A stretch of DNA of 39,784 nt from a virus, in the IMG/VR virus record IMGVR_UViG_3300037540_000073, positions 1 through 39,784 of that record; one strand, 5' to 3'. A program made the position numbers and the translations under genes. This document shows, piece by piece, positions 1 through 39,784 of this stretch (within the stretch, counting starts at the first letter, position 1; every line of letters starts with the position of its first letter). Under the pieces are notes generated by a model. That model saw nothing but the letters and a program-made list of their open reading frames with translations, was not told where the DNA came from and did no database searches.

Positions 1-150
1 AATCATATCCTTAACGTCTTTACATCCGGAAACAATAAACCCCTTTTTCACGGCGTTTAAAAATTCCTTCTCGGTTTGGACTTTCATGAAATCAGTATCT
101 TTGACTGAAGACTTTCCACCCTTGAATAATGTTCTTGGTAAATAACTCAT
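1..150 (-). CDS. Partial coiled-coil head-module protein, N-terminal 50 residues (left copy)
   Basis: The window edge cuts this gene, so only the first 50 codons are present. They encode the same residues as the start of the complete gene at 37712-38212. A ribosome binding site (GGAGAG) precedes the ATG at 150. See the full copy for the description. The two copies differ here by only about two silent bases. Function is unknown. Confidence 0.85.
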   Translation of the reverse strand, partial: MSYLPRTLFKGGKSSVKDTDFMKVQTEKEFLNAVKKGFIVSGCKDVKDMI

Positions 151-159
151 TTTTCTCTC

Positions 160-939
160 CTATTGTGTTGGTTGTTTGATTCTTAAACCTGTTGACCGCG
201 GTTTGTTTTCCGATCCTCCAGGTTGTTTGCATAAATATTCGTGAAAATTTCCTTTAAACTCATGATAACCCACATGCGAAACATCTATATCGTGATAAAT
301 CCATATATTAACACCAGCTTCAGTGCATTTTGTGCAAAAATCATAATCTTCACCTAACCAATCCCACGTTCCATTTTCTTCTTGAACTATGTGAGTGTCA
401 GTGAATTGTGTCCCGGTGCTGTTTACATACGGGAGTTTATGAAAAGTTCTTATTTTATCAAAAACCTCTCTTTTTATTATTACCAAAGCCAACCCTATTC
501 TATGGGTAGAAATAAGACCGTCTTTTTCCACAGGCTTTAAACTAAATTCATTATCGACATTTACTTTTATTGCATACGTTTCTTCCATCTGTTTTTGTCT
601 CACAGCAGCAGCAATAAACATTTTATCTTTATAAAGCATTTCTAATATTTTCTCATGATCGAAACCTTGATCAGCATCATCCATTAATATATGCGTACAG
701 TCGGTTTTTAAGAATTCATTAATAAGCATATTCCTTGCTCTGTCAATAAACCCGCAGTATTTCGCAAACATTAACTTTGATTTAATCCCTTTCGACTGTA
801 GCAAGAGCATTAAATTAGTAACGGCTGCAAAGCAGTTTGTAGTCGGCTTACCATCATAAGTTGGAATTCCTATGAACAGATAAGGAGCCTCAACCCCATC
901 GCTGGAATTAAGGCTCTTATTATCGTGATTGATTCGCAT
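160..939 (-). CDS. GT-A-type glycosyltransferase-like protein (left copy)
   Basis: A 259-aa protein resembling phage-encoded family 2-like glycosyltransferases. Residues 22-30 form the opening beta strand and turn (LFIGIPTYDG). D87-D88-A89-D90 fits the metal and nucleotide-sugar binding DXD motif, and a GEDYDFC segment near residue 200 fits the usual acceptor/base region, followed by a conserved HVGYHEFKG stretch. The donor sugar and acceptor are unknown. The start overlaps the stop of the upstream 76-aa gene (TAATG), so translation is probably coupled. Its place among head genes suggests modification of a virion protein, but that is inference. The second copy is at 38221-38994 and has Asn instead of Asp at residue 87. 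Confidence 0.75.
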   Translation of the reverse strand: MRINHDNKSLNSSDGVEAPYLFIGIPTYDGKPTTNCFAAVTNLMLLLQSKGIKSKLMFAKYCGFIDRARNMLINEFLKTDCTHILMDDADQGFDHEKILEMLYKDKMFIAAAVRQKQMEETYAIKVNVDNEFSLKPVEKDGLISTHRIGLALVIIKREVFDKIRTFHKLPYVNSTGTQFTDTHIVQEENGTWDWLGEDYDFCTKCTEAGVNIWIYHDIDVSHVGYHEFKGNFHEYLCKQPGGSENKPRSTGLRIKQPTQ

Positions 940-1169
940 TATACGTCAGCAACCGTGCCTTTAACAGTTAACCCTGCGATCATAGCGTTTATAGCTACGT
1001 TCTGGGCATCCACTAAAGCCGTGATTCCATCGACTGTAATACCGGCTGATATGATACTAATATTGGCTATCTGAGCCGATACCTTCCCATGCTCTCCGCA
1101 TTTCTGAGCGGCGGTTTGATTTATACTCGAACCGTCATCATTCATTTTTGATAAGTATTCAATTGCCAT
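939..1169 (-). CDS. Small conserved head-module protein, 76 aa (left copy)
   Basis: A 76-aa protein of unknown function that I do not recognise. The N-terminal 30 residues are polar. The C-terminal half is rich in Ile, Val, Ala and Gly in an alternating beta-like pattern (SIISAGITVDG, AGLTVKGTVADV), as in small oligomeric virion parts. AAGGAG precedes the ATG. It lies 9 bp after the 107-aa gene and its stop overlaps the glycosyltransferase start. The copy at 38994-39224 differs at only about three residues, so this gene is conserved while its upstream neighbour is not. Confidence 0.75.
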   Translation of the reverse strand: MAIEYLSKMNDDGSSINQTAAQKCGEHGKVSAQIANISIISAGITVDGITALVDAQNVAINAMIAGLTVKGTVADV

Positions 1170-1178
1170 TTTATCTCC

Positions 1179-1502
1179 TTAAATTGTTGGATTGTTTGAT
1201 GCTGGGATTTCTGCTTTAATTACAATACCCGTCCACTCTTCTTCAGCGGTAGCGGTCACACTTGTACCGTTAGCTATGAAGATGATGGATAAAGTATCGT
1301 CAGCAGTAACAAGAGCTACTGGATTATAACTTAAATCCGCTTGCTCTGTTGGTTTTCTAACCAGCACTACATCAGTTGTTTTAAGCCCTTTAACCGTAAC
1401 AGTCTGGGCAACAGCTGTATCGTCAGTTGTTTGACTCCACGTTTTACCTGTTCCAAAAGTAAACTGCTTCATCGCAACTATATTTCCAAGAGTTCCACTC
1501 AT
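1179..1502 (-). CDS. Variable small beta-rich head protein, 107 aa (left copy)
   Basis: A 107-aa protein without cysteines, rich in Thr, Val and Ala, with alternating hydrophobic residues that suggest a beta-sandwich. AAGGGAGG precedes the ATG. It directly follows the coat gene, where many phages encode head decoration or fibre proteins. That role is inferred from position and composition only. The homologous copy at 39234-39557 is the same length but only about 69% identical in protein by my residue count (33 differences), while flanking genes are nearly identical. Conserved blocks are VAQTVTV, DVVLVRKPT, LSYNP, and the C-terminal SNNPTI. Confidence 0.75.
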   Translation of the reverse strand: MSGTLGNIVAMKQFTFGTGKTWSQTTDDTAVAQTVTVKGLKTTDVVLVRKPTEQADLSYNPVALVTADDTLSIIFIANGTSVTATAEEEWTGIVIKAEIPASNNPTI

Positions 1503-1514
1503 AATAGTCCTCCC

Positions 1515-2726
1515 TTAATCGCCATGAACGATACAAGCGTGATCAGGTCGTAGATTACCCCAACCCCAAACAGCATCACAACGGAGCATTTGAGTGTCGT
1601 TAGTCCCATCATAAGAACCATAACCAACACGGATCTGAATACCGTTATAGTTAATTATCCTGTGAACTGTTCCTTTGGGTTTAGGCAGAGGAACGGAAAC
1701 TAAAGTATAAGCTTCTTTGTCATACACAACATTCTGTGCATCAACAGTGGAAGCAGAGCCACTATTAACGATTGTAACAACATCATCAGCAGTAGGGAAT
1801 CCAGACACATTCTGGTGAACAGAGTCTGAACCATAGATAGTCGGACTTATAGAAACAGTTGCAGCGTTCCCAACGATAGTGGCATCGGTAAGAATGGAGA
1901 ATTGTTTGAGATAAGAAAGAGTAGCTTTAGTTTCAGGGTCAACAGCATATACACCAGCAACCGTCAATTTAGTTCCTGCTGTGATAGTACCAGTTCCCAG
2001 GCTTTTCAATACGAGAGTAGTTGCACCACTAACAGAAGTAGTCGTAACGGCTCCAGCAAAGTCGGTAGTCGTACCGGCTGTGATTCGTTTGATGGACTGT
2101 GATTCGTAGAAATTCAAACCAACAGCTTTTTTCATGCGACCACGAAGGTACTGGTTGGAAATTTCTTTACCAGGATTAGTGATATTCTTCATAGCATCAG
2201 TAAGAGCAACATTACCCATAGGGTTAATTGCTGCATAACATTCCCTTTCGGGTGCTAATGCTTCAACTATTTTTGCTCTTGCTTCACCATAAATCCTTAA
2301 TGCTCCAGTATCAACGCCGGGAGTACCAACATTATTACCAGTATTAAGAGCCATATGATTAAATCCAGTAACGTCAACTTCCCGAAGGAGTCGCATTGCC
2401 AGACCGTCAGCATATCGGCGAACATCTTTTTCATTATCCATATTGTAACGTCTTTCAATTGTAGTGTAATCTTCAGCATTGTTGTACTGTTCGATTGTCA
2501 CTGAACTTTCCAGCGTTTCAATATCTTGAACAGTAGCCACACGACCTTTAGTCATTGTTGGTTGATGTTCAATTGGAATCCTAACCGTTAAGCCAGGGGT
2601 ATATTTTGTCTGGAGAAAATCTCTAGACCGTGATTTGTCCACCGTATTAACCAGATTACCACGAGCATGTAAACTCTGTATAATCTGCTTAGTCGCTAGA
2701 TCACTAATTTTAAATTCATTAGACAT
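1515..2726 (-). CDS. Major capsid (coat) protein, P22 gp5 family
   Basis: A 403-aa protein matching the P22 coat family in length (P22 gp5 is 430 aa) and pattern. The N-terminal helix (FKISDLATKQIIQSL) is followed by a G-LTVRIPI-type strand, the E-loop-like region and a QYNNAEDYTTIERRYN segment. HK97-fold subunits of this family build the procapsid around a scaffold and mature when DNA is packaged. Consistent with that, a scaffold-like gene lies 9 bp upstream. AAGGA precedes the ATG. A loop near residues 215-290 is rich in Thr, Gly and Ala and could be a surface insertion domain, as in P22. A truncated second copy of the C-terminus lies at 39566-39784. Confidence 0.88.
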   Translation of the reverse strand: MSNEFKISDLATKQIIQSLHARGNLVNTVDKSRSRDFLQTKYTPGLTVRIPIEHQPTMTKGRVATVQDIETLESSVTIEQYNNAEDYTTIERRYNMDNEKDVRRYADGLAMRLLREVDVTGFNHMALNTGNNVGTPGVDTGALRIYGEARAKIVEALAPERECYAAINPMGNVALTDAMKNITNPGKEISNQYLRGRMKKAVGLNFYESQSIKRITAGTTTDFAGAVTTTSVSGATTLVLKSLGTGTITAGTKLTVAGVYAVDPETKATLSYLKQFSILTDATIVGNAATVSISPTIYGSDSVHQNVSGFPTADDVVTIVNSGSASTVDAQNVVYDKEAYTLVSVPLPKPKGTVHRIINYNGIQIRVGYGSYDGTNDTQMLRCDAVWGWGNLRPDHACIVHGD

Positions 2727-2735
2727 AATTATCCT

Positions 2736-3671
2736 TTACATTTCTTGCAAATCAGAAAAGGGATGGGCAGCGTCAAAATCACTCTGCGTTCCTCCTTCCT
2801 TATATTCACGTGTGTTATTGATTCGATCCGACTCAACTGCGCCCATGGGGTCCGGAAAATCTGTTTTCTTTTTCCCCTTCTTCTGTTGTGCCGGCGTTAA
2901 TTTTGCAGCCAACGATCCAACCATTAATAAACGCTCATCAGGGGAAGCATTAGACATTGCTGAAGAAAGGTCTTTATTCTTTAAAATAGCATAAGTCATT
3001 TCAGCACCTAAATCATGGTTTTTTATCACCATAACAGTCCTAGTGTCTAAATCAACTTTATTCTTGCTAATTACTTCGTTAAAGTCCCTATACTTCTTTT
3101 CGGCTGTATCTAAATTATTATTGTATTTAAATTCAGCGTCTTGAATGTTTTGAGCTTCTTGGTTCTGCTGTGTCTGTTCCTGGTCTTTTGTTTTCGCTTT
3201 TTGGTATCCTTGAGCACCATGATATTCTGAAATAGCTGTGATATAATTAATATCATTTATGCCATGTTCAAAATCATCTGGGTTAGGAGCACCATCTGAC
3301 TTTTGCTGTGTATTTTGATCTTGCTGATTAACAGGAGTACCATCAGTATTTTCATATTTACTGAGTCTCTCTGCCAAACTATCTCTCTCACCACTTACCC
3401 GGTCAAAGCGTTTTTTATTTCTGTTGACTCTTTTGCTTGGTTGATTTTGGTCATTACTATCATCACCGGATTTATCATCAGAATTTTCATTCTGTGAATT
3501 ATCCCCGTTGTCATCATTGTTATTATCATCCCGGTCATTTGTGTTATCATCCTGATTATTATCAAGAGAGTTGTTCAACAAATCATCAGTGTTTTGGTTG
3601 GATTCCTGGTTATTACCATTATCCAAATCATTGATGTTGACATCTTCAACGTTAGTATTCTGTTCAGTCAT
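2736..3671 (-). CDS. Scaffolding protein
   Basis: A 311-aa, highly charged protein directly upstream of the coat gene, the usual place for the internal assembly scaffold. The first 90 residues are almost only Asn, Asp, Gln and Glu, so probably disordered. The middle is Gln-rich and helical. The C-terminus has a basic patch (QQKKGKKK) that could act like the coat-binding region of P22 gp8. A longer reading starts 8 codons upstream, but the ATG at 3671 has AGGAG seven bases before it and is preferred. Identification rests on composition and gene order, because scaffolds diverge quickly. Confidence 0.7.
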   Translation of the reverse strand: MTEQNTNVEDVNINDLDNGNNQESNQNTDDLLNNSLDNNQDDNTNDRDDNNNDDNGDNSQNENSDDKSGDDSNDQNQPSKRVNRNKKRFDRVSGERDSLAERLSKYENTDGTPVNQQDQNTQQKSDGAPNPDDFEHGINDINYITAISEYHGAQGYQKAKTKDQEQTQQNQEAQNIQDAEFKYNNNLDTAEKKYRDFNEVISKNKVDLDTRTVMVIKNHDLGAEMTYAILKNKDLSSAMSNASPDERLLMVGSLAAKLTPAQQKKGKKKTDFPDPMGAVESDRINNTREYKEGGTQSDFDAAHPFSDLQEM

Positions 3672-3738
3672 AGGTTTACTCCTAGGTTTTATCACAGCTC
3701 GACGGTGCTGGTGTACCGATTATCACTATTGTGTAATT

Positions 3739-4044
3739 TCAACTTGTAGCCTCATACAGGGCTATCATTTCCATAATATCATCATCTACGTTGATATTAT
3801 CTTTAATTTCCTCTTTTACGATTTCACTGATATTCTGTTCAGCTAAATCTCTGTTGGTTGTAACTTCCGGAACCTTCTCAATATCAATGAGAAGTCTTGC
3901 CGGGATGTTATCAATTATTAATTCATTTTGCTTTTCTTCTAAGGTTTTGAGTTTTTCTTTTGCAGGGTGACCGCCTACTTCAACACCAGGCCCAAAATGA
4001 CCAGGCCCAAAATAACCTTTCCCGAAAAATCCCGCTCCAAACAT
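3739..4044 (-). CDS. Small head-module protein with Gly/Phe/Tyr-rich N-terminus
   Basis: A protein of about 101 aa. Its first 20 residues repeat a glycine-plus-aromatic pattern (FGAGFFGKGYFGPGHFGPG), followed by a charged helical region (KLKTLEEKQNELI) and an acidic C-terminus. Short N-terminal repeats of this kind occur in small proteins of other marine-type phages, but no function is established that I know of. The ATG at 4044 overlaps the stop of the preceding gene (TGATG); a TTG one codon upstream is less likely. It lies between the structural genes and the scaffold. Confidence 0.6.
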   Translation of the reverse strand: MFGAGFFGKGYFGPGHFGPGVEVGGHPAKEKLKTLEEKQNELIIDNIPARLLIDIEKVPEVTTNRDLAEQNISEIVKEEIKDNINVDDDIMEMIALYEATS

Positions 4045-4337
4045 CAATCTAAATCCATTACTAATTGTTTAATTCTGTTACCATTTTCTTTATCTACGGT
4101 ATACTGGACTCTAAATTTCGCTTTATCCCATGGGCTTGCATACCGGGGAGTATTATTTTCTGAAAGGTCACAATAACCAGCTATTACAGCATCATACAGC
4201 CTCATTCGCTTTCTCATTGAAACACCATCAATCTCATACGACCAGATATTGCATATATCTGTAGGTGTTAACGTGGTAGAAACGTCCGTTGCTCCCGGAC
4301 CCTCAACTATGTTAACTGCTATGAGATGACTAATCAT
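4044..4337 (-). CDS. Hypothetical structural-region protein, 97 aa
   Basis: A 97-aa protein of mixed alpha/beta character that I do not recognise. It begins with a strand-like ISHLIAVNIVEG and has a basic centre (SMRKRMRLYDAVIAGYC). The start overlaps the end of the 255-aa structural gene by four bases (ATGA-type), and the end overlaps the next gene, so it is part of the head operon. Size and place between portal and scaffold would fit a small virion accessory protein. That is inference. Confidence 0.6.
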   Translation of the reverse strand: MISHLIAVNIVEGPGATDVSTTLTPTDICNIWSYEIDGVSMRKRMRLYDAVIAGYCDLSENNTPRYASPWDKAKFRVQYTVDKENGNRIKQLVMDLD

Positions 4338-5101
4338 GAAACGTCAATAATTCCATAAGTTAGAGTCCCGTCAATATCTCCAGTAAGCAAATCAACTTCA
4401 AGAGCTTTATTTGTAGGCACCTTCCAGAGCGGTTGACTAAAATTACCTGAAGGAGCGACAGCCATTCCACCATATTGAGCAAAAAGCATTACTCCACTAA
4501 CAGAAGTATCATCTTCATCTTGAAAATTAACAGAAGTTGCAGCGGTATCACAAGAAAATATTGCACCATAAATCCAAATCTGTTTATCTGCTCCTGGTGC
4601 TGCTATTATTTCATTATCAGACCCAGCATCTTCACTCAAAACAACTTGAGTATAAGAATCAACTACCGGATCACCGGGACCTAAAATAGATGTATTAGTT
4701 AAAACAGTTGCACCCGTATTGCAAGCTGTTATTTTCCCTTCAATAGAAGTAGTGTCTCCCGCAATTGTCCCTGAGTTCGTTTCAGTTATCGCACCAGAGG
4801 AAACTACGACAGCCCCAGTGTTGCAGGCAGTAATCTTTCCATCAATGCTAGTAGTATCGCCAGCTATTGTAGTTTGTAATACCTCAATAGCAGCCAAATC
4901 GACAACAGCTGGATCGTCACTAGCTAAAGTAACCCGTTGAACTCCAGCAGCAACCGCACCAGCACCCCCTAAAGCATCAGCAGCCGAGCCATCAGCTCCA
5001 AGGCTTACTTTACCTCTCGGATATTGAACCGATCCAACATCATCACTTGCAAAGTCTGGTCCCGTTCCATCTCCAACTGTCGTACTAAAATTATCAGCCA
5101 T
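4334..5101 (-). CDS. Virion structural protein with internal repeat, 255 aa
   Basis: A 255-aa protein rich in Asp, Thr, Ala and Gly with no long helices, typical of a beta-structured virion surface protein. The GVQRVTLASDDPAV segment (residues 53-66) is a motif I recognise from many phage and virome structural proteins. Residues 78-97 and 112-131 are near-perfect repeats 34 residues apart. The last 100 residues look like a beta-sandwich. AAGGAG precedes the ATG. It sits between a beta-helix-like gene and small head genes. Exact role is unknown; fibre or decoration is possible. Confidence 0.65.
   Translation of the reverse strand: MADNFSTTVGDGTGPDFASDDVGSVQYPRGKVSLGADGSAADALGGAGAVAAGVQRVTLASDDPAVVDLAAIEVLQTTIAGDTTSIDGKITACNTGAVVVSSGAITETNSGTIAGDTTSIEGKITACNTGATVLTNTSILGPGDPVVDSYTQVVLSEDAGSDNEIIAAPGADKQIWIYGAIFSCDTAATSVNFQDEDDTSVSGVMLFAQYGGMAVAPSGNFSQPLWKVPTNKALEVDLLTGDIDGTLTYGIIDVS
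4709..4870 (-). repeat. Two 60-bp in-frame repeats, 102 bp apart
   Basis: Units at 4811-4870 and 4709-4768 encode residues 78-97 and 112-131 of the 255-aa structural protein. The peptides differ at a single residue (Asp or Glu in TSI-D/E-GKI), while the DNA differs at several third positions. The repeat is therefore old or kept by selection on the protein. It probably forms one turn of a repetitive fibre or helix. Confidence 0.7.
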
Positions 5102-5111
5102 AATATTCTCC

Positions 5112-6524
5112 TTATCTTCCTAATCCCATCATGCTTAAAGTTCCTACTGGTGGACCAGCTGGGCTAGCCGCCCCGACTTGAAAAGACCCAATACTTGGAT
5201 TTACTGCATCCCACGTCACCTCAGCCATTCCTTCGGTTGATTCATGGTTAGTATTTCCTAAATTGTAGATTGAACCAGTAACTAATGCTTTTCCAAAATC
5301 TGCGCTCGTGTCATCATTTTCAATTTCGTCAGCCTCTGTTAAACTTGATTGATTTCCTGAACCAGTAGAAAAGTCACCATTTTCGTTTGTAGTATCATCG
5401 CTTGCAGTGTTTCTTCCTGTTGCGCTTGCTACGTTAGAAAAAGCTGTTGCGGAGTTAAAAGCATATACATTATCTATAACCCAAGCTTCACTATTAGCAT
5501 CAACCCCTATTCCGGCTCCACCCGTATTTATCACACCAACATTTTTAGCTGACCCAGCACCGTTTGAAAGTCTTAACCCCATTTGTTGAGAACCCCAAGA
5601 CATACAGTTATAAATAGTTGATCCAGCCCCCGCCCATGGTCCTCGTCCTGTTGCATATCCACCAGCGTTAAAATACATATCGTGAATAATCCCACCGTAC
5701 CACATAACTAACATTTCAACGTTATTTTGCCCAGCTCCACTTCTTACCATGTAAGATTGTCCATATTTCATAGTTGAGGCGTTTGTCGTGTATAATTGAA
5801 CAGCGTAGCTATTTTGGGTTATTGTATGAGTGTAACCCGCTGATTTTCCGCCTCCGGCATGAGGATTGCCAGAATCAACAGTGAAAGCGTTTCCATCGGC
5901 ATTTTGAGCAGTAACAACAGCCACCGATTCCGTTGTATCACCATCCATTCTTGCTATAACATCACCAGTGAATGGTGTACCTAAATCTAAATCAAGCGTG
6001 TTTAAATCAGCATAATCAGGAGTTCCAGCCCCACCCCATGTTTTAGTTCCAGATGTAAAAGCGTTATTATCAATCTTTAACGCCGAAAAATCCCTATCAA
6101 TAGAAGGTTTTAATTTTGTGATCAAATCACTATTTCCCCTCATTTCAATAGGGCTTACAATATCCCCCCCACGCCATTTTTTTATCAAGTCCGACCCATT
6201 GGGGATTATTTTCACTAAATCATTCAAATCAAAACAACCCTCATGCCTTCTTGCGGTAAGTAAATCAACCTTGCCTAACAATCTTTCTTCTGGGGTCACT
6301 CTATTTAATTGCTGTGATGCTTTTCTAAATACATCTTTTAATGATTTATCTACTCTTAAAATACCATAGACTTTTCTCATGTTGTCAGAAAATTGATATC
6401 CATCTTTCCACTCGTCACCGTCCATTACAGAGGCAATCCCGCCATCCATACCATAAATATGGGGCGTATCGGTATTAAAACCTTGATCGCCAATCTTGAC
6501 TATTACGTCTACAAAACCGCTCAT
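5112..6524 (-). CDS. Beta-helix-like structural protein, 470 aa
   Basis: A 470-aa protein. Residues 1-150 are mixed and helical and look like a particle-binding part. From about 150 the sequence is full of short Gly/Asn/Ser-bounded strands (TIYNCMSWGSQQMGLRLSNGAGSAKNVGVINTGG style, residues 300-340) as in right-handed parallel beta-helices. The end is Gly/Pro-rich. AAGGTG precedes the ATG. It lies between the portal and the coat, not with the tailspike, which is unusual for a P22-like phage. A head-attached fibre or enzymatic appendage is possible. I see no catalytic signature. Confidence 0.6.
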   Translation of the reverse strand: MSGFVDVIVKIGDQGFNTDTPHIYGMDGGIASVMDGDEWKDGYQFSDNMRKVYGILRVDKSLKDVFRKASQQLNRVTPEERLLGKVDLLTARRHEGCFDLNDLVKIIPNGSDLIKKWRGGDIVSPIEMRGNSDLITKLKPSIDRDFSALKIDNNAFTSGTKTWGGAGTPDYADLNTLDLDLGTPFTGDVIARMDGDTTESVAVVTAQNADGNAFTVDSGNPHAGGGKSAGYTHTITQNSYAVQLYTTNASTMKYGQSYMVRSGAGQNNVEMLVMWYGGIIHDMYFNAGGYATGRGPWAGAGSTIYNCMSWGSQQMGLRLSNGAGSAKNVGVINTGGAGIGVDANSEAWVIDNVYAFNSATAFSNVASATGRNTASDDTTNENGDFSTGSGNQSSLTEADEIENDDTSADFGKALVTGSIYNLGNTNHESTEGMAEVTWDAVNPSIGSFQVGAASPAGPPVGTLSMMGLGR

Positions 6525-6781
6525 TTCACCTTATAATAAATTGAGTTTAACATCTGTTTCATTTCTTTAGTATCAACTTTCTGCTCTCTGATATGCTCAT
6601 TTAGCTTTCTGTGAATCGTGATTGACATCCCTTTAACATCATCCTTATGCTCTGCGATATCCTCAGTATTCTCTTTAATCTTAGCGTTTTGCTCTCCAGC
6701 CCCATAAATAACCGTGCCTGCGAATATTAAAGCGGTTAAAATTACACCCCACAATATTCGATTACCTACTTTCTGTGTCAT
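6521..6781 (-). CDS. Membrane-anchored coiled-coil protein, 86 aa
   Basis: One hydrophobic span near residues 11-27 (ILWGVILTALIFAGTVIYG) is followed by a charged helical tail with heptad-like spacing, so the protein probably sits in the inner membrane with a coiled-coil tail. The ATG at 6781 has GAGG six bases upstream. Earlier ATG codons at 6787 and 6793 and a TTG at 6805 lie in the same frame inside the portal gene. Its place just after the portal gene is odd for a lysis gene. It could be a holin-associated protein or a minor virion component. Function unassigned. Confidence 0.55.
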   Translation of the reverse strand: MTQKVGNRILWGVILTALIFAGTVIYGAGEQNAKIKENTEDIAEHKDDVKGMSITIHRKLNEHIREQKVDTKEMKQMLNSIYYKVK

Positions 6782-9257
6782 CTGCATCCTCATGTTTAAT
6801 GTCAATAGTGCCGTCTGTGTTCTTTTTTACCGTTGAATTCTGCTTTTTAGGTATTATATTATCAATTTTCACATTAACAGGATTGGAAGCTATCACCTTT
6901 GCCAGCTCTGCCATTTGCCCAGAAAATTCTTGCCTTAAACTAGTGATTTCCCCGTTCAAACCATCTTTCAACCCGTCAAAATGGGTTTGTGTGCCAGCTC
7001 GGTTTTCTTCTGATTTCTGGTTATTGAGATTATCTTGTAGCTGATTGTCAAGCTTTTTTAATTCTAATTCATGTTTTCGCTCGGCTTCATCCATTTTGAA
7101 TCGAAGCTCTTTTTCTTTCGCCTTAGCTTCAGAAACGACTTTCATTCTCTTAGTCTCATTATCATATTCAGTATTAGCGTTCTGCTCTTCCGCGCTCAAG
7201 TCTTCATTCTCTATTTTCTGAGTTTCGTTAGACTTGTCAACTTTCATTGCTTGGTTTTCTTCCATCAACTGCTGAACCTGTGCAGTTAATTCATGGATGA
7301 CTTGATTCATTTGCTGCTCTTCCGGAGAAGGACCAGCTTTTTCATCATCATCAAGCTTCAAATCAGGATATTTCATTTTGATAAATGATTTAATCCTTAC
7401 AGCTAATTTATCCGCACCTTCCCAATCATGAGTTTTAATGAATTCATCAGCCAGAATTTCCCTAAGTTCAGGAGCACCACCAAAAAGAGCCTCCATTTCC
7501 TCACGCTGCTCAATTCTCTTTGTTTCGGCAGATGGTTGCATTGTGTAGGTAACATCAAACTTCCCTTGATTCATGTCATAAGTAACCTCATTTCCTTCAC
7601 GGTCTTGAGTGAGTTTATTAATCCAAATAACTTGTTCCTCATCATCCTCACCAATCATTCTTACTTGACGAGCTTTGTCATAAACCTTTGGAATCAAATC
7701 ATTTAGAACCTTTCCTTCGAAATCCATTGTACGCCCTAGATTATTAGGAAAATTGAAAGTAACATCAGCAGATTCAGCGGCACCGGCTTGAATAGCTCTT
7801 CCAGACTTTTCGTTTTTAGTATCACCCGTATAAGCTCCATACAAGCCTAATGCGGCATTCATTCCAGCCCCTAGTGATTCTTCCTCAACAACTAAACCAG
7901 CATCAACATCAACGCCCTGCATTCTATAAGGTTGAAAATGAGACTTACCATCGGCTGTCATTCCTTTTACACCAATAGAAGGCCAGTTCCGGACGTTTGC
8001 TGTATCTAATTTCTTTTTGTTTTTCTTAGAAACTGAATCAGTATCATAAATAATTGACTGTTTAGGGCTAAGCGCAATCCTTTCTAATTTGTTGTTTTTA
8101 ACGTAATTATACGCTTTTTGCCATGATTGAATTGCTCTTGACATTCCTTCCATGTGGACTTTGCCATCTGAACGGGTAACATGCCCAAGGACTCTAAAAA
8201 CAGGAATCCAATAGCCAGGCCATGAAATATGTTCAATAATCTTCTTTCCAACTAATTTGCAGCGGTGGACCTGTCTTGATTGGGATTTCCTGGTAATATA
8301 TTCACCTTCATCATCAGTATCCATGAAATCTTCATGCTCAAACGGTGTGCCCTCAACAGCCTTTTTCAGGTCTTTTAAGAACATTCCTTCACCGTCACGC
8401 TTTCCAATCTCTTCTGGTACGTTTGCTTGTAACCATTCCGACTGCTGTTCAGGAGCCAATTCAGGGGGAACAACGTCTTCCAAGGTTATTTGAACCAATG
8501 TCTCTGGTTTTTCCTCAACATACCACCATTCATTGATTGAAGGGCTTTCATGTGTTCCCCAACAAGTTCTTTTTGTTTCATCGCCAACAGCGTTTAAATC
8601 GTTAGTTTCTGACCAATCTTTCCAATCTTTCCCGGTTAATTTCTTGAATTCATTATCCGATATCTCTTTATTGAAGATTGTCTTCATGTTATCAGAACCA
8701 TTTAACTTTGTAGATTGTTCGTCAAATAGTACTGTTGTTCCATCTGGTATTTCACGATATTTCACATCATGATTAAAGCTTTGAGGATTCTCAAACTCAG
8801 TATCAAACCTATAAAACCCATATCCTGCAGTTGTTTGCTGTTTAACAGCCGACATCCTAGCATCAACAGCCCCAGTATTTCTCTCGATATACTTTATCTG
8901 GCCAGCCCGGATTTTTGCTAGTTCAACATCTGAATCACTATCAGCAGCATTGACTTTCAAAGCCGGCCTCATCTTCATTATCCCGTTTATTGTTTTTATA
9001 ATAAGGGGCGAGCTGATGTCAAATACTAATGTTGGACGAGGAGGGAGAGGGGTCTCCGTTCCGGACCGGCCAGACGATCTTCGTTCTTCTTTTGCTGTTT
9101 TATCCCACTGGTCTTTCATCCAGGTGAACTGCATATCATATTTATGCTTTTCATGATGAGTTGCCCAGAAGCAATCCATCTTTTCCCAATGTTCCTCAAA
9201 CTTTTCTATCAGTTTAGTGTTTGCGGAGTCTTTCTTATATTCTGGCATTAATTGCAT
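6762..9257 (-). CDS. Portal protein, P22 gp1 family
   Basis: An 831-aa protein that fits the P22-type portal in length (P22 gp1 is 725 aa), N-terminal pattern (FEEHWEKMDCFW...W-KDQWDKTAKEERRSSGRP-like, then a SPLIIKTINGIMKMRPALKVNAAD segment) and position directly after TerL. The dodecameric portal forms the DNA entry channel and binds terminase and the gp4-type adaptor. The C-terminal 200 residues are a long Glu/Gln/Lys-rich coiled coil, like the P22 barrel but more charged. GGAAGG lies seven bases before the first ATG, one base after the TerL stop. Confidence 0.9.
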   Translation of the reverse strand: MQLMPEYKKDSANTKLIEKFEEHWEKMDCFWATHHEKHKYDMQFTWMKDQWDKTAKEERRSSGRSGTETPLPPRPTLVFDISSPLIIKTINGIMKMRPALKVNAADSDSDVELAKIRAGQIKYIERNTGAVDARMSAVKQQTTAGYGFYRFDTEFENPQSFNHDVKYREIPDGTTVLFDEQSTKLNGSDNMKTIFNKEISDNEFKKLTGKDWKDWSETNDLNAVGDETKRTCWGTHESPSINEWWYVEEKPETLVQITLEDVVPPELAPEQQSEWLQANVPEEIGKRDGEGMFLKDLKKAVEGTPFEHEDFMDTDDEGEYITRKSQSRQVHRCKLVGKKIIEHISWPGYWIPVFRVLGHVTRSDGKVHMEGMSRAIQSWQKAYNYVKNNKLERIALSPKQSIIYDTDSVSKKNKKKLDTANVRNWPSIGVKGMTADGKSHFQPYRMQGVDVDAGLVVEEESLGAGMNAALGLYGAYTGDTKNEKSGRAIQAGAAESADVTFNFPNNLGRTMDFEGKVLNDLIPKVYDKARQVRMIGEDDEEQVIWINKLTQDREGNEVTYDMNQGKFDVTYTMQPSAETKRIEQREEMEALFGGAPELREILADEFIKTHDWEGADKLAVRIKSFIKMKYPDLKLDDDEKAGPSPEEQQMNQVIHELTAQVQQLMEENQAMKVDKSNETQKIENEDLSAEEQNANTEYDNETKRMKVVSEAKAKEKELRFKMDEAERKHELELKKLDNQLQDNLNNQKSEENRAGTQTHFDGLKDGLNGEITSLRQEFSGQMAELAKVIASNPVNVKIDNIIPKKQNSTVKKNTDGTIDIKHEDADDTESR

Positions 9258-10508
9258 TTAGTTGCCTTCCCATGATTCAGGGTAATAATCATCTTCCTCT
9301 TCCTCTTCTTTTAGCTCTGTCTGGATTCTCCGGATACTTTCACAAGCATATCTGAGGGCATCTATTACGTGGTTGTGCTTATCTTCTAAAACAGAAAGAA
9401 TTTCCCCGGTTAGCGGATCAACTTTAAAAGAATAGTGGGTTAATTCATAAATAACGTGCTTACAGCGAGGGTGGACAATGATATCATAGTTTTTAAGAAA
9501 CTCTATTCCATCCTCAATACTTCCTGGTCCTTTGACTGCACCCATAATGCGAGGAAACCCATCATTTCTCACATGACTAATAGTTTCTGGTCTCGATGAG
9601 TCAGCGATAATAGGCCATTTCTCAGACTCCGGTACTGTCATGAATAGTTCTGGAGTATTGACTATCTCGCAATTAACCATATAAGCTTCATAATCAATAT
9701 AAAGTTTCCTACCTTCAATCCACAATCTGACTAAGGCAGTAGGATCGACAGCAAAACCCCAATCAGCTCCAAACCTTAAAATGGCATCTTTCGGTGTTTC
9801 AAACTCCTCTACTCTCCAATTCTTAAATACTCTTTTTTCACTGTTCTTTTGATAACCGCCAAGCCAAACATGCTCATATTTGTCTGAATCTCTTGATTTA
9901 TCGTACTCCATTTCATCCCGTAAAACATTAGGAAACCAGGGATTGTCCATATAATTAGCTTCAATAACCGTCCAATTTTCCGGAACATGTTTCCCTCTTA
10001 GTAACCGATCAACTGGATCGGTTGGATTCTCTGGGTTCCATGAAAACCATAATTCCGACTGTTCACCTGTTTCTTTATTCTCTTTCCGGATAGTGGGACG
10101 CAACAATTCAAGACTTCTATGACTTAATCCTTGAGCTTCTTCAACCCAAGCCCAATCATAACCTTCTAAAGACTTGATTGAATCGGCTGTATGATTTTGC
10201 ATACCTTGGAAGATTATTTGACCATCTCCCATTTTTGATTTAATAACGCTATTTTGAACATCAAAGTAATGTCCAACACCCATTTTCTCTATTTTGATTT
10301 CTAACAGATGTTTAACGGACTGGTCAAGCGACTTCTGAACCTCGCGAATGCAAACCCCTCTTTTATTTGGGTCTTCAATAAGGCTTTCAATAGCCATTTC
10401 ACCAAAGAAATGAGACTTTCCGGAACCACGACCCCCATGAATACCTTTATATCTGGCAGGCTTTATAAGCGGTTCAAAAACCTCTGGAGTAGTAATCTCA
10501 AGTTCCAT
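9258..10508 (-). CDS. terL: Terminase large subunit (packaging ATPase and nuclease)
   Basis: A 416-aa protein with both TerL domains. Walker A is G25-G-R-G-S-G-K-S32. Walker B is D118-W-A-W-V-E-E124 with the catalytic Glu at the end. A coupling-type SWNPENP follows near residue 180. The RNase H-like nuclease begins with FGADWGFAVDP near residue 245, continues with ADSS, and ends with a HVIDALRYA helix carrying the last acidic residue. This is the Terminase_3/PBSX type common to headful-packaging phages. The start overlaps the TerS stop by 11 bases. It pumps DNA through the portal encoded immediately downstream. Confidence 0.95.
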   Translation of the reverse strand: MELEITTPEVFEPLIKPARYKGIHGGRGSGKSHFFGEMAIESLIEDPNKRGVCIREVQKSLDQSVKHLLEIKIEKMGVGHYFDVQNSVIKSKMGDGQIIFQGMQNHTADSIKSLEGYDWAWVEEAQGLSHRSLELLRPTIRKENKETGEQSELWFSWNPENPTDPVDRLLRGKHVPENWTVIEANYMDNPWFPNVLRDEMEYDKSRDSDKYEHVWLGGYQKNSEKRVFKNWRVEEFETPKDAILRFGADWGFAVDPTALVRLWIEGRKLYIDYEAYMVNCEIVNTPELFMTVPESEKWPIIADSSRPETISHVRNDGFPRIMGAVKGPGSIEDGIEFLKNYDIIVHPRCKHVIYELTHYSFKVDPLTGEILSVLEDKHNHVIDALRYACESIRRIQTELKEEEEEDDYYPESWEGN

Positions 10509-10962
10509 TCTTAACTATCACCCTTTTGATTACTGTGATTAATGGTCTATCTGGATCGCCTGATATTTCTTGCTTATCTTTCCATCCTATGCAGTTCTTA
10601 GCGGTAAAGATTGCGAATGCAGGGCTATAACGATTTAACAGGGCGTTCTTTACAAGGACTTCTTCAAACTTATTTTTAAGGTCTTTTTTTATAGTGTCGG
10701 AGAATTCAGGGTGTTTTTTCTGCCATTCATAGATTGTGTCACGTGAAACATTAAGATGTTTTGCAAGGTCTGATATGAATGGAGGGAGGTTGACTTTCTG
10801 TTTCATCTCCTCAACAGACTCTTCCTTTTCCTCACCTTTTTTATCTTTGGATTTTGTTGTAGTAGTTACCGGGGAGTCATACTCAAATTCGAAATTCGCT
10901 ATCCATTGCTTAGCTTTGTTAAGCATTCGTTTAGTATATTTCGTTGGTTGTCCCGCAGCCAT
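10498..10962 (-). CDS. terS: Terminase small subunit
   Basis: A 154-aa protein immediately upstream of TerL. Residues 60-90 (PFISDLAKHLNVSRDTIYEWQKKHPEF) form a helix-turn-helix of the kind used by TerS proteins to bind packaging sites. The C-terminal part (KNALLNRYSPAFAIFTAKNCIGWKDKQEISG) is typical of phage DNA-packaging proteins. A Lys/Glu/Thr-rich linker lies at 30-55. No Shine-Dalgarno precedes the ATG, and the promoter -10 ends only eight bases before it, so the message may be leaderless. Confidence 0.85.
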   Translation of the reverse strand: MAAGQPTKYTKRMLNKAKQWIANFEFEYDSPVTTTTKSKDKKGEEKEESVEEMKQKVNLPPFISDLAKHLNVSRDTIYEWQKKHPEFSDTIKKDLKNKFEEVLVKNALLNRYSPAFAIFTAKNCIGWKDKQEISGDPDRPLITVIKRVIVKNGT

Positions 10963-10970
10963 ATTCTATT

Positions 10971-10999
10971 ATAATATACACAATCTATCAACATTGCAA
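10971..10999 (-). promoter_or_regulatory. Probable late promoter in front of terS
   Basis: TTGCAA at 10994-10999 and TATTAT at 10971-10976 are separated by 17 bases and point at terS. The same two hexamers with the same spacing form the XRE-gene promoter at 24858-24886. The expected transcription start falls at or next to the terS ATG. One of the 10-bp repeats (10985-10994) lies inside the spacer, so a bound protein would directly block or remodel this promoter. Confidence 0.55.
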
Positions 11000-11086
11000 G
11001 ATATTTATTAACAATTAATCAACGTCTATCAACATATTGCATTATTCAGGCTAAAAACAGCAATAGTTATCAACATCTATCAACAT
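10985..11086. repeat. Helically phased 10-bp direct repeats upstream of terS
   Basis: The motif CTATCAACAT occurs exactly at 10985-10994, 11026-11035 and 11077-11086, with close variants at 11016-11025 (TAATCAACGT) and 11067-11076 (TTATCAACAT). The last four form two tandem pairs 51 bp apart. Offsets from the first are 31, 41, 82 and 92 bp, close to whole helical turns, so all sites face the same side. Candidates are operator or activator sites for the terS promoter, or a TerS recognition (pac-like) region. No other copies were noticed elsewhere. Confidence 0.7.
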
Positions 11087-11117
11087 AAAAAAAGCCCTCT
11101 CGATTAAGAGAAGGCTT
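11087..11117 (-). terminator. Intrinsic terminator of the small-gene operon
   Basis: On the minus strand AAGCC (113-117 side) pairs with GGCTT (92-96 side), then TTCTC/GAGA extends the stem by four pairs across one mismatch, with a six-base loop at 11102-11107. A run of T in the RNA corresponds to the A tract at 11087-11093. It ends transcription coming from 11145-13983 and insulates the terS promoter region. Confidence 0.8.
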
Positions 11118-11144
11118 AAAGCATCTAGTTTTATTTATTTTAGA

Positions 11145-11390
11145 TTAGTCCGGTAAAACCTTAACTTCTTTATTATTGTAAGTATAAGGCTCCAGTTTCA
11201 ACGTCTTTTCACCATCAGAATTCAACCTACAGAAGAATAAAGCTTGTTTCACTGGCTTGTAAACAAATCCAGTTTTAGGGTCTTTATCGTCAATAATTAG
11301 CTTTCCATGTCTGTTTATAGCAAATCCTGGAATAGTGTATTTATCTCCAATCTTCATGTCTTTGGTTTGTGTTTCGGTTAATTTTATCAT
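11145..11390 (-). CDS. Hypothetical small protein, 81 aa
   Basis: An 81-aa, Lys-rich protein with beta-like segments (GDKYTIPGFAINRHGKLIID, PVKQALFFCRL) that I do not recognise. It is the last gene before the terminator at 11087-11117. Its start overlaps the stop of the 63-aa gene by four bases (ATGA), so it belongs to the same message. No motif points to a function. Confidence 0.6.
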   Translation of the reverse strand: MIKLTETQTKDMKIGDKYTIPGFAINRHGKLIIDDKDPKTGFVYKPVKQALFFCRLNSDGEKTLKLEPYTYNNKEVKVLPD

Positions 11391-11578
11391 AAAATCAATC
11401 CCTCCCCATTCAATTTCTTCATCTCCTGCCTACATTCAAATTGCTGTTGAACCGTCATTTTCTCGTAATTTGCCAGGGAATCCTCAAAAACCTGTTCTAT
11501 AGAATCACCTTCAGCTTCACCAGTTTCGAACCAGCGGATCGCTTCTTTGCGTATTAGTTTTAGCGTTTTATTTTTCAT
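11387..11578 (-). CDS. Hypothetical small helical protein, 63 aa
   Basis: A 63-aa, acidic, mainly helical protein with a basic N-terminus (KNKTLKLIRKEAIRWF). No recognised family. It overlaps both neighbours by four bases, which supports it as a real member of this dense operon. Translation is probably coupled to the zinc-ribbon protein upstream. Confidence 0.6.
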   Translation of the reverse strand: MKNKTLKLIRKEAIRWFETGEAEGDSIEQVFEDSLANYEKMTVQQQFECRQEMKKLNGEGLIL

Positions 11579-11727
11579 TTCTTATTCTGGAAGTATTGAA
11601 TTACATCGATATCATTAATTAATATGCCTTTTTTGCAATCCCAACAAACATATTCAGCCTTTTCCGGTCTGGAGGGCGGTATAATAACCTTCATGAACTT
11701 TTTACATTTACATAGCGGCGGTTCCAT
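11575..11727 (-). CDS. Mini zinc-ribbon protein, 50 aa
   Basis: A 50-aa protein with cysteines at 6, 8, 28 and 31 (CKC and CWDC), a likely single zinc knuckle. GGAGAAAG stands directly before the ATG at 11727. The stop overlaps the next start by four bases, and the start lies inside the end of the upstream gene. Partner (RNA, DNA or protein) is unknown. Confidence 0.6.
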   Translation of the reverse strand: MEPPLCKCKKFMKVIIPPSRPEKAEYVCWDCKKGILINDIDVIQYFQNKK

Positions 11728-11866
11728 CTTTCTCCTCTACCCGCTTAACCCACTCCTCCAGCTTCCACTTTGTCTCAGGATGCACAATAATAGTATCCCT
11801 CTTTACTATCCCAGATACCATTATTTTAATATCTCCAAGTCTGGTTAGGTTTTGTTTAATTGGCAT
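11708..11866 (-). CDS. Hypothetical small protein, 52 aa
   Basis: A 52-aa basic protein (PIKQNLTRLGDIKIMVSGIVKRDTIIVHPETKWKLEEWV...). The start codon overlaps the stop of the 65-aa gene (TAATG), and the end overlaps the zinc-ribbon gene by 20 bases. I recognise no family. The tiling of starts and stops is the main evidence that it is translated. Confidence 0.5.
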   Translation of the reverse strand: MPIKQNLTRLGDIKIMVSGIVKRDTIIVHPETKWKLEEWVKRVEEKDGTAAM

Positions 11867-12063
11867 TAATCAACCAATTTCCTAGATTTCTCGACATCGC
11901 CATCGCTCATATCGTGATGCTCAAAGTCGCTTTCAATCTTGCTTTTTAGTACACCGATTAAACCTAGAACCTGCAAATCTTCTGAATGTGATAATCCTTC
12001 CATCATTTGTTCGCCTTCAAATGAGCCATCTTTATTCTGATAAATTCTAAATACTGTTCTCAT
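11866..12063 (-). CDS. Hypothetical small protein, 65 aa
   Basis: A 65-aa protein with a strand-rich start (TVFRIYQNKDGSFEGEQMM) and an acidic helical end. It overlaps the upstream gene by four bases and the downstream start by one or two. Residues 27-45 (SEDLQVLGLIGVLKSKIES) form a plausible amphipathic helix. No known family. Confidence 0.55.
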   Translation of the reverse strand: MRTVFRIYQNKDGSFEGEQMMEGLSHSEDLQVLGLIGVLKSKIESDFEHHDMSDGDVEKSRKLVD

Positions 12064-12431
12064 TTATTCACTTCCCTTATCATTTCATCTATTTCGGATT
12101 TAATGCTTTTTTCGCTGAAATTAACGACTCTCATAGATGTACCATCCCAGACCATGTGCCCGTTGTTCTCATCTGTATCGCCTTCGTTTAATACCCTATT
12201 CATATTATCAAGAGCGTTCATTCCCCTGTTAAATGCTTCCCCATACTCTTCTGTGGTAGTTTCACCAAGATAAAATAATTTTGGTCTGGTGGTTCCGGCG
12301 CGATACTTTTTAATCCCGGGCATAGCTTTTAAAGCTTTAATTTTCCTTGTTAAAAGTTCTTTCTTGGCTTCAATAAGCATTTTCTCATAACGAGTCTTTG
12401 GTTTCAACCAGTTAAGTATCTTTTTAAACAT
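12060..12431 (-). CDS. Hypothetical protein, 123 aa, basic N-terminus
   Basis: The first 45 residues are strongly basic and helical (FKKILNWLKPKTRYEKMLIEAKKELLTRKIKALKAM). The rest is acidic and mixed. The ATG at 12431 has GAGG six bases upstream. A TTG four codons earlier overlaps the previous gene and is less likely. A nucleic-acid contact by the N-terminus is conceivable, but nothing more specific can be said. Confidence 0.6.
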   Translation of the reverse strand: MFKKILNWLKPKTRYEKMLIEAKKELLTRKIKALKAMPGIKKYRAGTTRPKLFYLGETTTEEYGEAFNRGMNALDNMNRVLNEGDTDENNGHMVWDGTSMRVVNFSEKSIKSEIDEMIREVNK

Positions 12432-12648
12432 TCTCAGCCTCAATCCATCCTGTTCTTAACGAAACACCATAATTAATCAAACCTTTGTCATCTTCCCTGT
12501 CCATAGCTCCATAAGCCACTTTGAAACAACATCCGGTTTTTTCCATTATAATATCATATGGGTATTGACCTTTCCATTTATCGTAAGTTCTGTAAGCATC
12601 AAGTACCATTTCTGTTGAAATATCCTTTGTTTGTATCTTTTTTATCAT
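12424..12648 (-). CDS. Hypothetical small protein, about 74 aa
   Basis: The C-terminal 45 residues (DIIMEKTGCCFKVAYGAMDREDDKGLINYGVSLRTGWIEAE) read like a compact winged-helix-like fold ending in a beta hairpin. This is a weak impression only. The ATG at 12648 follows the stop of the 46-aa gene closely. An upstream ATG at 12672 would give 82 aa but has no ribosome binding site. It is in the leftward small-gene operon. Confidence 0.55.
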   Translation of the reverse strand: MIKKIQTKDISTEMVLDAYRTYDKWKGQYPYDIIMEKTGCCFKVAYGAMDREDDKGLINYGVSLRTGWIEAENV

Positions 12649-12652
12649 AGAG

Positions 12653-12793
12653 TTACCCAATTTTACAAACATAATAAGGACTTACACAAGCCTTTTTCCA
12701 TAAATAGTCCAATCTTAACATCTCCTTGAATGGATCTTCAGAAAATTCTTTCCATCTTTTTTTAATCTGTTTCTTTCTCTGTCTTTTGTTCAT
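12653..12793 (-). CDS. Very basic mini-protein, 46 aa
   Basis: A 46-aa protein whose first 14 residues hold ten Lys/Arg (NKRQRKKQIKKRWK), followed by an amphipathic helix and a C-terminus with two cysteines. The start overlaps the stop of the 68-aa gene (ATGA). It could bind nucleic acid or a membrane surface. No family recognised. Confidence 0.5.
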   Translation of the reverse strand: MNKRQRKKQIKKRWKEFSEDPFKEMLRLDYLWKKACVSPYYVCKIG

Positions 12794-12996
12794 AATTTTA
12801 CAGTCAAGTTATTCGTTAAATTTCCAATATCAGCCTCGAATTCAGCAATATTAGCCCAATTAGTCCCAAGTCCGATTCTATAAGATCCACTCGTAATGCT
12901 TTGATTTTTACACACTTCAACAGCCTTCTCCTTCAGATTACAAACAGCAATCGAAGCTCCAACGGCTAGGAATTTAAAGAAAGAACGGCGTTTCAT
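12790..12996 (-). CDS. Small protein with Tat-like signal, 68 aa
   Basis: The N-terminus (MKRRSFFKFLAVGASIAVC) has the twin Arg-Arg, a following Phe-Phe-Lys and a hydrophobic stretch of a Tat signal peptide. The remaining 48 residues are mostly polar, with some beta propensity (SYRIGLGTNWANI). If exported it would be a tiny periplasmic peptide. A short non-secreted membrane anchor is the alternative. It overlaps both neighbours by four bases. Confidence 0.5.
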   Translation of the reverse strand: MKRRSFFKFLAVGASIAVCNLKEKAVEVCKNQSITSGSYRIGLGTNWANIAEFEADIGNLTNNLTVKL

Positions 12997-13193
12997 ACAG
13001 CCATAACCTCTGGAGAATAAAACAATTTCTCTTCATAATCCCCATACAACGTTTCCCCGGTCTTTTTAAAGCACATTAGAACATCATCAACTGATTTCAC
13101 ACCAGAACCGTAAATAGCGAATATTTCATCCTCTTCAATGTCTTGAGTGTCAAGCATATGACCGTTTATTAGTTTCCAGGGAATTCTTTTCAC
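12993..13193 (-). CDS. Hypothetical acidic protein, 66 aa
   Basis: A 66-aa acidic protein with a GTG start preceded by GGAG, overlapping the stop of the zinc-ribbon gene upstream. The central segment (EEDEIFAIYGSGVKSVDDVLMCF) alternates strand and helix. No known family. Four-base overlap with the Tat-like gene downstream. Confidence 0.55.
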   Translation of the reverse strand: MKRIPWKLINGHMLDTQDIEEDEIFAIYGSGVKSVDDVLMCFKKTGETLYGDYEEKLFYSPEVMAV

Positions 13194-13363
13194 TTCTTCT
13201 CCTTCAGTTCAATCTCAACCTCGGGGAAATTAAAGCTAATCCCTAATATTTTACAGTCCTTTGAAATGCACTGGAGGCTTTTATTGTTGCCTTCTAGGAT
13301 TTGTGCCATTATGATTCCGCAATGAGGGCAGATCACACTCGGTACGAATGAAGCTCTCACCAT
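13190..13363 (-). CDS. Mini zinc-ribbon protein, 57 aa
   Basis: Cysteines at 12, 15, 32 and 37 (CPHC then CISKDC) form a likely zinc ribbon, followed by a charged C-terminal strand and helix. Either the ATG at 13363 or the GTG immediately after it could be the start; AGAGG lies closer to the optimal distance for the GTG. It overlaps both neighbouring genes. Function unknown. Confidence 0.55.
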   Translation of the reverse strand: MVRASFVPSVICPHCGIIMAQILEGNNKSLQCISKDCKILGISFNFPEVEIELKEKK

Positions 13364-13548
13364 TCCTCTATTGTTAATGATGATCTAGATTGTACTTCAG
13401 TAATATCAAAGCGTTTTAACATCCTTCCGCACTTCCAGAAAAAGAATATCTCCCAAAACAAGCGCTTATAATAAACACCTGCTATTGTCATTTGCTGACC
13501 AACAGAAGGTTGATTGAAAGTGTTGTCTATGCTTATTGTTGTTTTCAT
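13357..13548 (-). CDS. Hypothetical small protein, 63 aa
   Basis: Starts at the ATG at 13548, 11 bases after the tRNA-like element. The open frame runs back through the element to a TTG at 13680, but that part is probably not protein. A strand-rich start (KTTISIDNTFNQPSVGQQMTIAGVYYKRL) is followed by an aromatic run (FWEIFFFWKCG) and a basic end. No ribosome binding site is obvious. It may depend on processing of the upstream RNA. Confidence 0.45.
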   Translation of the reverse strand: MKTTISIDNTFNQPSVGQQMTIAGVYYKRLFWEIFFFWKCGRMLKRFDITEVQSRSSLTIEEW

Positions 13549-13558
13549 AATTTTAGTT

Positions 13559-13734
13559 TGGAAGGGCAGGGATTTGCCGAAGTCGGATTTTATACCTTCA
13601 TTTCGTAAAGTCACCCTACAATAAGCCACGCTATGTATTAGTCTCGAGTATCTGGGCTTAACCGTGTTTTCTCGGGCCAACTACCTTAGTCTCGCATGAA
13701 TAACGACTGTGTCTACCTATTCCACCACCTTCCA
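13559..13734 (-). other. tRNA-Leu-like element with an insertion of about 110-120 nt
   Basis: Read on the minus strand, TGGAAGG (13728-13734) can pair perfectly with CCTTCCA (13559-13565) as a seven-pair acceptor stem. TG follows at positions 8-9, then a class II (Leu-type) D-arm GTGGAATAGGTAGACAC at 13709-13725. AGTCG after it can pair with CGACT near the 3' end as an anticodon stem with U at the position-33 equivalent. The anticodon loop is split by an insert, and the T-arm is reduced to at most GCA/TGC. No CCA is encoded. It may be a tRNA with a small intron, a tRNA mimic or a decayed tRNA. Confidence 0.5.
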
Positions 13735-13735
13735 T

Positions 13736-13849
13736 TTATTTCCTATCCTTAAAAATCCCACAAAAAACACATTCAAGCATAGCAACGCCCATAGCAAACA
13801 TTTTCCTTCTGCATTTGGGGCATTTTATTTTCGTTCTCCGCTTGCACAT
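13736..13849 (-). CDS. Mini zinc-ribbon protein, 37 aa
   Basis: A 37-aa, very basic protein with CPKC at 10-13 and CVFC at 27-30, a minimal zinc ribbon of the type seen in the Com translational regulators of Mu-like phages. That resemblance is in pattern only. It overlaps the end of the ribbon-helix-helix gene by 25 bases, with GGA five bases before the ATG. It ends one base before the tRNA-like element, so both are probably on one transcript. Confidence 0.5.
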   Translation of the reverse strand: MCKRRTKIKCPKCRRKMFAMGVAMLECVFCGIFKDRK

Positions 13850-13983
13850 TTTAATCCAATCCTAACCAATCTATTTATCTGCCTTGGTATCGATCTATCT
13901 TCTTTTTCTGCTATCCTTTCTGCTTCAATCATTAACTCTTTGTTAATTCTTACTGGTTTTGAATTTGTTACCATATGTTTCAT
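13825..13983 (-). CDS. Ribbon-helix-helix DNA-binding protein, ParD-like
   Basis: A 52-aa protein with the strand (KPVRINKEL) plus two helices (IEAERIAEKEDRSIPRQINRLVRIGL) of the ParD-like antitoxin and repressor family. The RS-x3-QI-x6-GL pattern is typical. No toxin gene is recognisable beside it, so a stand-alone repressor is more likely than a toxin-antitoxin pair. A promoter overlaps its start. The second ATG (13974) lies seven bases after the -10 box and would make the mRNA leaderless. Confidence 0.65.
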   Translation of the reverse strand: MKHMVTNSKPVRINKELMIEAERIAEKEDRSIPRQINRLVRIGLKCASGERK

Positions 13984-14001
13984 TATATATTAATTCGTTA
14001 C
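13962..14001. repeat. Direct repeats at the RHH gene start, possible operator
   Basis: GTAACGAATT (minus strand, 13992-14001) and GTAACAAATT (13962-13971) differ at one base and start exactly 30 bp apart, three helical turns. They flank the -10 box of the promoter at 13982-14010. Ribbon-helix-helix repressors commonly bind such pairs at their own promoters, so autoregulation is likely. Confidence 0.45.
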
Positions 14002-14010
14002 GCTATGCAA
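13982..14010 (-). promoter_or_regulatory. Sigma-70-type promoter of the RHH / small-gene operon
   Basis: TTGCAT (14005-14010) and TATAAT (13982-13987) are separated by 17 bases. The -10 box overlaps the first ATG of the RHH gene. Transcription would begin near 13974. This promoter probably serves the small genes, the tRNA-like element and everything down to the terminator at 11087-11117. Confidence 0.7.
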
Positions 14011-14016
14011 CACATT

Positions 14017-14139
14017 TCACCAATTAAACCAAAGTACCAGGTAAATAATCCCCAAAACGCATAGTGAGATCACAAACGCTCTGCCTTTCTCCGCTGCCTG
14101 TAGCTGTTTCTCTGTTTGTTTGTCGTAGTCTTGGTTCAT
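14017..14139 (-). CDS. Single-span membrane mini-protein, 40 aa
   Basis: A polar N-terminal half (NQDYDKQTEKQLQAAEKGR) is followed by one hydrophobic span (AFVISLCVLGIIYLVLWF) running to the C-terminus. AAGGG precedes the ATG, which overlaps the end of the 76-aa gene. It closes the lysis-containing operon. A holin modulator (antiholin or pinholin) is a reasonable guess from context. It is not proven by sequence. Confidence 0.55.
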   Translation of the reverse strand: MNQDYDKQTEKQLQAAEKGRAFVISLCVLGIIYLVLWFNW

Positions 14140-14366
14140 GATTTCCCTTCGATTTCTTTTTCTAAAACAGTAATTCTATCACCTTCACACGAATAGACCC
14201 CATGATATAATCCATCAGTAGTTTCTTCTTCTATACTTTCAGGGTATTTACTTCCATAAAAATAAACCAAGTATCTAGCTCTTTCATTAGCCTCTTTCTT
14301 ATCCCGATATAATTCTAATTCGACGTCAACATGCCGGTCTTCTGTCATTACTATGTAAACTTTCAT
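14136..14366 (-). CDS. Conserved small phage protein, 76 aa
   Basis: A 76-aa acidic protein with a start strand (KVYIVMTEDRHVDVELELYRDKKEANERARYLV) and a C-terminal GDRITVLEKEIEG strand. Small proteins of this shape are common among phage accessory genes, but none has a function I know. GGAG lies six bases before the ATG, which overlaps the endolysin stop. Confidence 0.6.
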   Translation of the reverse strand: MKVYIVMTEDRHVDVELELYRDKKEANERARYLVYFYGSKYPESIEEETTDGLYHGVYSCEGDRITVLEKEIEGKS

Positions 14367-14716
14367 TCATAACTCCATATCGTCAATTCTTTGTGCTTAT
14401 CATCCAAATGAATAGACTTCCTGTTTGATTTAATACCAATCCCAGTCATTCCGGCTTTTATTGCATCAGAAACGGCTTTGCCCATCTGCCCTGTTGGGAT
14501 ATAAACATCTACAGCCCCACGGATGTGAGCAGAGTCACCAGATCCACCTTTTAGCTTGTTGTATGGACGGCAGCGAGATCCACTTAAAAACCGTCTTGGC
14601 TTATTTTGCAATAATCTCCAAATATACAGTTTTTTCATAAATGTTTTATTTGGGACCAATCCACAGCCACAGCCACAATCCACTTCATTATCTTTTATAT
14701 ATTCCGGTATTTTCAT
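14363..14716 (-). CDS. Endolysin, peptidase M15-type
   Basis: A 117-aa protein with the zinc-site pattern of the M15 D-Ala-D-Ala carboxypeptidase / L,D-endopeptidase family. SGSRCRPYN precedes D61-S-A-H64-x2-G67-x2-D70, and S-I-H103-L-D-D supplies the later His. It should cut peptidoglycan cross-bridges at lysis. No signal peptide is visible, so release needs the holin encoded just upstream; the two genes overlap by 29 bases. A CGCGCG cluster at 14-19 is unusual and may bind metal or form disulfides. Confidence 0.8.
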   Translation of the reverse strand: MKIPEYIKDNEVDCGCGCGLVPNKTFMKKLYIWRLLQNKPRRFLSGSRCRPYNKLKGGSGDSAHIRGAVDVYIPTGQMGKAVSDAIKAGMTGIGIKSNRKSIHLDDKHKELTIWSYE

Positions 14717-15032
14717 TCTTCTTTTCCTCTTCTAAAATTCTTCCAGCTTCTTTCCAATTATCGGCTAAAAATTTAAATAATTTGTATAATCCATAAATAA
14801 ACACGCCTGAAAAATATAAAGCAACGCCTATTATTATTCCAAACAGAATTGGAAGTAGCGTGACTCTAAACCATACTGGATCTTTTACTGCCCAAGTTAT
14901 AGATAAAAACAAACCAGCTAAGTACAATAAAAACGCACCGAGCCAAATTTTCCAAAAATCTTTTACACTCTCAACCAAAGGCGTCCCAACTTCTTCCCAC
15001 TTTAATCTAAGAAATATTTGTAATCTTCTCAT
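14688..15032 (-). CDS. Probable holin, two membrane spans
   Basis: A 114-aa protein with hydrophobic spans near residues 29-50 (IWLGAFLLYLAGLFLSITWAV) and 56-80 (FRVTLLPILFGIIIGVALYFSG), and a charged Lys/Glu-rich C-terminal tail, a class II holin-like layout. GAGGGG precedes the ATG. Overlap with the M15 endolysin gene makes holin the best call. There is no sequence motif that proves pore formation. Confidence 0.6.
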   Translation of the reverse strand: MRRLQIFLRLKWEEVGTPLVESVKDFWKIWLGAFLLYLAGLFLSITWAVKDPVWFRVTLLPILFGIIIGVALYFSGVFIYGLYKLFKFLADNWKEAGRILEEEKKNENTGIYKR

Positions 15033-15223
15033 TTTATCCCTCCCCTCGATTTAGTTTCATTATCCGGTTTCCAGTTCCTAAAGTTGTCACACGTTTTAGA
15101 CATAGCTGGTGAGCATCCTATCCGAGTATTGCACCCGAACCAACAATTATTACAACTTTTATGCTCATAATTTATTTCCATTACTTTGCTATTATTGTCT
15201 TGGAAGTAGCTATAATCTTTCAT
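15029..15223 (-). CDS. Cysteine-rich small protein, 64 aa
   Basis: Six cysteines lie between residues 24 and 46 (SCNNCWFGCNTRIGCSPAMSKTCDNF), a probable metal-binding knuckle, followed by a polar tail. AAAGGAG precedes the ATG. It lies between an HNH nuclease gene and the holin and overlaps the holin start. I know similar small Cys-rich phage proteins but no function for them. Confidence 0.6.
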   Translation of the reverse strand: MKDYSYFQDNNSKVMEINYEHKSCNNCWFGCNTRIGCSPAMSKTCDNFRNWKPDNETKSRGGIK

Positions 15224-15520
15224 TCAATCTCCTTTATGTTCTTTTTTATGACACTCTTTACATTTCGTTTCTAATTCATCAGGATGGCACAATAAATATT
15301 TCCGGACCGCTTCAAATAACTTATCCCAATTCAGGATGTTCTCTTTGTGATGAACTTCAACATAAACTTCTCTACCCTTCGCCCTCGATTGTTTAGCACC
15401 GCATGAGCAAGTGTATTTGTCTCTTTTGATAGCTTCCCCTCTTTCTCTGCTTCTAAGAAATAACTGCCTGAGTGCGGATCTGATTTTGGTATTTGTTGTG
15501 AATCGTGATTTTTTACCCAT
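15224..15520 (-). CDS. HNH endonuclease (first of a pair by position)
   Basis: A 98-aa HNH protein. A basic helical start (FTTNTKIRSALRQLFLRSRERGEA) is followed by the zinc knuckle CSCGA, the catalytic VEVHHKENI His-His segment, an NW and the closing CKECHKKEH. This is the beta-beta-alpha metal finger nuclease fold. Small HNH proteins in phages may nick DNA during packaging or act as homing nucleases. It lies next to a second HNH gene and overlaps it by eight bases. Confidence 0.85.
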   Translation of the reverse strand: MGKKSRFTTNTKIRSALRQLFLRSRERGEAIKRDKYTCSCGAKQSRAKGREVYVEVHHKENILNWDKLFEAVRKYLLCHPDELETKCKECHKKEHKGD

Positions 15521-15761
15521 TTTTAAAGTCCTTTAACTCTTCTCTGATTTTGCGTGAATCTGGTCCATGCGCATCCCTGTGTTTGTTATAGCAGAGACGG
15601 ATAAGGTTTTCCGGAACGTCACTTCCCCCTTGTGACCGAAAGATAATGTGGTGAGGTCCCAAGTAAGGTTGTCCGGAACATATTTCACAGAATGGGTGGC
15701 TTTTTTCATAATCTTTTATCGCCTTCTTGCTTTTTATCCTTGGTTTTTTCGGGAATTGCAT
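15513..15761 (-). CDS. HNH endonuclease (second of a pair)
   Basis: An 82-aa HNH protein: CEIC knuckle, GPHHIIFRSQGGSDVPENLI catalytic segment, and a closing CYNKHRDAH in which one zinc ligand is not in the usual CxxC arrangement. The ATG at 15761 overlaps the upstream stop (TAATG) with GGA before it. A TTG at 15773 is a weaker alternative. Its sequence differs clearly from the neighbouring HNH gene, so the two are not a recent duplication. Confidence 0.82.
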   Translation of the reverse strand: MQFPKKPRIKSKKAIKDYEKSHPFCEICSGQPYLGPHHIIFRSQGGSDVPENLIRLCYNKHRDAHGPDSRKIREELKDFKNG

Positions 15762-16198
15762 TAATTTCCACAAACATAGATTTTCTTTTTATTGTCAGGG
15801 TCAGCAGCAAAACCAGCGCCCTTTCTTAAAAAGAATAGATAATATTTCCTTCTCCACCACCACATTCCATCCTTTTTTGCTATCCTATCAAAAACCACAT
15901 CTGCAAACTTTCTTGATTCTGGGATTAAAACGCCCCACCGAATCATTTTATATAAAGCATCGTGAATACAAGAAGCTCTGATATTTGTCTCATCGTCAAT
16001 CGTTGGACCTGATGGGTCAAAATCAAATCCAGGGGAAACAATAAGAAACCCTGTTGCTGTGTCATAGTCAATAAATTTGATGTTTTTTAGCTTCTTTCTC
16101 CAGTCGTGCGCTAGATATTGTAATAAATTCACATAGAATTCATTCTTATCCGCAACATTATATTTACTGCTTTTCGTGTATTTTAATTTCACCTTCAT
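15761..16198 (-). CDS. DUF1353 family protein
   Basis: A 145-aa protein with the DUF1353 signature: a G-F-D-F-D-P-S-G-P start of the core, then a C-I-H-D-A-L-Y-x3-R segment with a conserved His-Asp. Two strands precede it and an aromatic, basic C-terminus (MWWWRRKYYLFFL) follows. Members occur widely in tailed phages, often near lysis or tail genes. No activity is established. It overlaps the upstream 53-aa gene by four bases. Confidence 0.7.
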   Translation of the reverse strand: MKVKLKYTKSSKYNVADKNEFYVNLLQYLAHDWRKKLKNIKFIDYDTATGFLIVSPGFDFDPSGPTIDDETNIRASCIHDALYKMIRWGVLIPESRKFADVVFDRIAKKDGMWWWRRKYYLFFLRKGAGFAADPDNKKKIYVCGN

Positions 16199-16356
16199 TC
16201 TCCTTGTTGGTTTTTAGGTTTAAACTTAAAAGCATGGTTAATAAACGCTTCCACTTCTTCAATAGTTCCTTTTCCAATGATCTTAAAATTATGCATCATT
16301 GGTTTATCGTCTGTTATTGTTTTTATTTCACCCTCAATCGTTCCTTTGATTTCCAT
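16195..16356 (-). CDS. Hypothetical small protein, 53 aa
   Basis: A 53-aa beta-alpha protein (EIKGTIEGEIKTITDDKPMMHNFKIIGKG, then a helix and a basic tail). AAGGAG precedes the ATG at 16356, one of the better ribosome binding sites in this stretch. It overlaps the end of the upstream membrane protein by 23 bases and the DUF1353 start by four. No family recognised. Confidence 0.6.
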   Translation of the reverse strand: MEIKGTIEGEIKTITDDKPMMHNFKIIGKGTIEEVEAFINHAFKFKPKNQQGE

Positions 16357-16516
16357 ATTTCTCCTTTATCACCTGTTCAATCTCCCAATCATTCATCCCG
16401 TACATAATCGAATGCAACCACAAATAACCCCATATAATCCCTACAATAGCCCATAAGCTGATTGTTAGACAGGCTATGTTGTGGACTTGGTTTAGGTAGT
16501 ATAGTGGGCAGTTCAT
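16334..16516 (-). CDS. Single-span membrane protein, 60 aa
   Basis: A hydrophobic span near residues 12-34 (HNIACLTISLWAIVGIIWGYLWL) is followed by a short acidic and basic tail. Four-base overlap with the upstream gene and overlap with the well-initiated gene downstream support translation. Function unknown. It is one of several small membrane proteins in this operon. Confidence 0.5.
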   Translation of the reverse strand: MNCPLYYLNQVHNIACLTISLWAIVGIIWGYLWLHSIMYGMNDWEIEQVIKEKYGNQRND

Positions 16517-16740
16517 TCTATTTCTTCCATCACCTTACTGCATGGCAAACCAGTACATTGATCCGCAATCACTTCTTCACCGCTTATAGTGCAGACTCCG
16601 ATTTGCGCCACTTCACCATCTTCGTCAACCTGCTCAAAGCGTAATTCACTGATACGAGCGCAAACGTGGCGGTCATAAAGTATCTGAGCTTCGGTCATTG
16701 TGTCTTCTTTATCTGGGAGGCGGTTTAGTGTTCTTCTCAT
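16513..16740 (-). CDS. Hypothetical small protein, 75 aa
   Basis: A 75-aa acidic protein with four cysteines, including CTGLPC near the end. GAGGT lies seven bases before the ATG, which overlaps the radical SAM stop by four bases; an internal ATG (residue 15) is an alternative. Local base composition is richer in G+C than the neighbours. It is the immediate downstream partner of the radical SAM enzyme, which may be relevant. I recognise no family. Confidence 0.55.
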   Translation of the reverse strand: MRRTLNRLPDKEDTMTEAQILYDRHVCARISELRFEQVDEDGEVAQIGVCTISGEEVIADQCTGLPCSKVMEEIE

Positions 16741-17681
16741 GATTTTACCTCATCAGATAATATCGCATTTCCACAAGTTATGCGGCTCAAATCCTCTTCA
16801 TTGCTTGCAATAAATACTAACGTTTCATACCCCGCCTTTTTGAACTTTTCGTCTAATTCTTGATAAGGTTCTGGATTTGTATAATCACCTTCTGTTTTAA
16901 TATCAGCTTCCAAAGCGGTTTTTGTCTTGTGCATTGGTGTGAGTTTGATTATGTAATTTCTAGGGTTAAACCACGGAAGAAGTTTTTCCGGTTCGACGTC
17001 ATAATCTGCAACGGCAAAATTAAGTGTTATTTTCCTCCCAACAGGGGAAGAGCACGAATCCATTAAATTACCAATAGAAGGTAAAGGCATAGCGTTTCCG
17101 TTAAACATTATATCCCTTTCAATAGGGTTTGTTGAATTAATCGACAGTTGAAGCCCTGCATTTCCTTCATAAACTTCATTCTTTACTTTCATCCAATCCT
17201 GAAGAAACTTAACGAGATTATTATTTTTCTTAGGCATCATAGTCGAAACTACAGGGTGGACAGTATGACTTAGATTCTCAGCAAACCACTTTGCAGCACG
17301 AATAACGTCATAGTTCCATGTCGGTTCACCCATTCTCGCAAAGTGGATATTTAATCTGTCAGAATACTTTATATCAGGATGTAATCTTAATCCTGTTATT
17401 ACTTGATTTATTAAGTCAAACCCAGTTGCATTTTTCCCCGAACCAACTTTAGGAACATCACAGAAGTTACAGCCCATCGAACACCCATATTGCGTTGAAA
17501 CAGTTATTACCCATTTTTTCGATAAAGGGAGAAGCTGTAATCCATCAGGAACTATTTTATTTTGGTTTAGATTAACATCTTTCCCATAATCCCCTAAAGA
17601 AAGGCACTCTAACTTACCATTATCGCCATCAACTATTAGTATGTCTCCAGTTGGAACGGTTATTCTTTTTAATATTTTCAT
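16737..17681 (-). CDS. RlmN-like radical SAM enzyme
   Basis: A 314-aa protein that follows the core of RlmN, the methyltransferase that makes 2-methyladenosine in 23S rRNA and tRNA. The radical SAM cluster is C67-S-M-G-C71-N-F-C74 inside an ITVSTQYGC context. MGEPTWNYD matches the SAM-binding MGEPL-N segment, VVSTMMP and LQLSINS match later strands, and ITC303GN matches the C-terminal Cys region (E. coli Cys355). The position of E. coli Cys118 is Thr60 here, and the N-terminal accessory domain of RlmN is missing. The ATG at 17681 has GAGGG six bases upstream, inside a folded leader. Confidence 0.75.
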   Translation of the reverse strand: MKILKRITVPTGDILIVDGDNGKLECLSLGDYGKDVNLNQNKIVPDGLQLLPLSKKWVITVSTQYGCSMGCNFCDVPKVGSGKNATGFDLINQVITGLRLHPDIKYSDRLNIHFARMGEPTWNYDVIRAAKWFAENLSHTVHPVVSTMMPKKNNNLVKFLQDWMKVKNEVYEGNAGLQLSINSTNPIERDIMFNGNAMPLPSIGNLMDSCSSPVGRKITLNFAVADYDVEPEKLLPWFNPRNYIIKLTPMHKTKTALEADIKTEGDYTNPEPYQELDEKFKKAGYETLVFIASNEEDLSRITCGNAILSDEVKS

Positions 17682-17687
17682 TTTTAC

Positions 17688-17776
17688 CCTCAATCGTTGG
17701 GCCTCAGTGCGGATTGAGGTACGCACCGAACGGGCGTGTTGCCCTGACCCATTAAACTTTTATCAAACCCTCAATC
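17688..17776 (-). promoter_or_regulatory. Folded leader RNA controlling the radical SAM ribosome binding site
   Basis: Order on the minus strand: GATTGAGG copy 1 (17769-17776), 18 nt, stem P1 GGGTC/GGCCC (17746-17750 with 17699-17703), hairpin P2 GGGC-AACAC-GCCC (17732-17744), 5 nt, stem P3 GTGCG/CGCAC (17722-17726 with 17707-17711) with loop TACCTCAATC (17712-17721), then 3 nt, GATTGAGG copy 2 (17688-17695), 6 nt and the ATG. CCTCAATC in the loop is complementary to both copies. Pairing with copy 2 makes a pseudoknot that hides the ribosome binding site. Pairing with copy 1 would free it. A near-identical design stands at 21717-21809. Confidence 0.75.
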
Positions 17777-17786
17777 TGATTCATAT

Positions 17787-17815
17787 AACTTACTATCCAT
17801 TCAATACACTGTCAA
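17787..17815 (-). promoter_or_regulatory. Probable promoter of the radical SAM / lysis operon
   Basis: A perfect TTGACA (17810-17815) is followed after 17 bases by TAAGTT (17787-17792), a weak -10. The spacer carries TTGAATGG just before the -10, as at the other early promoters. The weak -10 suggests help from an activator or an alternative hexamer nearby. It would place copy 1 of the leader motif close to the RNA 5' end. Confidence 0.5.
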
Positions 17816-17832
17816 CCACTAAATCGATTATT

Positions 17833-18027
17833 TTAAAATATGTTAATCTGATTCCCATCCCTCTCATCCCTCTCATTTTTCAAGCAATTCTCCCCCAGCT
17901 TCTCATGCATCCACCTTTCATCATAAAACCTAAGCAGCGAACACATTAACCCGTTTTTGCTTATGTTGCACTCTTTTTCGTTGCACGCTAGGCAGAACGG
18001 GGAGTTATTAGAGTATTTGATTTTCAT
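17833..18027 (-). CDS. Cysteine-containing small protein, 64 aa
   Basis: A 64-aa protein with Cys at CLACNEKEC and a later CSLL (CxxC plus two), a possible zinc site. The remainder is charged. It overlaps the ASCH-like gene upstream by four bases and is the last gene before the radical SAM promoter. No recognised family. Confidence 0.55.
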   Translation of the reverse strand: MKIKYSNNSPFCLACNEKECNISKNGLMCSLLRFYDERWMHEKLGENCLKNERDERDGNQINIF

Positions 18028-18653
18028 ATTACCTCAAATTCAACTACCCAGACATAAGGATTCTTATCCCATCCGTAGCCTCTTTTTTTATTTATTGAGT
18101 CCCAAAGATCCATAAAAGAAAATATCACACATTCACACCCGAAAGGATTTTCCTCATAATGATCACACGCTTCTATTCCCTCGCTTAAACAATCTCCCGG
18201 CTCAACATCATTCACCCTCTCAACCCTAATATCTTTGATTTTAAGCTGGATTCTGGAAGCTGACCGGGGCATGAAAATAGATGGTTTCCATTTGACTTCC
18301 TCAATTCCAATATCTTCACGAATACACCATTCATAAGGAATAATGTCATTTTCACCTTTACATTGAGAAAGATATGATTCATCATTTTCAGCACCTACAA
18401 CGGCACCAATAGCAAACTTTTCTCTTACCCATAATTGATCTCCAATTTTTCCGTATGGGCAGTCAACAAGAGTGATATGAGCTTCGCCACCTTCGATAGC
18501 CCATGAATTAAATGTTTTAGAATAAAACAATCTTCCTTTCTTTATATTTGAAAGCTTGTTGAATTTTATCACCCGCCTTGTCTGAGTCTTTTTCCCATCC
18601 AAAACAGCCTTGACCATCTCCGTGTTAAATAATATCGGTTTTTCGTTTTTCAT
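18024..18653 (-). CDS. ASCH/PUA-like phage protein
   Basis: A 209-aa protein that opens with PILFNTEMVKAVLDGKKTQTRRVIK, the hallmark of phage proteins with an ASCH (PUA-like, RNA-binding) fold. YGKIGDQLWVREKFA, then SIFMPRSASRIQLKIKDIRVERV and a C-terminal PYVWVVEFEVI complete the beta-barrel pattern. Such proteins are widespread in phages, with roles suggested in RNA or modified-base recognition, but the exact job is open. Tandem overlaps of four bases join it to both neighbours in the replication operon. Confidence 0.72.
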   Translation of the reverse strand: MKNEKPILFNTEMVKAVLDGKKTQTRRVIKFNKLSNIKKGRLFYSKTFNSWAIEGGEAHITLVDCPYGKIGDQLWVREKFAIGAVVGAENDESYLSQCKGENDIIPYEWCIREDIGIEEVKWKPSIFMPRSASRIQLKIKDIRVERVNDVEPGDCLSEGIEACDHYEENPFGCECVIFSFMDLWDSINKKRGYGWDKNPYVWVVEFEVI

Positions 18654-18886
18654 AATTCTCCTTTAGTTTTCAAAAACTCCTTAATCTCCCTCTCCGTCTG
18701 CTCCGGGTGCAATCTCCTGCTCAAAATGTCAGTGATTCCGGTTTTGAGGCGGGTAAGTTCGGATTGGAGTATTTTATACCCATAATCATATCCAAATTTA
18801 AACACTTTTTGTTCATAATAATTTGGCGCAAAATCAGCCGTTAAATTTGTTTTTTCAGAAAATTCCTTTTTCCATGCATCCATCAT
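18650..18886 (-). CDS. Hypothetical small helical protein, 78 aa
   Basis: A 78-aa protein, mostly helical and charged (KVFKFGYDYGYKILQSELTRLKTGITDIL), ending with an EREIKEFLKTKGEL helix. GAGGGG lies just before two adjacent ATG codons. It overlaps both neighbours by four bases. No family recognised. Confidence 0.55.
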   Translation of the reverse strand: MMDAWKKEFSEKTNLTADFAPNYYEQKVFKFGYDYGYKILQSELTRLKTGITDILSRRLHPEQTEREIKEFLKTKGEL

Positions 18887-19089
18887 TTCCCCTCATCCTT
18901 TAAAAAATCTTTGAATTTGTGTTGAACAATCAGGCAGTATGGACACACTGCTTTAACCTTCTCCATACCTTCCCTTAGCCGTTTATTCTGTTTTTCGAGT
19001 TTTTCGTAATCCTCGAATTTAACCCAATCACCGCTTTCATGTGGAACATGACCATCAAACTCATCCCAGTCATATCTCTTAACCATCAT
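18883..19089 (-). CDS. Small coiled-coil protein, 68 aa
   Basis: A 68-aa protein: aromatic and acidic start (KRYDWDEFDGHVPHESGDWVKFEDYEKLEKQ), a short coiled coil, and CPYC at about 49-52. AAGGAGG precedes two ATG codons, and the second (19086) is better spaced. Proteins with the same start and coil are common in phages. They have no assigned function that I know of. Confidence 0.6.
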   Translation of the reverse strand: MMVKRYDWDEFDGHVPHESGDWVKFEDYEKLEKQNKRLREGMEKVKAVCPYCLIVQHKFKDFLKDEGK

Positions 19090-19097
19090 TTACCTCC

Positions 19098-19355
19098 TTA
19101 GTCCTTGATTAAACTTTTAATTTTCTTGTACTTAGATGCTGAATAATTTGTTGAATTTATTATGTCTTTAATTTCATTTAATAAACCTATTTCTTTCATC
19201 ATTCGATTATATGAACCTATTTCGCATTCCAGACAATAAAACGACCGCTTATCTCCAATATATTCGATTCCGCACCTTTTACATTTACAGGAATATGAGC
19301 CTGTTGCAAAACCACCTATTCTGAAATTATCTACCCCGTTTAATCCATATGTCAT
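19098..19355 (-). CDS. Zinc-ribbon protein, 85 aa
   Basis: A glycine-rich start is followed by CKCKRCGIEYIGDKRSFYCLEC, a zinc ribbon with four or five cysteines, and a helical C-terminal half ending in a Lys-rich segment. GGAAGG lies five bases before the ATG at 19355; a GTG two codons upstream is an alternative. DNA or RNA binding is plausible. Family unknown. Confidence 0.6.
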   Translation of the reverse strand: MTYGLNGVDNFRIGGFATGSYSCKCKRCGIEYIGDKRSFYCLECEIGSYNRMMKEIGLLNEIKDIINSTNYSASKYKKIKSLIKD

Positions 19356-19433
19356 ATTCACCTTCCACCTCCGTCAATCATTCAAATGCCTCTCATTCAC
19401 TTCTTCCAAAATTTCCTCATAGCCCTGAATACT

Positions 19434-19781
19434 TTAGGCATTTTCGTCTGTTTTGCATTTCAAACCATTCAGTTGAGAGATTTTTTCTCCTAAATAACCT
19501 GATAATTCATTTAATCCGTCATTCTGTGTTTTTGGTTCTTTTTTATTAGAAAAAAATGCCAAATCACCCAAAAGAGTACATTTGGTCGACAGATCAGAAG
19601 AACCTATTGAGTCATGTATCATTGCATAATGATAATCCCTATCTTCAGCTTTTTCTTTAGTCCTTCTTTTACGTTCATCTATCATGATATTAAATATATT
19701 TTCCATATATTCGTATATGCACGATATATCACCATTTTTTAATAATTCTCTATGATATTTTAATTTTTCTAATGGTTCCAT
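19434..19781 (-). CDS. Hypothetical helical protein, 115 aa
   Basis: A helical and charged protein (EPLEKLKYHRELLKNGDISCIYEYMENIFNIMIDERKRRTKEKAEDR), with a weaker second half. The ATG at 19781 has AAGGAAGGG about seven bases upstream and is preferred over in-frame starts at 19787 and 19808. It follows the helicase and the 37-aa gene. About 70 bases without a convincing gene separate it from 19355. Confidence 0.55.
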   Translation of the reverse strand: MEPLEKLKYHRELLKNGDISCIYEYMENIFNIMIDERKRRTKEKAEDRDYHYAMIHDSIGSSDLSTKCTLLGDLAFFSNKKEPKTQNDGLNELSGYLGEKISQLNGLKCKTDENA

Positions 19782-19844
19782 ATTCATCCCTTCCTTCAAG
19801 TTAATCATTAATTAGTTCCAGATAGATTACACCCTCTGGTTATT

Positions 19845-19958
19845 TTAAATATTCACCTTCTTAATTATCTCAGCAATCCCTTTCTCATACTCTTCAGCAG
19901 ATGGATTCTTTTCTATCAATTTCCGTTTGTAGTATTCGTACCAGTCGTTTTTGCTCAT
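19845..19958 (-). CDS. Hypothetical mini-protein, 37 aa
   Basis: A 37-aa charged helical protein (SKNDWYEYYKRKLIEKNPSAEEYEKGIAEIIKKVNI). The start overlaps the stop of the DnaB-like gene (TAATG) and has AAGGAG six bases upstream, so translation right after the helicase is likely. It could be a helicase or loader partner, as often encoded next to phage helicases. That is inference from position. Confidence 0.55.
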   Translation of the reverse strand: MSKNDWYEYYKRKLIEKNPSAEEYEKGIAEIIKKVNI

Positions 19959-20869
19959 TAGAACTCCTTATTTGGTGGTTTAACTGATTCATCACAAGAA
20001 CGATAATTTCCACTACCCGGGATAAACTCAAAATAAGCCTCTCCAATTTTCCCATAATGCCTGTTTTTGATTTTCTTGACGTTTGCTTTAACAATTAATT
20101 CCATTCCATTCTCATAATTTCGCTCAATTATTATCCCATTATCGGCTTTATTATACCAATGTTGGGATCCAGAAATGTCGTACATACTCAAAGAAGGATA
20201 ATTCCCGTCCTTTTTTCTTCCAATTTTTGCAGGATGAGCGACTATCCAGAAAGAAATGTTGTGTAATCTGGCAAATTTCCTGATTCTTTTCAGAGATTCC
20301 CCGATATACTCGGTCTCAGTCATGTTTGAGGGCTTGAAAACCTCTAACTCATTCCATGGGTCAATTATCACCATGTCAGTTTTCTTTCCCATAATCAGCT
20401 TAGAATGTTGTGCGGTAAAGAGAATGGAATCTAAATTATAATCATCAGTTCCGGCATCAATAAAGCTGAAATTAGAATCAACAAAATCAAGTCCCTTTTC
20501 AAGCTCATCAGCCGTTAATTCTGGAAAGTTCAACTTCCTGTGGCATTGCCTATCCATTATCTTTTCCACTAATTTCATTTTATGGAATTCAATAGGATAA
20601 TTTTCAGGACTAAAAAACAAAGTATTCCAATTCTCTCTTTTCGCTAAATTACAAGCCATCGCCTCAATCCATTCTGATTTACCGGATCCCGGGAAACCTG
20701 TTAAAATATTCAGTTGCCCTTTCAATAAAGTGAAATACTTATCGAATGAACGCCATCCAGTAGACGTTCCTTTCGGGATCCCATGTTTGAATATTCTCCG
20801 GCATTGTTCCCGGGTTTGAGTTTTATCATCCAGTTTGCATGATTTCTCATATAATTCTTTCATGTTCAT
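19958..20869 (-). CDS. DnaB/Twinkle-like replicative helicase domain protein
   Basis: A 303-aa protein with a RecA-type ATPase core. G-W-R-S-F-D (about 38-43) leads to L-x-G-Q-L-N-I-L-T and Walker A G58-F-P-G-S-G-K-S65. An LFFSPENYP segment follows, then Walker B TDMVIIDPWNEL near 165-176 and a WIVAHPAK motif 3 region. This matches the DnaB/Twinkle C-terminal helicase without primase or full N-terminal domain, shorter than DnaB (about 470 aa). It should unwind the fork. The initiator-like gene is immediately upstream with a four-base overlap. Confidence 0.85.
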   Translation of the reverse strand: MNMKELYEKSCKLDDKTQTREQCRRIFKHGIPKGTSTGWRSFDKYFTLLKGQLNILTGFPGSGKSEWIEAMACNLAKRENWNTLFFSPENYPIEFHKMKLVEKIMDRQCHRKLNFPELTADELEKGLDFVDSNFSFIDAGTDDYNLDSILFTAQHSKLIMGKKTDMVIIDPWNELEVFKPSNMTETEYIGESLKRIRKFARLHNISFWIVAHPAKIGRKKDGNYPSLSMYDISGSQHWYNKADNGIIIERNYENGMELIVKANVKKIKNRHYGKIGEAYFEFIPGSGNYRSCDESVKPPNKEF

Positions 20870-21555
20870 GGTTGAACCTTCTTTGGCTGATATCCTTTAA
20901 AGGAATTCTTTAAAAAATCATAGTTCTTTAAAACCGACCGATAAGTACAAGAGACTTCAGGCCAGATTCTTTTATGCTCAGAAACAAGTTTAATTAATCT
21001 ATCCCGGGTAGCCTGTTTTAGTTTCAAATCCCTGACAACAGCTCCAAGTGATTTCTTTTCTGCTTTGGTCTTTGGATCCAGACTCCATATTTCACAAACG
21101 GCATCCCAAATCTCATTTTTTGCCGGAGGCGGTAATTCACTTCCCTTCTCTTCACTTCTCTTCTCTTCCGACAAGTGGTTATTTGTTGCCTGCACATGAC
21201 TGTCATCTGTCGGGCATATGTCCGTCATGTGACCGTCACTATCAGGATATTTGCTCTTTTTACTTCTTAAACGCTGTTTGAAGTCGATAATCTCAATATA
21301 TGGCTTATCTTTTACCATGTAACGTATTATTAACCCTTTTTTAATACATTCAGTCATCCACTCATCAATTTTCTTAATTGTCAGTTTATCTTTTAATGGA
21401 TAAGCTCGATTCTTTATAATTAACGACCGTCCGTCAAAACGACCATAATCATCAGCGCAAAGCATTAGGCGAACAAAAAAGATTTCAGCACCATTACTTA
21501 ACGTATCTATTTTATCAGAGTCTAAAAACCCTTCTCTGATTAATCTTGTTGGCAT
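20866..21555 (-). CDS. Phage replication initiator-like protein
   Basis: A 229-aa protein. Its first 90 residues (LIREGFLDSDKIDTLSNGAEIFFVRLMLCADDYGRFDG) form the winged-helix domain seen in many phage replication proteins that sit before a DnaB-type helicase or DnaC-type loader. A Glu/Lys-rich linker near 125-140 leads to a C-terminal helical domain. Together with the downstream helicase it should start phage DNA synthesis. An origin may lie in its own gene, as in lambda O, but no iterons are obvious. It overlaps the 56-aa gene by 16 bases. Confidence 0.75.
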   Translation of the reverse strand: MPTRLIREGFLDSDKIDTLSNGAEIFFVRLMLCADDYGRFDGRSLIIKNRAYPLKDKLTIKKIDEWMTECIKKGLIIRYMVKDKPYIEIIDFKQRLRSKKSKYPDSDGHMTDICPTDDSHVQATNNHLSEEKRSEEKGSELPPPAKNEIWDAVCEIWSLDPKTKAEKKSLGAVVRDLKLKQATRDRLIKLVSEHKRIWPEVSCTYRSVLKNYDFLKNSFKGYQPKKVQP

Positions 21556-21710
21556 TTTTTTATTTCCCGGTAAGTTTTTTCAAATTCCAACTTGCTCATT
21601 AATTCCGTAACCGTGACAGATAAAATTTCTTCTGGTAAATTATTAGCATCAAACGCTTCTTCTGAAAAGTTTCCACGGGAAGTATGATAAACTATTTTTT
21701 CTATTTTCAT
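21540..21710 (-). CDS. First gene of the replication operon, 56 aa
   Basis: A 56-aa acidic protein (KIEKIVYHTSRGNFSEEAFDANNLPEEILSVTVTELMSKLEFEKTYREIKKC) with no recognised family. The ATG at 21710 has GTGAGG six bases upstream. That site lies in the 3' part of a folded leader that can hide it. A longer frame to 21818 reads through the leader and is not supported. It overlaps the initiator-like gene, so control of this start probably controls replication. Confidence 0.65.
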   Translation of the reverse strand: MKIEKIVYHTSRGNFSEEAFDANNLPEEILSVTVTELMSKLEFEKTYREIKKCQQD

Positions 21711-21716
21711 TTGAAC

Positions 21717-21809
21717 CTCACATTCATGGGGGCTTTGTGTAGGAATGTGAGTAACTACACAAATTAGGCGGGTGCCGACCCCTTTTAAATTTAAAACTAT
21801 CTCACATTC
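21717..21809 (-). promoter_or_regulatory. Folded leader RNA controlling the replication operon start
   Basis: Order on the minus strand: GAATGTGAG copy 1 (21801-21809), 18 nt, stem P1 GGGGT/GCCCC (21778-21782 with 21729-21733), 1 nt, hairpin P2 GGC-ACCC-GCC (21767-21776), 5 nt, stem P3 TGTGTAG/CTACACA (21755-21761 with 21736-21742) with loop TTACTCACATTC (21743-21754), then after P1 3 nt, GAATGTGAG copy 2 (21717-21725), 6 nt and the ATG. CTCACATTC in the loop is complementary to both copies. The design and most spacings equal those of 17688-17776, although the paired sequences differ. Confidence 0.75.
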
Positions 21810-21823
21810 AAGTTTCAACCCCT

Positions 21824-21852
21824 ATTATAGCCATTGATTTCAGCATTGTCAA
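21824..21852 (-). promoter_or_regulatory. Consensus sigma-70 promoter of the replication operon
   Basis: Perfect TTGACA (21847-21852) and perfect TATAAT (21824-21829) with a 17-base spacer ending in AATGGC. Transcription would start about seven bases downstream, just before copy 1 of the leader motif. A promoter this strong suggests that expression is limited later, by a repressor or by the leader fold. The -35 box overlaps the end of the 61-aa gene. Confidence 0.85.
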
Positions 21853-22034
21853 GGGCTTATTTGGTTATTTTTGTTGAGACCATCGAAATCATACACAATT
21901 CCCGTTCCATTGCATGATTTGCACGTTTCTGGTGACGTACTAGTCGAACTGTATGTTGGCATTCCGGGGTTACTGTAAAATCCATTAGGCACTAATCCTG
22001 TTCCCTGACACACAGGGCATTTATATACACTCAT
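21849..22034 (-). CDS. DnaJ-type zinc-ribbon small protein, 61 aa
   Basis: Two CxxCxGxG repeats, CPVCQGTG at 6-13 and CKSCNGTG near 38-45, as in the DnaJ cysteine-rich domain, with a Ser/Thr/Pro-rich loop between. Such stand-alone zinc proteins are common in phages. Their function is unknown. GGAG plus GGA precede the ATG. The 27 bases at its start are a copy of those at the next gene boundary (22226-22252). Confidence 0.75.
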   Translation of the reverse strand: MSVYKCPVCQGTGLVPNGFYSNPGMPTYSSTSTSPETCKSCNGTGIVYDFDGLNKNNQISP

Positions 22035-22057
22035 CCTTTCTCCTTAATCATTAAATT
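22031..22057 (-). repeat. 27-bp ribosome-binding-site repeat, copy 1
   Basis: The 27 bases at 22031-22057 are identical to 22226-22252. Both contain AAGGAG and the start codon of the following gene. In copy 2 the sequence also encodes the last residues of the 74-aa protein. In copy 1 it is non-coding. The 56-aa gene lies between them, so the copy arose when that gene or its neighbour was inserted. Confidence 0.8.
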
Positions 22058-22058
22058 A

Positions 22059-22229
22059 TTATGGGTGCACACTCAAAATTGAATAAGTAGACAGAACTTC
22101 CCCATCTTCCCAATCAAACTCTTCATGAATATCTTCGACCTCTTCAATACAACCGTCCCTATCCAAAGTCACGACTGCTTTTTCTGTGACTGTTCTGGTT
22201 ATTTTCGCTATTACTCTTCTCGGTTTCAT
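22059..22229 (-). CDS. Hypothetical small protein, 56 aa
   Basis: A 56-aa protein: basic start (KPRRVIAKITRTVTEKAVVTL), then an acidic region (EEVEDIHEEFDWEDGEV). AAGGAG plus GGA lies before the ATG, which overlaps the stop of the 74-aa gene. It is bracketed by the two copies of the 27-bp repeat, which marks it as a possible recent insertion. No family recognised. Confidence 0.55.
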   Translation of the reverse strand: MKPRRVIAKITRTVTEKAVVTLDRDGCIEEVEDIHEEFDWEDGEVLSTYSILSVHP

Positions 22230-22252
22230 CCTTTCTCCTTAATCATTAAATT
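22226..22252 (-). repeat. 27-bp ribosome-binding-site repeat, copy 2
   Basis: Identical to 22031-22057. Here the bases both finish the 74-aa gene and supply AAGGAG and the ATG of the 56-aa gene. This is the likely original copy because it is coding. Confidence 0.8.
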
Positions 22253-22450
22253 CCAAACCCTCTTCACTTCCCTACCACGTTCTGACCTATGATAAGCTCT
22301 CTGGTAAGCCTGTTTAAGAGCTTTATTATCTTGATACTCTTTCCTACGACAATGAACGCAATCGCCTCTTATACCGCTCTTTCTGTCTGTTCTGCGGTAG
22401 AAGTCGTATAGTTCACGAGGTTGGTTGCATTTTGAGCAGGTTTTAGTCAT
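22226..22450 (-). CDS. Zinc-finger protein, HNH/endonuclease VII-like N-terminus, 74 aa
   Basis: CSKC at 5-8, a LYDFYRR segment, and CVHCRRKEYQ near 31-40 resemble the zinc-binding start of phage endonuclease VII or HNH-like proteins. The catalytic part is absent, since the rest is a basic helix (ALKQAYQRAYHRSERGREVKRVW). A DNA-binding remnant or stand-alone zinc protein is likely. The start is coupled to the upstream stop without a clear ribosome binding site. Confidence 0.55.
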   Translation of the reverse strand: MTKTCSKCNQPRELYDFYRRTDRKSGIRGDCVHCRRKEYQDNKALKQAYQRAYHRSERGREVKRVWNLMIKEKG

Positions 22451-22706
22451 CGTTATTATAATATTTTGCTAAAAAGAACTCATCATCCCATTCTTTCTGG
22501 TCAACACTTTCTTTTGTTCTTTCACACATGATTATAGGCTCGTCTGCATCCTTAAAGCCCCATTCTGTATAAATATAAGGGTTCGTTTTACCAAACCTCG
22601 GTTCACCTTCAGGACAGGTACAAGTTCCAAATACACCAAAATCATTTTTGTGTTGGTTGTAAATAGAAAAATATACTTCTGGTGTTGTTTTTTTCCATAT
22701 TGTCAT
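22443..22706 (-). CDS. Hypothetical protein, 87 aa
   Basis: An 87-aa aromatic-rich protein (TPEVYFSIYNQHKNDFGVFGTCTCPEGEPRFG, then TEWGFKDADEPIIMCERTK) with three cysteines. GGAG precedes the ATG, which overlaps the stop of the Cys-rich gene upstream. No family recognised. Confidence 0.6.
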   Translation of the reverse strand: MTIWKKTTPEVYFSIYNQHKNDFGVFGTCTCPEGEPRFGKTNPYIYTEWGFKDADEPIIMCERTKESVDQKEWDDEFFLAKYYNNDD

Positions 22707-22855
22707 CTCCCTTCTCCTTTTTTTAAGTTCTCAATACAATATTTTGCTGAAACCGGACAACCTTCACAACCCTTTGCTGACATTGTACGGCGTGTTTTGT
22801 AGTAGCAGTTGATTTTTATTGTGCCTCTGGCTTTGTTATCAGATGTTTCAAGCAT
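22703..22855 (-). CDS. Cysteine-rich mini-protein, 50 aa
   Basis: A 50-aa basic protein with Cys at 17, 30, 33 and 40 (CEGCPVSAKYC), a possible metal-binding knuckle. AAGGA lies about seven bases before the ATG. Four-base overlap with the downstream gene. A cysteine arrangement of this kind could also bind an iron-sulfur cluster. Function unknown. Confidence 0.55.
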   Translation of the reverse strand: MLETSDNKARGTIKINCYYKTRRTMSAKGCEGCPVSAKYCIENLKKGEGR

Positions 22856-22858
22856 AGT

Positions 22859-22999
22859 TTAATCCTTGGTTAATTGTTGTGTTAAATGTTTTTCGGCATC
22901 AAAAATAGTTTCAAGCTTTTTTACCCCATACTTGGAGCGATTCTGAGAGTAATCTTTCTTAACGAGAGATAATAGGTATAGTCTAATTTTGTTTTTCAT
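22859..22999 (-). CDS. Basic mini-protein, 46 aa
   Basis: A 46-aa, Lys-rich, helical protein (KNKIRLYLLSLVKKDYSQNRSKYGVKKLETIFDAEKHLTQQL). AAGGAG is seven bases before the ATG at 22999. It is the first gene after the structured RNA at 23022-23115. No known family. Confidence 0.55.
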   Translation of the reverse strand: MKNKIRLYLLSLVKKDYSQNRSKYGVKKLETIFDAEKHLTQQLTKD

Positions 23000-23021
23000 C
23001 TCATTTCTCCTTTTTAAGTTA

Positions 23022-23115
23022 TAACCCCCGACAGTTGCACGGAATGTGCGGTTAGAAAATGGAAACAGTCAAAAGAGTTTATTCTACACTTTTATCTGTT
23101 ATCTGCCGGGGGTTA
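23022..23115 (-). ncRNA. Structured intergenic RNA candidate, three-way junction
   Basis: A 94-base region closed by a perfect nine-pair stem (TAACCCCCG 23022-23030 with CGGGGGTTA 23107-23115). Inside are a hairpin with stem GCAC/GTGC around a five-base loop (near 23037-23049) and a longer hairpin with AACAG/CTGTT plus AAAAG/CTTTT stems (about 23064-23100). It fills most of the gap between the 191-aa gene and the 46-aa gene. It could stabilise the upstream mRNA, separate expression of the two genes, or be an independent RNA. No T tract follows, so it is not a simple terminator. The active strand is inferred from gene direction. Confidence 0.55.
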
Positions 23116-23119
23116 GTTA

Positions 23120-23695
23120 TTATTTATCTTTAAATTCCTTCATGACTTTCCGGAAATAATCACCAATCTTAGCTTTTCCTGCTTCATCATATCCAGACTT
23201 ATTTATTTCTGCACCGACTGTATTTAGTTCAACCATGTCTGTTGCTTTGTCCATTTTTTCGACCCATTCAGAATATTCTTTATCAGTCAGGACTTTTTCA
23301 ACTTTTGGAACGAGCTTATTGATCATATACGGTTTTCGCATTCCACGGGTGACGGTAAGGATTATTTTTATAGGCTCCTTAATATCACTCATGTGAGAAA
23401 TACGAATCCCGCCAACCTCTTTGCCTGCCCATTTGACAGAAGGTTCACAAAACAGTGTCAGACTCTTTCCAACGTAGTTTTCGCCGTCACTTCCCCAGAC
23501 AGATATCAAAGCCCTCCGCATGGATTTGCATGGCTTATACGGCTTCCCTGAGTCTCCATCGAAATAAATGTGAACTGGTTGATCTCCTTTTACGAGTTTT
23601 ACAGATGTTATTTTAACGGTTTTCGGACCCGCCAGAAAATCATCGGCGTTTTGTTGGTCGCTTTTTGGAATAATTGTTTCTGTTAAATCAGACAC
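23120..23695 (-). CDS. Recombination-associated conserved phage protein
   Basis: A 191-aa protein with NADDFLAGPKTVKI, QPVHIYFDGD and PYKPCKSMRRALISVWG, a pattern I recognise from phage proteins encoded next to YqaJ-type exonucleases. A beta-rich first 120 residues could form an OB-like fold, so single-strand DNA binding or annealing is a reasonable guess, not established. It starts at GTG with GGAG seven bases upstream and overlaps the exonuclease gene by eight bases. The C-terminus is helical and acidic. Confidence 0.65.
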   Translation of the reverse strand: MSDLTETIIPKSDQQNADDFLAGPKTVKITSVKLVKGDQPVHIYFDGDSGKPYKPCKSMRRALISVWGSDGENYVGKSLTLFCEPSVKWAGKEVGGIRISHMSDIKEPIKIILTVTRGMRKPYMINKLVPKVEKVLTDKEYSEWVEKMDKATDMVELNTVGAEINKSGYDEAGKAKIGDYFRKVMKEFKDK

Positions 23696-24395
23696 TACGG
23701 TTCTCCTTTGATGATTGAATTAGTTCATCTTGTTCAAGTAAATCTATTCTTTCACATTTTACCAAGTCTTTTGATTTTTCCCTGTAATCTTCTCGCAGTA
23801 GCAAAACGACAGCTTCAAACGTAACAACAGCCTGAAGTATTTTTTCGTGCATTTCTGGTTGAGGAAAAACTCTGCAATTAAATAGAGGCATTCCATTAGA
23901 ATATTGAATAAAATCCCAGTATTTACGCTCTGTTACCATAAGAGAGGTTTGAATTTGTAACATATATTCCATAGGAACATCACCAGAAACTATGGTTTGG
24001 ATTTGAAATTTTTGTTTCCTTGACTTGATTTCAATTCCTCCATCGTCATCAATTAAACCATCCGGTGAAATACCAATAGTAAAATGGTCAAATTCTTTTG
24101 TGATGAACCCGCACTCTTTAACACGGTTATGGTTTTTAGAATAAATCTTTCTGGCAATATCTTCCTCAATCATTCCTCTTTCCATTTCCCACGAAATATA
24201 TGATTCTTCACAATGCTGCGTTTCTCTTTGTGCTGCAATTTCATATGCAAATGCACGGACTTTATCATTCTCAGAAACCTTCCCACTTGGAGTTAAGAGT
24301 AACTTCATATTGCTTGCCGTGACTAATCCGAGTCTGGCTTGATACCATTCCTCTGAGCCTTGGAGCATATTGTGGTGGTAGGTGATTCTACCCAT
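23688..24395 (-). CDS. YqaJ-like / lambda exonuclease-family recombinase
   Basis: A 235-aa protein with the YqaJ signatures: G13-S-E-E-W-Y-Q-A-R-L-G near the start followed by TASN, and the PD-(D/E)XK core G-I-S-P-D112-G-L...G-G-I-E122-I-K124-S. Members digest one strand of double-stranded DNA ends to make 3' overhangs for annealing. The neighbouring 191-aa protein would be the strand partner. AAGGAG precedes the ATG. Useful for repair and for concatemer formation before headful packaging. Confidence 0.88.
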   Translation of the reverse strand: MGRITYHHNMLQGSEEWYQARLGLVTASNMKLLLTPSGKVSENDKVRAFAYEIAAQRETQHCEESYISWEMERGMIEEDIARKIYSKNHNRVKECGFITKEFDHFTIGISPDGLIDDDGGIEIKSRKQKFQIQTIVSGDVPMEYMLQIQTSLMVTERKYWDFIQYSNGMPLFNCRVFPQPEMHEKILQAVVTFEAVVLLLREDYREKSKDLVKCERIDLLEQDELIQSSKENRSV

Positions 24396-24622
24396 TATTT
24401 CTCTCCTTTGACAATGATTTTTATGTCTACTACGGTTGTTTCGTGTTCAAAGGAGAATAAAACCATCCCTCCACTATTAACACAAAGAACTTTATCTCTT
24501 TCCGAAGAAGCTAAAGCGACTTTCATATACAATATTTCACTAAAAATAAAACACTCTCCATTTTTCATTTTTCCGACTGTGGTTTTATTATCCTCTTTCT
24601 CATATACTATTTCCGTAGCCAT
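24395..24622 (-). CDS. Hypothetical beta-rich small protein, 75 aa
   Basis: A 75-aa protein of short strands (KMKNGECFIFSEILYMKVALASSERDKVLCVNSGGMVLFSFEHETTVVDIKI), a pattern common to small phage proteins of unknown function. GGAGGGG precedes the ATG. It sits between the XRE gene and the exonuclease, overlapping the exonuclease start. Confidence 0.6.
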   Translation of the reverse strand: MATEIVYEKEDNKTTVGKMKNGECFIFSEILYMKVALASSERDKVLCVNSGGMVLFSFEHETTVVDIKIIVKGEK

Positions 24623-24825
24623 TATATTTCCCCTCCATTCTTAATAAACCAGGCCTCTATTGCATTCAATTTCTTTAGGTTCGGAATTTTCGCACCTTTC
24701 AAATAATTGTATAAATAACTCTTTGAAACATTTTCTTTCTTTGACATTTGAATTGCTGCCCGGTCTAAATTTATGCTTTTAGACTTGATTAGCTTTTCGA
24801 CTTTATTCGGTGTAATTTTTGACAT
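24622..24825 (-). CDS. XRE/Cro-like transcription regulator, 67 aa
   Basis: A 67-aa protein with a helix-turn-helix in residues 20-52 (DRAAIQMSKKENVSKSYLYNYLKGAKIPNLKKLNAI), of the small Cro/C-repressor kind. It lies at the head of the leftward early operon and faces the rightward operon across a 161-bp region with two divergent promoters. That is the classical place for a switch regulator. AAAGGA precedes the ATG. There is no second regulator of the lambda cI size in the window. Confidence 0.7.
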   Translation of the reverse strand: MSKITPNKVEKLIKSKSINLDRAAIQMSKKENVSKSYLYNYLKGAKIPNLKKLNAIEAWFIKNGGEI

Positions 24826-24857
24826 TTGTTTTTCCTTTATTTAAAACGTTGTATTAT

Positions 24858-24886
24858 ATAATAACCATTATCGAGGGGATTTGCAA
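24858..24886 (-). promoter_or_regulatory. Promoter of the XRE / recombination operon
   Basis: TTGCAA (24881-24886) and TATTAT (24858-24863) with a 17-base spacer that contains AATGG just before the -10. The same hexamers and spacing occur in front of terS. Transcription would begin about 25 bases before the XRE start. Confidence 0.65.
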
Positions 24887-24921
24887 TGGATTATTTAAAA
24901 TAAATTAATTTAATATTTCCC

Positions 24922-24950
24922 TTGACGGTTCGATATTGAATGGCTATAAT
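24922..24950 (+). promoter_or_regulatory. Rightward early promoter
   Basis: TTGACG (24922-24927) and perfect TATAAT (24945-24950) are separated by 17 bases, and the spacer ends in TTGAATGGC. It lies 36 bases before the ATG of the first rightward gene. The region between the two divergent promoters holds no gene. The spacer element TCGATATTGAATGG is loosely mirrored by CCATTATCGA at 24865-24874, a possible binding pair for the XRE protein. Confidence 0.8.
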
Positions 24951-24986
24951 GAATACAGAGATTAATTTTTAACAAATGAGGATGAT

Positions 24987-25271
24987 ATGATAGGAAAGAA
25001 AATATATTGGATGAATTATGACCGAAGACCCGTGACATTTGCTTTTGGAGTTGTCACAAAAGAAACTCCTAAATGTTTAAGAGTAAAAGATTCTACTCAT
25101 GATTACCGAGAGATGATAAGAAAAGACGAAGTTGTCAGTAAACCGGAAGCTTTAGAAAAGTCATATTGGAATGGGAAAAGCCATTTCGAGCTTAAGGAAA
25201 AACAATGGGAAATTTTACAGAAATCTATCAAAAAAGAAACTTTGGAGGAATTATGCAATCAGGAACATTAA
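24987..25271 (+). CDS. First gene of the rightward operon, 94 aa
   Basis: A 94-aa basic protein with a strand-rich start (GKKIYWMNYDRRPVTFAFGVVTKET) and a helical end (ELKEKQWEILQKSIKKETLEELC). I do not recognise the family. GAGGA precedes the ATG. As the first product of a strong promoter opposite an XRE regulator it is a candidate host-takeover or antirepressor protein. That is inference from position. Confidence 0.65.
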   Translation: MIGKKIYWMNYDRRPVTFAFGVVTKETPKCLRVKDSTHDYREMIRKDEVVSKPEALEKSYWNGKSHFELKEKQWEILQKSIKKETLEELCNQEH

Positions 25272-25414
25272 CCAAATCCCAAATAACCCGCATTAACAAC
25301 ACCTATAATATAAAAGAGTATTCAAGCGTTACTGCGGAGGTGATGCTGTTGAATAAATTGAAATCTTGTACTATTAATAAGCAGTCCGGAGAATGGCACG
25401 GGAGGAAGGTATGA
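25253..25414 (+). CDS. Hypothetical small protein, 53 aa
   Basis: A 53-aa protein (QSGTLTKSQITRINNTYNIKEYSSVTAEVMLLNKLKSCTINKQSGEWHG), mixed strand and helix. GGAGG lies four bases before the ATG at 25253, which is inside the end of the previous gene; its own stop overlaps the next start. No known family. Confidence 0.55.
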   Translation: MQSGTLTKSQITRINNTYNIKEYSSVTAEVMLLNKLKSCTINKQSGEWHGRKV

Positions 25415-25572
25415 TGAGCCAAGAACAAGAAAAACGCTTTGAAGACCCGAAAAGGACTCTCAGCGCAACGCATTTCATTGAGATTCTAAAAGCTAAAGTC
25501 GAAGAGGATCGAATGTCTGGGGAGTCGTTTAGGGATTACTTTAGGCAGTTAGAGCCGAGTGTGGATTATTAA
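25411..25572 (+). CDS. Hypothetical small protein, 53 aa
   Basis: A 53-aa charged, helical protein (SQEQEKRFEDPKRTLSATHFIEILKAKVEEDRMSGESFRDYFRQL). GGAGG precedes two adjacent ATG codons (25411, 25414). It overlaps both neighbours. No family recognised. Confidence 0.55.
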   Translation: MMSQEQEKRFEDPKRTLSATHFIEILKAKVEEDRMSGESFRDYFRQLEPSVDY

Positions 25573-25793
25573 TGATAGGTCGTATTTATCGCAGTACTGA
25601 ATTAAAAGATACCTTCAGAAGGCATCATGGGATTGATTTAAACGCCCTTAAAGAAGCGTATGGTTTGATTCAGGAAAAGAAGTCTAAGCTGTCTAAGGCT
25701 AAGAGGGATGGGGTTGTGAAGGTTTGGGAAGCTTATGAAAAAGAAAGATAAACCCAACCCATAGCTTTCCATCAGAACCTCTACAACGATGAA
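25572..25793 (+). CDS. Hypothetical basic protein, 73 aa
   Basis: The start overlaps the previous stop (TAATG). Residues 1-58 are basic and helical (IGRIYRSTELKDTFRRHHGIDLNALKEAYGLIQEKKSKLSKAKRDG). The last 15 codons follow a run of six A at 25738-25743. One base fewer would end the protein at 59 aa with a more natural charged C-terminus. The extended reading is what the sequence shows. Confidence 0.45.
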
Positions 25794-25804
25794 TAGGAGA
25801 AGGA

Positions 25805-26014
25805 ATGATATTAAAAATAAATAACTGCCCCTTTTGTGGTAGCGATAAAGTAGAATTCAAATGGGGATCTTTCCTAGCTCACGGCAAAGTGGTCTGTATG
25901 GATTTTAAAAAAGGCTGTTGTGCTATCGGACCTGAAGAGATGTATAAAAAATACGACAATGAGGAAAGAATGATTAACAGAGCTATTAAGAAATGGAATA
26001 AGAGAATAATTTAA
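25805..26014 (+). CDS. Lar-like restriction alleviation protein
   Basis: A 69-aa protein with the Lar pattern: CPFCGSD at 8-14, a later CMDFKKGCCAIGP with the second Cys pair, then a helix and the final A-x3-K-W-N-K-R. Lar of the Rac prophage reduces cutting by type I restriction enzymes. Many phage members are only known by this zinc-ribbon form, so protection from restriction is likely but not proven. AGGAGAAGG precedes the ATG. Early rightward expression fits a defence-evasion role. Confidence 0.7.
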   Translation: MILKINNCPFCGSDKVEFKWGSFLAHGKVVCMDFKKGCCAIGPEEMYKKYDNEERMINRAIKKWNKRII

Positions 26015-26050
26015 CCGAGCAATTACGCTCATTTAACAAAGGAGAAGGGA

Positions 26051-26353
26051 ATGAATATAGAACAATTAAAATTAATATTAGATACGGTGAATTCAGCCGG
26101 AGAAGGTGCTTACACTTTGGGTGTTTTGTGGCTAATCCAGCCTTATTTTACTTTTTTGGTCGGATGGATTTTTGGAACAGTATTTTTTATTCTTGGATTA
26201 AAAACCACAAAAACAATAATTTCTCATTTTGGATATACAAATTCTATTCGTGATATAGCGAATTGCTACGGTAGCTGGAGAACGGACACCATACGCAAAA
26301 GCGAATACATGGATATTGTAGAACTAATTGAAAAGGGCAAAAAAACCACTTAA
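26051..26353 (+). CDS. Membrane protein, 100 aa
   Basis: A hydrophobic region near residues 18-51 (GAYTLGVLWLIQPYFTFLVGWIFGTVFFILGL) could form one long or two short spans, followed by a cytoplasmic, basic and acidic tail. GGAG precedes the ATG. It is the last rightward gene. A membrane-located exclusion or host-interaction protein is possible. There is no motif to decide. Confidence 0.6.
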   Translation: MNIEQLKLILDTVNSAGEGAYTLGVLWLIQPYFTFLVGWIFGTVFFILGLKTTKTIISHFGYTNSIRDIANCYGSWRTDTIRKSEYMDIVELIEKGKKTT

Positions 26354-26363
26354 AATAACACTC

Positions 26364-26394
26364 AACCCCCACAGGATAACAGTCTTGTGGGGTT
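26364..26394. terminator. Bidirectional terminator between converging operons
   Basis: AACCCC(C)ACA at 26364-26373 pairs with TGTGGGGTT at 26386-26394 (one bulged C), with a 12-base loop. It lies between the end of the rightward operon (26353) and the tailspike stop (26393). On the minus strand a T-rich stretch follows within 15 bases. On the plus strand the tail is weaker, so it may work mainly for the leftward late message. Confidence 0.65.
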
Positions 26395-29086
26395 AATCAA
26401 TCCTATATGAGAAAGATATGCCTGAAAAATCAATTTCATACGTCCCTGATGCCTCGGTATTCACTGCGCTTAGCGTTCCAGAATTTGCAGCCACTTCTTT
26501 TAGTTGTAAAGATTTAGAGTGTCTATCGAATTGCCAATATTGATGGCTTGTCGGTGTAAAGTCGCACCTCATAATACTACCAGCATGAACATCTAAAGAA
26601 TCAGACGGCATCCCCGGAAGTGGTGAATCTACTTTATCGTAAGCCAAACCGCTTGTAACACTTGAAGCATTTTCAGATAAAACCAGATTAGTATTATCTG
26701 TTATAGTCTCAACAATCTTTGTGACAATACCCCCAGCATCGTCAATCCAAGTCATTTGATCGCCAACTGCAAGCTCACTTTCAAACAAAGTTCCAACCCC
26801 TACAATATCAGCAGAAGCGGCCCCGGCAGTAATTGTTCCGGTCTGTGTGGTTCCTTTTAGTGCGATTATTAGTGGTGTGCCATTAACCGTGATTGAACCC
26901 CCTCCAGCTTGGAATTTAAGCTCACCCCAAACATGGACAGTATTACCTATTCTCGTATAATTTAAGGTAGGAACCGCATCAGGGGTAGTGGTTGCTCCAG
27001 AGAATAAATAAACCTGCCAAGTACCTTCTTCGTATGCGTCAAGAGTGTTTGCATTAGCAACGGGGGCAAGTGTAGCAGGGAATCTAAAACCTGGAGCAGA
27101 AACGTTTCCGGTAGTCCATTGTGTTCCACCCTGAAAACCTTCATCTACTACTATTATGGCAGTTCTGTTTCCCTGTGTTCCTATGCTTCCCGTTCCTCCA
27201 TTTACGTCTATAAAATGCCAATAGTCAGCAGTACCTTCCAGAGAAATAAAATTAGATTGATCTCCACCAAGAAAATTACAGGACTTAACCTCCCCCCATC
27301 TAGCAGAAGGAACTCTCAACCCTTTTTGATTAACCCCAGCAGCATTAAGTTTACATCTATTGAATGACCATTTAGCCGAAGGACCGGAAGCATGATCTCT
27401 CGTTTGTGAATCAATATTAACTTGAAACCCAGCGTCATCAGCTTCAACCCATGCTGCATATGTTGAGGATGTTATTTTTAAGTAATTACCAGCTCCAGTA
27501 ACAAAGTAATCTCCCGGAGTTCCATCATAATCAACATAGTTATTTTCAAACCAAACATTTTCAAAAAGCATTGTGTTTACATTGGTTCCTGTAGTTTTAT
27601 AGCAATACAATCCATTTTGAACGTTGGACTCAACAACACAATCAGTAAACTTCACCGATTCACCTTCTCTAATAATAACGCCAAATTGATTCTCCCTAAT
27701 ATTACAGTCTCGTAATGACATAGTGGTAGAAGTAACAACGCCAGTAAAAGAAACATTAGGATGTAAATAAGATTGATTCGCCACTTCAGTCACAGCAAAA
27801 CCAACTTTAGTATTCTTATTGAAACTACATCTAAGGAATTTATTTTGATTTCCTCTTTGCGCTATCGTACACCCATATTGAAAACCTTGAACATTAACTT
27901 GTTCCATTACGGTCCCGCCCTCAGAAATCAATACACCATATTCAATTCCCTGGGTAGTGAATACAGATAAATTTTTAAGTACTGAATAGGCGGCGTTTCG
28001 TGTTCCGTCCGTTCTTTTTAATTGTATACAATAAACAGCAGTGGCTAAACCCCTCAAGATAACAGACTTATTTGCAGCCTCATATCCGTATCCACTAGTT
28101 TCACCTTCTATAATTACATTTCTATAATCAAGGTCGAAGTCAATTAATCCATAATCACCGGGAGCTAAAAGTATCTTTCCTCCACCGTTACCACCAACGA
28201 CAGCTAGTGCAGAATCAAAAGCGGCAGTATCATCAGTTGAGCCATCACCCAAAGCTCCCCACCATTGAGGGCGAACAACTGAAATGGAATTGGTTCCGAA
28301 AACCGCTGTGATATTAGTTCCAAAAACTTTAGTTAACCCGGCATCAAAAGAGCCGTTAATCGTAACAGTTTGAGAAGAGGCGGCAGAAAAATAAGCACCA
28401 GAACCCATTCTGATACTTGTTGCAGTTCCAAACGTCAAAGCACCATTAATTAAATAATTACCATCTGAAAAGAAAATATCGTTAGTTTGAGCGTTTGCCC
28501 ATGTGTACGCTGCGATTATCTCAATGGTGTCATCATGGGAATTGTCACCATAAGCCCCAAACCATTTAATATCAATTTCCTTGTCATAGATTCTTTTCCA
28601 TCGCCCCGTACCTGGGACTGAATTAGGTATGAAAATAGTTCCGTTGTTTTGTACTGCTCCGCTTGTGGAATCCCAATACATCCGACCACCACCGCCATCT
28701 CCAGCAGCGTAATACCCAGCAACATCAACGTAAGTACTTGCACCAGCATCAAGGGCTTTTAAATCAACGATATTAGCCACCGATTGAACACTTTCATCTG
28801 AAGAAACACCGGCACCGGGAACAGCTAATTTCTCTTCAGTTTTAACAGTATCAGAATCATAGATGTAAATATCATACGTTCCAGTTCCAAGGAAAAAAGG
28901 AACCACAGGCCTTCCATCAGTACCGAGGTCTAGCGGATTAGCAGTAGGGACATCGAGATCCGTTGTAGTGAAAACATCTTTTAAGTTATTCGTTATGGCA
29001 TCATTAAATTTAATAGTTCCACCGTTGTTTGGCGTTCCATCGTCTAAAAAATACTGTTGTGATACGGTTTGTAATACGCCTGTCAT
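26393..29086 (-). CDS. Tailspike with beta-helix domains
   Basis: An 897-aa protein. Residues 1-90 (QTVSQQYFLDDGTPNNGGTIKFND, then DPLG-like LDLGTDGRPV and TYDIYIYDSD) are a head-binding type domain. Two pectate-lyase-like entries follow, IKWFGAYGDNSHDDT near 175 and RPQWWGALGDGSTDDT near 275, then a long right-handed beta-helix with N/G-rich turns to about 690, and a C-terminal beta-sandwich. It should recognise and cut a surface polysaccharide, as the P22 spike does. No catalytic residue can be assigned with confidence. GGAGG precedes the ATG. Confidence 0.85.
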   Translation of the reverse strand: MTGVLQTVSQQYFLDDGTPNNGGTIKFNDAITNNLKDVFTTTDLDVPTANPLDLGTDGRPVVPFFLGTGTYDIYIYDSDTVKTEEKLAVPGAGVSSDESVQSVANIVDLKALDAGASTYVDVAGYYAAGDGGGGRMYWDSTSGAVQNNGTIFIPNSVPGTGRWKRIYDKEIDIKWFGAYGDNSHDDTIEIIAAYTWANAQTNDIFFSDGNYLINGALTFGTATSIRMGSGAYFSAASSQTVTINGSFDAGLTKVFGTNITAVFGTNSISVVRPQWWGALGDGSTDDTAAFDSALAVVGGNGGGKILLAPGDYGLIDFDLDYRNVIIEGETSGYGYEAANKSVILRGLATAVYCIQLKRTDGTRNAAYSVLKNLSVFTTQGIEYGVLISEGGTVMEQVNVQGFQYGCTIAQRGNQNKFLRCSFNKNTKVGFAVTEVANQSYLHPNVSFTGVVTSTTMSLRDCNIRENQFGVIIREGESVKFTDCVVESNVQNGLYCYKTTGTNVNTMLFENVWFENNYVDYDGTPGDYFVTGAGNYLKITSSTYAAWVEADDAGFQVNIDSQTRDHASGPSAKWSFNRCKLNAAGVNQKGLRVPSARWGEVKSCNFLGGDQSNFISLEGTADYWHFIDVNGGTGSIGTQGNRTAIIVVDEGFQGGTQWTTGNVSAPGFRFPATLAPVANANTLDAYEEGTWQVYLFSGATTTPDAVPTLNYTRIGNTVHVWGELKFQAGGGSITVNGTPLIIALKGTTQTGTITAGAASADIVGVGTLFESELAVGDQMTWIDDAGGIVTKIVETITDNTNLVLSENASSVTSGLAYDKVDSPLPGMPSDSLDVHAGSIMRCDFTPTSHQYWQFDRHSKSLQLKEVAANSGTLSAVNTEASGTYEIDFSGISFSYRID

Positions 29087-30885
29087 TGGTTTCCTCCTAA
29101 AGTGTTTTGTACAGTTGATCTGCCTGTTTGTAGTAATAAATCATCAATAGTGCCTCTAGCTTTTGGGTATCTACCTCTACCAAGGCCACCTAAATAGTCA
29201 TAAGCTTTTTCAGCTCCACGGGGTATTTTAAGCATCTGTGAAGCATAAGCGGGCATACCAGCACCACCAGCCAACAAAGCTAAAGGTCTGTTTCCTGTAG
29301 CTCCTTTAGGCCATAACGGGACTTGCATTTTATCCTTTCCAGCCTTTCCAAGCATCCTCCCCATGTGCATTAATTCGGCTTTTTGTACATAATTCGTACC
29401 AAATGTGTTGTCAAAATTCTGCACAATTTCTTTTACAACTTGTCTGCTATCATTATCAACGCCTCTGAGTAGTGTGAATGCTCTTTCTTCAGCTACATTC
29501 TTATTACCCAGTTTAGATTTTAGTTTTGATATCTTGTTTATCTTATCAGCATATTGAGCCATTAAAGGTTGATATTCTTTCGGTGCATTTTGCTGTAAAA
29601 GGCCTTCAGCTTTTCGCCTTACGCCAATCAGCAAATCGTTCATTTTGCTTGCCCCTGGTTTAGTCCAATCAATAATATCATCCATTTCAATTCGCTTGTT
29701 CCGTAGAGATTCAGCAGATACCCTTAAATCTTGAGGTTTTGGTACTCTATGTCCCATTTGGTTTTTAGCGTAATCGAATGCTTCTTCTTTAGTTTTAAAG
29801 GATTTTTCAGGTCCAGACTTTTCAATACCTAGTTTATTAGGATGTTTTTTATAACCTTGTATTTTCCATCCGTCTTTTGATTGAAAAACTTTTGCCGGGA
29901 GAACTGTTTCTTCTCCAAGCATGATAGATTTCTTTTCAGCTTCTTTGGCAACAGCCCAATCAGATTTAAGTTTTTTTAATTTCGCTATCATTGGGCTGTT
30001 AGTATTTTTTAGAGATATTTTATTTATAGCATTATCTATTTCCTGTAATACTGGTTGAGCATCTATCTTAGGCATTTTAGAAACAACAGCCTTAACTTGA
30101 TTGGTTTCTGGTAGTGTTTTTCCTGCATTAAACACCTTTTTAACCATGTCTTTAGCTGTTGGTAATTCTTGTTGCCAACTTTTCTTTAACGCTTCTCTAC
30201 CCTGTTTAGAACCCCACATTTCAAGACCTTCAATAGGAACTTGACCCAATGTTTCAGCGGATTCTTTGGCTAGATAATTAGCACCTTTTATTCCACCCTT
30301 TACTGCTGAAGGAATAACACCAGAAGCAAGTGCTTCAATCCCGGCAGATGGTACAGAAAATTCACCACCCCTCCCGACTTCTCCCGATTGTCTTACGGTA
30401 CCTGATAAACCGCCCTGACCTATTCCTGTGGCTATGCTTTGTGCTGTAGGTCCGAACTTTAAACCAAACTTTCTTAATGCGTTCAGTTTCGATATTTTAG
30501 ACATTGGACTTATTAAAGAGCCAACCTCACCAAATACTGCACCAGTAGCGGATAATGGATCGCCTTCTGTAGATTCCCTCCAGTAATCACCCATTTCACC
30601 AAGTTCCTGTTGCCTTGCTTGGTAATCCTCTTCAGACATGAACGGCTTTCTCAGGAGCATTCCTGCACCCCTTACGGGCCCAAGTACCGCTTCAGTGGCA
30701 CCTCTGGCCATCTTCTCATAAAAAGGCTTCTGTTGCCATCTCTCCTGCCTTGGGGTCAAAGGTGGTGGAGTGCTGTAGGCTTTTTCTGTTACATCACCCT
30801 TAACCGTAGCAGTATCTAATTTAGGTTTCGCTTCATTCTCAAGCTTTAATCTAAACTCAAATTCTTCTTGTTCAGTAATCGCCAT
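29083..30885 (-). CDS. Internal ejection protein (P22 gp16-type position)
   Basis: A 600-aa protein with helical and small-residue-rich segments. Residues 60-200 have several Gly/Ala-rich, moderately hydrophobic stretches (GEVGSLISPM, SIATGIGQGG) that could insert in membrane. Residues 290-520 are Lys-rich and coiled. In P22 the genes before the spike code for the ejection proteins gp7, gp20 and gp16, and this gene takes the last of those places. Identity is by order and character, not by a strong sequence match. Confidence 0.6.
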   Translation of the reverse strand: MAITEQEEFEFRLKLENEAKPKLDTATVKGDVTEKAYSTPPPLTPRQERWQQKPFYEKMARGATEAVLGPVRGAGMLLRKPFMSEEDYQARQQELGEMGDYWRESTEGDPLSATGAVFGEVGSLISPMSKISKLNALRKFGLKFGPTAQSIATGIGQGGLSGTVRQSGEVGRGGEFSVPSAGIEALASGVIPSAVKGGIKGANYLAKESAETLGQVPIEGLEMWGSKQGREALKKSWQQELPTAKDMVKKVFNAGKTLPETNQVKAVVSKMPKIDAQPVLQEIDNAINKISLKNTNSPMIAKLKKLKSDWAVAKEAEKKSIMLGEETVLPAKVFQSKDGWKIQGYKKHPNKLGIEKSGPEKSFKTKEEAFDYAKNQMGHRVPKPQDLRVSAESLRNKRIEMDDIIDWTKPGASKMNDLLIGVRRKAEGLLQQNAPKEYQPLMAQYADKINKISKLKSKLGNKNVAEERAFTLLRGVDNDSRQVVKEIVQNFDNTFGTNYVQKAELMHMGRMLGKAGKDKMQVPLWPKGATGNRPLALLAGGAGMPAYASQMLKIPRGAEKAYDYLGGLGRGRYPKARGTIDDLLLQTGRSTVQNTLGGNQ

Positions 30886-30887
30886 AT

Positions 30888-32183
30888 TTATTTACCTTGT
30901 TTAGCTTTCCATTCTTGGTATCTTTTTTCTTTTTCTTCATCTGAATAAGTGCTTTCAACAGGAGTTTTTTCCTGTTTATACTTCTTTTTAGCCCTTTCTA
31001 AACCTTTCATAAGAACAGATTTAAATTCATTAGCAGCCCTTACAAATTCTTTTTCAGAAGTTGCTCTACTCATCGATGTAATAGCTTCAGTTGCCTTTTT
31101 ACCTTCGATTTCAGTAATCTGCCCACCACCCTTAATTGATGCAAAAGCTTGTAAAAACGCTTGCCCATTAATTTGATTGTATTGCGTAGTAAAATCCATT
31201 TCAGATGTTCCGCCAATAGGCTCTTTAAATAATCCAAAACCAGATGACCAATTTTTAGCACCAACAGCACCAGGTAATCCAGGATGTTGCAATAATTTAT
31301 TAATTACATTAACCCCAACAGTGGTTTTATCTGCATAAGTCTGATAGGCATCTTCAACCGTTGCTTGCCCGCTTCTTATTTTCTGGTCTAATAGTTTGGC
31401 GTTTTGCTTTTCTTTTTTAACGAGATTATCAAATTGTAAAGCCTTTCTATTTGATTCTTGTTGTGCTAACGTAAGTTTTTTCTCTTCTATATCTTTTTTG
31501 TAAGCATCTCCCGTTTTTACTCCAGTTGGCTTTAATTCTCCACCTTTGGCACTTAAATATTCGCCCTCTCCTTTAATAAATTTAGTAGGTTGAAACTTTA
31601 TTGCTTGCGTTTTAGTTCCCGGTATGGTATACGGTTTTAACTCTAATTCCCCTTGATTTCTTGAAGCTTGATATATACCGCCTTTTTCACCATATACAAT
31701 TTCAGGAGCGAATTTATTTAGTGTTGATCCCTGTCGTAAAGCATCATACTGAGCCGTTTGAGTATCAAAATAAGATTGAACCTCTTGTCCATACGGCATT
31801 TGCATCATTCTTTCATCAATGTTCGCTCCACCCTGATTCAACATCCCCATATAACTTTGAGAAGCAATATTCATTCCCTGCTGTTTCTGTCCTGCCGTTA
31901 AATCTTGCCTTGCATCGATTTGAGCCAATTTCTTCATGAACATCGGTTGAGTAGATCCTATTGCGTTTATCGTATGAGCAGTTTTAGCCCTCGTTTCTGT
32001 ATCAACTCTTCGTTGCTCCTGTGCATCCGCTATCTGCCTGTTAGCCGTGATTTCAGACTGATTCTGCTTGTCAATTATCCTCTGTCTACGATTACCCAGA
32101 CCGACTTGCATCGCTTGAGCCATGCCCTCAGCCCCTACTCTGGGGGTTCTTATTCTCATTGGTATACTTGAATCTAGTCCCAT
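30888..32183 (-). CDS. Internal ejection protein (P22 gp20-type position)
   Basis: A 431-aa, Gln/Lys-rich helical protein (GLDSSIPMRIRTPRVGAEGMAQAMQVGLGNRRQRIIDKQNQ, with long coiled stretches such as QESNRKALQFDNLVKKEKQNAKLL). The ATG at 32183 overlaps the stop of the preceding gene with GGAGG upstream; a start at 32225 inside that gene is less likely. Middle of three ejection-type genes, expected to leave the particle with the DNA and help it cross the cell envelope. Confidence 0.6.
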   Translation of the reverse strand: MGLDSSIPMRIRTPRVGAEGMAQAMQVGLGNRRQRIIDKQNQSEITANRQIADAQEQRRVDTETRAKTAHTINAIGSTQPMFMKKLAQIDARQDLTAGQKQQGMNIASQSYMGMLNQGGANIDERMMQMPYGQEVQSYFDTQTAQYDALRQGSTLNKFAPEIVYGEKGGIYQASRNQGELELKPYTIPGTKTQAIKFQPTKFIKGEGEYLSAKGGELKPTGVKTGDAYKKDIEEKKLTLAQQESNRKALQFDNLVKKEKQNAKLLDQKIRSGQATVEDAYQTYADKTTVGVNVINKLLQHPGLPGAVGAKNWSSGFGLFKEPIGGTSEMDFTTQYNQINGQAFLQAFASIKGGGQITEIEGKKATEAITSMSRATSEKEFVRAANEFKSVLMKGLERAKKKYKQEKTPVESTYSDEEKEKRYQEWKAKQGK

Positions 32184-33175
32184 TATGCGTTCCTCCAAGA
32201 GTTTTGATAAGGCGATTGCCCCCATTGTGGACTCTGCTTATTGCTTCCCATCATAGGGATTTGCTGACTTGGATTTCTTCTAGTAGTGGCTCCACCACCT
32301 CCGAAACCTCGGGACATTGCCATTTTTCCCGCTTCTTTACCATGGGAAGCTAATTCTTCAAGTCCTGACATCCTAGCATTTGCCCCGCCGATTAAACCTG
32401 ATGCTTGAGCGTTTGCAATTTGCGTCATCATATCGGAAGTCCTAGCTCCATAACCTTCACCCAATCCGCCTAAGTATTGAGCTTGCATCTGTCCGGTTCC
32501 AGACTGACCAGCTAATCTGTTATAATCGTTTGCCTTTTCTCCAGCCCTTCGATTGTATGAACCTAAGAAGTCCTGATAACCAAAATTCCTATCCTGTTGC
32601 GCTTGACCTAATTGCTGTTGATGTGTTCCCATCGCTCGATTGAACTGGTTTCCAAATTCATTCATGGCAGTCATTTGCCCTCTGTTCTGTAAAGCGTTTA
32701 AAACATCACCACCACCTAAACGACCACCGGCAGCAGCGGAACGATTGACATTTTTTGCCCCTTCATCCTGTAAAAACTGGTAATATGGAGTGTCTTGAAA
32801 ATCATCCATTGTGAAAGAGAATTCACCGGGCATTTGGTACTGAGAAGAATCGAATTCTTCTGGTCCCATACTAAATCGACCACTTCCCATACCTTGATCC
32901 ATTTCACCCAAAGCTCTTTGACCCGATTGCATCCATGGCATATTATCAGCACGATTCTGCTCATATATTGCTTTTTCTTGAGCCATCGCATCACGACCCG
33001 CTTGAGCTTGTATTTCAGCGGCTTCAAGGGCTTTTTCTTCTGATGTTACCCCAGTGTAATCATCCCATGCGTTACCGAGTTTCCTCCCAACATTGTTATC
33101 AGTCCAAGCTTTATACCCTTCGCTCAAGCCTCCGGTTCCAAGTCCCCTGCCTATTCTGCCTAATAAACTCGCCAT
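32183..33175 (-). CDS. DNA transfer protein (P22 gp7-type)
   Basis: A 330-aa protein rich in Gly, Gln, Met and Asn. The N-terminal 50 residues are small and basic. TPYYQFLQDEGAKNVNRSAAAGGRLGGGDVLNAL and the following NEFGNQFNRAMG are a pattern I recognise in phage DNA-transfer proteins that occupy the gp7 place. AGGAGG precedes the ATG. It is the first of three ejection-type genes. Confidence 0.7.
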   Translation of the reverse strand: MASLLGRIGRGLGTGGLSEGYKAWTDNNVGRKLGNAWDDYTGVTSEEKALEAAEIQAQAGRDAMAQEKAIYEQNRADNMPWMQSGQRALGEMDQGMGSGRFSMGPEEFDSSQYQMPGEFSFTMDDFQDTPYYQFLQDEGAKNVNRSAAAGGRLGGGDVLNALQNRGQMTAMNEFGNQFNRAMGTHQQQLGQAQQDRNFGYQDFLGSYNRRAGEKANDYNRLAGQSGTGQMQAQYLGGLGEGYGARTSDMMTQIANAQASGLIGGANARMSGLEELASHGKEAGKMAMSRGFGGGGATTRRNPSQQIPMMGSNKQSPQWGQSPYQNSWRNA

Positions 33176-33186
33176 TTTTCCTCCTA

Positions 33187-34860
33187 TTATCCGTGTACAC
33201 TTTCAGGTTGAAAGTAATACCTAAACCCTATTGAAATCTTAGTTATGCTATCAGTTAAATCATCGTTATACTCACACTCTAGTTTCGATCCTTTTTCCAT
33301 AAACATTGGTCTTGATTTTAAGTCAGGAGCGACTATTTTCGTTGGTTGCACTCCAGTTATTATCGTATCCGTTCTTTTCATGTCGGAATCTTCTATGTAA
33401 ACATCCATAGTAGAGATCCCGTTAGGTTCGGCATTAGCAACTTGACCATAATTATTTACATACACATCTTGAGTTGAATACACCGTAAACATTAGATCGC
33501 TATATGTTCCTATTTTCGTTATGGCTGTCGCTTCATCAGGTGCCGTGAAAGCGTATCCGTTTGTGTAATAGTCCGTATTAAATGAAGTGTCAGGCCCATA
33601 CATATCGACATCAGTATCAATATAATTTACAGTTACAGCATAATAATTGTCCGTATTAAGTAATTCGTTTGTGGGAATCTCTAAAGCCACACCAGCCACA
33701 AATTCATCAATGTGGTATACTCTAAACCCACCGAGTAATTGAACCTCAACCTCAGCCACTTGAGTTCCTGATATACCTAAATCACCCAGTTTAGTGTATT
33801 GCGTTCCATCATCTATAGAAGTAACCCCTCCAGTAGGCAAGGTTGCCCCCATATCCCACAATTTCACATTAACCGATCCTGGAGCTGGTACGGAAATCAT
33901 TTCATCAATATAAAATTCTGAGTTATTTCTTCTATCTTCTAACCTGAACCCTATTCTAGTAATGTCAGAAACATCGGCGGGAGTACCACCATCAGCCGTT
34001 AACGCTGCCACATCAAATTCAAAAAATTGCCATTCATAGACAGCCGTGTGAATTATAGGTGCACTGCTCGTATTTCCTAAACTATCATAAACATAAACTC
34101 GCAATTTTATAGAACTATAAGCATGTGTGGCTTGCATATGAAATGTTCCTGTATAACCCGTAAAGTCAGCAGATGCAAACGCCTGATACCATTCATCGCC
34201 AACGGTAGCATCACCAGGCAACATCATAGCTTTAGTTCCCTCATATACTATGGTTGTCTCTAGTTCTGCTTTGTCAGCCACATCCGTTTCTATCCAGACA
34301 ACCTGTAAGGCTGCACTATCTGCATATGATTCAAAATCATCAAAAGGTTGTGCTTCTGCACTTCTCATAGCTAAATTGAGACCATTTATATTATCGTGAC
34401 TAGCTTTAAATATCTGTCCTGCAATCGTTGTAGAGTTAACCATTGCCTGAATCTCTCTTGAGCTTTCAGCGTGTTCATTCAATATTTGTGGTCTTATTCT
34501 TAATTTATTTAAACCACCTTTCTGTATTAGGAATTTATCACCGTTAGCAGTTTGCTTCGTAAATGTATTCGGAACACCGAAACAATCACATACCGCTATA
34601 GGGTTATTTTCATCTATATCCGAACCTGATTTATCTGATATTTTAGTGTATTGGCTTTTATCAGTCTGATTAGTTTCTACTGCCTGAATAGCCGTTTCAA
34701 TGTCATTTAGCTTTGTGAGTGATTGCGTTTGAAGAGTTACGCTTGTAGTTTGTAGTGTGACTAAACTTGAATCTTGCACTTTTAATTCACGCAAAGAATT
34801 AACTTCAGCGGAAATCTTTGTGATTTTATCTAAAATAAATTGATTATGAATATCGCTCAT
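33187..34860 (-). CDS. Fibre- or needle-like structural protein with coiled coil and jelly-roll segment
   Basis: A 557-aa protein. Residues 1-65 form a coiled coil (FILDKITKISAEVNSLRELKVQDSSLVTLQTTSVTLQTQ...). Residues about 170-330 (FDDFESYADSAALQVVWIE to SEFYIDEMI) look like a carbohydrate-binding jelly roll as found in family-type lectin modules. The C-terminal 200 residues are beta-rich. No P22 gp26-like needle is seen elsewhere, and this gene follows the gp10-like one, so it may be the needle or a fibre. Inference from position and fold pattern. Confidence 0.55.
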   Translation of the reverse strand: MSDIHNQFILDKITKISAEVNSLRELKVQDSSLVTLQTTSVTLQTQSLTKLNDIETAIQAVETNQTDKSQYTKISDKSGSDIDENNPIAVCDCFGVPNTFTKQTANGDKFLIQKGGLNKLRIRPQILNEHAESSREIQAMVNSTTIAGQIFKASHDNINGLNLAMRSAEAQPFDDFESYADSAALQVVWIETDVADKAELETTIVYEGTKAMMLPGDATVGDEWYQAFASADFTGYTGTFHMQATHAYSSIKLRVYVYDSLGNTSSAPIIHTAVYEWQFFEFDVAALTADGGTPADVSDITRIGFRLEDRRNNSEFYIDEMISVPAPGSVNVKLWDMGATLPTGGVTSIDDGTQYTKLGDLGISGTQVAEVEVQLLGGFRVYHIDEFVAGVALEIPTNELLNTDNYYAVTVNYIDTDVDMYGPDTSFNTDYYTNGYAFTAPDEATAITKIGTYSDLMFTVYSTQDVYVNNYGQVANAEPNGISTMDVYIEDSDMKRTDTIITGVQPTKIVAPDLKSRPMFMEKGSKLECEYNDDLTDSITKISIGFRYYFQPESVHG

Positions 34861-34861
34861 T

Positions 34862-35257
34862 CTACCACCAAAATTTTGTTGAAGTCCAACGAGAGTTTAA
34901 GGTTTCTTCATCGTATAAAGTTTGAGAAGAATCACCGTGAATAGTCTCCGACCCATTAGCATTCAATGTAACGTCATTATCAACCATCCCTGCGTTAGTA
35001 ACCCTTAATTGCTTGTTAGATGTCCCTGCTCGATAATTGACCACAATTGGGCCTAAAGTAGTGTCACAGACAAGATTGCTTGTATCACTTGCCGGGGTGT
35101 GAGGACTATCTGAAAAGGTTATTTCTACAGAGCTTCCGATAGAATTTAACAATGCTAATATGCTAACATAAACACTTTCAAACCATGCCCACCAAGACTG
35201 AACAAAGAAACCATTTTTCTCTAAAGGCAAATCCTCAAAAGGAGGTTCATCAATCAT
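34862..35257 (-). CDS. Small beta-structured tail or head accessory protein, 131 aa
   Basis: Residues 1-45 have an amphipathic helix (FVQSWWAWFESVYVSILALLNSIG). The rest is a beta domain with VEITFSDSPHTPA, NKQLRVTNAG and VTLNANGSETIHG, a form found in several phage baseplate- or fibre-associated proteins. The ATG at 35257 has GAGG six bases upstream and overlaps the gp10-like stop by eight bases. A GTG one codon earlier is weaker. It lies between the plug and the fibre-like gene. Confidence 0.6.
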   Translation of the reverse strand: MIDEPPFEDLPLEKNGFFVQSWWAWFESVYVSILALLNSIGSSVEITFSDSPHTPASDTSNLVCDTTLGPIVVNYRAGTSNKQLRVTNAGMVDNDVTLNANGSETIHGDSSQTLYDEETLNSRWTSTKFWW

Positions 35258-36710
35258 CACTAACCTCTACATCTGCAACAGTGTTATCCTGAATCGTCAT
35301 AGGAATAGGTTCAGAGCTTCTTATATGGTAGATTCTATCCCGGCTCATACCCAACATCCATTTCATAACTCTTGTACCGTATTCGCCTCGTTTACCTAAA
35401 CTCATTGGGTGCCAGTTCTTCCAAGTTCTACCACCATCATCTGACCATCTTATTTGAATAACGTCAATAGTGTTATCTAATTCGGCAGTACCCGTTAAAG
35501 CATCGATTTGAAGCATGAACCAAGACAAACGTCTTTCCATTGTGTCAAAATATGGGAATTGTCTTTCCCAGGTAATTGGATCACCATTATCTGTATAAGT
35601 CGTTTTACTGAGTTCGTAAATATTCCCATTGGCATAATCACCTACATAATTCGTTCTATTTACAAAAGCATGAGTTACAGCCCTATGCCTTTGTTGTACT
35701 CCTGTGGTAGTGTTTCTATGTGCCCAGTTATGCCATTCACCCTCTGTTACATCATAAACAAAAGTTTTGTTTCCTACATTAAAAGTAAGGCAGTAAAAAT
35801 AATGACCTTCATACTCATAAGTAAATGATTCTGCATCCTCAACAGATGAGAAAGTACTAATTTCACTTTCTAAAGCTCTAGTTGAAATCCTTCTAGGTTG
35901 GTATCCGTCAGCAGTCCAGATTATGTTTTCACCGTCTTTTGATGCACCTAACCAGAATATCTTTCCACCGATAACAGTTACAGAGTTTTTCGCTCCACAT
36001 CCTATTTGCTTGAATGTTCCCATCCTTCTTGCCCATGTCGGATTGTTCCCTGTATTATCTCCACCCCTGTTATAATAAACCTCAAAAGACTTTGAGCCAA
36101 ATAACCAGACTTCACGATTTAAAACTTTGAGCATTATTAGCTTATCAGGTGAACCTTCAGCGTTGTAAAAGTCTAAAGCGTTCCATGTAGTGACATCATT
36201 TATATTTGAATGCCCAAACCTTCCAAGTATTTCAGAGTCAGGATCGAACCCGAATATATACCCATCTGCCATATCAACCACAGGGGTGTTATCTGGTGCG
36301 CTTGCATCAGTGACAGCCGTTAAAGCATTGGTACTTAAATCATATTCATAGATATTTGTACCATCTGCTATTGCCATTGCAGTTCCGTAATCAGTCATAT
36401 TGACAACACCAGAAGCACTATTTAGATAACCTCTGTCCGTTAGTGTTCCAGTACTACTTATTTCTCTTGGTATATTGTCCCTTACGGCAAAATGTCTGCC
36501 CGTACTTGTGGCATATTCCCCCCGAATCGGACCAGTACCGGGAATATTCACAAACAAATTAGACCCCGGTGTTCTCCTTAGAATTGCAGGGGATTTACTC
36601 TGAGGTCCACCACGTTCAGGGAACAGATTGATAGTTAATTGGCTATCAAAAGGTTTTGAATCGTGCTGGTATGAACCGCCGACTGTTGGTATTTTTATTC
36701 TTGTAGTCAT
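35250..36710 (-). CDS. Packaged DNA stabilisation protein, P22 gp10 family
   Basis: A 486-aa protein with the family's start (IKIPTVGGSYQHDSKPFDSQLTINLFPERGG, then AILRRTPGSNLFV) and repeated propeller-like strands, including WLGASKDGENIIWTADGYQPRRISTRALE and WHNWAHRN. P22 gp10 (472 aa) closes the portal channel below gp4 so that packaged DNA stays inside. The gene follows the gp4-like gene with a four-base overlap, as in P22. High confidence from order, length and pattern. Confidence 0.88.
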   Translation of the reverse strand: MTTRIKIPTVGGSYQHDSKPFDSQLTINLFPERGGPQSKSPAILRRTPGSNLFVNIPGTGPIRGEYATSTGRHFAVRDNIPREISSTGTLTDRGYLNSASGVVNMTDYGTAMAIADGTNIYEYDLSTNALTAVTDASAPDNTPVVDMADGYIFGFDPDSEILGRFGHSNINDVTTWNALDFYNAEGSPDKLIMLKVLNREVWLFGSKSFEVYYNRGGDNTGNNPTWARRMGTFKQIGCGAKNSVTVIGGKIFWLGASKDGENIIWTADGYQPRRISTRALESEISTFSSVEDAESFTYEYEGHYFYCLTFNVGNKTFVYDVTEGEWHNWAHRNTTTGVQQRHRAVTHAFVNRTNYVGDYANGNIYELSKTTYTDNGDPITWERQFPYFDTMERRLSWFMLQIDALTGTAELDNTIDVIQIRWSDDGGRTWKNWHPMSLGKRGEYGTRVMKWMLGMSRDRIYHIRSSEPIPMTIQDNTVADVEVSDD

Positions 36711-37405
36711 TTATTCGTCAATATGTCGATGTTTTCTCCGGCACCAAATCCTGGCATCATGTAATCAGGCCACATCTCCTCATCATCCTCGTTTGCTTCT
36801 TTTATGATTGTTAAAGCCCTTTCCGCTTCAACTACCGTCGATCTCTTGGCTTCTTTACCAACGGAAGGAGCCAATAAAACAGTTAAATTGGTTTGAACCG
36901 CTAACTCCCAACCAGGGGGCCATGCCAGAACATCAATCAAGGCAACATCAGATAAAGCTTTTTTACTTTGGAGCCTGACAGGAAGGTTAGATATTGCAAC
37001 CGGATATATATAAATAATACCCAAAGGATTAGTTTTCTGATATGCAAATACATCAGGGTAATCCGTTGCCGTTGATTTTAAAATGGTAGACTGATATTGC
37101 TCAAAAGAAACTTGAGTCAAAGTATAATCAAGAGTGCTTTTTCTTGACTGAAACCCAGTAATTTCAATAGGTCGAGCCGTGTTTAAATCACCGCCAACCC
37201 CAATAGTCATGCTTTGAGAACCAGCCGTCCAGGTTAATTCATCAAGCGTTGAAACAATTACCTTCATTTCTGCTGACCAACTGGAAAGCATTCTGCTAGC
37301 TATTCTCGTTCCTCGGGTGAGAATATCTGGATCTAAATTATCTCCAGGATTACCTACACCAAGATCGGCGTAAGCATCCTCAAAGAGTTCTTGACCAGTG
37401 CTCAT
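36707..37405 (-). CDS. Head-to-tail adaptor, P22 gp4 family
   Basis: A 232-aa protein with the gp4 pattern: TGQELFEDAYADLGV near the start, LSSWSAEMKVI, a strand-rich centre, and the C-terminal NEDDEEMWPDYM. P22 gp4 (166 aa) forms a ring on the portal, and here the protein is longer, mainly in its middle. Overlaps the upstream head gene by one base and gp10 by four. Confidence 0.82.
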   Translation of the reverse strand: MSTGQELFEDAYADLGVGNPGDNLDPDILTRGTRIASRMLSSWSAEMKVIVSTLDELTWTAGSQSMTIGVGGDLNTARPIEITGFQSRKSTLDYTLTQVSFEQYQSTILKSTATDYPDVFAYQKTNPLGIIYIYPVAISNLPVRLQSKKALSDVALIDVLAWPPGWELAVQTNLTVLLAPSVGKEAKRSTVVEAERALTIIKEANEDDEEMWPDYMMPGFGAGENIDILTNK

Positions 37406-37719
37406 TAATCGCCTGTTCCAAAAGCAACAGAAATTGCACCGTCATCACCACCGGAACGGATATAAAACAATTTATTAGCATTGTTAGATATCTGCCATCT
37501 AATTTCTTTACCAACAGCCATATAATAGCCATTTGTGGCAGAAACCGCTGCACTGGATGAATTGCCAAGCCTTATATAACAAGGCTGTGTGAGGGCTGTA
37601 ACAAGTATCTCATTTCCTACAATCTGCAAGCTAGCCGAAGCTGTTGCGGTCGTAGCTTGAACACAGTTTTGGGTTCCTGTATCATCAACAACAGGTACAA
37701 ATGCGTTTGAATTAGGCAT
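37405..37719 (-). CDS. Small beta-sandwich head protein, 104 aa
   Basis: A 104-aa protein (NSNAFVPVVDDTGTQNCVQATTATASASLQIVGNEILVTALTQPCYIRLGNSSSAAVS...), Ala/Ser/Thr-rich with alternating hydrophobic residues, suggesting a beta-sandwich such as a capsid decoration protein. AAGGAG precedes the ATG at 37719, inside the end of the upstream gene. Exact function unknown. It sits between the coiled-coil protein and the gp4-like adaptor. Confidence 0.6.
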   Translation of the reverse strand: MPNSNAFVPVVDDTGTQNCVQATTATASASLQIVGNEILVTALTQPCYIRLGNSSSAAVSATNGYYMAVGKEIRWQISNNANKLFYIRSGGDDGAISVAFGTGD

Positions 37720-38212
37720 CTTTTTTCTCCTTCCATTCGGCAAAAGCTTTCAACTCTTTCCCCTTGTTTGGTCCACCAGCAATAAGAGCTTTTTCGCCGG
37801 TTTCCTTTTCATATTCTTCAATTAAAACTTCATCAGACGGTTTTTTTAGTTCGTCATTTTCGGCAGTAACTTTCCGGACTATTTCAGACATTCTTGACAT
37901 CTGGTCGTTTGAATCATGAACCATCTTCTTTAATTCAGATATTTGGCTTTTTAATTCAAATACTTCACCGCCTGAAATCCCTGCTGCACTATTCAATTTA
38001 GCATTGCCAGCCATAATCTCTTCCCTGCGCTCAAATATTGATTTAACTTCAGGAACGCTTTCAATCATATCCTTAACGTCTTTACATCCGGAAACAATAA
38101 ACCCCTTTTTCACGGCGTTTAAAAATTCCTTCTCGGTTTGGACTTTCATGAAATCAGTATCTTTGACTGAAGACTTCCCGCCCTTGAATAATGTTCTTGG
38201 TAAATAACTCAT
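37712..38212 (-). CDS. Coiled-coil head-module protein, 166 aa
   Basis: A 166-aa protein. A basic start (SYLPRTLFKGGKSSVKD), then a helical, charged region, a coiled coil near 83-125 (VFELKSQISELKKMVHDSNDQMSRMSEIVRKVTAENDEL) and an acidic end. AGGAG precedes the ATG. It follows the glycosyltransferase gene with eight bases between. It could be an assembly factor or virion glue. Not assigned. The truncated copy is at 1-150. Confidence 0.65.
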   Translation of the reverse strand: MSYLPRTLFKGGKSSVKDTDFMKVQTEKEFLNAVKKGFIVSGCKDVKDMIESVPEVKSIFERREEIMAGNAKLNSAAGISGGEVFELKSQISELKKMVHDSNDQMSRMSEIVRKVTAENDELKKPSDEVLIEEYEKETGEKALIAGGPNKGKELKAFAEWKEKKDA

Positions 38213-38220
38213 TTGTTCTC

Positions 38221-38994
38221 CTAATTATTGATTAATTGGTTAATTCTTAAACCTGTAGAAGCTTTCGATCCTCCAGGTTGTTTTAGTAAATATTCGTGAA
38301 AGTTTCCTTTAAATTCATGATATCCCACATGAGAAACATCTATATTGTGGTAAATCCATATATTAATGCTAGCTTCAGTGCATTTTGTACAAAAATCATA
38401 ATCTTCACCCAACCAGTCCCATGTTCCATTTGATTCTTGAACTATGTGAGTGTCAGTGAATTGTGTCCCCGTGCTGTTTACATGTGGGAGTTTATGAAAA
38501 GTTCTTATTTTATCAAAAACTTCTCTCTTTATTATTACCAAAGCCAACCCTATTCTATGGGTAGAAATAAGACCATCTTTTTCCACAGGCTTTAAACTAA
38601 ATTCATTATCAACATTTACTTTTATTGCATACGTTTCCTCCATCTGTTTTTGTCTCACAGCAGCAGCAATAAACATTTTATCCTTGTAAAGCATTTCTAA
38701 TATTTTCTCATGATCGAACCCTTGATCAGCATCATTCATTAAAATATGTGTACAGTCGGTTTTTAAGAATTCATTAATAAGCATATTCCTCGCCCTGTCA
38801 ATAAACCCGCAGTATTTCGCAAACATTAACTTTGATTTAATCCCTTTCGACTGTAGCAAGAGCATTAAATTAGTAACAGCTGCAAAACAGTTTGTAGTCG
38901 GCTTACCGTCATAAGTTGGAATCCCTATGAACAGATAAGGAGCCTCAACCCCATCACTGGAATTGAGACTCTTATTATCGTGATTGATTCGCAT
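38221..38994 (-). CDS. GT-A-type glycosyltransferase-like protein (right copy)
   Basis: A 257-aa protein, the second version of 160-939. It has N87-D-A-D where the left copy has D87-D-A-D, so the minimal D-A-D metal motif is kept. Other changes are few until the last 15 residues, where sequence and length differ (KASTGLRINQLINN here). The 3' non-coding spacer also differs. Same function as the left copy expected. AGGAG and TAATG coupling are conserved. Confidence 0.75.
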   Translation of the reverse strand: MRINHDNKSLNSSDGVEAPYLFIGIPTYDGKPTTNCFAAVTNLMLLLQSKGIKSKLMFAKYCGFIDRARNMLINEFLKTDCTHILMNDADQGFDHEKILEMLYKDKMFIAAAVRQKQMEETYAIKVNVDNEFSLKPVEKDGLISTHRIGLALVIIKREVFDKIRTFHKLPHVNSTGTQFTDTHIVQESNGTWDWLGEDYDFCTKCTEASINIWIYHNIDVSHVGYHEFKGNFHEYLLKQPGGSKASTGLRINQLINN

Positions 38995-39224
38995 TATACG
39001 TCTGCAACCGTGCCTTTAACGGTTAACCCTGCGACTATAGCGTTTATAGCTACATTCTGGGCATCCACTAAAGCCGTGATTCCATCGACTGTAATACCGG
39101 CTGATATGATACTAATATTGGCTATCTGAGCCGATACCTTCCCATGCTCTCCGCATTTCTGAGCGGCGGTTTGATTTATGCTCGAACCGTCATCATTCAT
39201 TTTTGATAAGTATTCAATTGACAT
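38994..39224 (-). CDS. Small conserved head-module protein, 76 aa (right copy)
   Basis: Differs from 939-1169 at residues 2, 62 and 63 only (Ser for Ala; Ile-Val for Met-Ile). Starts with ATG after AAGGAG and overlaps the glycosyltransferase start. Function unknown. High conservation next to a variable gene makes it a useful contrast. Confidence 0.75.
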   Translation of the reverse strand: MSIEYLSKMNDDGSSINQTAAQKCGEHGKVSAQIANISIISAGITVDGITALVDAQNVAINAIVAGLTVKGTVADV

Positions 39225-39233
39225 TTTATCTCC

Positions 39234-39557
39234 TTAAATTGTTGGATTGTTTGAAACAGGTAATTCAGATTTAATTCGATACCCTGTCCATTCTTCATTA
39301 GCCGTAGCTGTTGGTGTTGAACCATTAGCTATGAATTGAATAGATAAAGTGTTTACAGCGGTAACAATCGCCATCGGATTATAACTTAAATCTGTTTGCT
39401 GTGTTGGTTTTCGTACAAGTACTACATCACCGATTTGAAGCCCTGGAACAGTGACGGTCTGCGCAACAATATTATCGTCTGTTGTCGCATCCCATGTTTT
39501 ATCTGCTCCAAAACTAAAGGCTTTTATAGCAATTATATTTCCTTGAGTTGCACCCAT
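39234..39557 (-). CDS. Variable small beta-rich head protein, 107 aa (right copy)
   Basis: The same length as 1179-1502 and about 69% identical in protein. The ATG at 39557 has AGGAGGGG directly upstream. An open frame reaches 39587 but overlaps the coat gene and is not needed. Substitutions are spread over the whole protein with clusters at residues 2-30 and 80-101. Conserved positions are as in the left copy. Confidence 0.75.
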   Translation of the reverse strand: MGATQGNIIAIKAFSFGADKTWDATTDDNIVAQTVTVPGLQIGDVVLVRKPTQQTDLSYNPMAIVTAVNTLSIQFIANGSTPTATANEEWTGYRIKSELPVSNNPTI

Positions 39558-39565
39558 AACCCCTC

Positions 39566-39784
39566 CTAATCGCCGTGAACGATACAAGCGTGATCAGGTC
39601 GTAGATTACCCCAACCCCAAACAGCATCACAACGGAGCATTTGAGTGTCATTAGTCCCATCATAAGAACCATAACCAACACGGATCTGAATACCGTTATA
39701 GTTAATTATCCTATGTACTGTTCCTTTGGGTTTAGGCAGAGGAACGGAAACTAGCGTATAGGCTTCTTTGTCATACACAACGTT
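39566..39784 (-). CDS. Coat protein C-terminus, partial (right copy)
   Basis: The last 72 codons of the P22-type coat protein, cut by the window edge. Protein is identical to the end of 1515-2726 where both can be read, while several bases differ. The conserved end with RIINYNGIQIRVGYG and DHACIVHGD lies here. It shows that the contig closes on itself. Confidence 0.85.
   Translation of the reverse strand, partial: NVVYDKEAYTLVSVPLPKPKGTVHRIINYNGIQIRVGYGSYDGTNDTQMLRCDAVWGWGNLRPDHACIVHGD

Follow-up and report, generated by a model that had tools for sequence, protein, structure and literature searches.

The closest described systems are the phage antisense RNAs C4 and CI. RNase P frees the C4 RNA, whose b' loop masks ribosome binding sites (PMC5320573), and CI of P4 is an antisense RNA that acts on two sites, seqA and seqC, and shuts off the replication genes in the lysogen (PMC4825925). 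In P1 and P7 (Rfam RF01695; c4-a1b1, RF03163) C4 controls icd/ant. In the annotated P1 record the C4 RNA stands between an upstream pair of sites, a1 and b1, and a second pair, a2 and b2, that precedes icd. The b2 site (GTTAGTGA) and the Shine-Dalgarno (SD) sequence GTGAGG overlap, and the third C4 helix carries the complement of b2 as its loop. P4 CI is the leader of a replication operon in which seqA is followed by a folded RNA that displays seqB in the loop of a hairpin, and then by seqC adjoining the SD. P4 immunity also involves premature termination of transcription in the lysogen. The detector that we applied to the DNA under study found TTCACAGG upstream in P4, its complement in the loop of a GCCGG hairpin, and TTCACAGG again adjoining AGGAGG. 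The same triple of b1, loop b' and b2 near the SD was present in 12 of the 13 true C4/CI loci examined, P1 and P4 included.

We analysed a window of 39,784 nucleotides, the virus record IMGVR_UViG_3300037540_000073, which encodes P22-like head genes (portal, scaffold, head closure and terminase) and has its genes mostly in minus orientation. Two minus-strand leaders (leader 1, 21809-21708; leader 2, 17776-17679; Table 1) share one layout: b1, a three-way junction of stems P1, P2 and P3 with b' in the P3 loop, b2 over the SD, 6 nt, and ATG. The loop b' is complementary to both b1 and b2, over 9 nt in leader 1 and 8 nt in leader 2. The first-pass annotation had described leader 1 as two copies and three stems behind a perfect promoter, with the ribosome binding site in the second copy and a P3 loop that is an exact nine-base complement of both; every one of these elements is present. 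The second leader that it placed at 17688-17776, with the same layout and other paired letters, is also there, with an 8-nt code but a weak promoter. Of its spacings, the distance from copy 2 to ATG stood, and the P2-P3 spacer needs a small correction, being 2-3 nt and not 5 when P3 is counted as 8-9 bp. The linker from b1 to P1 is 18 nt and A/T-rich in leader 1 and 17 nt in leader 2. In both leaders b1 lies 49 nt from b', b' lies 16-17 nt from b2 and no nucleotide separates P3 from P1'; b2 then follows P1' after 3 nt in leader 1 and 2 nt in leader 2. Earlier gene starts, through open frames that cross both leaders, were considered and rejected; the radical SAM homologues begin at the downstream ATG.

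Table 1 Elements of the two window leaders and the genes behind them
Feature	Position	Strand	Sequence	Basis or remark
Leader 1 promoter	21824-21852	-	TTGACA, 17 nt, TATAAT	consensus match 12/12
Leader 1 -35	21852-21847	-	TTGACA	
Leader 1 -10	21829-21824	-	TATAAT	
Leader 1 b1 (copy 1)	21801-21809	-	GAATGTGAG	exact triple
Leader 1 P1	21778-21782; partner 21733-21729	-	GGGGT; partner GCCCC	core minimum-energy fold and covariation
Leader 1 P2 hairpin	21767-21776	-	GGC-ACCC-GCC	core fold and covariation
Leader 1 P3 hairpin	21734-21763	-	TTTGTGTAG-TTA-CTCACATTC-CTACACAAA	core fold and covariation
Leader 1 b' (P3 loop)	21743-21751	-	CTCACATTC	exact triple; complement of b1 and b2
Leader 1 b2 (copy 2)	21717-21725	-	GAATGTGAG	overlaps ribosome binding site
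Leader 1 start codon	21710-21708	-	ATG	6 nt after b2
First ORF behind leader 1, 56 aa	21540-21710	-		no family
Replication initiation protein	20866-21555	-		leader 1 operon, after the 56-aa ORF
DnaB-like helicase	19958-20869	-		leader 1 operon
Leader 2 promoter-like sequence	17787-17815	-	TTGACA, 17 nt, TAAGTT	weak; direct reading, absent from promoter scan
Leader 2 b1 (copy 1)	17769-17776	-	GATTGAGG	exact triple
Leader 2 core	17698-17751	-	P1 TGGGTC/GGCCCA; P2 GGGC-AACAC-GCCC; P3 TCGGTGCG/CGCACTGA	core fold and covariation
Leader 2 b' (P3 loop)	17712-17719	-	CCTCAATC	exact triple; loop is TA-CCTCAATC
Leader 2 b2 (copy 2)	17688-17695	-	GATTGAGG	is the ribosome binding site
Leader 2 start codon	17681-17679	-	ATG	6 nt after b2
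Radical SAM-like protein, phrog_24834	16737-17681	-		behind leader 2; start codon is that of homologues

The family of the gene behind leader 2 has no function given and at least 170 relatives in viral contigs; in two contigs (L006 and L009) another short leader, with a promoter, operator-resembling repeats and a terminator-like hairpin, precedes the radical SAM gene. Directly upstream of the leader 1 promoter is a 61-aa ORF with DnaJ-like cysteine motifs (21849-22034, minus strand). A 27-nt exact direct repeat, TCATCCTTTCTCCTTAATCATTAAATT on the plus strand, occurs at 22031-22057 and 22226-22252, at two ribosome binding site regions, and an ORF at 25805-26014 (plus strand) encodes a restriction alleviation protein Lar-like product (Pfam PF14354). 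No clear sign of a temperate lifestyle was found for the window phage. Over 1.7 kb the window ends (1-1730 and approximately 38063-39781) align in the same orientation with 90.7% identity; this is no exact terminal repeat but either a tail-region module present in duplicate or an assembly in which two strains were merged.

Within the window, only the two leaders contain a triple in which a word of at least 8 exact letters is followed by its reverse complement and then by the word again. A stricter scan, in which the complement must sit in a hairpin loop closed by a stem of at least 7 pairs, gave 0.01 matches per shuffled window at k=8 (400 dinucleotide shuffles), against the two observed. At k=7, with an SD and a start codon also required, the expectation was 0.0125 per shuffled window, again over 400 dinucleotide shuffles. 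When the cores were folded without copy 1, the P1/P2/P3 junction with b' open was both the minimum-energy and the centroid structure in both leaders, with loop bases unpaired at probabilities of 0.73-1.0 and fold z-scores of -3.6 and -3.0 for the two cores.

Relatives of the window phage provided further leaders. Alignment of the helicase led to contig L327, whose helicase is 59% identical to that of the window. One leader in this contig, at 6596, reads AAAGTTGAG / CTCAACTTT / AAAGTTGAG and precedes a 90-aa ORF at 6700; another, at 7217, reads AGTTGGAG / CTCCAACT / AGTTGGAG and stands at the start of a likely replication-initiation gene (a weak replisome-organizer match), after which the helicase comes next. 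In the leader at 7217, b2 lies between the likely SD and the ATG and not on the SD. Homology between leader 1 and the L327 leader at 6596 is visible in plain sequence, with a mean column identity of 80%; the two agree at 21 of 29 positions in linker and junction columns and at only 18 of 34 in helix columns, yet every helix pair is preserved. A covariance model (R1) was built from these two and used to search 1.1 Mb on both strands at E<=5. The only further matches were the other three leaders (E of 0.002, 0.09 and 0.18). The fifth leader lies in contig L330, before an HNH endonuclease. Five leaders are thus present in three phage contigs, with promoter-like sequences upstream of those in L327 and L330.

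Close relatives of the window phage are scarce in the collections searched. No leader was found among TerL relatives in viral contigs (80 loci), among radical SAM relatives, in phages with a distant initiation protein, or by blastn and tblastn against isolated phages; a TerL search of genome contigs gave five distant loci and no leader. Triple patterns with the two window codes gave one unrelated match (L181) and chance matches in viral contigs. A second model (R2) gave no match in 398 genomes of one phylum, a weak search in that no positive genome was included.

In the alignment of the five leaders 97.5% of cells pair and 13 of the 17 stem pairs change on both sides, although fitting to the model biases this alignment towards the structure. 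The covariation score was 0.90, against 0.28 in shuffles that leave the kinship of the five sequences in place and at most 0.21 with slid partners. Under hand segmentation all pairs are standard in all five leaders. Furthermore, b1, b' and b2 change in step between leaders (for instance, GAATGTGAG versus AAAGTTGAG). Because helix pairs are kept despite changed letters and the three segments change together, the leaders are a selected RNA, as the first-pass annotation had argued from two examples.

A ligand riboswitch had been considered earlier, and the junction and the sequestration of the SD recall translational riboswitches. Beyond this resemblance nothing favours one: the leaders match no riboswitch family in Rfam, no unpaired core is conserved beyond a few letters, conservation lies mainly in the pairing, and different genes (replication, radical SAM, HNH) follow the leaders, making this reading very improbable. 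A translational operator for a phage or host protein that needs the three-way junction, with the pairing serving only to shape the site, would account for the partial conservation of GGGTC in the P1-junction-P2 part, and structured operators before phage replication genes are known. The T4 gene 32 translational operator, for example, places a pseudoknot close to a replication gene's ribosome binding site (review PMC3014915). The leaders differ from it in having a second identical upstream copy, a three-way junction and no known protein partner. A protein site alone would not explain why the loop letters vary freely, and in step with those of b1 and b2, and we regard such an operator as unlikely. 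Least probable of all are DNA operators, in which the three segments would be repressor half-sites: direct and inverted copies do adjoin promoters, one of them at the replication operon, but the letters are the same within a leader and different between leaders of one phage, the stems around the middle copy covary, and b2 sits at the ribosome binding site. The earlier suggestion of a put-like antiterminator was rejected, no support for it having been found.

Each leader is likely, in our view, to be a compact antisense element of the C4/CI type that serves only its downstream gene, with an anti-SD b' that represses through b2. The leader RNA would fold into the P1/P2/P3 junction and present an 8-9 nt anti-SD sequence in the P3 loop; pairing of b' with b2 would then block ribosome binding, so that the more leader RNA there is, the more strongly the downstream gene (the replication operon or the radical SAM gene) would be repressed. 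The proposal that the loop can hide the ribosome binding site is supported. The leader RNA could act in trans on other copies, as the P1 C4 and P4 CI parallels suggest, and b1, near the 5' end, may compete for b' as a further target identical to b2. Geometry bears on this point. As b2 begins only 2-3 nt past P1', intramolecular pairing seems to need P1 to open and intermolecular pairing does not, which favours trans action; with b2 just 16-17 nt after b', cis pairing is possible too if P1 opens. The structure, the complementarity, the coordinated change and the place over the SD are shown; repression, trans action and any processing are inferences. The predicted cognate b':b2 pairing is approximately -12 kcal/mol in both leaders, against -4 and -8 kcal/mol for the cross pairs, and the two modules should therefore be mostly blind to each other.

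The main rival is a switch or timer that works only in cis during transcription, with no trans RNA and no processing. Here b1 would take b' on the nascent RNA and leave the SD free; P3 would then close and displace b1, and a b'-b2 H-type pseudoknot would finally shut translation. The short b'-b2 distance suits this scheme (65-79 nt in true C4 loci), as does the geometry with P1 open, which is that of an H-type pseudoknot (loops of 2-3, 0 and 8-9 nt). The predicted fold of full leader 1 pairs b1 with b' and leaves the GTGAG part of b2 unpaired. For full leader 2, however, a fold with b1-b' pairing was not predicted, and b1 pairing seems to require P3 to be open: no nucleotide lies between b' and the 3' strand of P3, and pairing of copy 1 with the loop of an intact P3 therefore looks sterically doubtful. 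Switching of one RNA between the two copies is possible. The b1/b'/b2 plan is moreover found in C4 and CI, both of which work as separate RNAs, and on this evidence a purely cis timer appears rather unlikely. In hok-type and MS2 maturation-gene leaders, pairings exclude one another and can set when the SD is exposed; the likeness extends to the cis scheme only, with no common structure or sequence shown. A related and comparably doubtful view is that the leaders form an RNA class of their own, in which the C4 plan arose independently and the self-contained b1/b'/b2 code is a cis co-transcriptional timer re-coded for each gene. If true, a module needing no ligand, protein or processing would have been copied before different genes and re-coded so that modules do not cross-react.

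Comparison with C4 and CI supports the preferred reading of a gene-private antisense element. The earlier statement that the fold matches nothing known does not hold, as the layout and loop geometry match those of the P1 c4 and P4 cI antisense RNAs. As in C4 of P1/P7, b1 is followed by a P1/P2/P3 cloverleaf with b' in the third hairpin loop, and b2 lies at the SD of the next gene, before its ATG. Nearly all of the C4/CI loci examined have 1-2 nt of loop before b' and 0-1 nt after it (2 and 0 for seqB of P4); the window leaders have 2-3 and 0. The replication-operon position of P4 CI is shared by leader 1 and, with a likely replication-initiation gene behind it, by one L327 leader, and not by leader 2.

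The window leaders lack a' between P3 and P1' and the a1 and a2 targets, and the UUCG hairpin and the conserved AUGG...CCACC ends of C4 are missing from the leaders. The P1 helix has approximately 17 pairs in C4 and only 4-7 in the leaders, which makes release of the leader RNA by RNase P uncertain. In P4 the distance from b' is 180 nt for b1 and 71 nt for b2, against 49 and 16-17 nt in the leaders. No RF01695 match was obtained in the window, its leaders included, or in L327 at E<=10, whereas the controls P1 and P4 scored 68.8 and 74.9 bits (cut-off 45 bits), and model R1 in turn does not find true C4 loci. Ordinary C4 RNAs (RF01695) do occur in L326 (approximately 1430-1640) and L325, contigs whose TerL is related to that of the window phage. 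Membership of the Rfam C4 family is accordingly not supported; the anatomy supports the view that in build, and probably in action, the leaders resemble C4/CI. They would extend silencing of the P1 C4 and P4 CI type to a compact form, unrecognised by Rfam, that stands before replication, radical SAM and HNH genes in three phage contigs. With two differently coded modules in one phage, the use of mutually blind anti-SD RNA sets for individual genes becomes testable, and as a minimal C4 plan the leaders would allow the part played by b1 to be studied alone. These leaders are best read as a new family of compact, C4-like anti-SD elements, each private to one gene.
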